Positions 1-64,000 of a stretch of DNA of 64,000 bases are shown here, one piece after another (position 1 is the stretch's first letter; the number at the start of each line of letters is the position of its first letter). The translations under genes and the position numbers were made by a program. This DNA is from Branchiostoma floridae (lineage: Eukaryota > Chordata > Leptocardii > Amphioxiformes > Branchiostomatidae). Where the stretch lies: contig NC_049995.1 in assembly GCF_000003815.2 (NCBI RefSeq), positions 17,642,356 to 17,706,355 on the forward strand, read 5' to 3'. The notes below the pieces were generated by a model. The model made no database searches. It saw only the letters and a list, made by a program, of their open reading frames with translations, and had not been told where the DNA came from.

Positions 1-180
1 GGTCAGTTCTTAGGGTCACAGGTCAGTTCTTAGGGTCACAGGTCACCAAGTACTAAAGGTCAGTTCTTAGGGTCACAGGTCAGTTCTTAGGGGGCAGGTC
101 ACCAAGTACTTCAGGTCAGTCCTTAAGGTCGCAGGTCATAGGTCAGTTCTTAGGGGGCAGTTGTACTTCAGGTGTGTTCC
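1..180. repeat. Short tandem repeat at window start
   Basis: Imperfect tandem copies of GGTCAGTTCTTAGGGTCACA, interspersed with GGTCACCAAGTACT variants. The array continues to the left edge, so its full size is unknown. No coding potential is seen. Confidence 0.85.
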
Positions 181-555
181 TAGGGGGGATGCTAGGGGTG
201 GATCCACATAGATCAAGTTTCTGAACTTCTATTCAGCCTGTCAAACCAGTTTCATTGCGTACAACTTCTTCGGGGGATAGAGCCTTATTGACACAAGTTT
301 GTGAAGCTCTCTCTCTCTTAGCCTGATTAAATCTCGCTTATAGCAGCCCGCCAAACATCCGCCGGCCCTCTATTTACTGGTTTCCATGGTAATGTGGGCT
401 CAACCTTAATCCTGGCCTACCATTGGTGTTGAAACATTCCACAACAGTTTCCTCAGCTTATAGCTAGTGGAGCACAAACTCCGCGGGAGGGGCCAGTTAC
501 AGCCCTGGACAGCGGAGTTTGTGTTACACAGACTATCTCTCTCTGTTCATTCTGT
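181..555. repeat. Intronic or intergenic stretch with a dispersed repeat
   Basis: No exon is recognised here. Two blocks, about 320-351 and 487-533, match in opposite orientation a continuous sequence at about 32,236-32,325; in this copy they are separated by about 135 bp of other sequence. This marks a dispersed repeat whose two copies differ by an insertion or deletion. The last block leads directly into the 105-bp array. Confidence 0.6.
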
Positions 556-1846
556 TATATCTGACTCTTTCCCTCCTTCCATCCAGTGAACAACACTCTG
601 CCTATCTAGCCATGGTGGGTTCCCTGGTCAGTATAGTGCTGGTGGTGCTGTTTATTCCTTTATATGTGACTCTTTCCTTCCCTCTCTCCAGTGAACAACA
701 CTCTGCCTACCTGGCCATGGCGGGTTCCCTGGTCAGTATAGTGCTGGTGGTGCTGTTTATTCCTTTATATGTGACTCTTTCCCTCTCTCCCTCCAGTGAA
801 CAACACTCTGCATACCTAGCCATGGCGGGTTCCCTGGTCAGTATAGTACTGGTGGTGCTGTTTATTCCTTTATATGTGACTCTTTCCCTCCTTCTCTCCA
901 GTGAACAACACTCTGCCTACCTGGCCATGGCGGGTTCCCTGGTCAGTATAGTACTGGTGGTGCTGTTTATTCCTTTATATGTGACTCTTTCCTTCCTTCT
1001 CTCCAGTGAACAACACTCTGCATACCTAGCCATGGCAGGTTCCCTGGTCAGTATAGTACTGGTGGTGCTGTTTATTCCTTTATATGTGACTCTTTCCCTC
1101 CCTCTCTCCAGTGAACAACACTCTGCCTACCTGGCCATGGCAGGTTCCCTGGTAGTATAGAACTGGCGGAGCTGTTTATTCCTTTATATGTGACTCTTTC
1201 CCTCCTTCTCTCCAGTGAACAACACTCTGCCTACCTGGTCATGGCGGGTTCCCTGGTCAGTATAGTACTGGCGGTGCTGTTTATTCCTTTATATGGGACT
1301 CTTTCCTTCCTTCTCTCCAGTGAACAACACTCTGCATACCTAGCCATGGCGGGTTCCCTGGATCAGTATAGTACTGGAGGTGCTGTTTATTCCTTTATAT
1401 GAGACTCTTTCCCTCCCTCTCTCCAGTGAACAACACTCTGCCTACCTGGCCATGGCAGGTTCCCTGGTCAGTATAGTACTGGTGGTGCTGTTTATTCCTT
1501 TATATGTGACTCTTTCCCTCCTTCTCTCCAGTGAACAACACTCTGCCTACCTGGCCATGGCAGGTTCCCTGGTCAGTATAGTACTGGTGGTGCTGTTTAT
1601 TCCTTTATATGTGACTCTTTCCCTCCTTCTCTCCAGTGAACAACACTCTGCCTACCTGGCCATGGCGGGTTCCCTGGTCAGTATAGTTCTGGTGGCGCTG
1701 TTTATTCCTTTATATGTGACTCTTTCCCTCCCTCCCTCCAGTGAACAACACTCAGCCTACCTTGCCATGGCGGGTTCCCTGGTCAGTATAGTACTGGTGG
1801 TGCTGTTTATTCCTTTATATCTGACTCTTTCCCTCCCTCTCTCCAG
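556..1846 (+). repeat. 105-bp minisatellite made of a splice acceptor and exon start
   Basis: Thirteen acceptor copies, with the base before TGAACAAC at 586, 691, 796, 901, 1006, 1111, 1215, 1320, 1426, 1531, 1636, 1741 and 1846. Each unit holds a pyrimidine tract, a CAG acceptor and the first part of the exon (SEQHSAYLAMAG and a hydrophobic stretch). 105 bp equals 35 codons. Only the last copy continues into the rest of the exon and a GTAAGT donor, so the others are acceptor-only duplicates. A one-base deletion near 1,152 and a one-base insertion near 1,361 break frame in copies 6-8, so only the last five acceptors read through in frame. Confidence 0.9.
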
Positions 1847-4800
1847 TGAACAACACTCTGCCTACTTGGCCATGGCAGGTTCCCTGGTCAGTATAGTCCT
1901 GGTGGTGCTGTTTATTCCTTCTAACACCAAGGCTGGGAAAAAGGACTCAGATTCCAAGAAGGAGGGTAAGTTTCAATTCTTACAAATTACTATTACAGTG
2001 CGTCAATAAAGGGTAGACATGCCAGAAAACAGTCACTCATGACAAGCAACGGGACATTACAGGGTTCTAGTCAGTGCATTTTAGCGTAGTGGGCCCCTAC
2101 GCTAAAATTTGTGACCACTACGCTAAAATAAGGGCCACTACGCTAATTTTCAACTAGTGTAGTGGTGTTTTGGTATCATTTGCTTGTTCAACAAATGAAT
2201 GTCTTATCAATGTCTGCACAATGAAAAATGGTGATATGACCCTTAAAACTGACCAGAAAATCCTACAATTTACATGTGATGTTAACAAAGTGCCAACTTT
2301 TAAAAAGTCTACATTTTCAAAGTCTCATCGTGGAAGGGCCAAGACCCCCCTTCCACACCATTCCCACTACGCTAAAATGAAATCCTGGCTAGAACCCTGG
2401 ACATGATTTTGGAAATGTTCAGATGTTTCAGACACTATTCACAGACACTGACTGTCCAGTAAAGACATTTATGATGTCCGAAACAGGGCTTTAGCCAGCT
2501 CGAATTTTTTTTCCGTCAGCTAATTACAATCGTCGCGAAAACCGCAAAAATCAATTAGAAGGACTGAACTGAGACCTTGAAAAACGGGTTTTAATGAGAT
2601 TATCGTATGCGAAAGGGCGCTGACACACATTGTCAACAATCATAACAATAGCAAAACAAACAGTGTGTAGCTTTCCGACCGTGGACAGCGTCCCCAAGCC
2701 GCCTGTAGCTTCCACCAAGAATTTTTGTCCGTCAAGGTTGATGGATTGGTTTGAAAATTTTTCCATCAGACGCAGCAAATTTCCGTCAATTGACGGAAAA
2801 ACGGACGCTGGCTAGACCCCTGGTCCGAAATGTCTGACCATTTCCAGAATCATATCCAGTTGCTTGAGGAACTATGACACGTATTACAGTGAATAGACAT
2901 GCTGTTGCATGATGGGAATGCCCCCTAGTGAACATACAAGGCACCGCACCCATGTATTCAGAAATTTCAGGTTTTCTCTCATCTTTGCAGCTAATAAGAC
3001 AGGCCACACACATTTAGGAGTTGCATGAATGCAATCAACAGTCTTTTGCACCTCTCTACATTTTGATTTAATTTTTCCTTTTCAGATTCTGGTCCATCGA
3101 GTGTGTTTGATGTGAAAGCCATTGCCAAACTCCTTACCATTCCCGTAGCTGCTTATCTTCTTCTGGTAAGTCTCTCTGACAGTATGACATCAACTGTAAT
3201 AATTCTGCTGAGCACCTTAAGACAGAAAAAAAGCAGTGAACCTACTGAGAAGTACTAAATGTAAAGTCTTCATTCAATTCATTCAATCTACATCTACATC
3301 TACGTAATACTGGGCAATGCCCCTCGCGGGACTTTGTGCCCAGGGGAGTGAGGATGCCCTAGCAAACCGGTGGTGGTGAGACAAAAATAGTGAAAAAAAA
3401 AAAAAAAAAAAAGTATTCATTCAACAGACAAAAATAACAGTGCTGTGCTGTACAAGTTGCTAGGGCATAGTTCGGTCTTACAGCTGGGTAGAGCTAGGGT
3501 AGCCATAATACAATGGCTACCCCGGCTTTGAAGTGTGCTACGGAGGTGGTATGTATCAGATTTTCAGGCAGGCTATTCCACTCTATGACTGTCCGGGGGA
3601 AGTAACTTGCCCTGTATGTTTCGGTTTTGCATGTTAAGGTGTGGAAACGTTGGTTGTGACCTCTTGTAATGTTGTTGTTTTGTGTAAGTATGCTGTGGAT
3701 AGGTATTGCAATGAGGTTGTTGACTGCCTTGTACATTAGTGTAAGTCGTGCTTGTTGTCTTCTTTGTGCTAGGGTCGCCCATCCAAGTGATTGTTGTAGT
3801 GATGTATTGCTGGTGGATTGTTTGTAGTTGCCTGTAACAAACCTGGCAGCCCTACGCTGTACTGATTCCAGCTTCTCCTCAAGGCTGTTTGTTTGTGCGT
3901 GTTTTAGTTTGTGGGGGTCCCAGACTGAAGAACAGTATTCTAACTTAGGGCGGACTATGGAAGTGTAAGCCTTAGCTCTTACCTCTTTACTTGCCCCCCT
4001 TAAGTTGCGTCGGACAAACCCCAAGGTGCTGTTGGCTTTGGCTGTAATGTCATTGATATGTGGCTTCCACCTAAGATTGTGGGTGAGAATGACACCTAAG
4101 TACGGATGCTGGCTGTTACAGTTGAGTGGTTCGTTAAACATTGTATACAAAAAATCATGTGAGCTTCTGGACTTGTGGATGTGCAAGATGGAACATTTTT
4201 TTACATTAAAGCGCAACTGCCAAGTGTTAGACTACATACAAAGATTATCTAGGTCAGTTTGGAGGGCATAATGGTCTTCGTCACGGACTATGGGGCGGTA
4301 AACGAGACAGTCATCAGCAAATAGTCTGATTTGGGATGTTATGTCTTTGTTGATATCATTTATGTAAATCAAAAAAAGTAATGGCCCTAGCACCGTTCCC
4401 TGAGGTACTCCGGATCTTACTCTGACAGGACCAGACTTTTCCCCATCGATCACCACTTGTTGCTGACGGTCCAGTAGCCAGTTTTGTACCCAGGTGAGTG
4501 TTCGCCCCCTGATCCCGTGAAAGTGTAACTTATGCAGCATCCTGTGGTGCGGAACGCTGTCGAATGCCTTCGAAAAATCCAAAATAGCCATATCTATTTG
4601 CTGCCCTATGTCAAACCAAGACGTTAGGTCGTGTAGCGTCAGTAATCCCCAAGGTATGCACACTTCAGATATCCAGGTGGTCAAGACATTGTTTGAAAAG
4701 CCTCCATAACACAATTTTTTGTGACAGTCTTACACTTACAGTTCCTACTGGGCATTATGAGAGTTGACTTTAGACTGTGAGGCAATTTACCAATAAAAAC

Positions 4801-7800
4801 ATAATGTATTTGCTTGTCAAATGTTTTCATTTGGAGCTCTTCTAGAATACTAATTGAATCACATGTACATGTGTTTCATTGGATGGATTATTGTATATCT
4901 TGGATTGATATAAGATGAAATATTATTCAAAAGGATACTAAATTTGTACATTTTTTGGTACAGTTGCAAAACTTTTGAATTCTTTTTCATTTATATCTTT
5001 ATTCCTTTCTCCTTACAAACAAACATTGTTGCCCAACTATTATGATATATTATATAAACTATAATCATTAAAGGCTTAGCCATTCACTATGATGATACAT
5101 TAGAAATTTTAAAAATTCTTAATTTTCTCCTGCCCCTCTAAGATGGGAACCATGTTGGGGACCCGCCTGGATATTTTAGTTGGATGGATAAATTCTATAT
5201 CTTGGATTGATAGAAGATGAGATGTTAATTGTATAAATTTTTCTGTTGAAAGTTTTCATTCATCTTCTCACGCCACTCCCAGGTGCGAACCATAGTGGGG
5301 ACCCCCCTGGGGATTTTCCAGTCCATGTTCAGCGTGATAGCCATGGACCGGTTCAACATCGGTCCGGAGGAGAATGGTTACCTCATGTCATATATCGGCA
5401 TGTCTAATATGGTAAGTGTGATATAACATAATATACCACATTACGTCATTCACCCTTCATGGTATTATTACAGCCAGTAGCTGTTTTCCAAGACTTAAAG
5501 CACACAGTCACACAGTAATTTACTATTCAACATTCCATACTCATGTTTAAAATAGACAACATAATATCAGAGTCCATACTCTAAAGGGATGTGCCTTAAA
5601 ACACCAATCCTCACTAGATAGTTTTAAACAACACTTTCAGTTAGGTTACATATACTGGTGTGACAGGTTGTTACTAATAGGTACTAGTATATATTACCAG
5701 CTGCTGCTGTGCCTGTATACATGCATGCTACTGGAAAGGATCGCTGTTCTAAAGACGGACATTAACTTGTGGTCCACTGTGCACAATGCTACTACGAATT
5801 GTTACATGTACATGACACCTGTCTTCTCTGTCATGACCAGATGTTGTGAGTTTGAATCCTGACTATCTTTTTTTCAGGTAATGATGGGTTTAGGAGTTGG
5901 GATCCTAACGAAGCGTTATAACGAAGGCTTACTGCTGAAGTGGGCCATCTACATGTTTACCTTCGGCTACCTGCTCCTGGTGGGTTACAGGATTTTTTTT
6001 TTCTATTTTGCTTTTGGAGAGGCGAAGACAATGTGGCACTGCACTAAGTGACAATGTAGCAACATTGGGGGCACGGCGGGTATCGAACTCAGGACCTCTA
6101 GATTCCAAGCTGAATGCTCTACGTTATTTTTTACAGTTTATTTTTTTAAGAGTTTTGCTCAGGCACTGAGCTACACTCACTGCAGCAGCATCTCTTCTCC
6201 CTTAGTCAGAAACATCATGCTTTGTTCAGTATGACTACCTGACTCAATAGCCAAAGCAGGGGTATACTAGGCTGCTCGGGAAATACCCTTAGGCTACCCC
6301 TATTTAGCCAGATTGCTGTGGAATCCTTTTGATGTGTGTTATCTATGTGTGTATGTTATTATCAGTATGTGGGTAGGCCAACATTGCTGTCTGAAGATGG
6401 ATCCAGTGGTGGAGTGACAAGATACAATGATGATGAGTATGTGCATGGGTAGGGGTTAAGAAAACAAAGGTCAAGTTTGATTATTGTTCTTCCTAGCATC
6501 TTTGTACACTAATGCAGCATTCTGTTTTTGATGTCTTATCTTATTTTGTTTCCTGTCACCAGGCCGGAGCTAACGTGACCTGGCACATCTATGTGACTGT
6601 GATTCCGCTGACGATCGGAGGGACGATCATGAACACTGTCATCAGTAGCACCCTCACTAAGGTGGTGCCACCGGACAGTACAGGTAAACAAACAAACAAA
6701 CAAACAAACACTGTCATCAGTAGAACCCTCACTAAGGTGGTGCCACCGGACAGTACAGGTAAACAAACAAACAAACAAACAAACACTGTCATCAGTAGAA
6801 CCCTCACTAAGGTGGTGCCACCGGACAGTACAGGTAAACAAACAAACAAACAAACAAACAAACACTGTCATCAGTAGCACCCTCACGAAGGTGGTGCCAC
6901 CGGACAGTACAGGTAAACAAACAAACAAACAAACAAACACTGTCATCAGTAGCACCCTCACGAAGGTGGTGCCACCGGACAGTACAGGTAAACAAACAAA
7001 CAAACAAACAAACACTGTCATCAGTAGCACCCTCACGAAGGTGGTGCCACCGGACAGTACAGGTAAACAAACAAACAAACAAACAAACACAACCAGTTAA
7101 TCTCACCTGCTGATGTTTCAGACTTCTTCCTCAGAGCAATGGACCGATCCCGGAGCCCCGCCCCCTGTTCGATCATGTTCTATTTCGAACACCTCCGTCA
7201 AAAACAGCGCTTGTCGGACAGAACTGGCCGCCGCTGCTGTTTAGCTGATAATAACGACTGACTTCGGTTTAGCTCCTTTGACCCTGAAATCCTCTCAGAC
7301 CGGGCCGAAAAAGAATGCGCTGACTTCTTTGTTGAAGGCTACATCCACTGGGTACAGTCTTCTGAGGAGGGGGCTAGTATAGTTGTGGTACGGGCGTTAT
7401 AATTTCCGTCAAAGCGGAAGCGGGAGGCACCGCAAATCTTTACCTTGTTGGTGGGCAGAAGTGTCCGGTTTCTGACGTATGATCGATGCAGGTGAAAACC
7501 AGTGTACATCTATCTGTAACTGGGTTTCTACTGTGTTTGTTGCATGTATAACAGCTGCATGCATTCTCCTGATAAAAGTGAAATCAAGAAGAAAGCAGCT
7601 CAGGCACTCATGGAGAGGGAGCTTGAACTACGCACCAACTAATGGGACACTTCTACAAAGTCTGCCAGTGCAGAGTCCCGTGTCTTTATACATACCCTGC
7701 ACTACACGTGTATACTGCCCACCAACATTGTAATGCTATGCAGTGGCTCTCGCTCCCACAATACCTATACTCGTTGGGTGTAGTCTTCAACAAAGAATTG

Positions 7801-8581
7801 CATAGCATAGCATTTTTCTTTGGCCATTTCTGTTCAACTGGGGCTGTTTTTGACGGAGGTGTTCGAAATAGAATAGGGGGTTCCACATTGTTCTATTTGT
7901 TCGATATGACGTTCGATCGGGATCGGTCCATTATTTGGCTGGTGCAATAATGCGAAGTTGGAATTCCGTGCAGTTACATTGTAACAGAAGTGTGCATTAA
8001 TCCATTGTGCAATCAACTGGCTTCTACTGTAACCACGTTATGCCACAAAAGCACCACCTACATCGGCTACAAATTGCGGCAAAAAGCAGAACTCCTGACC
8101 AATAAGTAGCTCTGAGGAAATCAATGCCTGTCAGCATGTGGTGATACCTGGTTCCCTAGCTGTGTAAAGAAAACTCCAATGTCCTATGATCTACAATAAT
8201 CTCTGTTATGTACTTTATCTGACGGTCCCTTGCCTCTTCCCTTGTGACCTCAATGAAAAGTGGCCTGCGGGCTGATTTGAGCTTTCACTGCTAAACAAAG
8301 GGTTCAAACACACAAAATGATTTTCAGATTTAGTTTACTATATTTTCTTTGTTCCTCCATATATAGGCACGATGTTGGGCCTGAGCATGGCGAGTAACTC
8401 CATCATCCGAACCATGTCCCCCACCGTGGGGGGTCTCATGCTCGGGTACGCGGGTTACCCGTCCTTCGGTGTCCTGGGCTTCGTGGTGAACACCCTGCTG
8501 TCTGTTTACATGGTGTTCTCACAGACACATGCTAAGGTGGTCGCTGCTGTCGAGAAGCAAAGTGCCAGGAAGGAGAGCTGA
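1847..8581 (+). CDS. SLC22A18: SLC22A18-like major facilitator transporter, 3' part
   Basis: Spliced gene entering from the left. Exons 1847-1965, 3086-3165, 5283-5411, 5878-5979, 6563-6683 and 8367-8581 (stop TGA); all have AG/GT edges and agreeing phases, giving about 254 C-terminal residues. The product runs from a transmembrane helix (GSLVSIVLVVLFIP) through a charged central loop (NTKAGKKDSDSKKEG) to further hydrophobic segments. It ends with the family-like stretch SIIRTMSPTVGGLMLGYAGY and a basic tail. SLC22A18 proteins (about 420 residues in vertebrates) are MFS organic-cation-type transporters of intracellular and plasma membranes; substrate is poorly known. The assignment rests on my recognition of the C-terminal half. 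The first half lies outside the window. The gene is convergent with the CARD/NB-ARC gene. Three of its exons carry tandem or partial junction duplications, and the last exon has two downstream copies. Confidence 0.85.
2060..2399. mobile_element. hAT-like MITE in transporter intron
   Basis: Terminal inverted repeats of about 37 bp start CAGGGTTCTAG and include CATTTTAGCGTAGTGGG; the right end carries its complement. The flanks show an imperfect 7-bp direct repeat (GACATTA / GACATGA). No transposase is present. The interior holds several CACTACGCTAAAAT motifs. Confidence 0.7.
2484..2822. mobile_element. hAT-type MITE with perfect 8-bp target duplication
   Basis: A 339-bp element with ends CAGGGCTTTAGCCAGC and GCTGGCTAGACCCCTG, flanked by GTCCGAAA at 2476-2483 and 2823-2830. 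The CAGGG termini and 8-bp duplication are typical of hAT elements. A second copy in inverse orientation lies at 62,783-63,132. Short open frames inside it are not genes. Confidence 0.9.
3270..4712 (-). mobile_element. 5'-truncated CR1/jockey-like LINE with reverse transcriptase
   Basis: Minus-strand reading shows reverse transcriptase motifs: DFSKAFDSVPH, SGVPQGTVLGPLLFLIYIND and the catalytic LFADDCLVY box, followed by the thumb (YLGVILTHNLRWKPHI, LEYCSSVWDPH) and the usual C-terminal SYFPRTVIEWNSLP. One in-frame TAG at about 4,217-4,233 separates two long open stretches. The endonuclease and the N-terminal part of the reverse transcriptase are absent, so this is a dead, 5'-truncated copy within a transporter intron. 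A simple ATTCA-type tail lies near 3,270. Confidence 0.9.
4870..5230 (+). repeat. Intron duplication carrying a degenerate exon edge
   Basis: A segment containing TATATCTTGGATTGATA occurs twice (about 4,895 and 5,197). Between the two, 5,133-5,175 resembles the acceptor and first bases of the exon at 5,283 (GGGAACCATGTTGGGGACCC against GTGCGAACCATAGTGGGGAC). The CAG acceptor is replaced by AAG, so the copy looks unusable. It is a partial duplication of an exon-intron junction. Confidence 0.6.
6684..7094 (+). repeat. 75-bp minisatellite made of an exon end and splice donor
   Basis: The 3' end of the exon at 6563-6683 (TVISSTLTKVVPPDSTG) plus its donor and a CAAA-rich intron start is repeated. 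Six GT donors lie at 6684, 6759, 6834, 6913, 6988 and 7063. Units are 75 bp (25 codons) except one of 79 bp. Use of donors 2 or 3 would insert 25 or 50 residues in frame; later donors shift frame. The antisense Cys-rich open frames here are a by-product of the repeat. Confidence 0.9.
7138..7936. mobile_element. Non-autonomous DNA transposon with long inverted ends
   Basis: The left end (AATGGACCGATCCCG, then TTCTATTTCGAACACCTCCG and TCAAAAACAG) recurs inverted at about 7,845-7,936. The interior of about 600 bp has only short frames and no recognisable transposase. It sits in the last intron of the transporter gene. The superfamily is not assigned. Confidence 0.65.
7946..8030. mobile_element. 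Fragment of a pogo/Tigger-like MITE
   Basis: This stretch (GATTCCGTGCA-like, GAAGTGTGCATTAATCC, TGTGCAATCAACTGGCTTCT, then ACTGTA) matches the right end of the element at 36,957-37,135. No left end is seen, so it is a solo end fragment adjoining the preceding transposon. Confidence 0.45.
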
Positions 8582-8734
8582 TAATCATGGACACAAAGGC
8601 TATTCAATTTGGAAGCTACCATGCATGATGGTATCTGTATCATTCTGTAGTTATAAAAACTATCCCTGAAAATTGTAAGGTAACATGTAATGTACAACAC
8701 TGGCTTGCCATGCTAATGATAGTCATATAGCCTG

Positions 8735-9500
8735 GGTACCATCGTAGTAGTTCTCTCCAAAGTTTATTGTACACATTGTAATTCTCTGCTATTCCGTCTG
8801 GGGACTTTGACATCTCTAACATGTGGTGTGAGGTTTTCGTTCTTCGGTATCTTGGGGTTCATGGTGACACCCTGCTGTCGGTGTACATGGTGTTCTCACA
8901 GACACATGCTAAGGTGGTCGCTGCTGTCGAGAAGCAAAGTGCCAGAAAGGAGAGCTGATAATCATGGACACAAAGGCTTAGAGACTGGCTAGTATTCAAT
9001 TTGGAAGCTACCATGCATGATGGTATCTGTATCATTCTGTAGTTATAAAAACTGTCCCTGGAAATTGAATTGTAAGGTTAACATGTAATGTACAACACTG
9101 GCTTACCATGCTAATAATAGTCATATAGCCTGGGTACCATCTTGGTAGTAGTTCACTCCAAATTTTATTATACACAACGTACTTCTCTGCTATTCCGCTG
9201 TTCTGCCTCTCTGCTATTCCATCTGGGGACTTTGACATCTCTAACATGTGAGGTATCCGTCCTTCGGTATCCTGGGTTTGTGGTGAACACCCTCCTGTCT
9301 GTGTACATGGTGTTCTCACAGACCCACGCTAAGGTGGTGGCTGCTGTCGAGAAGCATTGCCAGGAAGGAGAGCTGATAGTGAAGAGAACTAGACTGGAAA
9401 ATTACAAGGTGATAACAATACATGGCTTGCTATGCTATACCTGCTTATGTGAGTCATTATGATAAACTTTAAGGAAGGAGAGCTGATAGCTGAGAACTAG
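8735..9500 (+). pseudogene. Two partial copies of the transporter's last exon
   Basis: Sequence from 8,829-8,957 and again 9,250-9,377 repeats the end of the last exon (YMVFSQTHAKVVAAVEK, then GGAGAGCTGATA) with its 3' flank. Both carry small deletions that break the frame upstream of this segment. A third short scrap (GGAAGGAGAGCTGATAG) is at 9,472-9,490. The intervening flank includes AGCCTGGGTACCATC and GCTATTCC-GTCTGGGGAC, related to the left end of the MITE at 28,411-28,855. This is tandem duplication of exon plus 3' flank. Confidence 0.8.
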
Positions 9501-11195
9501 CCCTGAAAATTACAAGGTGATAGTTACACATGGCTAAGCTCAGTTCAATAGTCGAAGGACAGGGAAATTGCAGGAGAATTTCACACCATATAGAAGAGGA
9601 GATATCTCCTGTGTGTAAAATGCCTTTTTCCCCAGTGTAAAATGCTATCATTTCTTGGGTCTGTTAATGGAATACCTCAATATACTAGTATTTATGTTGC
9701 TTTAGTGTCCTCAGGGTCCTATAGTTTAAAAGTTAAATTTATATTCTGGCTATATCTATATATATGTGGTGATACCTTTATATATCTGCAGGGTAACCTA
9801 ATAGTATGTTCATTACATTTATATCCCAGTAAACATTGTATTTAGGGATTTCAAGTCGACAAACACCGATGAACTGGTTTCAAATTGCAATGTTTTTAAA
9901 ATGTTGCCATTTGAAACTGTCAACTTGAAATCCTTTATTGTGTTGGATACAACCGACATTTGTTTGATATCCAAGAACTTGATAAGTAATGGAATGCCGA
10001 AAATGGCTGTATTACAGCTGTCAAACATAGTATAGAGGGACATCAAACCTGTATGGGCAAATGGTATTCAAGTTGTGCAGAAATCTGTATATTTGGTCAA
10101 TGATGTACAGTGTAGAAGAATGTAATATGGTATGCGTTGAGTCTAGAACTGAAATATTCTATGTATTATTACAAGGAACCAAGTTGTACAACACTGACTT
10201 AAAACAACAAAATAATGTACAATGGGCATGTAATAACTTGTGTCTCTAGATGTGATTCTAATGATGTAAAAAGTGTACGTGTATCTAGAAAGTATTATGA
10301 GCAAGCATGAAATTAAACTTTATTCAAAATTTGTTATATCATTCACAAATTTTGAATATAAACTGTATGTTTGAAAGACTTCACATTGCTGGGAATCTCA
10401 GATTACCTATTCCACTTTGTATATTGGTATCGAATTGTAAATGTAAACATTTCAAATTATATCTGCCAATGATAACAATGTTGTGGAACAGAGCAATATG
10501 GTGATATTCAACAAGTATGATAGGCTGTGTAAAGGAACATTGGAAACTGGTTTAATGAATTAGTTTTCAATTCTCAGACAGTATATTGTGCAATTATCAT
10601 AAATAATTCGATAATGTACAAGTAAAGAAAATGCATGGATACTTAAGCATTATTGTTTCATATGCCATTGTCATATATGTACATGAAGTTGTAAGATATT
10701 CCATACTTGCAATTGCAAAAACAATACATTCCCATAGATGGTGTTTTTTTAAACATGCATGTCTTAAATTACTTGTATCAATACTCAAATTCTGACAAAA
10801 AATTTGAACACATGACAGAAAGCTTCAACATACAAACAAGATTTACATTTGAGTGACATTTACAATCCCATAAGTTAGTGACTTTGACATGTTAGCCGCA
10901 GTTTTTTTCTAGTCAGATGTACTGTCTTGTTTTCAATTATTCTGCCATTGTATCCTTGACAAGTGACACTGAGGAACAGTTGTGGATGTGATTCAAACGT
11001 CCTGAAGTGAATATCTTACCACAATAATGTTACATATTCAGTGTCACAGAATTAATTGAAGGCAATGAACAGATATCAGGTATTTGTGGGAAGCATCTGT
11101 CGTCATGCCAAGTTAAGCTGACTTACTGCCCAATGTTACATTCAATTTGTATATCATGCATTTACCTGCAAAAGGCAATGGTGATTAAGTGAATA
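9501..11195. other. Convergent 3' intergenic region, no gene seen
   Basis: AT-rich sequence between the 3' ends of the transporter gene and the CARD/NB-ARC gene. Only short frames without codon structure are present. It probably includes both 3' untranslated regions. Confidence 0.6.
10312..10324. terminator. Candidate overlapping poly(A) signals of convergent genes
   Basis: ATTAAA on the plus strand at 10,312-10,317 and AATAAA on the minus strand at 10,319-10,324 lie two bases apart between the two convergent genes. The motifs are seen; that they are used is inference. Confidence 0.3.
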
Positions 11196-14100
11196 TTACG
11201 GTGGTGACTTTTGTTTTTTCTTTTTACTTTTCCGTATGACCTGATCAGTGACAAGAGTGCTGTCGTCATAAGAGTATTTCTTTACTTTGTGTGTCACCGC
11301 AACCACTCTGTCCTCTCGCTGGTCAAAGTGGAAATTTTCACCTTTGTCAGAGAGGGGTTCTCCAAGGCTGACTCCATTCTGTTTTACTTTACATTTTCGG
11401 CAACTCAAGGAGGTCAGATACGTTTCTAAGGTGTCCATAAAGTTTGTAAGGCATGTCATGTTCAACCCTTTATGAGCAATGGAACAATTCACAAGTTTTG
11501 ACATATTCTGCAGATGGTTCCATAATGTCAGTGTTTCCCCAAAGTAAGTACCACACTTAAGAAGAGCTTTCATGGATGGGCTTACACGCGAGCAGTTCCA
11601 AGAAACAAAGGGATTTCCACCGATCTTTTCTATATTTAGACGTTTACTTCCGTAGTCATTTATGGTTTTCAAGAAGTAATCTTTCTTACCTTCAGCTATA
11701 AGCTTTAAACGTGCACTATATATATCGCTCTGCCTAATAGCGTGTTCACGAATGATTTCAAGATGATCTCTACGATAACATAGTAAGTGTAATTGGTTGA
11801 TGACGCCTAGAAAATCCTGCCAAAGACGAACAATTTCTTCACTATCATCAGCACACAGTAACCATGATGAACCTTGTGTTACAAGCTTTTCAAGGTCTAA
11901 GACAGTCTTTATGAACTGATCAGTATCTGGGGGATCTTCTATCCACCATAACAGACTATTGGATGTTGCGATTATGGCATTTAAAACCTTTACTCCATTC
12001 CCATAGGCTTCAATATGAGAGTTGATGGTTAAAGCCGCTGACTGTGACTGATAGCATAAACTCACCAATATCTCTAACAGTTCAGGAAGCCATCTGGGGT
12101 CCAGCCTTTTCCACACGCCGCTAGCCTTAGAATTATTTTCTAGTGACGTGACAGCCTCTGAGAGAGTTGTGACATGACAGTCTGCTAAGGGAAAGGTGGG
12201 AGATTGACCCTGGTCTGCGAATTCTTTGGCTATGATATCATCAAGAAATTCTCGAAGAATATGAGAAAACACACTTAGCTTATGGGAAATCCTTACGTCT
12301 TGGTGTAGCTGTAAGACTGTGGATGGTGGAATAGAATGTGCCTTTTCTGCTTTCGTCTTTTGTGTACTTGTAAGAGACAAAACGCTTTTTAACACTCCCG
12401 GATCCCCCAAGAGATCAGGCCAGTCCTCACGAGCGAATTCCAGAATGTCAAACTCTTTACTCTCTCTGGGCAGCCCCAGCATCACTTCATAGTATCTATT
12501 GGTGCATGAAGACGTATCCATGGAGCGGTAGTACAAGAACAGTACTTTGATTACGACCTTGCTCACTCTTTGTATATCACTGCTGCACAATAGTAGAAAT
12601 GACTGAATGTTCTCCATCTCATTGCAGGAAAACCTTACCGTCTTGTCAGTTGTTTGATCGTTGTACTTAACTTCATCACAACGGTGTTTACCAAGGCCAA
12701 CTAATTCCTTCAACTGTTGGTAACGGTGTTTATGATTAAGTATGGCATCTGCAGCCGTTAGAACCAATCTATTAAGCCCTGCCCAGTACTTTTCTGGCTC
12801 GGCATTCGAGAGCATATTTGGAATAAAAAGATTTTTCAATTTGTCCAATGGCGTTTCAGCAATGTATCTCGAAACACCACAAAAGAAGGATGTGGGCAAA
12901 AGAGAAAAGTCGACGTTGTCCAATTTTCTATTTTGAAGAAGTCTCCCGTAAATTGAATTGATGGCATGATTTTGTAGTGAGTTCTTGACATAATGTTGAT
13001 CACACGCAGCAGCTTCACTAGACGAGGGTTGCATGATTGTTAGCTCCTTTGCCTCCCAATATAGGTTATCAGCTATATCCACGAGCAATTCAACGGGAAC
13101 ATCACCGTTGAACAAACATGGCAACAGGGTGGTATTCAGAAATTTTACATGATCATGAAGGTGAAAGCACAGATCCTCGGTGACATTATGTTTGAATAAC
13201 AGCAAAATTTCAGCATGAAGAAAAAAATAAGCCTCTTCACAAGCTCCCCATCGGCTGAAAAACTCAGCGGACTTATTCAAGAAAGAGGATGAACCTGTGA
13301 CTGAGACATTCAGTTGGTACCTGTCTATATTCAGGGCCAGATAATGTACATGAGCCATCAGGAACTCTGCCTGGATCCTTTTTGTATCATTACTGTGCTT
13401 TAGTAACAGCGTTGAATATTTCATTGCGTTTTCTAGATGTGTGACTCTCGTAGATTCGTTCATGTGTGCCACAACAACCTCCTGTACTATCCTGTTCACA
13501 CTGAAGGCACAAGGTTGGAAGGCATGGCAGGGCGACGCCAGCGAAAATTTCTCCAAGACTGAAACCATTTTCTTCGTATCTAACTTGTCTAACTTGCCAG
13601 AAGTATTAAATAGTCTTCTAAAGCCTTTGCTATCATATTTTGGGCATGGGATACAGTCTGGGCCCATGAAAGATGTCACATCTAAAAGTTTAGCGGCGTT
13701 GCTGGACAGTTGTGACAAGTATTGAAAAGTAATATCAAATACTCGTCTTATCTTTTTGCTAGAGACCTGTTCAACACCCGATTCATCTAGCAAGTCTACC
13801 TTCTCTGTGGCGTTGCCTCCAGTGTATTTATCATGATATTCTTTCACAGAGCAGCCAGTCTCTTCTATGTATGCAAACGCGAACTGCAAAGCCAGAGGGT
13901 GGTGTCCCAGGGATCGGCTCAGAAGTTTGATCTCTGTCCTTTCCTTTTCAATGCTGGGTCTGACCATTTTGTTAAACATTGCCTGGGCCTCAGTTTCACT
14001 AAAAGGAGGAAGATTTACCACTGGAATGCGCTCGTTACCCAGTCTTTGATATTCGTTAGAAGTCAATAGAACATTCATGTTTGCCTTTAACGTGTGAGGC

Positions 14101-15902
14101 AGTAGGGACTCCAGCTCTCCTGTGGTGTTTCTAACTGCCTCGTCAACAACCAATATCCAATCATGTGAACTTGTCAGATACCGTCTAAAGTGCATCTTCA
14201 TATTCTTACAACTCAGATCATCTTTAAGTTGCAAAGAGTCACTAATGTAGGAGCTGTACTGACTGATACTGGCACACAGGTCGCCCTTACTCGCTAACCT
14301 GACCCAGAACACCCCACCAGGGTACCTCTCCGCACGCCTGTGCCCGTATTCGATGGCTACTGACGTCTTCCCGACACCGCCCAGACCCTTGATGAGGCAG
14401 GTCTGGTTCTCCTGAAGACAGGCGTCTATCCTGCTGAAGACGTCTTCTCGTCCTACAAATGACTTGAGACGACGAGGAAAGGCAGCTAAGAAGACTGGTT
14501 CTGCGGGATGATATGTTTTCTGTTTATATATAGATGTATTTACAAGTGAACAGTGTTTAATTAACTAGTTCTGGGTGTTGTATTGCTTGACCGATGTTGA
14601 AACTTTGTTCAATGCCGACGCAAAAATTAGTTTCAACCTCGGTCAGTTGCAAGCAATACACCACCCAGATTTACTTAGTTAAACGCTGTTCAGTATTAGT
14701 CTTAATTAAACTCTGTGAATTCTACTAGGCTGTTGAATGTGCACTGTATTTTTCAAAATAAGAACATGGAAACTCACCATGTGTTCTGGAACCGCAATAA
14801 AGCATGCACATCCATGTACAAATCACGAAACAGGTCACGAGAATGGCCAAGGCTCGTGCTCTGTTCGTTATCCATCTAGTGACATCTGCAAAACACAATT
14901 ATAAAACTAGAGTTCGGCGACCTCATACCTCCATGAAAATTTAGAGCTTTCGTAAATTTCATGCAATTGACTAAGACATTAACATAATTTATGCATGGTG
15001 TTGTTCATCATTGACAAACGTACATATGTCACCATTATAAAATTCCCATTATTAATCATAAAGCGGTTTTGCAATTTTTACATAAATTATGCAAATAAGT
15101 TCCTCATTACCATATTTGGTATCTGCTTATATTCCACCTATCATAATTAACATGTGTTACATTTATTGAAGTCCAGTTATTGAAAACAATGAAATTATAC
15201 AATTTACTCATTGATTATGCAAATTAAGTCCTCATTTGCATAACATGTATATCATTATGAACACCTTTGCCAAAGGTACCCGCATGCCTAACATGATGCC
15301 AATCCGTCAATCCTTTCTGCAGTTATCCTCTTTGGAATGTCTTGATAAAAACGCCCCTGCAGTTCCAAAATTAAATGTTAGGGGGCTGAAACTTGCCCCA
15401 CTTTTCATTACACTGCAAGCTATCTACCAACCAAATTTCAAGACCATATCACTTCCAAGACAAGAGATACATAGAAAAAAACTGCTATGATAGAATATCC
15501 TCATTAATTATGCAAATGTACTTCTATTTTGCATAATTAGTATGTCATTTTGTACAACATTGTCTGAGGTATCTACATACCAAAAGTCATGAAAATCCGT
15601 TGTTCCCTTCTTGAGTAATCGTCTTCAGAAGTTTTTGACAAAAATGCCCCTGCTATCCCAAAACTAGACGCTAGGGGGCCCAAACTTATGTCATTCCTTT
15701 CCTGAGCACAAGAGCTATCTAACAATCAAAAATCGTGACCATAGCATGTTCAGAACACCGAGATAGCAAAACCAGAAGTTGCGCTGCAGTACCAAGGGGA
15801 GCTGTTAGGGGGCCCAAAATCTAATCATTTCCCGCTTTCATCACACACTACCAACACACCAAGTATGAAACCAATCCACCCAGCCGTTCTCGAGTTATCT
15901 TG

Positions 15903-15978
<76 letters not shown>

Positions 15979-17734
15979 GACAAACGCTGGGTAAGATATA
16001 ATCTCCATGACATTTCATGGAGGTAATTACAGTCTACTAGATAGACATTTGTTAGGTCTGGGTGAATTACTGTAGATTACAGTGAATTTAAGTAAATACA
16101 GTGTAGACATTTGTTAGGTCTGGGTGCATGTAGGTTTCAGAGAATAAGCAGGCTAAAGTTCCTCACCTTTGACACTTTGTCCTGTGCCTTTTGCAGCCGG
16201 GTATTGCTCTACTCCAAGTCCATCAACCTTCTCCATTGTCTCCTTCCCAGTCGTCTTCATCTCTTGGCCAGTAGTTTGCAACGAGTGCTGTGCTTTCTCC
16301 GTCCATACATGTAGCTCCTCAGCTGTGTGCCTTTCTTCAATGTCGATAAGAGCCTGTTGCAGAACCTGTAGAGTAGCATTTGTTCCATTTCTTTCTAGCC
16401 ACCTTTCAAGCACTTCCCTGCACTTTTTATCAGGACCTTGCAGTGACTCTGTAGCTCGGATAGCCTCGATCTCACCTCGTTTGAAACCCACTTTCCTGGC
16501 CAAGTCATACCACTTATAGCTCACGTTCTTGATGACTTTGTCGAAATAATCCTCCATGTTAACTGCATGAAACAAGGTATGAAAACCAAAGCATTTTCAG
16601 GATAAATAAGACAACAACAAAAAATAGAGTTCGGCGACCTCATACCTCCATGAAAATTTAGAGCTTTCGTAAATTCCATGCAATTGGCTAAGGCATTAAC
16701 ATAATTTATGCATGGTGTTGTTCAATGTACACATGTCACAAATATAAAATTCCCATTATTAATCATAAAGCGGTTTCGCAATTTTTACATAAATTATGCA
16801 AATAAGTTCCTCATTACCATATTTGGTATCTGCTTATATTCCACCTAAAATGATTAACATGTGTTACATTCATTGAAGTCCAGTTATTGAAAACAATGGA
16901 ATTATACAATTTCCGCATTAATTATGCAAATTAAGTCCTCATTTGCATAACATGTATATCATTATGAACGTCTTTGCCTAAGGTACCCGCATGCCTAATA
17001 TGATGCCAATCCGTCAATCCTTTCTGCAGTTATCCTCTTTGGAATGTCTTGACAAAAATGCCCCTGCAGTTCCAAAATTAAACGTTAGGGGGCTGAAACT
17101 TTCTCCACTTTGCTACCACACTAAAAGCTATCTATCACCTAAATTTCAATACCATATCACGTCTAAGACAAGAGATACATAGAAAAAACTGCTATGATAG
17201 ATTATTCTCATTAATTATGCAAATGTGGTCCTATTTTGCATAATTAGCATGTCATTTTGTACAACATTGTCTGAGGTACCTACATACCAAAAATCATGAA
17301 AGTCCGTTGTTCCCTTCTTGAGTTATAGTCTTCAGAAGTTTTTGACAAAAATGCCCCTGCTATCCCAAAACTGGTCGCTAGGGGGCTCAAACTTATCTCA
17401 TTTATTCCTGAGCACAAGAGCTATCTAACAACCCAAAATCGTGACCATAGCTTCTTCAGAACACGAGATAGCAAACCCGGAAGTTGCACTGCAGTACCAA
17501 GGGAAGCCGCTAGGGGGCCCAAAATCTAATCATTTCCAGCTTTCATCACACACTACCAACACATTAAGTAGCCTCCTTCACCTGCGTCTCTAGGGCCTTG
17601 GCGAAAGTTCGCGATTTTTATCCGGGAATACGACGGGAAAGGAAAATATGCCGCTAGGATCATAGAGACGCCGGTGAAGGAGGCTACACACCAAGTATGA
17701 AACCAATCCACCCAGCCGTTCTTGAGTAATCTTG

Positions 17735-17772
<38 letters not shown>

Positions 17773-18957
17773 CTGGGTAAAATATAACCTCCATGACATT
17801 TCATGGAGGTAAATATAACCTCCATGACATTTCATGGAGGTAAATATAACCTCCATGACATTTCATGGAGATAAATATAAGTCATCATGAATTTTTTACT
17901 CCTTTTGCGTTGACAAGTCGTCTAATTACGTGCTGGTGAAACCAGATTATCATCATCATCATAATTAGCTCAGTGCTTTTTTCGTTCGATTCATACCTTT
18001 CATCAAGGCAGTCCAATGTCTCTCAGTCAATCCGAATCATAACTACTAGAGTTGTGCGACCTCCAGCGCAAATGTGATTTTTTTTTTGTTCCGCACACGC
18101 ATTTACCTTCCGGACGCCTTCCGAGATCCCTTCTCCTTATCTCTCCCCTCACTACTGCGTTCTTCAGACGTTCCCGAGTCTTCAGTAGTTGCTGTACCAG
18201 ATGGTCATACGGGACTTCCTTCAGGCTTTGGACAAAGTCGTCGAAACCATCGTAAGGTAAATCTGTATAGTGGTGGTATTAGAGCAATACATATATTTAA
18301 GAATTAGTAATTTCTACAAATAACCTACGTTATGTAGTGACCAGACATTCGGTCGACAAACAGGGAAATATTAGCCCGGTGCACAGCCCTATTCGACGCA
18401 CCGCCGACAAATCAACCGTCCGCGCCAAACCAGCCATTTGCCCCAAGGTGTTTACTTACATGTAAGGCTGTCAGGTTACAGGCTATCTTAAGATCATCAC
18501 AGGACAAAGTTAGCCACAAGTCTTCAAATTTAGTCAAGATATAGGGACAGACATATATTCCATTATCAAGTTTACCGTCAATGTAAACTCGCAAAATACG
18601 ACATTTGGGTCATCGGAAGAATTAAGAACCGTACAAAATTGACATCTTATCTGACCGCTGCATGACGTAGGCTAAGTTCCTCTGCCTTATGAATTCTAAG
18701 TTACAAATGTTTTAGGTTGTGGCGTATAATGCACGGGTATTGAAAGCGCCCCCAGAGCTTGAAACCTTACCCATGAGCCTGTCCAGCAGCGCCCTTGCCC
18801 CGGAGTGTAGTCCCTCGGCCCTCGTCTTGGCCCGAATGAACCCTGGGTCCCCGTCCCGCCAGCGGACAGTGCTGTACCGCAGGGCCAACCCAGGGTCCAT
18901 GTCACGGGCAATGTCGTCATAGCAGTCCTGCAAGGCCTGACGGTGGAGAGGGTCCAT
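11196..18957 (-). CDS. CARD-DEATH-transmembrane-NB-ARC protein
   Basis: Five coding exons, transcription right to left: 18771-18957, 18107-18262, 16167-16562, 14778-14885 and 11196-14500. They total 4,152 nt, 1,383 residues plus stop. All four junctions are phase 1 and agree. The start ATG at 18,957 lies in GCCACCATGG. Residues 1 to about 100 form a CARD (LLDRLM, then FDDFVQSLKEVPYDHLVQQL). Residues 117 to about 195 form a DEATH domain (WYDLARKVGF, CREVLERWLERNG). Residues 258-277 are hydrophobic (ALAILVTCFVICTWMCMLYC). NB-ARC follows: FVGRED at 297, Walker A GLGGVGKTS at 321-329, Walker B ILVVDEA at 398-404, LLTSN near 427, and GHHPLALQ at 481-488. About 800 mostly helical residues and a basic tail (KSKKKKQK) complete it; no clear TPR, WD40 or LRR was recognised. 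CARD and DEATH domains recruit caspases or kinases through homotypic contacts, and NB-ARC is the nucleotide-dependent oligomerisation module of Apaf-1 and NLR-like proteins, so a signalling platform is inferred. The hydrophobic segment between them is unusual. Exons 2-4 could each be skipped in frame. Confidence 0.85.
14548..14693. mobile_element. Small fold-back MITE
   Basis: Arms of about 60 bp starting GAACAGTGTTTAATTAACTA on the left and ending TAGTTAAACGCTGTTC on the right. They share GTTGTATTGCTTG and GACCGATGTTGAAACT. It lies in the intron just upstream of the NB-ARC exon. Confidence 0.75.
14907..16023. mobile_element. About 1.1-kb repeat, copy A, with internal (CA)n
   Basis: Begins AGAGTTCGGCGACCTCATAC and CTCCATGAAAAT, and ends with a (CA)n tract (about 15,906-15,974) and CATTTCATGGAGGT, so short inverted ends (CTCCATGAAA) are present. 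A second copy in the same orientation occurs at 16,625-17,810 on the other side of the DEATH exon. Open frames inside are not coding. Confidence 0.8.
16625..17880. mobile_element. About 1.1-kb repeat, copy B
   Basis: Near-identical to copy A over most of its length, with a shorter (CA)n at about 17,740-17,768 and a 118-bp insertion at 17,569-17,686. Its right end (AACCTCCATGACATTTCATG) is repeated three times to about 17,872. The two copies flank the DEATH-domain exon in direct orientation. Confidence 0.8.
17569..17686. mobile_element. 118-bp fold-back MITE nested in repeat copy B
   Basis: Ends TAGCCTCCTTCACCTGCGTC and GACGCCGGTGAAGGAGGCTA. It is flanked by an imperfect 9-bp direct repeat, CACATTAAG at 17,560-17,568 and CACACCAAG at 17,687-17,695. 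Copy A has the uninterrupted sequence CACACCAAG at the same place, which serves as the empty site. The 9-bp duplication suggests a Mutator-like source. Confidence 0.85.
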
Positions 18958-19893
18958 GGTGGCTATGGCCACTTCACAACACCGTCGTAGGGTTATCGTA
19001 GATTGGTCCTAACCCGAGTGGCTGCCCCCTTCTCCTTCAGCCATTTTGATCACTCAGCACTGAAACTAGCACGTCCAGCTGCAAGTGTACACAGAGGTCT
19101 TGAGACTCGCGATGTTGCTGTGTAATTCTTCGTTTGATCTGAAAAAAAACTTACTGCTGCTGTGTTCCTCACTTTTCAGGTCCAGTTTTTGACCAAAACT
19201 TCGCAAGTAATCAGAACGGCAAACTAGCTAGCAAAAAAAAGAGAAACTCTAGAACTGAGTCCCACGTACCACCATGAACACCAAACCATACAGGTTGAAT
19301 ACAGTATAGTTCATGTTTCACGGTCACAATATGGAGGCCTTGGTGCTTAGTTTCACCATGTTGCAAAGCCAAATAAAAATAAGTCTTTGTATTCGCAGCC
19401 GTCATTTTCTCCAGCAGAAAAATGATCTCCTCTGACTTTTGTCATATATAAAGGAGAACAACACCGTCACTAGGTGCTTCCACGCTACCTTTTGTCGATC
19501 GGTTGATGACGTCAGCGGGAATCCCCGTTGACGAAAAGTCCCGAAAACGTCATCGTCTATTACTGACAGGCGTCATTTGCATATACATGCACCTGTTCTT
19601 CGACCATACGAGTTTTCATCGCATTAGAGCCGTCCGCGACTTTAGACAATGCGCATATCAAAATACTTTGAATTCTTATTCCGTTCGTTGCTGAGGAAAG
19701 CGTTTTTTTTATTAGATTTCCAAATTAAGCACCACTTGTGTTGATACATAGCCTGTATGCAAACCTGTTAATGTTGAGGTCTCTTGTTTGTCCTCTTTGG
19801 ACTGATAAACACAAACTAACGCAGAAAACATGAACAGATCTAGAGAACACGGACAGAAAACCCTTATGTCCCAGTAATAAATTACTTAAATAC
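18958..19893. other. Upstream flank of the CARD/NB-ARC gene
   Basis: Expected to contain the promoter and 5' untranslated region. No further exon, transposon or clear core promoter element was recognised. Confidence 0.4.
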
Positions 19894-20070
19894 CTACATA
19901 CTTTGGTCGAGCTCCCTCTTGAGCCAACTCTTGAAAAGTTGTCTCCACTCCTCCCTGTCTTTCATCAAGGACTGGATTTCCCTCCCATCACATATGTATA
20001 TAGGTTGACTTTGGGTCTTCCCCGGCTTTTCCTCCCTTTTGTGGGCTCCCATAAAACTAGTTTGGATGAT
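19894..20070 (-). mobile_element. RTE-like LINE 3' fragment
   Basis: Minus-strand translation includes GRPKVNLYTYV and, in another frame, DGREIQSLMKDREEWRQLFK. This resembles the C-terminal end of endonuclease-reverse transcriptase LINE proteins. It is short, 5'-truncated and frameshifted. Confidence 0.5.
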
Positions 20071-21491
20071 AGATGTCTGTGTGTCTGGCGTAGTGCGCAG
20101 ATAGTTAGAACATATAAAATGCATTGACAAATGCATGAACGGTTTTCATTATACACAAGTCAATACCACACACAATAGCATGGCAAACCGAAGAGAACAT
20201 TTTATTCAGAAAAGGCAAAATGACCTGTCAAACAAGGGATTTTTATGTGTTGTCCATTTTTCACTACATGATTTGAAAAATATTTGTCATAAGTCTCAAA
20301 GGTTGAAGTTTTCCCCTTAAGTCACAGCAATGAAATTCTATGCATGACATCCATGCATTGATTTTACCTGATTTTACGATAAAGAACAGTCAAGAAATCT
20401 TAAGAAATGTCATCCATAACATTTACTTGCTGTAGCCTTAGTTTGACTAAGTTTAAGACTGAGGAGCCCTTTTTACTCATGGTACAACGTTTCACCTTAG
20501 ATGTTATGGATTTTTTGGGAATCAATCGGTCATGGACAATAAAAAATTTCCAACATTGTTTTGTCATCAGTTTCTTTCTACACTGTTTTGAAATTAATTA
20601 GTTTCTTCCCGATTGTGACATTTTAAAGGGTCGCCGAAGTTTAAACCAAAAGTCAACTCGATCTGCATGCAATCAACACAAAAATGTTTCTTTCAGACCA
20701 CAGATAAGTGTTCTCCATGATATTGAAAAAAAATAATCTACACATCCATTGTATTACCATTGCAATGGCACCTTTGAGTTTACCTGCTTCATTCATTGAT
20801 CTTTGTAGACTAGGATAAAATCAAAATAAACTACAAATAAATAATCATACTTTGCACCATATTCTGAGTATCATGATGAAATAGCACCAACATGCATCAT
20901 TCCTCAACATGGCAGTCGTAAAACTAGTACATCAGATTTTTTCTGGAGTTGCTCTAGCCTGGTGACAATACCATCAGTTTTTGACAGTAATGCAGCAAAT
21001 TGTATGTCAGAATACAGGATTACATACAGTCACTGAAAATATCATTTTTCTTAAAAGAAAACATTGAGCTGTCATCTTGATAGCATTCATTGTCATGTAT
21101 TTCCTGTACAAAAAACAACTTGATGGACCTCAGATGTTGACAAGAATCTAAAGTATTAGCAAAACAAACTACAACAGGTCATTTTCTCTTTTAGAAATTC
21201 AACTTGTAAGATCTAGGACGACCTGAACTAACAGATATCACAGCAAACAAGATAATTGTACAATATCTAGAAAGACACCAACAATTTAGAAAATTTAATA
21301 ATAAAACTTAAAGCCAGTTTCATCCCAAATGTTTGCTAAATATATAAAGTGTAGCCATTCATTTGAAAGATAATGCTCTCTACCTTGTAATTAAAACTTA
21401 AAAACTTAAAATTAAGAGACATTTCAATTTTAAGTTGATATGAATTTTAAGACTTAAGTCTTAAGAAACCAGTGTCAAAGACATTGACCCA
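20071..21491. other. 3' flank of CHID1, no gene seen
   Basis: AT-rich sequence downstream of the CHID1 stop codon. A minus-strand AATAAA at 20,211-20,216 is a possible poly(A) signal about 1.3 kb after the stop. Nothing else was recognised. Confidence 0.4.
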
Positions 21492-24400
21492 TCAGAAGAG
21501 GTCGTAGAAGTAGTCGAGCCCCTGCCCCAGCTCCCAGACGGAGATGCCGGTCCCCAGTTCCTGGGCAAGGTCCAGACGCGCCTGGATGGACTAGATACAA
21601 ACAGGAGAAGTTATTCACAATGTACAATAGTTTCAGTGAGCTTTACATGGGAACTAGCTTCTCATGTAGTTCCAACCTGAGATCAAGGTTCGCTTGGGGT
21701 CTCATTACTAGGTCCAGACGGGCCGGGATTGACTGGTACAATAACAGGAGATGCTACAAAACATGTAATAGACTTCATGAATATAAACATATAGGTCCAG
21801 TTCCTGGGCCAGGTCCAGATGGGCCTGGATGGACTGGTACAAATGATAAAATTAAAAGTGATTAGCTCACATTATAGATATAGGCACAGAATCCATAGCC
21901 AACATTCTGCAAATTTCTCAAGATCATATTTCAATATCTGTTATTTCCCTTGTTAAAGAAACTAAAAGTTGACCTACTTTGAGAGTTGGGTAGTACACAA
22001 GATGCTTTGTTGTTCCATCTCTGAAAAACAAATTAAAACAAAACAGCAAAAATTAAAGAATGTAGAAGAAATTATTTCTATGATTTGCTATTGATGATAA
22101 TGTTATATAAGGGTCGTTTTCATTGAAATGTCGAAAATGGTATTTTTTTGGTCGAAAAATAAATCAGCTTTATTTTCACTGAAAATTACTTGGTTGTTTG
22201 GGAAAATTCCTCTTTTAACCATAGCCAAAAAATGGCAACTTATTATTTTCAGTCCCATTGGTAATGCATTACAGGGCATGTAACAAACGTTACCGTTAAC
22301 GTTTGTTACAACAGTAGACTTTACCCTGTTTTCTTCAAAAGGACTTACCTTATTGACTACATCATTTAGGTATAAGTGGATGTCCCAAGGGACATTTGAA
22401 AAGTAGGCAGCTTTTTTACACCAGGTCAAATAGAAAGCTTAGACAGCATCGAACAATGGTAACGTTTGCTACAGTCATTTCTGTACAACATATTGTTAAG
22501 CAAGGTGGGATACAAATGACAGTCAACAACCCTTTCTTGTTTCTTTAGAAACCCAGAAAAACTGTACAGCGTCACAAAAACGGCCATTTCTAGTCTTATA
22601 TGTGGATAACATAACCGTGGCAACCATCGTACTAGTGGTGGTAACGTTTGTTACAGAATCTGGCGACAGGCATAAACCACCTCACACAGCCTCCAAGATC
22701 AGTGACAGGAGCGATCTAACGTGATCGAACAGAGGGCCTGGTCAGCTGGTTTCACCTGCCGAACAATCATTCTAGGAACTGAATTGTTACATTTTTGGCT
22801 ACTATTTGAATTCTTCGTTTCTTCTCAGGCGACAGCCATTTTTTAGGGCGTTAAATCCCACCCGTGGCTATAATAATCTTCTAACCCATCAACATATACG
22901 AATGTTGTTGTGCATCTTTTGTAAAACATTACAGGGGTTGTGGAAAAATGAAGGAACCAGTGATGTTGTCTATAATTTGCTCCATATCAGGGCGTAAAGT
23001 CAGGGGACAGCATTTCGACATTTAAATGAGAACGAGCCATAAAAGAATTTGAATGTCAATATTATTAACAATTTTTTCCCCAAGAAAATTATGAAGAATA
23101 AGGCAAATGTGGCAGTGGAAATCGGTAGTCATGTTAGCCCAAAAATGAAACAGCATATAGTACACTTTCTTGTATGTTCACGGTCACTGTGAAAATGTGA
23201 TACATATGCAGGGCTCGAAATTCATTTTTGGGATTAGGTGCACTGGTGCCAAAAATTTTTGGGTGCACTAGTTAAGTTTAAGTAGAATGTAAAAAAAAAC
23301 TAATAACAAAACTTAGTTACAAGCTATCAAATTCTGAAACAAGTAACATGACAGACATTCTTATTATCTTTCTAACACATAGATGTCAAGAATATGATGT
23401 ATACTAGTATACTTGATATCTTTCCATACATAAACCTAAAAAAAATATTTGGGTGCACCCTGTGCACCAACTGAAAAAAATTGGGTGCACAGTTCCAAAT
23501 TTGGGTGCACCTGGGTGCACATGCACCCAGTATTTCGAGCCCTGCATATGTCAAATCATTTCGAATATTTTACATGCCACAGATAACTAACTACAAATTA
23601 GACATGGCACAGAATTAAGTAGCAAACCCACTTGTACTCAAACATGTGCTCCCCTGTATCCTCCTCCCATTTTAACTTGGGCTTGTACTGTGTCAGCAGG
23701 TCTATGTATCTGGAACATAACAAACACAATGGGTGAAGAATCTACAGTTATGTAAGTGGTGTGCTGGAAACAAACAAAATTGACTATAATTTATAAAAAT
23801 AATGAATGTAATTGAGTACTTCATGTAATTGATTCTGTCTACATCGGCTTAAATGATGCCATAAACAAAGAAATAAAAAGGTCACAGAAAGAGTGACTAT
23901 GTTTCTTGTAGAATTAACAATTGTTTCCACCAAACATTTCAAATTCCAATCATAGCAAATTTAGAATTTCTTTAGTAATAGTTCAACACTTTCTTCACCT
24001 GAAATTTACATGATTTCCATCATTCTATACATGTAAAACCATAAAATGTTTTTGTGATATCCTACAATGTAAACAAGTCTAGTAAGACAAGAGCATTACA
24101 TGTGCTATTAGTAGTATAGATATCTGAGAACTGTTTTTTTAACACCTACTGGTTGCCTATGATTGGTCAGGACTGTAACATAACACCTACTGGTTGCCTA
24201 TGATTGGTCAGGACTGTAACATAACACCTACTGGTTGCCTATGATTGGTCAGGACTGTAACATAACACCTACTGGTTGCCTATGATTGGTCCACCACCAC
24301 CGCCCGTGAAGTCATTGCCATAGAAGTTCAATCCGAGGAGAATCTTGTGCCTGTGTTCCCCTTCTGGGTCCAGTATCAATACACAGGCCTTTACCCAGTC

Positions 24401-27400
24401 CAGGGGAGCGTTGGGTCCAGGTCTGGGGATGGGAGGTAAAACATGCTGTTAACAGTAAAAGTGTTAATAGTAACCCTACAAGACAGTAGGATCTTGTGTC
24501 TGTGTGAGCCTACTGGGTCCAGTATTAACACACAGGCTTTCACCCAGTCCAGGGGTGCATTAGGTCCAGGTCTGGGTATGGGAGGCATGACATAGTGTTA
24601 TTTACAACAAGTGTTAAGGTCCAGTATCAGCACACAAGTCTTTATTTTATTTTATTTATTTTATTTTATTCATTTGCCAATGATACAACTCATTACACGG
24701 ATCTGCCTAGGCAGCTTTGGGCTGGTAGCGGCAGATCCACAGAGGTTTGTTATTTGGAGTTTCCGTCTCCTAGGAGGACTTCCGACCAAGGATGCAAGGG
24801 GTTCCTCCTACCCCTGACTCATGTGTCATGGCGGGTGCGTCATGCCCGAACATGCCCCTATGGCCTTTCACCACCACAAAGGCCTGTCACTGCCACTAGC
24901 CGCAGCTATGTACTCATTTACACCTGAGTTAGGTGAGGAAAGTCGTGTAAAGTGCCTTTCCCAAGGGCACAAGATCGGTGACACAGCAAGCGGATTTGAA
25001 CCCGGGACCTCTCGGGCCTGGGACCAACGCGCTCCCGATCGTGCCACGCGGTCCCACAGTCTTCACCCAGTCCAAAGGTGAATTGGTCCAGGTCTGGGGA
25101 TTGGAAATATACGTTAAACATAGTGTTAACGAGTGTTAAGATCCAGGAACAGAACACAACCCAGGGGAGCGAATTAGGACCAGGTCTGAGTTTGGGAGAC
25201 ATAACATAGTGTTAACCTGGTGTTAACCCTACAAGACATAGTGTTAATGTTAACCTTAACTGTTTAGACTACATTAGACAGAGAGAAGCTGATTTGAAAA
25301 TTAAGTACGTAATGACTGTAAACCTACCTGTGGGGGTTGGAGAAGTCATATGTCATGAGACTGAAGCCGTGTACCCAGGGGGCCAACTTCTGCAAGTCTT
25401 CCTTGTTAAAGACGTCCTGACTACCGGGGCTGGGGAGGAAAAAAAACAACAACACTGGAAATTCTGCTTCAGTACCAAGGACAGTCAGCAGGAGGACAAA
25501 TATCATATTTGACCTTCATCTTGTCAAGACCTTTACCCACATACCAAACATCATTACAATCCAGCAAACAAAAATAGTTTTAAAGTAACAAAACTAGAAG
25601 TTCTGCTGCAGTACCAAGGACAGATGTAAGTAGTAAAGAATGAGCTGTGCAAGTCCTTACCCCATGGCGGGTGGAGGAATGACTTAATCAGATGTAAGTA
25701 GTAAAGAATGAGCAGAGTAAGTCCTTACCCCATGGCGGGTGGAGGAATGACTTAATCAGATGTAAGTAGTAAAGAATGAGCTGTGTAAGTCCTTACCCCA
25801 TGGCAGGTGGAGGAATGACTTAATCAGATGTAAGTAGTAAAGAATGAGCTGTGTAAGTCCATACCCCATGGCGGGTGGAGGAATGACTTAATCAGATATA
25901 AGTAGTAAAGAATGAGCTGTGTAAGTCCTTACCCCATGGCAGGAGGAGGGATGACTTAATCAGATGTAAGTAGTAAGGAATGAGCTGTGTAAGCCCTTAC
26001 CCCATGGCGGGTGGAGGGATGACTTCATCAGATGTAAGTAGTAAAGAATGAGCTGTGTAAGTCCTTACCCCATGGCGGGCGGAGGGATGACTTAATCAGA
26101 TGTAAGTAGTAAAGAATGAGCTGTGTAAGTCCTTACCCCATGGTGGGTGGAGGAATGACTTAATCAGATGTAAGTAGTAAAGAATGAGCTGTGCAAGTCC
26201 TTACCCCATGGTGGGTGGAGGAATGACTTAATCAGATGTAAGTAGTAAAGAATGAGCTGTGTAAGTCCTTACCCCATGGTGGGTGGAGGAATGACTTAAT
26301 CAGATGTAAGTAGTAAAGAATGAGCTGTGTAAGTCCTTACCCCATGGCAGGTGGAGAATTGACTTAATCAGATGTAAGTAGTAAAGAATGAGCTGTGTAA
26401 GTCTTTACCCCATGGCGGGCGGAGGAATGACTTAATCAGATGTAAGTAGTAAAGAATGAGCTGTGCAAGTCCTTACCCCATGGCAGGTGGAGGAATGACT
26501 TAATCAGATGTAAGTAGTAAAGAATGAGCTGTGTAAGTCCTTACCCCATGGTACTGAGGAGGGATGACTTAATCAGATGTAAGTAGTAAAGAATGAGCTG
26601 TGTAAGTCCTTACCCCATGGCAGGTGGAGGGATGACAGTGAGTAGTATAGAATGAGCTATGTAAGTCCTTACCCCATGGCGGGAGGAGGGATGACTTACT
26701 CAGATGTAAGTAGTAAAGAATGAGCTGTGTAAGTCCTTACCCCATGGCGGGTGGAGGAATGACTTAATCAGATATAAGTAGTAAAGAATGAGCTGTGCAA
26801 GTCCTTACCCCATGGCGGGTGGAGGAATGACTTAATCAGATGTAAGTAGTAAAGAATGAGCTGTATAAGAGGAATGACTTAATCAGATGTAAGTAGTAAA
26901 GAATGAGCTGTGTAAGTCCTTACCCCATGGCGGCAGGAGGAATGACTGAATCAGATGTAAGTAGTAAAGAATGAGCTGGATAAGTCCTTACCCCATGGCA
27001 GGTGGAGGAATGACTTAATCAGATGTAAGTAGTAAAGAATGAGCTGTGTAAGTCCTTATCCCATGGCGGCAGGAGGAATGACTTAATCAGATGTAAGTAG
27101 TAAAGAATGAGCTGTGTAAGTCCTTACCCCATGGCAGGTGGAGGAATGACTTAATCAGATGTAAGTAGTAAAGAATGAGCTGTGTAAGTCCTTACCCCAT
27201 GGCGGGTGGAGGAATGACTTAATCAGATGTAAGTAGTAAAGAATGAGCTGTGTAAGTCCTTACTCCATGGCAGGTGGAGGAATGACTTAATCAGATGTAA
27301 GTAGTAAAGAATGAGCTGTTTAAGTCCTTACCCCATGGCAGGTGGAGGAATGACTTAATCAGATGTAAGTAGTAAAGAATGAGCTGTGTAAGTCCTTACC

Positions 27401-30400
27401 CCATGGCGGGTGGAGGGATGACTTAATCAGACATAAGTAGTAAAGAATGAGCTGTGTAAGTCCTTACCCCATGGCAGGTGGAGGGATGACTTAATCAGAT
27501 GTAAGTAGTAAAGAATGAGCTGTGTAAGTCCTTACCCCATGGCAGGAGGAGAGATGACTTAATCAGATGTAAGTAGTAAAGAATGAGCTGTGTAAGTCCT
27601 TACCCCATGGTGGGTGGAGGGATGACTTAATCAGATATAAGTAGTAAAGAATGAGCTGGATAAGTCCTTACCCCATGGCGGGCGGAGGAATGACAGCGAT
27701 CAGGATCAGGTTGTGCTCAGTGAAGGTTTGTCCCATGTGGGTGATCACGTGAGTAAGGTCCCTGCAGGAAAGAAACACAACTTTAGTCGATTCAATATCA
27801 TCGTTGGTGACCTGGAGACCAAACGTGAGATTCTGCATGCATTTGGATTGAACAGATGTTTTTTTCTTAGTTTATCATTCTAAGAATTAAGGTCATCAAT
27901 TGTACTGTTCAGTATAGACTAGTAGTGCTTGAAAGTTTGTTTGTTTTTTCTCATAGTTAAAAACAACAACTCTGAGGTTACCTTTTCTTTGTTCTGCCCA
28001 GTTGATTCCACAGCTCCAGAACGATGCCATCAAATTTACGCAACTGAAAAGAGACAAGTACAGTACAGATTTGAAACACATTGTATAGCACTACACCAAC
28101 TACAAAATCATCATCATCTCAGCTGCGTTGCCCAAATCCATCCTCTCTATCCAGATCATAGCAATACTATAAAATCATACCATACTACAGACTGATCATG
28201 ATGAGGCAAAACTGCAAATGTCTCAGAGACACAGACAAGGCCTTGCAAAGTGTTAAGGGTTCAATACAGTGGCTCAAGATATACATTTAAAACGTGTTGA
28301 CTCTTAAAATGCTGAATTTGCGCTTTTGTTTGACAATGGGAATTATGCCAACCCTCATCCTGCTAACTTTTGAGACTTTGAGACTTTATTAGAAAATCCA
28401 TTAGTGACGTAGCCTGGGTACCATCCGGATAGTAGTTCGCTCCTATGTTCACTTCTGCTATCCGTCTGGAGACGTGCGCATTCAAACCGTTTGGTGGTGA
28501 CGCCAGTTGATGAGCGAATCAAGGAATGGGTTCTAGAGCACTCGTTCGATGACAACAGGCCGGCGCCCACATGCGCAAGCAAGGGGACGTGGGACTTTTC
28601 CGGTGTTGGAACACCGGTTCGAACGATCACATGAACCCATTCCATAATTCGCTCCTATGTGGGGACCAATCAGCGTCTGCGTCCAAAATTTGGACGATTC
28701 CAGACGTTGAGATGGTCCGCGTTCCCAGACGGAAACACAGAGAAGCGACTGTATATAGTGTATAATGAATGTCAGAGCTAGAAGCGACTGTATATAGTAT
28801 ATAATGAACGTCGGAGCGAACTACTTTCCGGATGGTACCCAGGCTATTAGTGACGTGCCCTAGGGCACACCACTAATCTTCCTGGACTTCATACATAGAT
28901 AACATACATGTACATATGATGGTCAATATTTACAACATCAATTAAAAACAGTCATAGTATACTATATAAAATTACATAATACGCAAGTCATGGAACTGCC
29001 CAGATCATTTTTCCAGGCTGGAGACCAGGTCACAGAGACCAGTTTTGAAAGACCTTAATGATTGGGCGGACTGTAGTGCTATAGGTAGCCGATTCCACAT
29101 TGATGTTGCTCTATACCTGAAAGTTCTTTTTAAGGAGTTTGTCCTAGGTTTCTCTAACTTGAAATTACTACCTGAAGCAAAGCGAGTACTGTAATTGTGC
29201 TGTTTCTTTTAAGGTAGTTGGTTATGGTTTGTTTGTTTGTTTGTTTGTTTGTTTGTTTATTTATTCGCACACAAGTATTACATTAAAACACAAAACGAAA
29301 ACAATGGATAAAACAGGTGCAGGAGGAGGGAAAAAGCTTGTGAAGCTTATACTTAGCCCTCCTCCTTTAAACTAAACAAAATTGATTATGATATATAATA
29401 ATAAAGTAAAGTAATACATAGAATAAGAATGATACAATAAGGATAAACAAGTAATTAATGGTATGAATTAACGATGAATGATAAAGTAACGTAATATGTA
29501 GATATGGTTATGGAGTTTATCAGCATGGAGAAGGTTAAAAGCTCACGTAACAGAACTTGACGACAGTCTCAATCATGTCTTCCACAGCATCCTCACTGGA
29601 GAACAGGTAGTGGTAGTCATGGACCGACCAGCCGTCAAACAACAGCCGGGGTACTGTGGGGCATAGGTCAGTGGTCAGAGGTTAGGGGAGAACAGGTAGT
29701 GGTAGTCATGGACCGACCAGCCATCAAATAATAGGGGGGATACTGTGGGGGCAGAGGTTAGAGGAGAACAGGTAATGGTAGTCATGGACCGACCAGCCGT
29801 CAAATAATAGCCGGGGTACTGTGGGGACAGAGGTCAGAGGTTAGGGGTCATAGACTGACAAGGTCAGAGGTTAGAAGTCCTGAACAGGTCAGGGGTCATA
29901 GATACTTAACAATCAGAGAGCAGTCATTAAATCACAGAGGAACAGAACTTAGAGGTGATGAACAGGCGAGGGGTCATGTGACTTGCCATCAAATAATAGA
30001 TGAAAGATAGGTCAGAGGTCATGAAAAGGTCAAGAGTCATAAGCTGGTCATATAAAAAAGTACATAGTAATGGGGATTGTAGTTTAGGGGTTAGCTAGTA
30101 CATAATGTTATACAAGGTTAGTACGGGTAAACTTCATAAATACCTGAACGGCTCATGTCTTTCCAGTACTAACATGTATGCAGGTGGTATTTTGAGCTAA
30201 GTTAACTAGTGGTACGAATTTAGTAAACAACTTTTTCTTTATTCTCACCCATTTTGACAGTTCTCCCTGAGACCTTCTTGACATCATTTATCCAGCCTGG
30301 AAAACAAAATGTAATATATTCAGCTTATTCATGTTCGTGACTTAAGAGTTCTCACAAAAATCTGCAAACATTCAACCACCCCCATCTTAACATTGGCATT

Positions 30401-32560
30401 TGTTCTTGTGCAATCAATTTTCAAAATGAGATTTACAAAATAGGTTACAGACATTATGATAGCATAAAAGAGCAAAACAAAGACAAACAGTTTAATAAAG
30501 ATAAATAGAAGAAAGCCGACCTTGGTCGATGTCGTGAGCTCCTTCAACCTGGAAAATCTTAGCCGAGACTCTCCTCAGCTGCAGCCAGACTGGAGAAATC
30601 AGGCTGAATTTTCCTCCGAATATCTTAACAACGTCGTAACCATGGTTATTCCACTGTAAATTTGGGAAAACAACAAACATTTGTTTTCTCAATTTTATAT
30701 TTTATAGTGTATCAAGATGAGGAGCAATCATTTTGGAAAAACATAACATGTGTGCTAATATGCAGATTTTTTTTTAAACTCTTTCATGACAATTCTACCT
30801 AACATTGGACCATTATTGGCATGACACATGTATGTAGATATTGTATATAGTTGCAGAAAAACAAAGATTATATTTTAGAGGTTGCTAAATTTTTACTTCA
30901 ATCTTGAATTTTTTTTAAGGTTGACACTCAACATGTTAATCTCTATTGTATGCATGCCCACTACAGTCTGGAGAGTGCTTTGCAAAGTTAAGGCATCCTC
31001 AGACCACATATCATGTTTCAAATCCCTGCAGGATGTCGTCTAAGGTTACAGGATGCCCCACTTGTCATACACTTCACGACAGACAGGTGGCGCTCTTGAC
31101 TGGCTTACAAGCCTGACTTTATTTTTTTGATTTGTACAACAGCCCCCTCACAAAAAAAACTGTAATGGTTACATCTTATCAATACACTCAGATAAAAAAA
31201 AAGGAAACTGGCAGATCTCTTGTTCAACTCCTTTATGTTATACCTGGGCCATGATCATGCCATGGATAATGTGTTTCCATAATGTACTGCAGCTATTAAC
31301 AGTAACTTAATGTGAACAACAGAAGACCAAACGACACAAACTTCAAAACCTCTTACTCAGCACAAAACCAAAATAATGAGACAAATTCCTCCAGGGAGCA
31401 AGTGTGACCTACATTCCACCATTGCATACCAGAGATACATCTGGAACAGATTTAGGGGGGGGGGGACTTGCATACCCAGCATACTGTGGAGTACTAGCAT
31501 TCTTGGAAAAATGTCTGTGCAATTCCTAGAATTTTTGCAGACTGAATACAATATATACCATTTGACGACTCCCCTGAGGCGTCGTCAATAATTAGACTGT
31601 ACTTACAGGTGTGACATAGCCCAGCACAGTGCCAGGGAAGTTCTTGTTCTCCAGGGATGAGATGGAGTAGCGCGTGTGTTCTGTCAAGATGTCTTTAGTT
31701 TTGGGTTTCTCTGTCACAAGCTTCCTTTCAAGGACTGTCTCATCCGTGGGGAGGGGGGTGGCCTGGAAAAGAATTTAATTTACAGTCAATGATTGATGAC
31801 TACACTGTACTGTTTATTTTTTTCTGGAACGATTGATGTCAACTTTTACAATTCTGCCAGGTGCCCATTGCCAGAGTGTTATGGAGACTTTCTAAAGACT
31901 GGCTTGAACACCTGGATATTTGAGGTGTGCATTATACCTCAGGGACTGCTGAATTGCTGCATAATAAAAAGATTAATATATTACAATTTTCTTTAATTTT
32001 GCACTCTTAGGCTCCCTGGCAGAATCAATTAAAAAAATGAATAAGTGTCAATTAGCTTTTTTTTTGCATTTTGAGGTAACAACAAAACATCATGTTCTTG
32101 ATATATCGGATTAGTAATTTCAACAATAATTTTCTTGGCTAGCATTTGTATTAATTTTCTATTAGAAAGATATACAAACAGCAAATCTGTGATATCCTTC
32201 AGCAAAAGAAGATCTTCCAAAACATTTTTAAGGAGAAGGTTGTCTGTGTAACACAAACTCCACTGTCCAGGGCTGTAACTGGCCCCTTCTGCGGGCTGCT
32301 ATAAGCGAGATTTAATCAGGCTAAAGAAAAAGGCATTCCAGAAGAACTTGTAATTAATATTTTTCTACAATTAAGTCTTTTCTACTGTGTTTTAAAAGAA
32401 TGGTTCTCTATTACCAAACTTGACTCACCCCATTTTTCTTCTTCTCTTTCTTCTTGTCCTTCTTTTTGCCCTTTGACCTTGGCTGGATGGTTCCATCTGC
32501 TCCAGTCAGCAGCAGGAGTGCCAGCGCTAGAAGGAACAGCCGCCACACAACCAGCCTCAT
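21492..32560 (-). CDS. CHID1: Chitinase domain-containing protein 1 (CHID1)
   Basis: Twelve exons in transcription order: 32429-32560, 31607-31762, 30521-30653, 30249-30296, 29547-29653, 27982-28043, 27672-27761, 25328-25429, 24273-24422, 23632-23709, 21978-22020 and 21492-21590. Phases agree throughout; 1,200 nt give 399 residues, close to the vertebrate length of about 393. An N-terminal signal peptide ([16 protein letters not shown]) precedes a Lys-rich stretch ([15 protein letters not shown]). The glycosyl-hydrolase-18-like barrel then shows [79 protein letters not shown] and the C-terminal [28 protein letters not shown] occupies the place of the GH18 DxxDxDxE motif, without those acids, so classical chitinase activity is unlikely. 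Family proteins (stabilin-1-interacting chitinase-like protein) are lysosomal or secreted sugar-binding proteins. Six exon edges have tandem or partial duplicates in the introns or upstream. Confidence 0.95.
21700..21845 (-). repeat. Two partial copies of CHID1 exon 12 acceptor
   Basis: Minus-strand sequence at about 21,795-21,842 reads TCCATCCAGGCCCATCTGGA preceded by ACCAG, encoding [12 protein letters not shown] as in the true exon. A shorter, more diverged copy lies at about 21,706-21,738. Both lie just upstream of the true exon in the direction of transcription. Confidence 0.75.
22109..23041. mobile_element. About 930-bp element with inverted ends
   Basis: The left end GGGTCGTTTTCATT and AATGTCGAAA is matched inversely by TTTCGACATTTAAATGAGAA and CGAGCC on the right. 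The interior repeats GTAACGTTTG-type motifs. It has no transposase and lies in a CHID1 intron. Confidence 0.55.
23209..23544. mobile_element. MITE rich in GGGTGCAC motifs
   Basis: Perfect inverted termini CAGGGCTCGAAAT and ATTTCGAGCCCTG, flanked by CATATG on both sides (6 bp, itself palindromic). The interior has repeated GGGTGCACC words. The ends suggest a hAT relative; no transposase is present. Confidence 0.75.
24141..24305 (-). repeat. 41-bp tandem repeat of the CHID1 exon 9 donor
   Basis: Four copies with AACACCTACTGG at 24,141, 24,182, 24,223 and 24,264. In the gene's direction each contains CCAATCATAGGCAACCA and GTAGGT, the end of exon 9 and its donor. Only the copy at 24,264 is joined to the full exon. 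Confidence 0.85.
24475..25205 (-). repeat. Extra copies of the 5' half of CHID1 exon 9
   Basis: Minus-strand copies of the acceptor and start of exon 9 (CCCAG then [21 protein letters not shown]) occur at about 24,490-24,590, at about 25,056-25,100 and at about 25,155-25,200. The first keeps [19 protein letters not shown] intact; the others are degraded. A SINE interrupts one of them. Confidence 0.8.
24641..25056 (-). mobile_element. tRNA-derived SINE
   Basis: On the minus strand it starts GGGACCGCGTGGCACGATCG, has a B-box-like GGTTCAAATCC near 25,000, the conserved stretch TCTTGTGCCCTTGGGAAAGG, and an A/T-rich (AAAAT)n tail at the left. AGTCTT flanks both sides as a short target duplication. 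Related copies are at 50,735-50,985 and 58,655-58,865. Confidence 0.8.
25651..27671 (-). repeat. About 30 copies of a 68-bp unit carrying the CHID1 exon 7 donor
   Basis: Each unit read on the minus strand has CATTCCTCCGCCCGCCATGG, then GGTAAGGACTTACAC: the last 20-odd bases of exon 7 and a GTAAGG donor. The copy at 27,672 is attached to the full exon ([10 protein letters not shown]). The others continue downstream in the intron for 2 kb. Copies differ by a few substitutions, one is shortened near 26,635 and one near 26,865. 68 is not a multiple of three. Confidence 0.95.
28411..28855. mobile_element. 445-bp Mutator-like MITE
   Basis: Inverted ends AGCCTGGGTACCATCCGGAT and ATCCGGATGGTACCCAGGCT-like, about 30 bp each. 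It is flanked by an 11-bp direct repeat ATTAGTGACGT (28,400-28,410 and 28,856-28,866). A 9-11-bp duplication points to Mutator-like transposition. It sits in CHID1 intron 5, and part of the family's left end occurs near 8,735 and 9,128. Confidence 0.85.
28867..29215 (-). mobile_element. LINE 3' fragment
   Basis: Minus-strand reading gives [20 protein letters not shown] followed by [13 protein letters not shown], the typical end of CR1/jockey-like reverse transcriptase proteins. It is 5'-truncated. A (GTTT)n tract follows at about 29,229-29,260. Confidence 0.7.
29685..29830 (-). repeat. Two partial copies of CHID1 exon 5
   Basis: Two segments (about 29,763-29,825 and 29,692-29,745) repeat the CACAG acceptor and the first half of exon 5 ([16 protein letters not shown]). 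They precede the true exon in the direction of transcription. The copies lack the 3' half and donor. Confidence 0.85.
31871..31952 (-). repeat. Dispersed repeat shared with 4,643-4,712
   Basis: The sequence TTATGGAGACTTTCTAAAGA to GGTGTGCATTATACCTCAGG resembles in inverted orientation the 5' edge of the LINE fragment at 3,270-4,712. It may be a piece of the same LINE or of a shared insertion target. Confidence 0.45.
32236..32325 (-). repeat. Dispersed repeat, inverse of the copy at 320-533
   Basis: A continuous match to the two blocks near the window start (AACACAAACTCC, TGTCCAGGGCTGTAACTGGC and AAGCGAGATTTAATCAGGCT). It lies in CHID1 intron 1. No terminal structure was identified. Confidence 0.6.
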
Positions 32561-32599
32561 CTCTGCAACACTGTACATTTCAGGGGGAGAACAACTAAT

Positions 32600-32830
32600 G
32601 TTATACATGGTGTACAAACTACATCAGTTAGCAGCAGGAGGGCCAGCGCTAGAAGGAACAGCCGCCACACAGCCAGCCTCATCTCTGGAACACTGTAGAT
32701 GTCGGGGGAGAAGAACTAATGTCATACATGGTGTACAAACTGGGTGAATCTACAGCAGCAGGAGTGCCAGCGCTAACAGGAACAGCTGCCACACATCCGC
32801 CATCATCTCTGCAACACTGTCGGGCGATAG
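32600..32830 (-). repeat. Two upstream copies of CHID1 signal-peptide exon
   Basis: Two further copies of the exon 1 start lie upstream: one with ATG at 32,682 ([19 protein letters not shown]) and one with ATG at 32,806 ([18 protein letters not shown]). They are separated by about 122 bp each. Neither is followed by the Lys-rich stretch and donor that follow the copy at 32,560. Confidence 0.85.
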
Positions 32831-32859
32831 AAAAACTAAACCTGAAAATCCTGGATGGA

Positions 32860-33010
32860 CATCAAGGTGTCTGTATCTGTACCTGTATCTATATAGCCGG
32901 TATAACCGCCCTTCGGCATAACACACCAGCTTCGCAGGCACGCGGTGCGGCAGCAGCTGGTTATATTACACTGTACGATCTGTCACACCTAACTTCTGCA
33001 CATCTATCTG
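32860..33010 (-). mobile_element. LINE 3' end
   Basis: On the minus strand it contains TAATATAACCAGCTGCTGCC and the GATACAGATACAG-type tail, the same 3' end as the plus-strand LINE at 45,405-46,148. Only the untranslated end remains. Confidence 0.65.
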
Positions 33011-33490
33011 CCAAGGTGTGCAGTCTAACTAGGGTTAACCCGCTGAACAGAGCCGCATGGAAGCTTCAACCAGGTGTGAAGACTTAAGCCGACTGCTGCC
33101 GTACCCTGTGTCAGGCGTGCGGATCCCAGCAGCAGTATAACCATATACTGAATACTTGACTACAGTACTACTACTACTAACTACTACTATACTAAACACG
33201 ATCTACAAGCTGATTTCTAAACTTTGTGGACGTACATGTACTATATGATGTACTGAACAGCCTAATATTTGTATTTTCAGTAAAATTATATTAATAATAA
33301 GTTTTATTGCAAATTCTTGCCCGTGGGCTAATTGCAGGTAACATAAAAGATTCAAACTAGTCTAATCTAGTCTAAAACTAGTGAAAGCTAACTCTAGATC
33401 CTGGGTTATATTACTGCTAAGTATCTAAAGCCAGAAAAGAACAAGAAGGAGTCATGGCTTCAAGTTACAAAGCTATAAGAGGGCCCCCAT
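33011..33490. other. CHID1 upstream flank, no gene seen
   Basis: Probably CHID1 promoter-proximal and intergenic sequence. About 33,300-33,480 holds faint LINE-tail similarity (AAAGAACAAGAAGGAGTCAT). Nothing else was recognised. Confidence 0.35.
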
Positions 33491-34306
33491 GGGGGGGTCC
33501 CGACAACGCTCTACGCTAAATTCTGGTGGCCGGCTACGTATTACGCTGAATTCAGGAAGCCTCTCTACGCTAAATTCGAAAGCTTCCCCACACATTATGT
33601 AGAAGTCATCACCGAGCGACTGAGCGTTTGTGTCAAAGATGGTATTTATGATACATAGAAGTAACAAAAGTTGAGTTAAAAGTAAGATTTCTAAAGCGGG
33701 GGTGCAATATTGCTCTACGCAAAAGGGCATGCAGGCCCCCGAAAAATGTGTGTGGGCAGTGGTAGCAGTGCACTGGCATGGTTTCTTACTTGGGACCATC
33801 AAAACAGATCGGGAGGTACAATTGTGTTAATAATTAATAGCACCTACGGGGTCAACTGGAGGACGCAAGTCAGGCCATACCTGAGAAAATATTACGAAAG
33901 AACGTATAAAGAAAAGTGGAGTATTGAGGTAATTTGAAACTTTATATCCATACAAACAAGGAGGTTATTGATAAAATAACCCTGACAAATGTGCAGCACA
34001 TTTCGCAATCCCAGTGTCACAATCGTTAGTCGCTGAAAGATTTGACTCCGTCCATTACTATATAGTATAGACTATGACGAAGTGGAAATTATAGTGGTGG
34101 GAAATAGCTATGAGGGTCTGCATGCTCTTTTCCGTAAGGCATAGGCAGCCTATTTTTATTTCCCGTAACTCGTAGGGAAAACCAATTCTTATCTAGTACA
34201 TAATTCGTAGCGAGGCGACCAAATTTAGCATAATTGCCTTCCTTGATTTAGCGTAATATGTAGGGGGTTCTTCTGAATTCGGCGTAAATCGTTGTCGGGA
34301 CCCCCC
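33491..34306. mobile_element. About 815-bp element with GGGGGG termini
   Basis: The left end GGGGTCCCGACAACG, followed by TACGCTAAATTC words, is mirrored at the right by TTCGGCGTAAATC and GTTGTCGGGACCCCCC. The interior has many TACGCTAA-like words on both strands, as does 36,190-36,390. No transposase is visible. Confidence 0.7.
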
Positions 34307-34490
34307 AAGCAGACCCTCAGCTATTTGTGCAGAAAGTGAGAGCGCATTCCAACCGTGCTGACTGTGCGATCGGCGTGTTTGAACGGATGTTATTTGCTGC
34401 GGAGCTCCTCCCCAGTCAACAACCCAGACTACTGAGGATTCTACAGGAAGTCAAGGACTGGGGAGTGATCTAGCTGGTCCTTCTGTCCTT

Positions 34491-34694
34491 AAACCCCCTT
34501 TACAAATCAAGAATTTAGCTCGGCGCCGAGTTTGTCAGCGAGCTCCTAAATTACAAAGGAGGCATGACCCCTGATTTCTATTGAACAAATGGGCAGAGTT
34601 TCGATCGTCGGCATCAGGGGTCATACCTCCCTCGTAATTTAGAGCTTGCTGACAACTCGGCCGAGCTAAATTCTCGACTTGTAAAGGGGACTTT
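34491..34694. mobile_element. Fold-back MITE
   Basis: Arms CCCCTTTACAAATCAAGAAT and the inverse TTCTCGACTTGTAAAGGGG. Both arms also carry GGAGGCATGACCCCTGAT or its complement. The CCTCGTAATTTAGAGCT core is shared with the element at 43,753-43,943, so both belong to one group. Confidence 0.75.
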
Positions 34695-34984
34695 AAGCTG
34701 TCTTAGGCTGATGTCAAATTTCCAAACCGGGGCTCTGTCAGGCTGTTTGAGGAAACGAAAAATAGTAAATGTATACGGACCGTTCCTACCTGCTACTAGT
34801 ACCTGCCAAGATATGGATCGTTCCATGCCATCGTTGTTACAAGTAATGACACAGTTTCTTCATCGTAAAAATATACGCAATGGCCACAACCTCTCCCTTT
34901 ACTAGTACGTCTTTTGTAGTTTGGTGTCTTTTGTATCATACTTTTTGTCTTGTTGTCCGTAATAGCACATCTATCTTCCACTTA

Positions 34985-36190
34985 AGGTGGTAACGTGCGA
35001 TGTACCTTTTTGGGGTTCGAGGTTGGATTTGCCACTGCCGATCAAACCTTGCGATGCGCTGCATGCTCCCAAATCCGTCGGATTCCGTACGATTTCGTAC
35101 GGAGGTGGTACTTACCACTTACGAATCCCAAAAGATTGCCCACGTTTTGGCACGTAGACACCACACAGTTGCACGTACGGCTAGGATTTTATAATAGGGA
35201 GTCCAAACTTATTGGTGAGTCGCGGTGTGACTATTGTAGGGGGGTCTGAGGGCATCCACCTTCCATGGTGCAGAGTTTTTGATGATTTTAAGTTAAAAAA
35301 AGTGCATTCTTAGGTATCCCAAGAGGCAAAAATACTGTTCATGAGGTCACAGTAGAACACTGTGACCACAAATCACCTGGTAGCATTCCTGGTCAATCAG
35401 AATTTCATGCTTGTCGGACGATTTTCTCTGTAGTGTAAGGGCGTCCAGGGGCATCAAATTTCTTGTTATTCTAAGAAAAGTGCGTCCAGATGACGTGTTG
35501 ATGCATGCCTGGCTAAAAGCCTGCTTAACCTGCTGCCCGGAGAGACATTTGGCTCAGCCACGTCCATCAGTTAATTACCTTTACATAACATGATGGGCTC
35601 GACCGAAAATTCTGTTTACAAAGACCTGTATGTAATCACATTCCATCCGTACATATGGTGACACCAATCTGTCAATGGTATAGCTAAGGGCACAACCCCC
35701 GCACGTGTTATTTGTCCGTACGTCTTCTTGGGAGGCCACTTCCGCCACGTGCACATTTTGTCTGAAAATGCGAGAAGGCATGGCAAGAGCAGGGAGGGTG
35801 TAAGTCTCAACGCACGTCACTCGCACGGTTGCGCAAGGTGTAATTATGTGGCCTGCACGCCACGCCTGGGAATGAGCAGTTGCGTGCCATCGTTTGTTGC
35901 GCAAGTGGTTAGTGCGATCTCTGTGCGATTGCCACGTTACCGTATGCAGGCCGTACTTACACGTGCTGCTGACGTATGGAAATCCTTACTCACTCGCATT
36001 GGCTGCACGGCGCACACGCGTTGCCTAACATCCCGCCCAAAAGCAGAGAAAGTTTTGTGTACACGTAAAGTGCTACGGCACTGTGCGTGCTCCCAAATCC
36101 GTTGGATTCCGTACGATTTCGTACGGAGGTAGTACTTACCACTTACGGATCCCAAAAGATTGCCCACATTTTGGCACGATTAAGCTATAC
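34985..36190. repeat. GC-rich palindromic repeat cluster
   Basis: Recurring modules: GTACGATTTCGTACGGAGGT, AAAAGATTGCCCACGTTTTG and AGGGCACAACC. Blocks occur at 34,985-35,190, 35,685-35,870 and 36,060-36,180. The 35,684-36,190 block looks like a full element with diverged inverted ends. The same family recurs at 43,944-44,590. Frames inside are not genes. Confidence 0.6.
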
Positions 36191-36478
36191 GCACAATTCA
36201 TCCATCGTGTTTTATGGTAAATTCCAGGGAGCTACAACGCATTACGTAAAAATAAAAGAGTCAATTACGCTCTATGCAAAATGCACCAATTACGCTCTAC
36301 GAGTCTACGTCGAATTAAGTGAATTCCGTCTACGCTCTACGTAAAAATAAAACGGCCGATTACACTCTATGCAAAAGGGCATGCAAGCCCCCCTATAAGC
36401 CCAGAATTGGGGTGCATAAGAATTCGCTTTTCCCTAGAACTATTGCAGAGTAGGTTTATGAACGTTAGACATCCAGGT

Positions 36479-36834
36479 AAGCAATATTCAAATACAATTC
36501 AATCTCTACAACTGGATAAAAACGGATATTTATTTCCGGACATATGGTTTCCTTACTCACTCGCATTGCAACACAAAGGACAATAGTTTTTCCTATGGTG
36601 TTGTCTGACCATAGGAAGTATGCTAACTTGATTTGCATTTGTGTAACCTTTTGCATACGATCATAACGATTTAGTGGTTAAACCAGTTTTTCTAGTTAGC
36701 TGTACTGGTATTGAATTGTTCTGACTAGTTCATTCTTTCAAAGCTGAAGAAGAGTGATGGATGTCACTCGAAACGTCCGGAAATAAATATCCGTTTTTAA
36801 CCAGTTGTAGAGATTAAATTGTATTTGAATATTG
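36479..36834. mobile_element. Element with about 60-bp inverted ends
   Basis: The left arm AATATTCAAATACAATTCAA through CTCTACAACTGG and ATAAAAACGGATATTTATTT to CCGGAC is matched almost perfectly by the inverse arm at 36,774-36,834. The spacer is about 230 bp and ends with a hammerhead-like motif. Confidence 0.75.
36744..36774 (+). ncRNA. Hammerhead-ribozyme-like motif
   Basis: CTGAAGA is followed by a perfect 6-bp hairpin (GAGTGA, loop TGGATG, TCACTC) and then GAAAC. This is the order of the hammerhead core: CUGANGA, stem II, GAAA. Stem I, stem III and the cleavage site were not resolved, so activity is uncertain. Such motifs are known from Penelope-like and other retroelements. Confidence 0.35.
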
Positions 36835-36956
36835 GAGAGCAGAAGTCGTTGCCACCAAGCAATGTAAGTTAGTCTGGAGCATCCTCATTTGAAGAAGAGA
36901 AGGCACGAGAAGGTTTGCCAAGCAGGACCAAAAATCCCAAACACACATATGCAAAG

Positions 36957-37135
36957 TACAGTGGAAGCCGCTTGATTGCACACCCAATTTGCCAGCAAAT
37001 TCCGTGCAATTATCCGGCGTGTGCGATCATACGAAGTTACCCAGATGGACCGCACCGCCACGGGATTTGGGGATTCCGTGCATTTGACCGAAGTGTGCGT
37101 TTATCCGACATGCAATTAACTGGCTAAATTCACTG
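36957..37135. mobile_element. pogo/Tigger-like MITE
   Basis: Ends with TA followed by CAGTGGAAGCCGC on the left and GCTAAATTCACTG then TA on the right, about 175 bp apart, with imperfect inverted ends. The CAGTG termini and TA target fit pogo/Tigger elements. Confidence 0.55.
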
Positions 37136-37289
37136 TACCAGAGTGCTAGCACCAGTGAGGACAGCAAACTAAGAAGTACCAAGCAGTAAAAGCCCAAGAG
37201 ACCATGTCTAGTGGTGAAGTAAACGTTAAACAAGGACAACAACAACAAAAACAACATTAGATAAATTAAACAATGCTTACAGCTAGTTG

Positions 37290-37390
37290 CGAAGGTTAGG
37301 AGATACTTACGTAATGTAACCAGCTGCTGCCGTACCGCGTACCTGCGAAGCTCCCGGCTATACAGATACCGATACAGAACGAACTATTAA
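37290..37390 (+). mobile_element. LINE 3' end remnant
   Basis: Contains GTAACCAGCTGCTGCCGTAC, CTGCGAAGC, CCGGCTATACAGATACCGAT and ACAG, matching the LINE tail at 45,600-45,710. Confidence 0.6.
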
Positions 37391-38795
37391 ACCGTTATAT
37401 ATTGTTGCTAGGGGGAGGGGGGCGTTCCCCACTTCCGGGTCTGAGGCCAAATCCGGGATACATAAAGGGCTCTCCAAAACCCAAGCAGGCGTGTCAAGGC
37501 CTCTCTTCGTTTCAGAACCGTCCCACATCCTTTTCCGTGAACTCCTAACCGCTGAGAGTGGCTCTAGAGGGGAAGAAAGGAGAACAATATGGAGATACAG
37601 ACCTGTGGGGCCCGGAACGCTGCTGCTGCAAGCCGCCATGTTGGCACTTCCCAAGATGCACCGGGCCGGCCGAAACTATTCGAATGTTCAACGTCACGAA
37701 GGTTCTTTATGTTAGTGTCTATCAGACTTGTAAATTGCCTCTGTGAAGGAAAAACCTCAGGTTTGCAATAGAAAACAAACCTGTATTGGCTTTGCTTCCG
37801 TACATGTACATGGGCGCCGCCATTTTGTTTCCCAAGGCTGTGGTGTATGATGTAACGTTATGTGGTGTCGTGGTTTTGATGTGTTAAAGTTTGACGTGGA
37901 AGGTTATGAGCGTGTTGTTGTTGTCTTGTTGGAAACTAGGTAACGGCAGTCACAACGATGAAGTTTTAAGTTTTGTGTGTTCGCACGATATCTTATTTAA
38001 AGATCCTTCTGATAGGTTTGTCATGAATGGTGCTATGTGGGCCATGCTAAAACAACAGGGCACCGTTGTAGTGAAATGTAACGTGACCTCCATTGCAATT
38101 GGCGATTCATTTACCCTATTCAAACTCTAACATAAACATGGGTGCATATTTCAATGAAATATTGTAATAATGGAAATGACTTTGACTTCCACATCTGAAA
38201 AATCTATGTGTTAGTCATTCTTGAAAAATCATTCACACATTGCCACAAGTATGAAACTCGTGTCATTTTCCACCTGGAAGTTAACGTTACAATTGAACTG
38301 ATTCAGAATAACTTTTGCCAAAACAGATAAACTTCCAAGTTTTCCTTCTATCTGGTTCTTTTCACCAAAATAAGAAGAACTGCGTCCGAATCAATACTAG
38401 TGCTATCAGGGCGTCATATGAAGACGACCTTCACAGAAAAAATTTCTACAGATTATATTCAGATTACATCAGAAATAATTCGCTGTCTTTTTGCTTGATA
38501 CGTAGACGTGTATTCTAAAAAAAATGGAGAAATAATACGTGTATGTTTTTTGCGGTGCATTCCTTTTATTGTATTTCTTGCATGCATAACCTCTGAATAT
38601 CAAAATGTGCCATGCATACACATAGAGACGTGTCGCAATCATTTACGACAACTTTTAACAACTAAGTACTGGACCGTTATCAAGATCGTACAAAGACATT
38701 CATGGTTTTCTACGTCGCTTGTTTCAAAGTTTGGATTTTTTTTATCTGTAAGCTGGATTGTAACCACAAAACTACTGATATCATTGGATGGCACA
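37391..38795. other. Promoter-like stretch without a resolved gene
   Basis: Around 37,560-37,830 there are GCCGCCATGTTGG and GCCGCCATTTTG, words typical of YY1 sites at animal promoters, and several CpG-containing words. Short frames on both strands (one starting ATGGCGGCTTGCAGCAGCAG on the minus strand near 37,640) could be a first exon, but I could not connect them to any further exon. The remainder to 38,795 is featureless. Confidence 0.3.
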
Positions 38796-38798
38796 TCA

Positions 38799-38866
38799 GC
38801 ACCATGGCAACCAAGCACCATGGCAAACAAGCACCATGGCAACCAAGCACCATGGCAACCATGAAA
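38799..38866 (+). repeat. Short tandem repeat ACCATGGCAACCAAGC
   Basis: About four copies of a 16-18-bp unit. Each contains CCATGGCAAC, half of an RFX-type X-box. No coding sense was identified. Confidence 0.7.
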
Positions 38867-40339
38867 TATTCAGGAGTTTTTATCACAAGTAAAACATATC
38901 CGCTATACAGTACAAATGAAACATGGTCTTCTAGGCGCAAAAAAAGGTAATTTATGAATGACATCATTCTATCTAAATATTACAAACTTTCCCCGGGAAA
39001 AGGGCATACACTAAATAAACTGTTGCATTTTGGACGGAATATAAACGCCTGATTTCATAAAACTTTTGGAGTATACAAGATGCAAAGACTTATACAAATG
39101 AATTTTACCTCAAGTTATATTGCCCTTTCTTTCTCATCTAAATCTGACAGGATTCAGTTTTCTATAATCCTTAAAAAATATGACTAATGTAGACTATTGA
39201 ATATAAATACACTATTTTCCCCTCTTCTTTGCACATCATTCAATATAAAACTGCAGTCCTTGATATTTTACATCAACCCGTCACCAGTTCTCTTTTTTCC
39301 CTCTTAGTAAATTCCCATCATCTTGAGGTCCTTGACGACACCGCAGTTCACTTAGTTGTTTTGCAATTGGTGGCGTAGATGTTGAGTTTCAGATGAAAGT
39401 CGCAAGATGCCGTTGTGACCATAGCAGAAGGTGACGACAAGGAAGAATTGTTGGAAATTCATCCGGAGGGCTGTGAACCTACTGGATCTGTAAAAAGAAG
39501 AATTTAGATATAATAAAAACACGTAAACCTAGTAGAAGCTCTTTAAACAATTTAGTTACGTCTTTTCCTAGAAATAATAAGCAAAGTATTACAGCATGAG
39601 TTTGGCGGGTCATACTAAATTAAAAGGCACTTTTACTCAACCTGTTTTTTTTTCACCGGCATACATAAGCTGTTCAATACTCAAGTGTATGGAATTTCCG
39701 ATAATGTTCACCCTCAAGAAGCCTGGATTTCCAGACTAGGCCGCCAAGAGCAAAGAGGTTACGGTATATCCTTGCTAAGAGAAAAATACAATACACAACT
39801 TCATCAATTATGCATGTTGTAGTATGAACAATACACAGCCCTTTGTACAATCATCTGGCCCTGTCACAACCCTTTGGCTGATATTCGTCATTCTGCGAAA
39901 GTTATTTTTAGATAGCCCAATGATAAGAATGCTCACAATACAAGCTGTTCAAAGACAACATGCTTAGTTTAGAATTTCCCTTTTCAGTAAGCCAATCTTT
40001 TGAAGTAGACTCCACTGTGGCAAGAAGCTAGTACGTGGCTTTTTTTGTTGCCATTCAAGAATAAAGTTGTCGGACTTGTCAATTATGTGTCTCACGGACC
40101 AAACTATGGCTTCCTGATCTGACAAACAGAGCGTGTCTAATTCAATAGGAAAAAAGCTTAAGAAACGTATTGTATAAAAAAATGAAGCTTTAAGTTCTAA
40201 CGCAGTTGTATTGTTTGTCTTGTATGTGTACCTGGATTTCTAGTCTTTACCAATAAGCCTAAGAAAAGCTGCAGTTAATTGTACAAAAATAATAGGAATC
40301 CGCACAGGAACATACACAGATAAAAATAGGGGTGTAGTA
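38867..40339. other. AT-rich intron or intergenic stretch
   Basis: No gene recognised. On the minus strand an acceptor-like CTTTTTACAG before 39,487 is followed by ATC CAG TAG. This could be the terminal coding exon of the small membrane protein whose first exon is at 42,232-42,420, because the phase fits. Confidence 0.3.
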
Positions 40340-40617
40340 AAGGTGGTATCTCACTGCACTTGGGGCACCGGTGCGGCACTGCAGGGTTCGAAGGATTACT
40401 CAACGAATAATGTGACATAAAGAAAAAAGTTCTTATATATACGTTTTGTGTATTTCTATACGTTTTGTGTATTTTGTTGTCTTCTAAGTCATACTTTTAA
40501 GTATTACACAATATCTAAATTATTAAAAAAAATGGCGAAAACAACACAGCAGTGCCGCAGTGAACGAACCCCGCAGTGTCACACCCGTGACCAAAGTGCA
40601 GTGAAATACCACCTTAA
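40340..40617. mobile_element. MITE with AAGGTGGTATCTCACTGCAC ends
   Basis: About 50-bp inverted ends (AAGGTGGTATCTCACTGCAC, and at the right GTGCAGTGAAATACCACCTT). The core TTTTGTGTATTTTGTTGTCT recurs in 48,340-48,485, 56,872-57,111 and 57,650-57,800. Confidence 0.85.
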
Positions 40618-41411
40618 TCTTGGGTAAATCAAGTTTTTTTCAGTACTTAAGCGAAGTTCTTTTACAGACGTCATCTTGAGTACGTCACAACTACACAAGG
40701 TTTAAATGAATGTTTCAGATGTATTCAGTTTGCCCTATGTTCAGGCACTTAAGCTACAGAAGTATTGGGCAGAGTAATTTGTTTGGGTATTTCAGCAGAT
40801 TTTTTTACAGCCATCATTCAACTATACGAGTCTGAAAGGAATACCAGAGGTTCGTTTACTCATGGCGTTCTGTTCAGCATGGCATTCCGTGCGTTCTTCT
40901 GTTACCATGTATTAAGGGTGTCAAAGAAAAATGCTGGAAACTACAAGTGAAAAGGCTTCAGCATTAATTTGTTATCGTTTTGTTTGTGTGATTTCAAGAT
41001 GTCACGGTTGGAACACTGATCTAACATAGGTTACGGCCTTCTTTATTGTTATCATGTGTTATTGGTGAAAACTACAAGTGAAAAGGTTTCAGTATTTGCT
41101 ATCATTTTATCATGTATCGCTCGATGTACGATGTCAAAATGTCACGGTTGAAACTCTAATCTAGACTTCATCCTTCTTTGTTGACGTTCTGCTAGGTAGG
41201 ATTAGGGTAATCGCCTTTTATGGTGTTTTTAGGTTTGACTTGAGTGGTGGGTGTGACGACAGTGGTAGTTACGTCATATTGTAGCTACGGTTAGTCTGGG
41301 TGCGTTCCTTTTGGGTTCACCGGGCATATTTACTCACTCACGGCATAGTTTGTCTCCCATGTAAAATATTTCAGAAATACATGCGCGCGTGCACACGTAC
41401 AGAGACACACA
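40618..41411. other. No feature recognised
   Basis: Contains two similar stretches (GAAAACTACAAGTGAAAAGG and GTTTCAGTATT, near 40,936 and 41,067) suggesting a small tandem duplication. No coding exon was identified. Confidence 0.4.
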
Positions 41412-41516
41412 TACGTGAACACACGCACACACACACACAAACACACACACACAGACACTCACACACAATCAAACAAACAAACACACACACACACGAACAC
41501 ACACAGGTGCACACAT
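41412..41516. repeat. (CA)n-rich microsatellite
   Basis: Interrupted CA and ACAA repeats. The His/Thr-rich frame across it is a repeat artefact. Confidence 0.9.
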
Positions 41517-41999
41517 CGCAACAGACGGCTTATCGTTTTCTGCAAAATAAAACTCTCGGCAAAATGACAACACCAGGGAGTTTAGTAGAATGTTTGCCCT
41601 GATACGATTCCGACACTTATGATCATTGATTCCAACTTAACGGCTTACAACAGCTTTAGCGTAAAGGATATAGCAACAAATCGATGGGTATCAAATGATT
41701 AGTTATTAGTTATTACTGGTGCCTGTAGTACGTTCTTTCAAAAATTATTGAAAAAGAAAGGGGAAAACAAAGGCTTCAAATCCAAACAAAACGTTGACAG
41801 GGAAAACATGGCGGAGTGCACACATACATGACACATCAAAAACACGGGGGACATTTCGCTGATTGGTTTGTAAGATTACAAAGCAATTACACACAGATGT
41901 ATGCAAATCACATTGATTTAGACCTTAAGGCACGTACTATTATTACACATGTACACCTTAACAGCTTTTGTAAGTCACCGGTAGTCTCTGAAGTACCAG
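41517..41999. other. No feature recognised
   Basis: Unremarkable AT-rich sequence without an exon, repeat or RNA gene that I can support. Confidence 0.4.
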
Positions 42000-42175
42000 G
42001 CACCATAGGTCGTTGGGAAAACCGTAGAAATGGCACAAATAGGAGTACAGCCGCCGGCTAGGGAACAGCTTGCGACCTACGTAGTGAGGAAACGATTGTT
42101 CTAGCCGGCTGACTCCCCTAGTGTACTATGACTCTATTTGATTTGTCCAATTTCTACAATTAGACCACCGATCTA
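42000..42175. mobile_element. Degenerate relative of the fold-back at 46,413
   Basis: CGTAGAAATGGCACAAATAG and, inverted downstream, CTCTATTTGATTTGTCCAAT and TTCTAC, with GCCGGCTAGGGAACAGC in between, parallel the arms of the 46,413-46,617 fold-back. Confidence 0.55.
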
Positions 42176-42231
42176 CGAAGTCATCGGCCACATGTTGAAA
42201 GTGCAAACACAAAGCAAGAAGAACCACTCAC

Positions 42232-42420
42232 GATCTTGATTAGAACGAAGTACGTTGCTATCGCCAACATCCCAAGCGTGACCAGAGTGATCTGGACGAT
42301 CTTCCCGACTTCTTCACAAGTCACCTCCGTGGAGTCGGCGGGCGGTTGTGCCGGAGTCGGGGGGTTGTCGGGCCCGCTGTCGGGGAGAGGTTTGTTGATC
42401 TCGTACTTTCTAGACGCCAT
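42232..42420 (-). CDS. First exon of a small single-span membrane protein
   Basis: ATG at 42,420 in AACATGGCGTC. The open exon of 63 codons ends AAGATC at a GTGAGT donor. The first 30 residues are Pro/Asp/Ser-rich (INKPLPDSGPDNPPTPAQPP) and the last 25 form one hydrophobic helix (VQITLVTLGMLAIATYFVLI) after CEEVGK. There is no signal peptide, so a tail-anchored, N-cytosolic protein is likely. A candidate terminal exon at 39,479-39,487 would add Ile-Gln and a stop, giving 65 residues; that link is only phase-compatible. I do not recognise the family. It lies alone amid repeats, on the same strand as CHID1. Confidence 0.55.
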
Positions 42421-42485
42421 GTTGCTGCAGTGCCTGGCCTTGGTGAGGTGTGTTAGCCTCGGTCGCAGGCTTTCGGCGGGGCTTT

Positions 42486-42850
42486 TTGTTTATTCTACGC
42501 CTTGTTTGGTGTTATGGATTGTTGTCGATATGATGATAAACACACAGAGCTGTTCACATTACTTTCCACTTGCTCTAAAGACTTTGCTACTCTCTGTCCG
42601 ATAGATAAATTCAAGTACATTCTGGGAGGCGATAATCCACATTGTGTACAAGTAGGCAAATATATCCACGATTATTTATACCGTAGAACCAATAGTGTAA
42701 ATGGCATGCTAGACCCTTTATGTTGATGTATCCATACCTATAGATATCCATATATATGTGTTTAGTTGTACTGTAAGTAGTTGTTATACATGTAGACCTT
42801 ACGAAAGTCGCTGTACTTTTGTCGTGTCAATAAAGATTGTATTGGTATTC
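42486..42850 (+). mobile_element. 5'-truncated LINE 3' end
   Basis: The plus-strand frame reads HTELFTLLSTCSKDFATLCP and KFKYILGGDNPHCVQVGKYI, the C-terminal tail of a CR1-like LINE protein. AATAAAGATTG follows at about 42,827, close to its end. Confidence 0.7.
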
Positions 42851-43752
42851 AGACATACACAGCGCGTGTCCGTCTCGTAGGCAGCCGGACGTTGCTTAAT
42901 GAAACAATTATAATTAATCTATTTATTAATTGCAGCAGTCTGTAATTGATGGATCTATGTGTTTTTATTTTTCATTTTTCTGCCTTCACCAGTGTGCAGA
43001 CATACATGATGGTAGCACAGCGTGTATCCGTGTTATAAACGGACGTTGTCATTAATCAATTAATCAATTATGATTGATCTACTTATTATTTGCGACAGGC
43101 TATGTCATATTACTGATTGATAGATATATATTCAACATATCCGAGCGTATCATCATAACTTTATTGGAAGCACAAACATGTATAAAATTTGTGAAAATGG
43201 GCAAAAGAAGGAAAATTGGGTCACCTATATCCGTTGTTGTTAGAACTATGGTATCAGAAGATATCAAGTGAGCGGACGGTAGTTTCAAATTAAAACATTT
43301 TCACTAGTATGCAAAAAGTTGAAATGTTGTAGTTTAAACCGCCTTTTGAATTGATATATGTAAATACTCCGTCAAAACAACGGATATAGGTTACCCCGCG
43401 AATAAAGAACAACTACTGTTGTGAGTTTGAAGAAGAGACAGTACCAAAGCCCCCGCCCGGAGCCTGTGTTCCCGGCTAACAATAACATGTGTACACATCT
43501 TCAACGGATATAGGTTACCCCGCGGATAATTAAAGGTGAATTAGTGATAGTTTGAAGAAAATGCAGTACCAAAGCCCCCGCCCGGAGCCTGTGTTCCCAG
43601 CTAACACTAACATGTGTACACATCTTCACGCAGAATGCTTGTCTAGCGGGGTCACTTGGAGTGAAAAGGTGACGCCCACAAAGTAACCTTACTGGTGTAG
43701 ACACAGTACTTATCTCCTAATACCCGCAGCATGACTGCGTGGGTAAAGCTAA
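42851..43752. repeat. Intergenic stretch with two small duplications
   Basis: Two diverged copies of a segment around ACAGCGTGTATCCGTGTT (about 42,860-42,955 and 43,018-43,105). A closer tandem pair of about 122 bp (43,377-43,506 and 43,504-43,627) shares ACGGATATAGGTTACCCCGC and CAAAGCCCCCGCCCGGAGCC. No gene was identified. Confidence 0.7.
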
Positions 43753-43943
43753 TACCCCCCTCACATTAGGCGAAAATCAATCGGACGTCGAGTCTGCGAG
43801 CTCTAAATTACGAGGAGGCATGACCCTGACGGGAAGGTGATAACTCTGCCATTTCTTCGTCGGCAGCAGGGTCATGCCTCCTCGTAATTTAGAGCTCGCA
43901 GACTCGTCGTCCAATCGATTTTCGCCTAATGTGAGAGGGGTAT
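43753..43943. mobile_element. Fold-back MITE
   Basis: About 80-bp arms: TACCCCCCTCACATTAGGCG to GAGGAGGCATGACCCTG on the left, and the inverse ending CCTAATGTGAGAGGGGTA on the right. It shares its core with the element at 34,491-34,694. Confidence 0.85.
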
Positions 43944-44600
43944 AAGGGCACAACCCACCGTACGTGCAAATACGTGCTGTCTACGTGCCAAAACGTGGGT
44001 AATCTTTTGTGATCCGTAAGTAGTAAGTATCGCCTCCGTACGAACTTGTAGGGAATACGACGGATTTTGGAGCACGCAGCCCTTAGCTTAAAGGCACAAC
44101 CCACCGTACGTGCAAATACGTGCTGTCGACGTGCCAAAACGTGGGCAATCTTTTGGGATCCGTAAGTGGTAAGTACCGCCTCCGTACGAACTCGTAGGGA
44201 ATCCGACGGATTTTGGAGCACGCAGCCCTTAGTTTAAGGGCACAACCCGCCGTATGTGCAATTTGTCCGTACGTTATTTTGGGGGAGGCCACGTCCGCCA
44301 CGTAATTCTGAAAACGTTCAGGCTGTACAGCTAGGGCAGGCGCCTCGCCCGTACTGGCACGTACGGGGGGCGAATCCTCAGCCCGATGCCGATGGCACAC
44401 AAAGTTTTGCTTGCACGTAAAGTTCTACCAAAAGCTCCTTGGTTCAACGGCGTGTCTGCGTGCTCCAAAATCTGTCGGATTCCCTCAGAGGTCGTACGGA
44501 GGCGGTACTCACCACTTACGGATCGCAGAAGATTGCCCACGTTTTGGCACGTAGACAGCACGTTGCACGTACGGCGGGTTGTACCCTTAGCTTTACCTGT
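43944..44600. mobile_element. Cluster of GC-rich MITEs (AAGGGCACAACCCGCCGTACG family)
   Basis: 44,235-44,590 is a full copy: it begins TAAGGGCACAACCCGCCGTA and ends TACGGCGGGTTGTACCCTTA. Two half-copies precede it in tandem (43,945-44,093 and 44,094-44,234), each beginning AAGGCACAACCCACCGTACG-like and containing GTACGTGCAAATACGTGCTG. Related to 34,985-36,190. Confidence 0.75.
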
Positions 44601-45404
44601 GTGGACCAAGTACTTATCTCTTAATACAGGTGGCGGGACTGCATGGGGCAACAGTTGTGTAACAAAGTAGCTAAGGGATGTCTTAATAACCAGTGGTTGT
44701 CGTGGCAGGTTTACGTGTAGTTATAGATATCTTATTATGTATGTACTATGTATCTATTTTCATTACAAATATTGAGTGTGGCCCCTTGAAATTGATTGAC
44801 TTCAATGCAAGGGAGCCCTTATACACAAACACAACAAATCAAGATACAAGAAACCCATTACTAAGATAGGGTTGTTATAGACGTATAATTTATGTTTTGT
44901 GATTTTGTAATCTGTATCGATATAGTCCATATAACCGCCCTTCGGCGTTACACACCAGCTTTAAGATAACATCAACTCTCATAATCCCTCCGGTCCGGGC
45001 GCTATATACTATGTACCGCCACATAAAAAAAAATTGTTACATAGGCCTTCTCAAGATTGTCTTGCACACCTAAATACCTAAATACTCAGGTTTACTGAAG
45101 CTACATTATATTGGCACATATCCTTAAATTACTTAGAATTATTAGACTAGATATAGAAGAGTTCTTTTACACAACCAATTTTTACTCAATTTGCTTACGT
45201 TTCTATGTCTCTCCAACACCTTCCTCAAAGCTTCTGACTGGAGTTCTGCTTCTCGCCGCTATATGTAGCCGATGTAGGTGGCGCTTTTGCAACGAGAACA
45301 CAATCCAAAACTTGGCTCAGTTTGTATCCCATGTCAGTTGGGATTTGTGTCCTAGCATAACAATGTATATACGATATATATATATGATAAGTATTTAATT
45401 CCAG
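44601..45404. other. Intergenic, with a minus-strand LINE-tail scrap
   Basis: About 44,917-44,965 (CTGTATCGATATAGTCCATA, then AACCGCCCTTCGGCGTTACA) matches the inverse of the LINE tail at 45,650-46,148. Nothing else was recognised. Confidence 0.45.
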
Positions 45405-45640
45405 CTCAAAAAAGAACAAGAAACAGTCATGCCTTCAAATACCAGAGTTACCAACCTAGGATTGATGTGTTCAAAAATTCGTACTTTCCCAGAATTATTG
45501 TAGAGTGGAACTTATTATCACCAAGTACAGTAGGGGCATCTTCTCCTGGTAGTTTTAAAGAACACTTGCAGATAGGTGTGCAAAAGCTAGATGTGACGGG
45601 TCGTTTGGTGTAATATAACCAGCTGCTGCCGCGCCGCGTG
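45405..45640 (+). mobile_element. CR1-like LINE 3' fragment
   Basis: The plus-strand frame reads SYQPRIDVFKNSYFPRIIVE then WNLLSP, the terminal part of a reverse transcriptase protein, and ends at a stop near 45,613. It is followed by the family's untranslated end. Confidence 0.75.
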
Positions 45641-45649
45641 CCTGCGAAG

Positions 45650-46148
45650 CAGTTGTGTTACGCCGAACGGCGGTTTTACCGGCTATATAGATACAGATAC
45701 AGAAGCTGGTGTGTTACGCGGAAGGGCGGTTATACCGGCTATATAGATACAGATACAGAAGCTGGTGTGTTACGCTGAAGGGTGGTTATACCGGCTATAT
45801 AGATACAGATACAGAAGCTGGTGTTTTACGCCGAAGGGCGGTTATACCGGCTATATAGATACAGATACAGAAGCTGGTGTTTTACGCCGAAGGGCGGTTA
45901 TACCGGCTATATAGATACAGATACAGAAGCTGGTGTTTTACGCCGAAGGGCGGTTATACCGGCTATATAGATACAGATACAGAAGCTGGTGTTTTACGCC
46001 GAAGGGCGGTTATACCGGCTATATAGATACAGATACAGAAGCTGGTGTTTTACGCCGAAGGGCGGTTATATCGGCTATATAGATACAGATACAGAAGCTG
46101 GTGTTTTACGCCGAAGGGCGGTTATACCGGCTATATAGATACAGATAC
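45650..46148 (+). repeat. 56-bp tandem repeat of a LINE 3' tail
   Basis: Nine copies with GGCTATATAGATACAGATAC at 45,681 and then every 56 bp to 46,129. Each copy includes GTTTTACGCCGAAGGGCGGT. The unit is the 3' end of the preceding LINE, and single copies of it end other LINE fragments in this window. Confidence 0.9.
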
Positions 46149-46412
46149 GTTTATTGCAAGTTCATGCCCGAGGGCTAATTGCAGGTACAAACAACATGTA
46201 TAAGGAAAGTACAAAGGTGCTAAGAACTACATTCTATGACTATGTTGTGCTACTTAAGTGTACATTATGCTAGTTTTGTTGGTTTTGGCTAACAAAGGTC
46301 TAGCATAACAAAGTACCGCTCTGTTTATCCACCCTTACCAGCTCTGACCTGTTACATAATGTAACCCAACACCACAGGGTGTCTGCTACATTACTAGTAA
46401 CCATGGTGACAG

Positions 46413-46617
46413 CTAGTCTCTACCAGACTCCGGATCGCTGGAAAATCGTAGAAATGGAACAAATAGAGAGGAATATAACCGGCCAGGGAACACTTCCGAA
46501 CAGCTCGCGACGATCGCGTGCTGTTCCCTGGCCGGTTATATTCCTCTGGCCGGCTTACTCCTCTATTTGTTCCATTTCTACGATTTTTGCAGCGATCCGG
46601 AGTCTGGTAGAGACTAG
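46413..46617. mobile_element. 205-bp near-perfect fold-back element
   Basis: Arms of about 90 bp begin CTAGTCTCTACCAGACTCCG and end with the exact inverse. GTGACAG flanks both sides (46,406-46,412 and 46,618-46,624). A diverged relative lies at 42,000-42,175. Confidence 0.85.
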
Positions 46618-46624
46618 GTGACAG

Positions 46625-47082
46625 CCGTCTTGACCAGGTCATTGACCTTATATTATTTGTTTGAATCATTAGAAGAAGACGAATTCTACCAAAACAACTA
46701 ATTTGTTTCACTTCCATAATGAAAAAAAAAAAATTGCTTCACGTATGTTATAGCGGGTAAGCGTGATCGTGAAAATTTCTGTTTTGAATCGCCCACAAAT
46801 TATAACCGGCTTTGGTTTGGTGTAGTGATTTGATACAGATCCCCATTAGTGACTGATATGATACGCTTTTGTATCATGAAATTGTTATTGTGACCCCTCT
46901 GAACTTTAAGAGTGTAAAAGTGCGGATGAGACTAAGCCAAGACCTTTTCGATGTGACCGGAAAAAGCGTTACACAAGGACAGAGTAGAAAGCTCAAATCG
47001 CCGGACTAAATGTCACAGCAAAAAAGCATAACAAGATTCAAGTAGTGGAGATTCATCGCCATCTTTCTTAGTTATGCTTTTT
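46625..47082. other. No feature recognised
   Basis: Intergenic sequence without a supported feature. Confidence 0.4.
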
Positions 47083-47198
47083 ACACACACACACACACAC
47101 ACATACACACACACGCATACACATACACACGCGGCGGAAAAAGACACACACACACAGACACACATACACACACACACACGCGCACGCACATGCACACA

Positions 47199-47248
<50 letters not shown>

Positions 47249-47447
47249 CAAACACACATACACATACACACGCGCATATACACGCACACACACGCGCGAG
47301 CGCACACACACACACACACACATACAAATACACGCGCGCACACACACACACGTGCGCGCACACATACACACGTGCGCAGACACACGTGCGCGCGCGCACA
47401 CACACAACTCACTCACTCACGCACACATAGCCACACACAAGCACACA
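47083..47447. repeat. Long (CA)n microsatellite
   Basis: About 365 bp of CA repeats with CACGCG and CATA interruptions. Cys/Val- or His/Thr-rich frames in all registers are artefacts. Confidence 0.95.
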
Positions 47448-47706
47448 TGAATTTTATCCTTGTATGCCTTTGTGTTGTAATAGAGATTACCAATTTGTAC
47501 TATGATTACAACCAACACAAATGCGAACCAATGAGCGCACACACACACAAGAAAACACATTCTCCACTGTATGCTTGACAAAATCTATAAAGTCTACAAA
47601 CACTAATGACCATTTCCTGACAAATCAGGTCAATCCCATCACTAAAACGAGTGGATAATCTTCTATCTATCATCAGCCACGTCTGGGGACACCTGCACAC
47701 GTCACG

Positions 47707-47719
47707 GTTACCTAGCAAC
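47707..47719. promoter_or_regulatory. RFX X-box-like palindrome
   Basis: GTTACCTAGCAAC fits the RFX consensus GTNRCC(N0-3)RGYAAC. It stands in a CpG-containing stretch (47,690-47,830) that could be a promoter, but no adjoining exon was recognised. Confidence 0.3.
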
Positions 47720-47829
47720 GGTCAGTAGGGACTTCGCGTCCATGCGGATGACATTCCGCTGACGTATTTTCGCCGGAAGGTCAGCTTTTGACAGAAGGAC
47801 ACGTCGTGAGATGAGATTTCTGCAGAACG

Positions 47830-48339
47830 AAGGGTCACTGATAATTCATAGCGATTCAAATCTATAAGGTTAATGACCCGTGTTTTTTTTTTCTCTTAGA
47901 AAAGTAAGATGGCAAAATTTTTAAAATAAGCCCAACACACTCATCGAAAATAATTAGACTGCTTCCGTCAGGTGTGCTCGGTAGAGTAAGTCAATATGGT
48001 CTTAAGATGTACGAAAAGAAAGTACGAGTATTAAGTTAAAGGACTTTGAACTCATTGAGTACAAGTGTTGGAAAAGTTCAAAATTTTCTATTACCTATTT
48101 TTTCTTGTTTTAAACCTAATAGCTTCACAGTCTTTATCTTCGTTAAAACAGCGGTATTGTTTTTGTCTTCTTTCTCTATTTGCTTTGATGTGTGCATGTT
48201 TGCTAAAGCTGGCCTAGGTCAAAATTATGGCCGGCCGTGTGGCATGCACACGAAAATGCACAATCATCAACTTTGAGTACGTTTTCGCTGATTGCAAGCT
48301 GAACAGGTGGCGTCTTAATCTTCGCTTTGTCGACGTTAA
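47830..48339. other. No feature recognised
   Basis: AT-rich intergenic sequence; short frames only. Confidence 0.4.
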
Positions 48340-48485
48340 GGTTGTATCTCACTGCACTTGGGGCGCCGGTGCGGCACTGCGGGGTTCGAAGATCACTCAA
48401 CGAATTTCAGACATAAAGAAACAAGTTTTCTTACGTTTTGTGTATTTTGTTGTCTTCTAATTCAAACTTCTACGTATGACTTAGA
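48340..48485. mobile_element. Truncated MITE of the 40,340 family
   Basis: AAGGTTGTATCTCACTGCAC, CGGTGCGGCACTGCGGGGTT and the core TTACGTTTTGTGTATTTTGT are present. The right inverted end is missing, replaced by a (TAGA)n and (TA)n tract at 48,494-48,590. Confidence 0.75.
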
Positions 48486-48493
48486 GGACTTAA

Positions 48494-48546
48494 CTAGATA
48501 GATAGATAGACATAGATAGATAGATATAGATAGATAGATATACTCG

Positions 48547-48577
<31 letters not shown>

Positions 48578-48590
48578 ATACATACAATTT
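48494..48590. repeat. (TAGA)n/(TA)n microsatellite
   Basis: TAGATAGATAGA followed by alternating TA. Confidence 0.9.
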
Positions 48591-49048
48591 TCACAATTCT
48601 TTTCACAATTGCCAAAGTCGTCTTTTCACAGAATCCGTTTGTTCTCTTTATGAAACGCGACGATGCGACAGGATTGGACATTATTGAGGTCAGCGATGAC
48701 GTCATGACTAATTGACCACGAAGCCAGCCGCGCTCCGGCCTGACACAGGAGATTTGAAGGACGTGTTTCGCGTCTCCAGACAATTATGATCTTTTAGTTT
48801 CCAGGAAAATATCTAGGTCGAAATTTTCTCGGAAAGGAACTCAAATTCGAAGATTGAACATTCTCCGTGTGTGCTTTTTCAATACACAAATTCGACCCAA
48901 GCTTGCACCTATCTTTGCACCAGGTACGACTGAAACTGGAAATAATGTCGACAGCAACCAACGATTGATAGCGAAGCCGCGGACATCACATCTAGAACAA
49001 CCCCAGGTACGAACATCGTTTACTCAACATTTCATTATTATCACCATT
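48591..49048. other. No feature recognised
   Basis: Short open frame preceding the pyrimidine tract; no exon structure that I can support. Confidence 0.35.
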
Positions 49049-49622
49049 GTATCTCTCTCTCCTTCACTCACTCTCTCTCTATCTCTGTCTCTCTCTCTCC
49101 CTCTCTCTGTCTCTGCTCCACTCTCTCTCTCTTTCACTCTCCTCATCTCTCTCCTCCACTCTATCTCTCCTCCACTCTATCTCTACCTCTCTCTCTCTCC
49201 TCCACCCTCTCTCTCTGTCGCTCTCTCTCTCTCTCTCTGTCTCTTTCTCACTGTCTCTCCCTCTCTCTTTCCCCCTCTCTCCCTCTCCCTCCTCCTCCCC
49301 CTCTCCCTCTCTCTCCTCTCTCTCCCTCTCTCTCCTCCAATCTCTCCCTCTCTCTCCTGCACCCTCTCTCTCTGTCGCCCCCTCTCTCTGTGTGTGTCTC
49401 TTTCTCTCTGTCTCTCCCTCTCCCTCTCCCTCTCTCTCTTCCTCTCTCTCTGTCTCCCTCTCTCTATCTCTCTCTCTCCCTTCCTCTCTTTCTTTGTCTG
49501 TCTCCCTCTCCCTTCCTCTCTTTCTTTCTTTGTCTCTCCCTCTCTCCCTCCCTCTCTCTCTCTCTCTCTCCCTCTCCCTCTCTTTCTCTGTCCCTCCCCT
49601 TTCTCTCCCTTTCTCTCTTTCA
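49049..49622. repeat. About 570-bp (CT)n homopyrimidine tract
   Basis: Almost pure C/T on the plus strand with rare G or A. Long Ser/Leu/Pro-rich frames (and Arg/Glu-rich antisense frames) are by-products. Confidence 0.95.
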
Positions 49623-50132
49623 TCATATATGATTCACTGGAATTATATTATATTAATCATTTATAGAAATTAGCTTCATTTGGTAAGCTGGTATTTTAGA
49701 ACTTTCGTTTCATATACTCGTATCTATGGGTTCCCTATTCTATGAATTTCCATTCCATCTATTTCCTATGAATGGAGCTTGTGTGTTCAACACATGGGGC
49801 AGGTCATTTCATGATTTTTCGTGTCTAATGTTGATTACACTGCCCCTTCTATGATCAAGAGAGAAAAGAGCTCTGAAAAGAAGCTACCATATTCTATCCA
49901 AATATCTACACGTTTACAGACAAAATGAAAACTACTCTCCTTTTAACGTCGCAAAACCCACACATGACAGAAAAAGTGGGATCTTTCGTCTTCCACTGTC
50001 TCAGAAAAAGAAGTCGAGATCAAGTTAGACTACAGTAGTCGCTTACTACATTTTGTATACTGTTTACCATTATTTGAATGTCATTTTTTGTCACTTGCAA
50101 TTAGCCTTTGGGCAAGAATTTTCAAAAAAACT
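49623..50132. other. No feature recognised
   Basis: AT-rich sequence. Faint LINE-tail similarity near 49,960-50,120 (TCGTCTTCCACTGTCTCAGA, AATTAGCCTTTGGGCAAGAA). Confidence 0.35.
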
Positions 50133-50134
50133 TA

Positions 50135-50712
50135 CGAGGGGCGTGCAATAAGTAATGGTCCTGACCCACTTCCAGTTGTCTGATCTAAATGAAATTTTGT
50201 ATGTGTAATAATTCATATCTCTATGGGTTATGTTGCAAAAGACAGCTCTGAACTAATTGTGGTTTCTGATTTACTGGTGTTTGAACTTAGTCAGGTGCGA
50301 AATGGACCAGGTGTGAAATGGAACCAGTTGAGTGTCGCGCAGTGATCCGGTTTTTGTATTTGAAAGGACGCACATCAAAGAAGACTTTTGATGAAATAAA
50401 TGAAACTTATGGTGATGATGCCCCATCATATGACCTTGTAAAACACTGGCATTCTGAATTCAAACATGGCCGGAAGTCTGTGGAAACAGCTCCCAGACCT
50501 GGTCGTCCCTCTTGTGCCATTGATGAGGCATCAGTTGGAGGACCAACCTGGGGTGTCCTACAAAATCGGTGTCCAGAGCTGCATCAAACGATGGAAGAAA
50601 TGCATAACTCTGGGTGATTCCTATGAAGAGAAAGACTAATAACTGTGCCAAGTTTCATTAATCTCCTGCTATGGGAAATGGGTCAGGACCATTACTAATT
50701 GCACGCCCCTCG
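50135..50712 (+). mobile_element. Internally deleted mariner element
   Basis: Inverted ends CGAGGGGCGTGCAATAAGTA and the inverse, inserted at TA (50,133 and 50,713). The frame from 50,318 keeps the N-terminal helix-turn-helix DNA-binding region of a mariner transposase (VIRFLYLKGRTSKKTFDEIN, WHSEFKHGRKSVETAPRPGR) and then jumps, with a frameshift, to the protein's far C-terminal end (CIKRWKKCITLGDSYEEKD). The catalytic DD(34)D region is missing. A second copy starts at 63,689. Confidence 0.9.
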
Positions 50713-50734
50713 TATGTAACTAATTAGCCATTCC

Positions 50735-50985
50735 GCATCGTGAGATCGGCAGCGTGTTTGGCTTAGGACCTACAAGTGGAGGTCCTTGCTTCGAATCCTG
50801 CCGTGGCGCCGATCTTGTGCCCTTGGGAAAGGCACTTTACACGGCTATCCTCACTTCACTCAGGTAACAATGAGCATCTAGCTTCGGTTACCTAGCCATA
50901 CCTATCCGTCCCTCGGTCAGAACGTTAAATGGAGGTCGACGCTAAAATGTGCGTGGCACTACGCACGTTAAAGATTTATTATACA
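50735..50985 (+). mobile_element. tRNA-derived SINE
   Basis: Starts near GATCGGCAGCGTGTTTGGCT, has a GCTTCGAATCCTGCC B-box-like motif, then GATCTTGTGCCCTTGGGAAA and CTTTACACGG shared with the copy at 24,641-25,056. Confidence 0.75.
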
Positions 50986-51654
50986 GCATTAATCAAAGAC
51001 TGAAAATTAAATTAAAGTAACAAACTTTTCCTTTAAATCTTCAAAATTTTCCCATTCCTTTTATCACCTTACCGACCAACAAAAACCAATCTTCTTGCTT
51101 AAGTCGTCCAACCCCTTTACATATAAAAATGTTGAACAATTCATCTCCTACTGTATACGGAAAAGAAGTCAAACCCATCAAATAGCTTAAGTAGAAATAG
51201 ATTTAGATTAGTCGTTACTCCCTTTTGATTTATCTATGAAAATCATTTTCCTTCTTTGTTTAGTATGATTATGTATACCACCACTGCTTTACTTTGTATA
51301 CAATTAGCACTCGGGCATAAACTTGCAATAAAGATAAAGATTATTCATTTATTCAAAAATTAATCAAAGACTAAAAACAGTGATGTTTCTGCTTGCACTC
51401 AAAAAGTGAACACAAACCATTTTATACATTTCGTACTACTGCTTGTAAAGATGTGCGGCCCAGGGGCTCTATAAACGGAGATAGGCACCGTCATATACAC
51501 CTAGAGGTTAAAGAAGGATCATAAGGATTAGTTATCAGTCCATCCACCCTAGCGACAGCCGGAGAGTCCATGACGTCATCAGGTGTGTCGCAGGTGGCAG
51601 TGTTCAGGTAATGACTTATTTACTGTTAGCCTTAATGTGTGCTGGGGGGGGGGG
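50986..51654. other. Intergenic, with a SINE tail scrap
   Basis: 51,441-51,512 (AAGATGTGCGGCCCAGGGGC, GGAGATAGGCACC) matches the 3' part of the SINE at 55,030-55,290. A poly(G) run lies at about 51,642-51,656. No gene was identified. Confidence 0.45.
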
Positions 51655-52255
51655 GGGTCAGTAATTCCTACTCCTTCCCTTAGAAATAGTATAATACAGC
51701 AGTATATTGCAGGTTTTGATTATTTGAAATCACTATAGATATTCCTTGACCGACAAGCACCAAATGATTACTTCTGGCTTGACGATATGCTAAGGTAAGT
51801 GAACACTAATTATCACTCCTTCCGTTAGAAATAGTATAATACAAATATTATAATACAACAGTATTTGGCAGGTTTGGGCCATTTTAAGTTGCATTTTCGT
51901 TGACCGACAGAGCGCCAAATGACTACTTCTGGCTTGACGTTACGCTAAGGTGAGTGAACACTAATTGTCACTCCTTCCGTTAGAAATAGTATAATACAAA
52001 TATTATAATACAGCAGTATTTGGCAGGTTTGGGCCATTTTAAGTTGCATTTTCGTTGACCGACAAAGCACCCAAATGATTCTGTCTAGCATGAAGATACG
52101 CTAAGGTGGGTGATCACTTATTGCCACTTCTTCCGTCAGAAATAGTATGATAGAGAAGTTTTTGCAGATTTTACCCTTTTTAAATGGATGTACAATGACT
52201 GATTAAGCATAAGATGATTCCATCTAGCTTGACGGTACCCTAAGGTGGGTTATCA
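51655..52255 (+). repeat. Four tandem copies of an about 150-bp unit
   Basis: TTAGAAATAGTATAAT-type starts at about 51,680, 51,825, 51,980 and 52,135. Each unit ends with a donor-like CTAAGGTRAGTGAAC or CTAAGGTGGGT. The first unit has an open stretch APNDYFWLDDMLR before GTAAGT, partly kept in the second. It may be another exon-edge duplication, but no gene could be assembled. Confidence 0.75.
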
Positions 52256-52261
52256 CTTAAG

Positions 52262-52709
52262 CCCCCTTCACACGAGAGCACGAATGAGCCGAAATGCCGT
52301 CGGAATAAAAATTAGTTTCTATTCCTGACTTCGTAGTGTATTCTAACATTCTTACTGCATTCCAGATATTCGTCCCCGTTCTTTTGGCTGGCTCGAAAGT
52401 TTTTGACATGTCAAAAACTGCCGAGGTGCACTCGAAGTGGAGAAATATCGAATGGCATTCATTGTGGATTCTAAGTGTATTCTAACTATTCTAACTGCAG
52501 TCTGACCGCAGTTATCCGACATTCCAACATTATTCGAAACATTCTTATCTCATTCGATGGAGAATCGAAACGGCAAGCCATCTCCAATCCAGCCAGAATG
52601 TGGCCGACAGAATATCTCGAATGCAGTGATAATGTCTAGAATACACTACGAATTCACAGGAATAGAAAAGTATTTTCACTCTGACGGCATTCTTCTCGTG
52701 TGAAGGGGA
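52262..52709. mobile_element. Fold-back MITE with CCCCTTCACACGAGA ends
   Basis: About 90-bp inverted arms: CCCCCTTCACACGAGA, GTAGTGTATTCTA and CTGCATTC on the left, with their inverses and CTCGTGTGAAGGGG on the right. Confidence 0.85.
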
Positions 52710-53499
52710 TATAAGGCCCATGTGGAATACCCACTCGGAATGGCACCGAATGTGGCACGAATGTTGCAAATAGTTCATTCCGGCTGGTTCTGCTTGATTC
52801 CTGCTGATTCGATTTCAGTGTGAAGGCCCTGTTTATTATTGCTTCTCCTTTTTATGAAATATGATCGAGAGATGTGTTATTCATTCCGCTTTGAGGGCAT
52901 TTTATGAAGGAGTTGACCGGCATAACACGAAAGCTTCATCAACTGACAGCTACTTTGTATTTGTTACTATAGAAATCCGACCAGAATAAAGAGTTCAGAT
53001 ATCAACGTCGCAGGGAAAGGTTTCGTGGCTAAAAATGATTGATATTACTTTTGTTAAAATTCACCATACAAGTGGAAGGGGCAGGGGAGCAGGTGGTGAT
53101 ACCTTTGCTGGCCCTCACCCCGACATAAAAATACAATAGATACAGCAGACTAAGATTAATAAAAGACGACATAATCAATCGATCAGACTACCGAGCCCTT
53201 AAATCCTGGCAGGAGGCGCACTTACATGCAGTAGACCAGGTACAGAGGTTATCGGATACAAAGTGGCTTCTGAATCTCTCAACAGTAGATTTCACAAGTA
53301 GCTGTTTGAAAGACAATAAGCCGGACTGATGTAACGACACAGCTCTATGCTACGAACGGTGACATCAAGCAAATTACACCAATATTTCTTCCGCACATGT
53401 ATATGCAACAGACGTGAAGCGTTTAGCAATAAGGAAACTTCAAGACAATTTTTAAGTTCAAATTCTACTACTTTTATTGCTTTGAATTTTGCTCCTTCT
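52710..53499. other. No feature recognised
   Basis: Intergenic sequence. A stretch near 53,190-53,290 (CCGAGCCCTTAAATCCTGGC) may be a LINE scrap, not assignable. Confidence 0.35.
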
Positions 53500-53925
53500 A
53501 CGCACAAAAGACAGTGGTCGGTACGTATTAGTTTACGCTCGTACAAACGTTTGAAGTGCATTCGTTTGAAACAAGAAAGCGAATTGTATCAAAGCGTTCT
53601 AACGCGCGGAAAAGCCGTCACCTTCAAAGCAACCTTCTGTTTCTTTTGTTAAGGCAAGAAATGATTTTACAAACTTTTTCAAAGCTTAAAGGAAACCAGT
53701 ACAGGCACTTGCTCCGCACAAAAGACAGTTGTCTGTACTTATTGGTTGACAAACGTTTGAAGTGCATTCGTTTGAAACAAGAAAGCGAATTGTATCAAAG
53801 CGTTCTAACGCACGGGAAAGCCGTCACCTTCAAGGCAACCTTCTGTTTCTTTTGGTAAGGCAAGAAATGATTTTACAAACTTTAAGTCTTTGCTCAAAGC
53901 TTTAAGGAAATCGGCACAGCTACAG
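53500..53925. repeat. About 205-bp tandem duplication
   Basis: The segment GCACAAAAGACAGT through CGTTTGAAGTGCATTCGTTT to GGCAAGAAATGATTTTACAA occurs twice (about 53,500-53,675 and 53,708-53,880). Short frames are shared between copies but have no other sign of coding. Confidence 0.8.
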
Positions 53926-55029
53926 CGGGAAGATGACTTCGCCTGGCCTTCATAAGAGGCAAGTGGAGCTACTTTACAAGTATATTACACAGACTATGAT
54001 CAGGCAATGCACGAAGTTACGGCACCGTAGGATCTGCTTGGAGATTTTGACAAGGTTCCTGATTTTGCCGAAGCAAGTTTTCCACCTCGTGAGAATAGGA
54101 TAGGGGAGTGCATTGAGGATTTGGCCTAAGAAGTGTGTCTTTATCAAAAATGGCAGACTCAATTTGTAAACTTTACATTGTGCACAATAGACAGCAAATG
54201 ATAAACGTTGAAGACACTTTGTAAGATTTTAGCAGGTTTGTTGTTCTTACTTATATTCCTTCAGAGCACAAAAGAGAGTTTGTATTGAATTCGCTTCGAA
54301 TTCACCTTTCGGGCGACCGGATTTTGTCTAAGGCGCGTTTTGATTTAAAAGTGGCAGACGCCATTTAGAACTTCAAAGGCATCATTCACCCCGCTCTTGT
54401 ATCTGATTATCTTACACGAATAATCAAGTTTAGAACAAGTCTATTGAGGATGTGCGACCGAAAGTTCGAGGGGAGAATTTTTTTTTGTGTTGAATGACAG
54501 TTAAAAACGTCAATAGGGATTATACCAACACAGATGAGCTTTCATGCTAACCAAGAAATGTTTTAATCGAAAGGGACAGACACCATTTGTAAACTTCAGA
54601 GGCATTATTCAGGACATTCTTGTATCTGATTATCTTACACGAGTAATCAGGTTTAGAACACGGCTAGTGGGAGTAATGTAATATCGTACTAAAGGCGACA
54701 GAACAATCTAATAATTCCTAGCCTTTATGTACAGTGTTCTAAATAGATTTATGAATAATATATAATTGCCGAACATATCATATTTGACAGAAGTTTTAAT
54801 TCTATAAATGACACAAACAGAACAGAGTTCTGAATAGATTTGTGAATAAGATAAAGAAGATAACTTGATCATGTCTGACAGGCGTTTCAATGAAAGAACA
54901 CTTAATTTCATTATTATGTTTTCAGAAAAAAGACGTGACTGACCTTTGATTTATTTAGACCCAGTTTTGATCCGTGTACAACAAAGTTTATCTGCTCTAA
55001 TGTCCAGATGTGCGGTCCTTCACCCCCAC
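53926..55029. repeat. Intergenic with a small duplication
   Basis: CTTGTATCTGATTATCTTAC and the following AATCAAGTTTAGAAC-like sequence occur at about 54,399 and 54,626. Otherwise featureless. Confidence 0.5.
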
Positions 55030-55290
55030 CGGTGCAGTGGCGAGTGGGTAGAGTGTTCGCCTTGCATTCGGTAGGTCGTGAGTTCCATCCCCGGCCATAC
55101 CAAAGACACTAAAAATGGTACATACTGCTTTCTCTGCTTAGCACTCAGCACTAATGAGGAAGAGCATGGAAGTTAAACACACATCACTACCAGCCCCCTG
55201 CTGTAGTGACTTGCACAAATGTGTGGCCCAAGGGCTTCAAAAAGGAGATGGGCGCCACCCTACGCATCTTAGATGCATGGGAAAACCTTA
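55030..55290 (+). mobile_element. tRNA-derived SINE, second family
   Basis: GTGGCGAGTGGGTAGAGTG (A-box-like) and GGTCGTGAGTTCCATCCCCG (B-box-like) lie about 35 bp apart. They are followed by a SINE body ending GTGTGGCCCAAGGGCTTCAA. It differs from the SINE at 24,641. Confidence 0.75.
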
Positions 55291-55344
55291 ACTTTTTTTA
55301 AACTTCACCCCCAGCTCTTTCAGAAAGGAAAGCTGAACCCAATA

Positions 55345-55440
55345 AAGATGCAGATACAGAACAGCCATGACTTCAAGTACCATAGCTACAGACCTAGGAT
55401 TGATGTGTTAAAAAAATTCGTATTTTCCCAGAAGTAACAA
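55345..55440 (+). mobile_element. LINE fragment
   Basis: AGCCATGACTTCAAGTACCA and ACAGACCTAGGATTGATGTG, with TCGTATTTTCCCAGAAGTA, match the coding end of the LINE at 45,405. Confidence 0.65.
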
Positions 55441-55550
55441 ATAAAGCACAAAGACAATCTCCTGATGTTTTCCACGTAAAAAATCCACCCATTGAAGATC
55501 TTTATAATTACAGGCGTGCACAAAAGATAGACCAAAACAGTTAACCACGA

Positions 55551-56552
55551 CGCAATCAAAGATATTTACCTTAGTACTTGATAACTGTGCTTCCGATGCA
55601 CGACTTTCCCAGATCCGGATGTTGCTGTTTGAAGTACCTCAGCTTCCATCTTTGTCCCAATATGTTATTATTGCAGGCAGGCAAAGCCATCTCCTGCACC
55701 GATTACTTCACAGTTTTGAAGTTAGCCCTCAAAACATCCTTGTAACGTCGTGTATTACCTTATCAAAGTGTGAGCGATGTACTTGTCGCATTTCCTAATA
55801 AATCAATCAAAGGGAACAGACTGTTATCTTGAAGGTGAAGGTTTTTTCCTCGCGTTAGAAAGCTTTGTTACAATTTGCTTTGAATTCATATTTTCCTTGA
55901 AACGCTTCAAACGTTTTGTTGATGCTTTGGTGTTTTGTCGGTAATTGAAGTCTTTCTTGAAAATCGCCCCAAACGTTAAGATTAACATATTTTCTCTATC
56001 ATATTTCATAAAATCATCACCTAACTTTTGCACATCTATCTGCAAGCGTAACAAATTGCGCCGCAATCAAAGATATTTACCTTAGTACTTCATAACTGTG
56101 CTTCCGATGCACGACTTTCCCAGATCCAGATGTTACTGTTTGAAGTACCTCAGCTTCCATCTTTATCCCAATGTGTTATTATTGTGGGCAGGCAAAGCCA
56201 TCTCCAGCACCGATTACTTCACAGTTTTGAAGTTAGCCCTCAAAACACCCTTGTAACGTCGTGTCTTACCTTATCAAAGTGTGAGCGATGTACTTGTCGC
56301 ATTTCCTAATAAATCAATCAAAGGGAACAGACTGTTATCTTGAAGGTGAAGGTTTTTCCTCGCGTTAGAAAGCTTTGTTACAATTTGCTTTGAATTCATA
56401 TTTTCCTTGAAACACTTCAAACGTTTTGTTGATGCTTTGATGTTTTGTCGGTCATTGAAGTCTTTCTTGAAAATCGCCCCAAACGTTAAGAATAACATAT
56501 TTTCTCTATCATATTTCATAAAATCATCACCTAACCTTTGCACATCTATCTA
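55551..56552. repeat. 511-bp tandem duplication
   Basis: Two adjacent copies (55,551-56,050 and 56,062-56,552), each starting CGCAATCAAAGATATTTACC, differ at only a few per cent of positions. A minus-strand frame (FMKYDRENML, FKENMNSKQIVTKLSNARK) is shared, but its differences between copies are mostly residue-changing, so coding is doubtful. Confidence 0.9.
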
Positions 56553-56871
56553 CCCAGAGAAGATGCCCCTACTGCGCTTGATGATAACAAATTTCACTCC
56601 AGGGATAATACGAATTTTTGAACTCATCAATCCTGGCTTGGTAACTCTGGTGTTTGAAGCCATGGCTCATCTGAAGTTACCTGAAACGCCAGACCGTCTC
56701 CAAAACCATATCCAGTTGTTTGCCGCGCATTCTAAAGTACTTTTCTCCATTGTTTTAAGATTCGTTCATCTCTTTATTTCTCAGTTGGTTAGTCGCAATG
56801 GAAGCTTTCCTTACAGAGGATGTTCTAATGACTGATCATTCTTTAAACGTCGTTCGACACACACAATAAGG

Positions 56872-57111
56872 CCCCCTTTCCACTAGGACGGCGATCGTGC
56901 TGCGCTCTCACTGCGACCTAAATAGCATATGTGAAAACTTCGCTTTCACACTGGGTATATCATACAAAACGTAAAAGTGTGATTGAGAAGACAACAAAAC
57001 ACACAAAGTGTAACAAGATTCGTTTATTTTCGATACAATTCGTTGAACGATGTGTCAAATTGTAGGTCGCAGAGAGAGCGCGGCGAGAGCGCCGTCCTAG
57101 TGGAAAGGGGG
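56872..57111. mobile_element. MITE with GCCCCCTTTCCACTAGGACG ends
   Basis: Inverted ends GCCCCCTTTCCACTAGGACG and CGTCCTAGTGGAAAGGGGGT, with ATAAG on both sides. The interior contains AGAAGACAACAAAACACACA, the core shared with the 40,340 family. Confidence 0.85.
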
Positions 57112-57649
57112 TATAAGCAATGCCGAAAAGGGTGAAGACATCAAAGTGCTGTGGTATCAGTGGCTGACCTCATCATGGCTCTTTCGCTTATTAACCCCAT
57201 CCAGACTGGGGAGGGGGGGGGGGTGAGTGTACCCGCCAACTTTGACGTCGTATAGCTCCCAAATGGCTTGTTTCAGTTTCAGTTTCAGCTTGTGCTTAGA
57301 ACAACCAAACTTAGGGACTTTTCCTAGAACATTGTTGGCAACAATTTACAAAAAAGAAATAGATTAAGTTTATGACTTTTCGTGTTGCCATGGCAACGGG
57401 TTTCTGAAAGGCATATTTTGCAAAACTCACCAATTTTGGTTAAAACAATGGGAATTTTATATAAGAAGAAGCAATGGTGAAATGGGTGAAGACATGAAAT
57501 GATTGTGGCCCCAGCGACTGATCTCATCAGGGCATCCGGTGTTCAAATACGATGAACAGGACGTCCGTGACGTACGTGCAGTGTACATCAAACACACGGT
57601 AATCACAATTCCTGACTCCTCTCAGGGATACACGCCAAACATGGATCCG
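57112..57649. other. No gene seen; one X-box-like site
   Basis: Intergenic. GTTGCCATGGCAAC at 57,384-57,397 is a perfect palindrome matching the RFX X-box consensus. A poly(G) run lies near 57,212. Confidence 0.4.
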
Positions 57650-57800
57650 TTAAGGTGGTATCTCACTGCACTTGCGGCACCGGTGCGGCACTGCTGCGTT
57701 ATTTTCGCCGATTTTTTATAATTCAGATCTTGCGTAATACGTAAAATTATGACTTAGAAGACAACAAAATACACAAAACGTAAGAAACTCCGTTCTTTAT
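57650..57800. mobile_element. Truncated MITE of the 40,340 family
   Basis: TTAAGGTGGTATCTCACTGC and CGGTGCGGCACTGC, followed by the inverted core AGAAGACAACAAAATACACA. The second end is missing. Confidence 0.75.
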
Positions 57801-58654
57801 CCGCAAGAACTGATCGCATCAGTACATCCGATGTACAGTACGATTGCATCAATACACTGATCGCATCAGTACATCCGATGTTTTATGGTAAACAGGCCAT
57901 CAGTCCTGACTCACGCGCAGTGTACATCAAACCAAGGAGGTTAAAGACTCTTTATTTAACCTCCTTGATCAAACACACGGCAATAAACACTTGCTCACTC
58001 CTCTCCAGGATACACACCAAATATGGATCCGTTACCCACAGAGAGACAAGGACGTACACCAGATATGTTAGTGATGAGCTATTTCCTGATCGAGTTAAAC
58101 CAGCATTCTTCCTGAAAGATGTCTTGTATTGAACATGTAACACACCCATTTATGGCCACGATGAAAATATTAATAGGAGAAATGAATCTGCAACTCTGTC
58201 AAGTTGACGTTCTGAATTGATTGGTCATCAGTATTGATGCCGAAAAAAGGCGACAGTGGTCGGTGGTTGAATTATTCCCAAATCACTGATTATCTATCCC
58301 TCACCCCTCTCTTCTCTCTCTCCTCTTTCTTTCTCTCACTCCCATATCTCTCTATTTCTCTCTTTCTCCTCCCCATCTCTCTCTTCCCTCTATCTCTTTC
58401 TCTTTCCTGACGCACGTGCATTGTCCCTGAAATTCACGGAGATGTCACTTCCTCACCCAGTCAAGGACTTATACCAAATATGGCTCTTCCACGCACACAG
58501 ACAGGATGTTGTTAGTTATGAACTTTCCTGGCCGGTTTGATCCAGGATCCTTCCTGCAGGATATTCTGTTTACAGGTAACAACTCAATTCATGGGCATGA
58601 TGAAATTATAGAGAGTGTAGCACCTACTCTTTTCCATAAGTGTGGTGGGTTCTA
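57801..58654. other. Intergenic with small repeats
   Basis: A hairpin CAAGGAGGTTAAA / TTTAACCTCCTTG lies at 57,932-57,966. A (CT)n-rich tract lies at 58,300-58,410. ACTGATCGCATCAGTACATC is duplicated near 57,810 and 57,856. No gene was identified. Confidence 0.5.
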
Positions 58655-58865
58655 TAACGTGCATGGGTGTGGCTCTCCCCGAACAAGGGACCTCAATTTA
58701 ACGTCTTATCCGAGGGACGGCCCTAGCCGAAGATGGGTACTCATTTTCCACCTGAGTGAAGTGAGGAAAGCCGTGTAAAGTGCCTTTTCTAAGGGCACAA
58801 GATCGGTGACACGGCAGGATTGGAACTAGGGACCTCTTTGTCCGATTACGCCACAAGATCCCACT
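58655..58865 (-). mobile_element. tRNA-derived SINE
   Basis: On the minus strand it carries GATCTTGTGCCCTTAGAAAA and GGCACTTTACACGG, as in the copies at 24,641 and 50,735, with a degraded tRNA-like head (GGTCCCTAGTTCCAATCC). Confidence 0.7.
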
Positions 58866-60059
58866 TTTAATAGTACATCATTATGAATCAAAGAACCACT
58901 TTGTTTACAGATGTCATTACGATATACCACAACTTTCGAATATTTACGGAAGAACAGAAAGTCGCTTTTTCTTAAAGTTGCTGAACCCACAAATTGTAGA
59001 AGAATTAAAGCCTGTCTAGATATAGCCGACAGATTCTAGTAGACTACTTTTACAGTACGGTTAAACACTGTTGATGTCACATGTATGTCCTGTTTGTTTG
59101 TGTTATGTACCTGCAATTAGCCCCCGGTCATGATCTTTCTCGTATAAACATGGGAGCTCATCTGTGTTGGCTGTTATCATGGTACATGAACTTGCAAAAG
59201 ATCTTTCTCGTATGAACATGGAAGCTCATCTGTGTTTGTTGTTATCATAGTACAATGCTTAACTTTTTTTCAACACAAAGGTATACACGGATCAAATAAT
59301 CTTTTATCCTAAACTCCAAGCAGATCCTACGATGGCATTAGATAGTACCAAACTGGACAAGGAGTGTAGTCAGATATTACGAGGTGTCTATTTGCCATGT
59401 AGCCCCGGTAGCAAAACACACTCCAGCTTCACTCTTCTGCCAGTATTTGATACTATTTTATGCTACCGTAGGATCTGCTTGGAGATTACGTTTAGCCCCC
59501 TCGCAGTCAAACTGATTTACTGGACGCACAAAGGTTTGTAAACCAATACTCCTAAGAGAAGGTAGAAACATCGCTTCGAGATAAGAAAACAAGATATAAT
59601 TTGGACACGAAGACAGAATCAGATTCGATCCCTTCGTAGCCAGCGTTGACTCAAAAACCAAATTACCAACATAGATACATTTTTAGAGTAATAGGGTTAA
59701 CTTTGAACAAACACGACACTTCATTCTGTTAGTAATCATAAACATTTAACTCCTAATCGTGTTAATAGCCTCTGTCTGTCGCCTACGCAGCAGTGTCAGT
59801 CTTCACATAGCTATAACCTAGTTAGGAACGAATCAAAGAAAATAATTGACCTGAAAAAAAGCAAATTCTGTACAGTTATGCTTGGCGCAAGTTTAGAAAA
59901 GGCCTTTATACTTGCCTACCTACCTACGCACACACGTAATGAAATTTTAAATGATAGGATTCTGTCAAGAGGATATCATTATTCCCATTTATGAAATCAG
60001 GCTTTTAGTCGAGGTCTAGTAACAAAAGAACATGACACAGTAATACTCCATCGAGCATT
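58866..60059. repeat. Intergenic with one small tandem duplication
   Basis: CTTTCTCGTATAAACATGGG and GCTCATCTGTGTTGGCTGTT, about 59,131-59,195, repeat at about 59,198-59,262. No gene was identified. Confidence 0.5.
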
Positions 60060-60975
60060 GACCACAAGTATTTTCATTTTGGAGCTTTGATGGTACAACT
60101 TATTATAAAAATCATCAGCACGATAAAATAATGCAAGTACTCCAGCAAGAATTGACCCTCAAGCACCTTCACTTTGGGACTTTGATGGAAGAACCAATTA
60201 TAGAAGCATTGACCCTCAAGCACCTTTACTTTGGGACTTTGTTGGTACAACCGATTATACAATCAATGTAACATAAGCACCATACAGTAAATTCTAGTAC
60301 TCCAGAGCATTGACCCCCAAGTACTTTAATTTTGGAACTTTGATGGTACAACTAATCACAGAATTGATGAGACATAATCACCGTATAGTAAATACTAGTA
60401 CTCCAGTGGACATTGACCCCAAAGTACTTTAATTTTGGAACTTTGATGGTACAACTAATTATAGAATCAATGAGACATAATCACCATATAGTAAATACTA
60501 GTACTCCAGTAGTCATCGACCCCAAAGTACTTTAATTTTGGAACTTTGATGGTACAACTAATTATACAATCAATGAAACGTAAGCACCATACAGTAAATT
60601 CTAGTACTCCAGGGGCATTGACCCCCCAAGTACTTTAATTTTGGAGCTTTGATGGCACAACTAATTATAGCATCAATGAAACATAATCACCATACAGTAA
60701 ATTCTAGTACTCCAGAGCATTGACCCCCCAAGTACTTTCATTTTGGAACTTTGATGGTACAACTAATCACAAAATTAATGAAACATAAGCACCATACAGT
60801 AAATTCTAGTACTCCAGGGGCATTGACCCCCAAGTACTTTAATTTTGGAACTTTGATGGTACAACTAATTATAGAATCAATGAGACATAATCACCATGTA
60901 GTAAATACTAGTACTCCAGTGGACATTGACCCTCACACGTCTTTATTTTGCGATTGGAACTTGTTGGAACAATAA
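60060..60975. repeat. About 102-bp tandem repeat, 7-8 copies
   Basis: Units contain AATTCTAGTACTCCAG, CATTGACCCCCAAGTACTTT and TGGAACTTTGATGGTACAAC. CTCCAG recurs at about 60,301, 60,403, 60,506, 60,608, 60,711, 60,811 and 60,914. The leftmost copies are more diverged. Confidence 0.9.
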
Positions 60976-60988
60976 TCATAGAACCGAT

Positions 60989-61190
60989 CAGTAACGATAC
61001 AGTAATAATCCTACGAGCATTGACCCCCAAGCACCTTTCAGTAACGATACAGTAATAATCCTACGAGCATTGACCCCCAAGCACCTTTCAGTAACGATAC
61101 AGTAATAATCCTACGAGCATTGACCCCCAAGCACCTTTCAGTAACGATACAGTAATAATCCTACGAGCATTGACCCCAAAGCACCTACTT
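60989..61190. repeat. 50-bp tandem repeat, 4 copies
   Basis: CAGTAACGATACAGTAATAA at 60,989, 61,039, 61,089 and 61,139, with GCATTGACCCCCAAGCACCT. It is a derivative of the preceding 102-bp unit. Confidence 0.9.
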
Positions 61191-61348
61191 TGGGACTTTG
61201 ATGGTAAACTAATTATAAGAAGTGCACTTAGTGTGCTGTTTCTTCTTCTTGCGCCAAGGCCAGTTTAAAGGCCTTTCTTGTGAGAAGTAGTAATTTGTTG
61301 GGCACATTGGGCGTTGTATATTGAAGTCAACAGCTTTAATCACGTCTA
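61191..61348. other. No feature recognised
   Basis: Short spacer between repeat regions. Confidence 0.4.
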
Positions 61349-61686
61349 ATGTATATGTCACAGGGGAGATTGGAATCTAGATGAGTGCGGGATTCTCCTA
61401 GGGAATTCCAAGCTCCTCTAGGCGAAATTAGAATTCTAATCTCTCCTAAGGTAATCTAGAATTCTCATAGGAAAGATTGGAATTGCAATCAACCCCAGGA
61501 GAGATTGGAATTTTACTAGAACTCTACAGGAACTTTAACTTTTCCTCTGAATTCTCCTGGGAGAGATTGAAATTCTACCAGGAAAATCTTTGATTTTATC
61601 AAGATTGGCCTTAAAATTTCAAACCATACAACAAAGGATGTAATGTGATGTATTCTAAAAATTCAAATCTCCCCTGTGATATACAT
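61349..61686. mobile_element. Fold-back element with CACAGGGGAGATT ends
   Basis: CACAGGGGAGATT at the left and AATCTCCCCTGTG at the right, with ATGTATAT and ATATACAT just outside. The interior is built of GGAGATTGGAATT-like words on both strands. Confidence 0.75.
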
Positions 61687-62774
61687 ATTCATCTACCTCA
61701 TAACTTATATGAAGCAAACACGTACTGCATGCCCGAATAATCCATTTACCCACCTTGTATCCATCTGCATTATATAAGGCAGTACCCAATGAGGTGCCGT
61801 TGAAGCCACTCGAACTCAAGACGTTTGATGTTTTTTTAAAGACATGGGGGCGAGCAAGAAGTCACCTCGTCATCACATAACACTTCAAGTGCTGGGGATG
61901 GAGCAGCTGGAGTGGACAGCTTCTTAAAGTGGTAGGTTTGAAATATCCTGGTCTGAAATACCTTTCTTTTATTCCATAGGTGAATCTCAAGTGTAATTTT
62001 TGCCTTCTGGTGAGTGGTAGGATTTATATTGCTTTGGGTTTAGAACATAGAAAGAAACGAAACGTTTTTTTTTTCAAGGCTGTACACCCCCACGCTGTCT
62101 TGGAATGGCATATCCGTTATGTAACGGTTTGTAGCAATTTGGTGCAGCAACCTTTATATGGGCATGGCTGTTATACGTAGTGTTCTGAGAATGAGCAATT
62201 GTATATAAGTGAGTCTGTGTAGCTAGCTTGTTCAGAACAGCGAAGGACGTGGAGCATCCATCATAGGTGAGTTCTTCTTCTTTTAATGAGTTGATGATGG
62301 TAGATTTTAGTGGTTGGATGAGCATTACTTTCAGCTGCACAGAAATATGCCAACGGTATTGCACTGGACGTAGCGACGGATATGTGATGGCTAAAGTTCC
62401 TCGTTTTGTTCACAAGCAGAGATTTTTGGTCCTGTCTTACAAATAGGTTGGCTCAAATTCATGTAAAATATCAACATTTCCATTGTAACGAAATTCGTTC
62501 ATATGCATTTGTATCATTTTGGTCCTTTCCGTTGTTTTCGCTATTGGATAGTCTCGTAACCTGACAACTACGATATATAAGCTCTCTATTTGTAATTGTA
62601 GTACGAACAGGAAAATGAGTGTATTAGAGGGGATTGAGGGACCAAGAAATGGTATACAGGTTGGCCATTTCGCTTCCCCATTAGAAGGTGTATCGTTAAG
62701 GTTTTCTTACACGGTTTTCCGCTAAAAGTAGTTCTAGACGGCCGCACCAAAGGTGTAACTGCGGATATGTGATA
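61687..62774. other. No feature recognised
   Basis: Intergenic sequence with only short frames. Confidence 0.4.
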
Positions 62775-62782
62775 GTATAAAG

Positions 62783-63132
62783 CAGGTCTCTAGCCAGCGT
62801 CCGTTTTTCCGTCAATTGACGGAAATTTGCTGCGTCTGACGGAAAAATTTTAAAACCAATCCGTCAAAAATCCTTGGTGGAAGCTACAGGCGGCTTGGTG
62901 ACGCCGTCCACGGCTGTAAAAGCCACACACTGTTTGTTTTGCTATTGTTATGATTGTTGACAATGTGTGTCGGTGCCCTTTTGCATGCGATAATCTCATT
63001 AAAACCCGTTTTTCAAGGTCTCAATGGCAACATTTACAACTTTGAAGTGTCATAGGGCAAACGAATTTTCGCGGTTTTCACGACGATTGGAATTGGCTGA
63101 CGGAAAAAAATTTCGAGCTGGCTAGAGCCCTG
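62783..63132. mobile_element. hAT-type MITE, second copy
   Basis: A 350-bp inverse-orientation copy of the element at 2,484-2,822. Ends CAGGTCTCTAGCCAGC and GCTGGCTAGAGCCCTG; a perfect 8-bp target duplication GTATAAAG lies at 62,775-62,782 and 63,133-63,140. Confidence 0.9.
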
Positions 63133-63174
63133 GTATAAAGGGCTACGTGCGTCACGTTTCATCCTTACTCAGGT

Positions 63175-63530
63175 GGATAATGAGTACTCGTGTAAATGTT
63201 CGTATCATATGATAACATTATATAGTTTGATTATTTCCCCGGTGGTGGAGAGGAAGCTAGAAGGCAAACTTCATGGTACCGGTACTTTCACGAGTATGCT
63301 GAGGGTCGTGCTTAACAAGTCATGGAAACAACATCCTACTAAAGAACAATTGAATGGCAAGACTCCTGCCATATCAACCATCATCAGGGAGCGTAGGACC
63401 AGATTTGCCGGTCATTGTTTTAGGAACAAAGCAGAGCTTGCTAGTGAACTCATACTGTGGAAGACGGGTATATACGGGAGATGAGAAAGAGGATACTGCA
63501 TAGTGTAAGAGAGCTAAGGAGAAGTGACTC
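63175..63530 (+). mobile_element. RTE-like LINE 3' fragment
   Basis: The plus-strand frame reads FTSMLRVVLNKSWKQHPTKE, IIRERRTRFAGHCFRNKAEL and SELILWKTG, the characteristic C-terminal end of endonuclease-reverse transcriptase LINE proteins. 5'-truncated. Confidence 0.8.
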
Positions 63531-63688
63531 TGCAGGTATATAAAATGTCGTTTAAAGTGTTTTTTTTCTAGAGGCAACAAGATCTGTAGCATGCCAAAAT
63601 GTGAACCCGACGTTATCCCACACGACTACACGTCAAGCGTGGCATGTAATAGCAATCATTTGTTCTACCCTGTGTTGTAGACTACCTA

Positions 63689-64000
63689 CGAGGGGCGGTC
63701 AATAAGTAATGGCCCTGACCCATTTTCCATAGCAGGAGATTAATAAAACTTGGCACAGTTATTAGTCTTTCTCTTCATAGGAACCACTCAGAGTTATGCA
63801 TTTCTCCCATAGTTTGATGCAGTTCTGGAAACCGTTTTTGTAGGACAACCCAGGTTGGTCGTCCAACAGATGCCTCATTACTGGGAGCTGATTCCACAGA
63901 CTTTCGGCCATGTTTGAATTCAGGATGCCAGCGTTTTACAAGGTCATATGATGGGGCATCATCACCATAAGTTTTTTTTTTTATTTCTTCAAAATCTCCT
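63689..64000 (-). mobile_element. Mariner element, second copy, cut by window end
   Basis: Starts CGAGGGGCGGTCAATAAGTA after TA at 63,687. In inverse orientation it carries the same C-terminal scrap and N-terminal DNA-binding region as 50,135-50,712, so it has the same internal deletion. The other end lies beyond the window. Confidence 0.85.

What the first reader, a model, noticed from the sequence alone, without database searches (positions are those of the whole stretch)
11196..18957. CARD-DEATH-membrane-NB-ARC protein: a RAIDD-like head on an Apaf-1-like engine
Five exons join in phase into one 1,383-residue protein carrying a CARD, a DEATH domain, a 20-residue hydrophobic segment, a complete NB-ARC (Walker A GLGGVGKTS, Walker B ILVVDEA, GHHPLALQ) and about 800 uncharacterised helical residues. 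CARD plus DEATH is the arrangement of the adaptor RAIDD/CRADD, and NB-ARC is the Apaf-1/NLR oligomerisation module. Finding both in one chain, separated by a hydrophobic anchor, would be a built-in adaptor-plus-scaffold. The motifs are seen; the signalling role is inference.
Basis: partly seen in the sequence, partly recalled or inferred. Interest (0 to 1): 0.85.

Follow-up and report, generated by a model that had tools for sequence, protein, structure and literature searches.

The report
Lancelet receptor with inside-out Apaf-1 module
A lancelet gene joins two cell-death signalling domains, a membrane anchor and an Apaf-1-like motor in one protein; sequence signs suggest the motor lies outside the cytosol, which would make it a membrane receptor rather than a cytosolic scaffold.

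Summary
Five exons on the minus strand (18957-11196) splice GT-AG, all phase 1, into 1,383 residues. NCBI's Branchiostoma floridae model LOC118404429 uses the same four junctions. DEATH is certain. The CARD is RIG-I-type, 0.3 bit under Pfam's cut-off. NB-ARC is under its cut-off here (over it in several relatives), and the predicted fold is CED-4/Apaf-1.

The reading changes. The gene belongs to a lancelet family: a head, a membrane exon, and an NB-ARC exon of about 1,100 residues. Of 11 other B. floridae loci, 8 have both CARD exons, 2 CARD exon 2 only, 1 HEPN; none shows DEATH. The DEATH exon looks like a recent graft: an 82% twin lies beside a NACHT exon on C12, and direct repeats of about 960 bp bracket it here.

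After the membrane segment, N-glycosylation sequons are enriched: 119 against 63 expected in 8 proteins, but 39 against 37 in 10 other lancelet STAND frames. Most likely the NB-ARC is lumenal or extracellular and clusters cytosolic CARD-DEATH tails across the membrane. Topology and transcripts need experiments.

The parts
18771..18957 (-). exon 1: start codon and first part of the RIG-I-type CARD (residues 1-62)
   Evidence: splice and frame check; CARD_2 match at residues 1-88; dN/dS 0.10-0.25 against 8 paralogues
18107..18262 (-). exon 2: rest of the CARD and linker
16167..16562 (-). exon 3: DEATH domain and linker, symmetric phase 1-1 cassette, not found at the 11 other family loci; DEATH model match at 16309-16551
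   Evidence: Pfam Death 49.4 bits; absence; twin on C12; coordinates
14778..14885 (-). exon 4: membrane-spanning exon, hydrophobic stretch at 14794-14850
   Evidence: hydropathy; like exon in paralogues; coordinates
13329..14500 (-). first part of exon 5: NB-ARC and winged helix, Walker A at 14361-14387
11199..13328 (-). rest of exon 5: variable C-terminal region, helical where modelled, candidate sensor; stop codon at 11196-11198
   Evidence: open frame; dN/dS 0.28-0.44 beyond codon 480 against 6 paralogues; pLDDT mostly under 50 beyond residue 640 of the exon
16620..17570 (.). copy of a direct repeat in intron 2, 57 nt upstream of exon 3
   Evidence: 91.6% identity over 964 columns with the other copy
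14903..15865 (.). copy of the same direct repeat in intron 3, 17 nt upstream of exon 4
12318..13008 (-). GC-AG intron that NCBI's model removes from exon 5, giving the 787-residue form

Best explanation
One gene encodes a single-pass membrane receptor of a lancelet-expanded family. The N-terminal RIG-I-type CARD and FADD/RIPK1-type DEATH domain lie in the cytosol. The chain crosses the membrane once, and the Apaf-1/CED-4-like NB-ARC, winged helix and variable C-terminal region lie in the ER lumen or outside the cell, N-glycosylated. Shown here by sequence or model: gene structure, predicted fold of the first part, family conservation, sequon enrichment, and the twin of the DEATH exon. Inferred: the side of the membrane, ligand sensing by the variable C-terminal region, STAND-driven clustering, and seeding of CARD and DEATH assemblies that recruit MAVS-, FADD- or RIPK-like partners. 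The DEATH exon was copied from a DEATH-NACHT gene, or from a shared source, into a CARD-TM-NB-ARC gene, adding a second output.
For: Gene: phases and junctions, same junctions in NCBI's model. Family: both CARD exons in 8 of 11 other loci, CARD exon 2 only in 2, HEPN head in 1; DEATH in 0 at E 0.01; a hydrophobic exon before NB-ARC in 10 of 11 by tblastn and in the eleventh by the splice scan. Topology: sequons after the membrane segment 62 against 28.9 expected in 7 lancelet proteins, before it 4 against 3.4; 75 other homologues 183 against 196.8; 8 post-TM sequences 119 against 63.2 (sum of rows); 10 other B. floridae STAND frames 39 against 36.8; N and S/T co-vary only at spacing +2 (odds ratio 1.78; nine other spacings 0.77-1.08); two sequons kept in 8 of 8, 12 invariant cysteines; more K/R on the N side of the span in 7 of 7. 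Fold. Switch residues: the MHD-like His of 27 of 27 other homologues is Asn in 7 of 8 family sequences; the sensor-1 Arg of 27 of 27 is kept in 1 of 8. Graft: twin exon 82% over residues 3-132, next best 60% over the DEATH part; dS 0.26, dN 0.09; NACHT 77.5 bits beside the twin. Precedent: sea cucumber AjNLR-new with extracellular NACHT (PMC13133943, passages).
Against: No transcript or localisation data. Sequon enrichment is not significant alone in 3 of 8 sequences (p 0.12, 0.09, 0.29) and 2 of 7 (p 0.29, 0.16); rows are related, so not independent. Two control frames that are the nearest relatives outside the family, L029 and L030, have a mild excess of their own (7 against 4.5, 8 against 5.1), and the controls were not shown to be cytosolic. 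The window's CARD-DEATH part has 3 sequons against 0.5 expected. A second stretch passes the hydropathy cut in 2 of 7 proteins: P0015, in the repeat-like tail of a truncated model, and P0016, barely, at 1.63. An older model, P0092, joins CARD exon 1 to NB-ARC with no membrane span. Cysteine content does not discriminate: control frames have 2.3%. Walker A is intact, which would suit a cytosolic ATPase equally. C-terminal tails are lysine-rich. Five of the 11 other loci carry a stop, frameshift or truncation.
Confidence: 0.6

Rival explanations
1. A membrane-tethered but fully cytosolic scaffold: the hydrophobic segment is a hairpin or peripheral anchor, and NB-ARC assembles an apoptosome-like ring that presents CARD and DEATH on the same side.
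For: CED-4/Apaf-1 fold, intact Walker A, CARD and DEATH domains act in the cytosol (established knowledge); the sequon evidence rests on related sequences.
Against: A strong 19-residue span with a more basic N flank in 7 of 7 proteins; sequon enrichment and +2 covariation in the part after it, not seen overall in control STAND proteins.
Confidence: 0.25
2. Exon 3, or exons 1-2, belong to another transcript: the real protein is CARD-TM-NB-ARC, with the DEATH exon skipped, an alternative cassette, or a pseudo-exon.
For: None of 11 other loci shows DEATH, nor do the annotated relatives P0013-P0016, P0085 and P0087; exon 3 is symmetric, so skipping keeps the frame; the nearest relative in the tree, P0013, lacks it.
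Against: NCBI's model includes exon 3 with both junctions; the DNA match to the twin covers both splice sites; dN/dS against the twin 0.36, though that could reflect the other copy alone.
Confidence: 0.12
3. A decaying family member without function.
For: Five of 11 other loci are broken or truncated, and NCBI's form is truncated.
Against: The window gene has no stop or frameshift; dN/dS at most 0.44 in every comparison made.
Confidence: 0.05

Closest known systems
Lancelet CARD-TM-NB-ARC relatives (LOC109467236, LOC118431357, C3ZRT4, LOC144866926, LOC144859131, B. lanceolatum Hypp4937), uncharacterised in annotation
   Same: Same CARD, one strong membrane span before the NB-ARC part
   Different: No DEATH domain; several of these models are truncated or, in C3ZRT4, lack most of NB-ARC
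Apaf-1 / CED-4
   Different: RIG-I-type CARD, DEATH and membrane span in between; MHD-like His replaced; no WD40 among the Pfam matches
CRADD/RAIDD
   Same: CARD followed by DEATH
   Different: CARD closest to RIG-I, DEATH closest to FADD and RIPK1; CRADD has no membrane span or NTPase (recalled)
Sea cucumber AjNLR-new (PMC13133943)
   Same: STAND-type NTPase reported outside the cell, signalling part inside (passages)
   Different: NACHT not NB-ARC, Ig not CARD-DEATH, two membrane spans
Amphioxus DEATH-NACHT NLRs (PMC2575513, passages)
   Same: DEATH on a STAND protein; the C12 twin exon lies beside a NACHT exon
   Different: NACHT rather than NB-ARC; in the 3.4 kb held around the twin, the window gene matched by DNA at exon 3 only
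TorsinA
   Same: AAA+ ATPase that is lumenal and a glycoprotein (PMC6606767, PMC7567157, starts of abstracts in a listing)
   Different: Not a STAND receptor, no death-fold domains (recalled)

Membership tests
CARD (Pfam CARD_2, PF16739) | score over the curated cut-off | tested here: not met
   27.9 of 28.2 bits in the full protein, 25.0 alone; relatives P0085 and P0087 also below; P0013-P0015 carry it in the precomputed column; 8 of 8 family CARDs match at E up to 0.01
CARD (RIG-I type) | sequence relation to a solved CARD | tested here: met
   profile A6 against PDB: RIG-I 4.4e-7
Death domain (PF00531) | score over the curated cut-off | tested here: met
   49.4 against 22.6 bits
NB-ARC (PF00931) | score over the curated cut-off | tested here: not met
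   16.7 against 23.5 bits; relatives P0017 25.4 and P0087 32.7 are over it, as are several paralogue loci; so filed as a diverged NB-ARC-like STAND
Apaf-1/CED-4-like STAND NTPase | NB-ARC plus winged-helix fold with Walker A and B | tested here: met
   predicted model and motif columns
Apaf-1/CED-4-like STAND NTPase | sensor-1 Arg and MHD-like His (motif roles recalled) | tested here: not met
   Asn at residues 431 and 618 of the window protein
CRADD/RAIDD | CARD and DEATH both closest to those of CRADD | tested here: not met
Single-pass receptor with outside STAND | C-terminal part glycosylated, outside the cytosol | tested here: inconclusive
   sequence statistics only
Single-pass receptor with outside STAND | surface or ER localisation | not testable with these tools
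   needs cells

The most novel reading that the evidence does not exclude
Lancelets carry a family of membrane receptors whose outside part is an Apaf-1/CED-4-like STAND NTPase with altered switch residues, coupled across the membrane to exchangeable cytosolic heads (CARD, HEPN, DUF4559); in this gene a DEATH exon was recently spliced in, so one outside apoptosome-like ring would drive both a RIG-I-type CARD output and a FADD/RIPK1-type death output.
Probability: 0.5. Interest if true: 0.88.

Novelty: new variant of a known kind. Interest (0 to 1): 0.74.

Why it matters
Apaf-1, CED-4 and NLR engines are textbook cytosolic machines. A glycosylated NB-ARC outside the cytosol, wired to CARD and DEATH tails inside, would show that the STAND clustering engine can act as an ectodomain, as one 2026 report claims for a sea cucumber NACHT protein (PMC13133943). 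The gene also shows what looks like recent exon shuffling: a twin exon, copied splice sites, matching phases and flanking repeats are all visible, so how immune receptors gain new outputs becomes testable.

Tried and rejected
RAIDD-type head: rejected after profile searches. NCBI's 787-residue end as the only form: not favoured, because exon 5 is conserved to its end in relatives. Cysteine content as a topology sign: dropped, since control lancelet STAND frames have nearly as much. Structure of the head (P0002, 7 rows): mean pLDDT 45, not used. Fold of the region beyond residue 640 of exon 5: pLDDT mostly under 50, left open. DEATH in paralogues at a relaxed E-value: 11 loci, best E 0.26, the better ones lying in the CARD exon or out of frame. 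Flanking repeat in paralogue loci: one weak match, in L038. Profile A3 against PDB was dominated by TPR repeats of the bacterial rows and says nothing about the lancelet C-terminus. In one search the P0016 row at sensor 1 is a misalignment across a gap of its model, so I count sensor 1 on the 8-sequence alignment instead. In one search dS beyond codon 480 reaches 2.2, so ratios there are rough. Literature: no paper on an outside NB-ARC or on this architecture seen (listings, apart from passages of PMC2575513 and PMC13133943) or among the 20 listed of 6,580; one search found one paper, the sea cucumber one. Genome-wide counts of the CARD exon and of the intron repeat did not complete.
Full report
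WHAT IS THERE. A database protein, LOC118404429 of Branchiostoma floridae (P0002), is identical for its first 780 residues, through all four junctions, and ends at 787 because its model removes a GC-AG intron, 13008-12318, from exon 5. The window lies on contig C17 of a 513-Mb assembly; its length equals that of the contig listed for P0002.

FAMILY. Exon 5 has at least 11 other loci of close relatives in the same genome (the search is a lower bound), not counting three weak or short matches (C13, C223 and C11:19187498). Upstream of them (10 fetched stretches, read as 11 loci), tblastn finds both CARD exons in 8, CARD exon 2 only in 2 (C8, in broken frame; C19 minus, where the stretch is shared with its neighbour) and a HEPN head in 1 (C12 = LOC118428019; HEPN_DZIP3 104.8 bits); DEATH in 0 of 11 at E 0.01, and nothing convincing at E 50. 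A hydrophobic exon before NB-ARC was found in 10 of 11 by tblastn and in the eleventh by the splice scan. In that scan, limited to exon lengths divisible by three, a GTGAGT donor followed it in 7 of 11; L033 and L041 gave no clean donor; CARD exon 2 ends CAAG|GT in 8 of 11. B. belcheri P0003 has a DUF4559 head (158.7 bits) on the same membrane plus NB-ARC part. P0013-P0016, P0085 and P0087 are CARD, span, NB-ARC without DEATH, P0016 lacking most of NB-ARC; an older model, P0092, also lacks the span. B. lanceolatum P0086 has CARD and span joined to another NTPase with TPR repeats. In a tree of 16 rows the window gene pairs with P0013, support 97/93.

THE DEATH GRAFT. Of 150 scored DEATH matches in the genome (238 candidates) one stands out: C12:3339648-3340052, 82% over residues 3-132, linker included; the next is 60% over the DEATH part only. 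Its DNA matches 82.6% over 500 columns, from 15 nt before exon 3 to 63 nt into intron 3 (window 16577-16104), and a NACHT frame follows it (77.5 bits, cut-off 26.7). Between the two exons dS is 0.26 and dN 0.09; between exon 1 and its paralogues dS is 0.66-0.95, and for exon 5 0.93-1.57 (its first 480 codons 0.60-1.44). So the graft looks younger than the family; which copy came first is not settled. In the window exon 3 is bracketed by two direct repeats, 91.6% over 964 columns, 57 and 17 nt upstream of exons 3 and 4. Related DEATH domains (59-70%) sit on other lancelet proteins, among them a GT4-conflict glycosyltransferase, a FIIND protein, a guanylate-binding protein and NLRs.

WHICH SIDE OF THE MEMBRANE. 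Death-fold domains work in the cytosol (established knowledge). With one span, the rest should be on the other side. Tests: K/R is higher in the N flank in 7 of 7 proteins; sequons after the span 62 against 28.9 expected from shuffles, before it 4 against 3.4; 75 other homologues 183 against 196.8; P0028, which has DUF4559 and no span, 2 against 3.7. In 8 post-membrane sequences 119 against 63.2 (sum of the rows), significant alone in 5 of 8. Ten other B. floridae STAND frames: 39 against 36.8, though the two nearest relatives among them, L029 and L030, have 7 against 4.5 and 8 against 5.1. In the 8-row alignment Asn goes with Ser/Thr only at +2, odds ratio 1.78; nine other spacings lie between 0.77 and 1.08. 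Sequons at N314 and N630 are kept in 8 of 8, and 12 cysteines are invariant. Against: rows are related; P0015 and P0016 are not significant alone and each has a second stretch over the hydropathy cut, one in a repeat-like tail, one at 1.63; the window's own CARD-DEATH part has 3 sequons against 0.5 expected; cysteine content does not discriminate; tails are lysine-rich.

SWITCH RESIDUES (motif roles recalled). Walker A is intact in 7 of 7 lancelet rows. The sensor-1 Arg of 27 of 27 other homologues is kept in 1 of 8 family sequences (B. belcheri); the MHD-like His, 27 of 27, is Asn in 7 of 8 (C11a has His); the residue after the Walker B Asp is Asn in 27 of 27 others and Glu in 5 of 6 filled lancelet rows. 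Nucleotide handling is therefore probably unlike that of its relatives (inference).

MECHANISM. Most likely a membrane receptor: the more variable C-terminal region (dN/dS 0.28-0.44 beyond codon 480 against 0.16-0.28 before it; rough, since dS there reaches 2.2) senses, the NB-ARC clusters, and CARD and DEATH tails seed signalling in the cytosol. All of that beyond anatomy is inference. Prior art: amphioxus domain shuffling in death and immune genes, including DEATH-NACHT and TIR-NB-ARC (PMC2575513, passages); a sea cucumber NACHT protein reported as extracellular (PMC13133943, passages). A lancelet CARD-DEATH-TM-NB-ARC protein was not seen in the listings.

I corrected the sensor-1 count, the repeat distances and the description of the splice scan, added the second hydrophobic stretches, the mild excess in L029 and L030 and the P0092 model, and ran.

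Noticed in passing
window 3494-4729, minus strand: Two open stretches that read like a retrotransposon reverse transcriptase (motif recalled; no family search run).
   Followed up: no
window 468-2009 and 6536-7100: Tandem repeats that give long open frames by repetition alone (read).
   Followed up: no
P0086 (B. lanceolatum, 963 aa): The CARD and span of this family joined to a different NTPase with TPR repeats; either another swap or a fused gene model.
   Followed up: partly
L038 (C12) and P0003 (B. belcheri): Same membrane plus NB-ARC part with HEPN_DZIP3 or DUF4559 heads, so heads are exchanged in this family.
   Followed up: partly
P0088-P0090: DEATH domain joined to a glycosyltransferase with PF20706 (GT4-conflict, confirmed for P0088) in three lancelet annotations: an unusual immune-type pairing.
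   Followed up: partly
G000:C215:481921-714798: A cluster of 14 DEATH matches related to exon 3 within about 233 kb.
   Followed up: no
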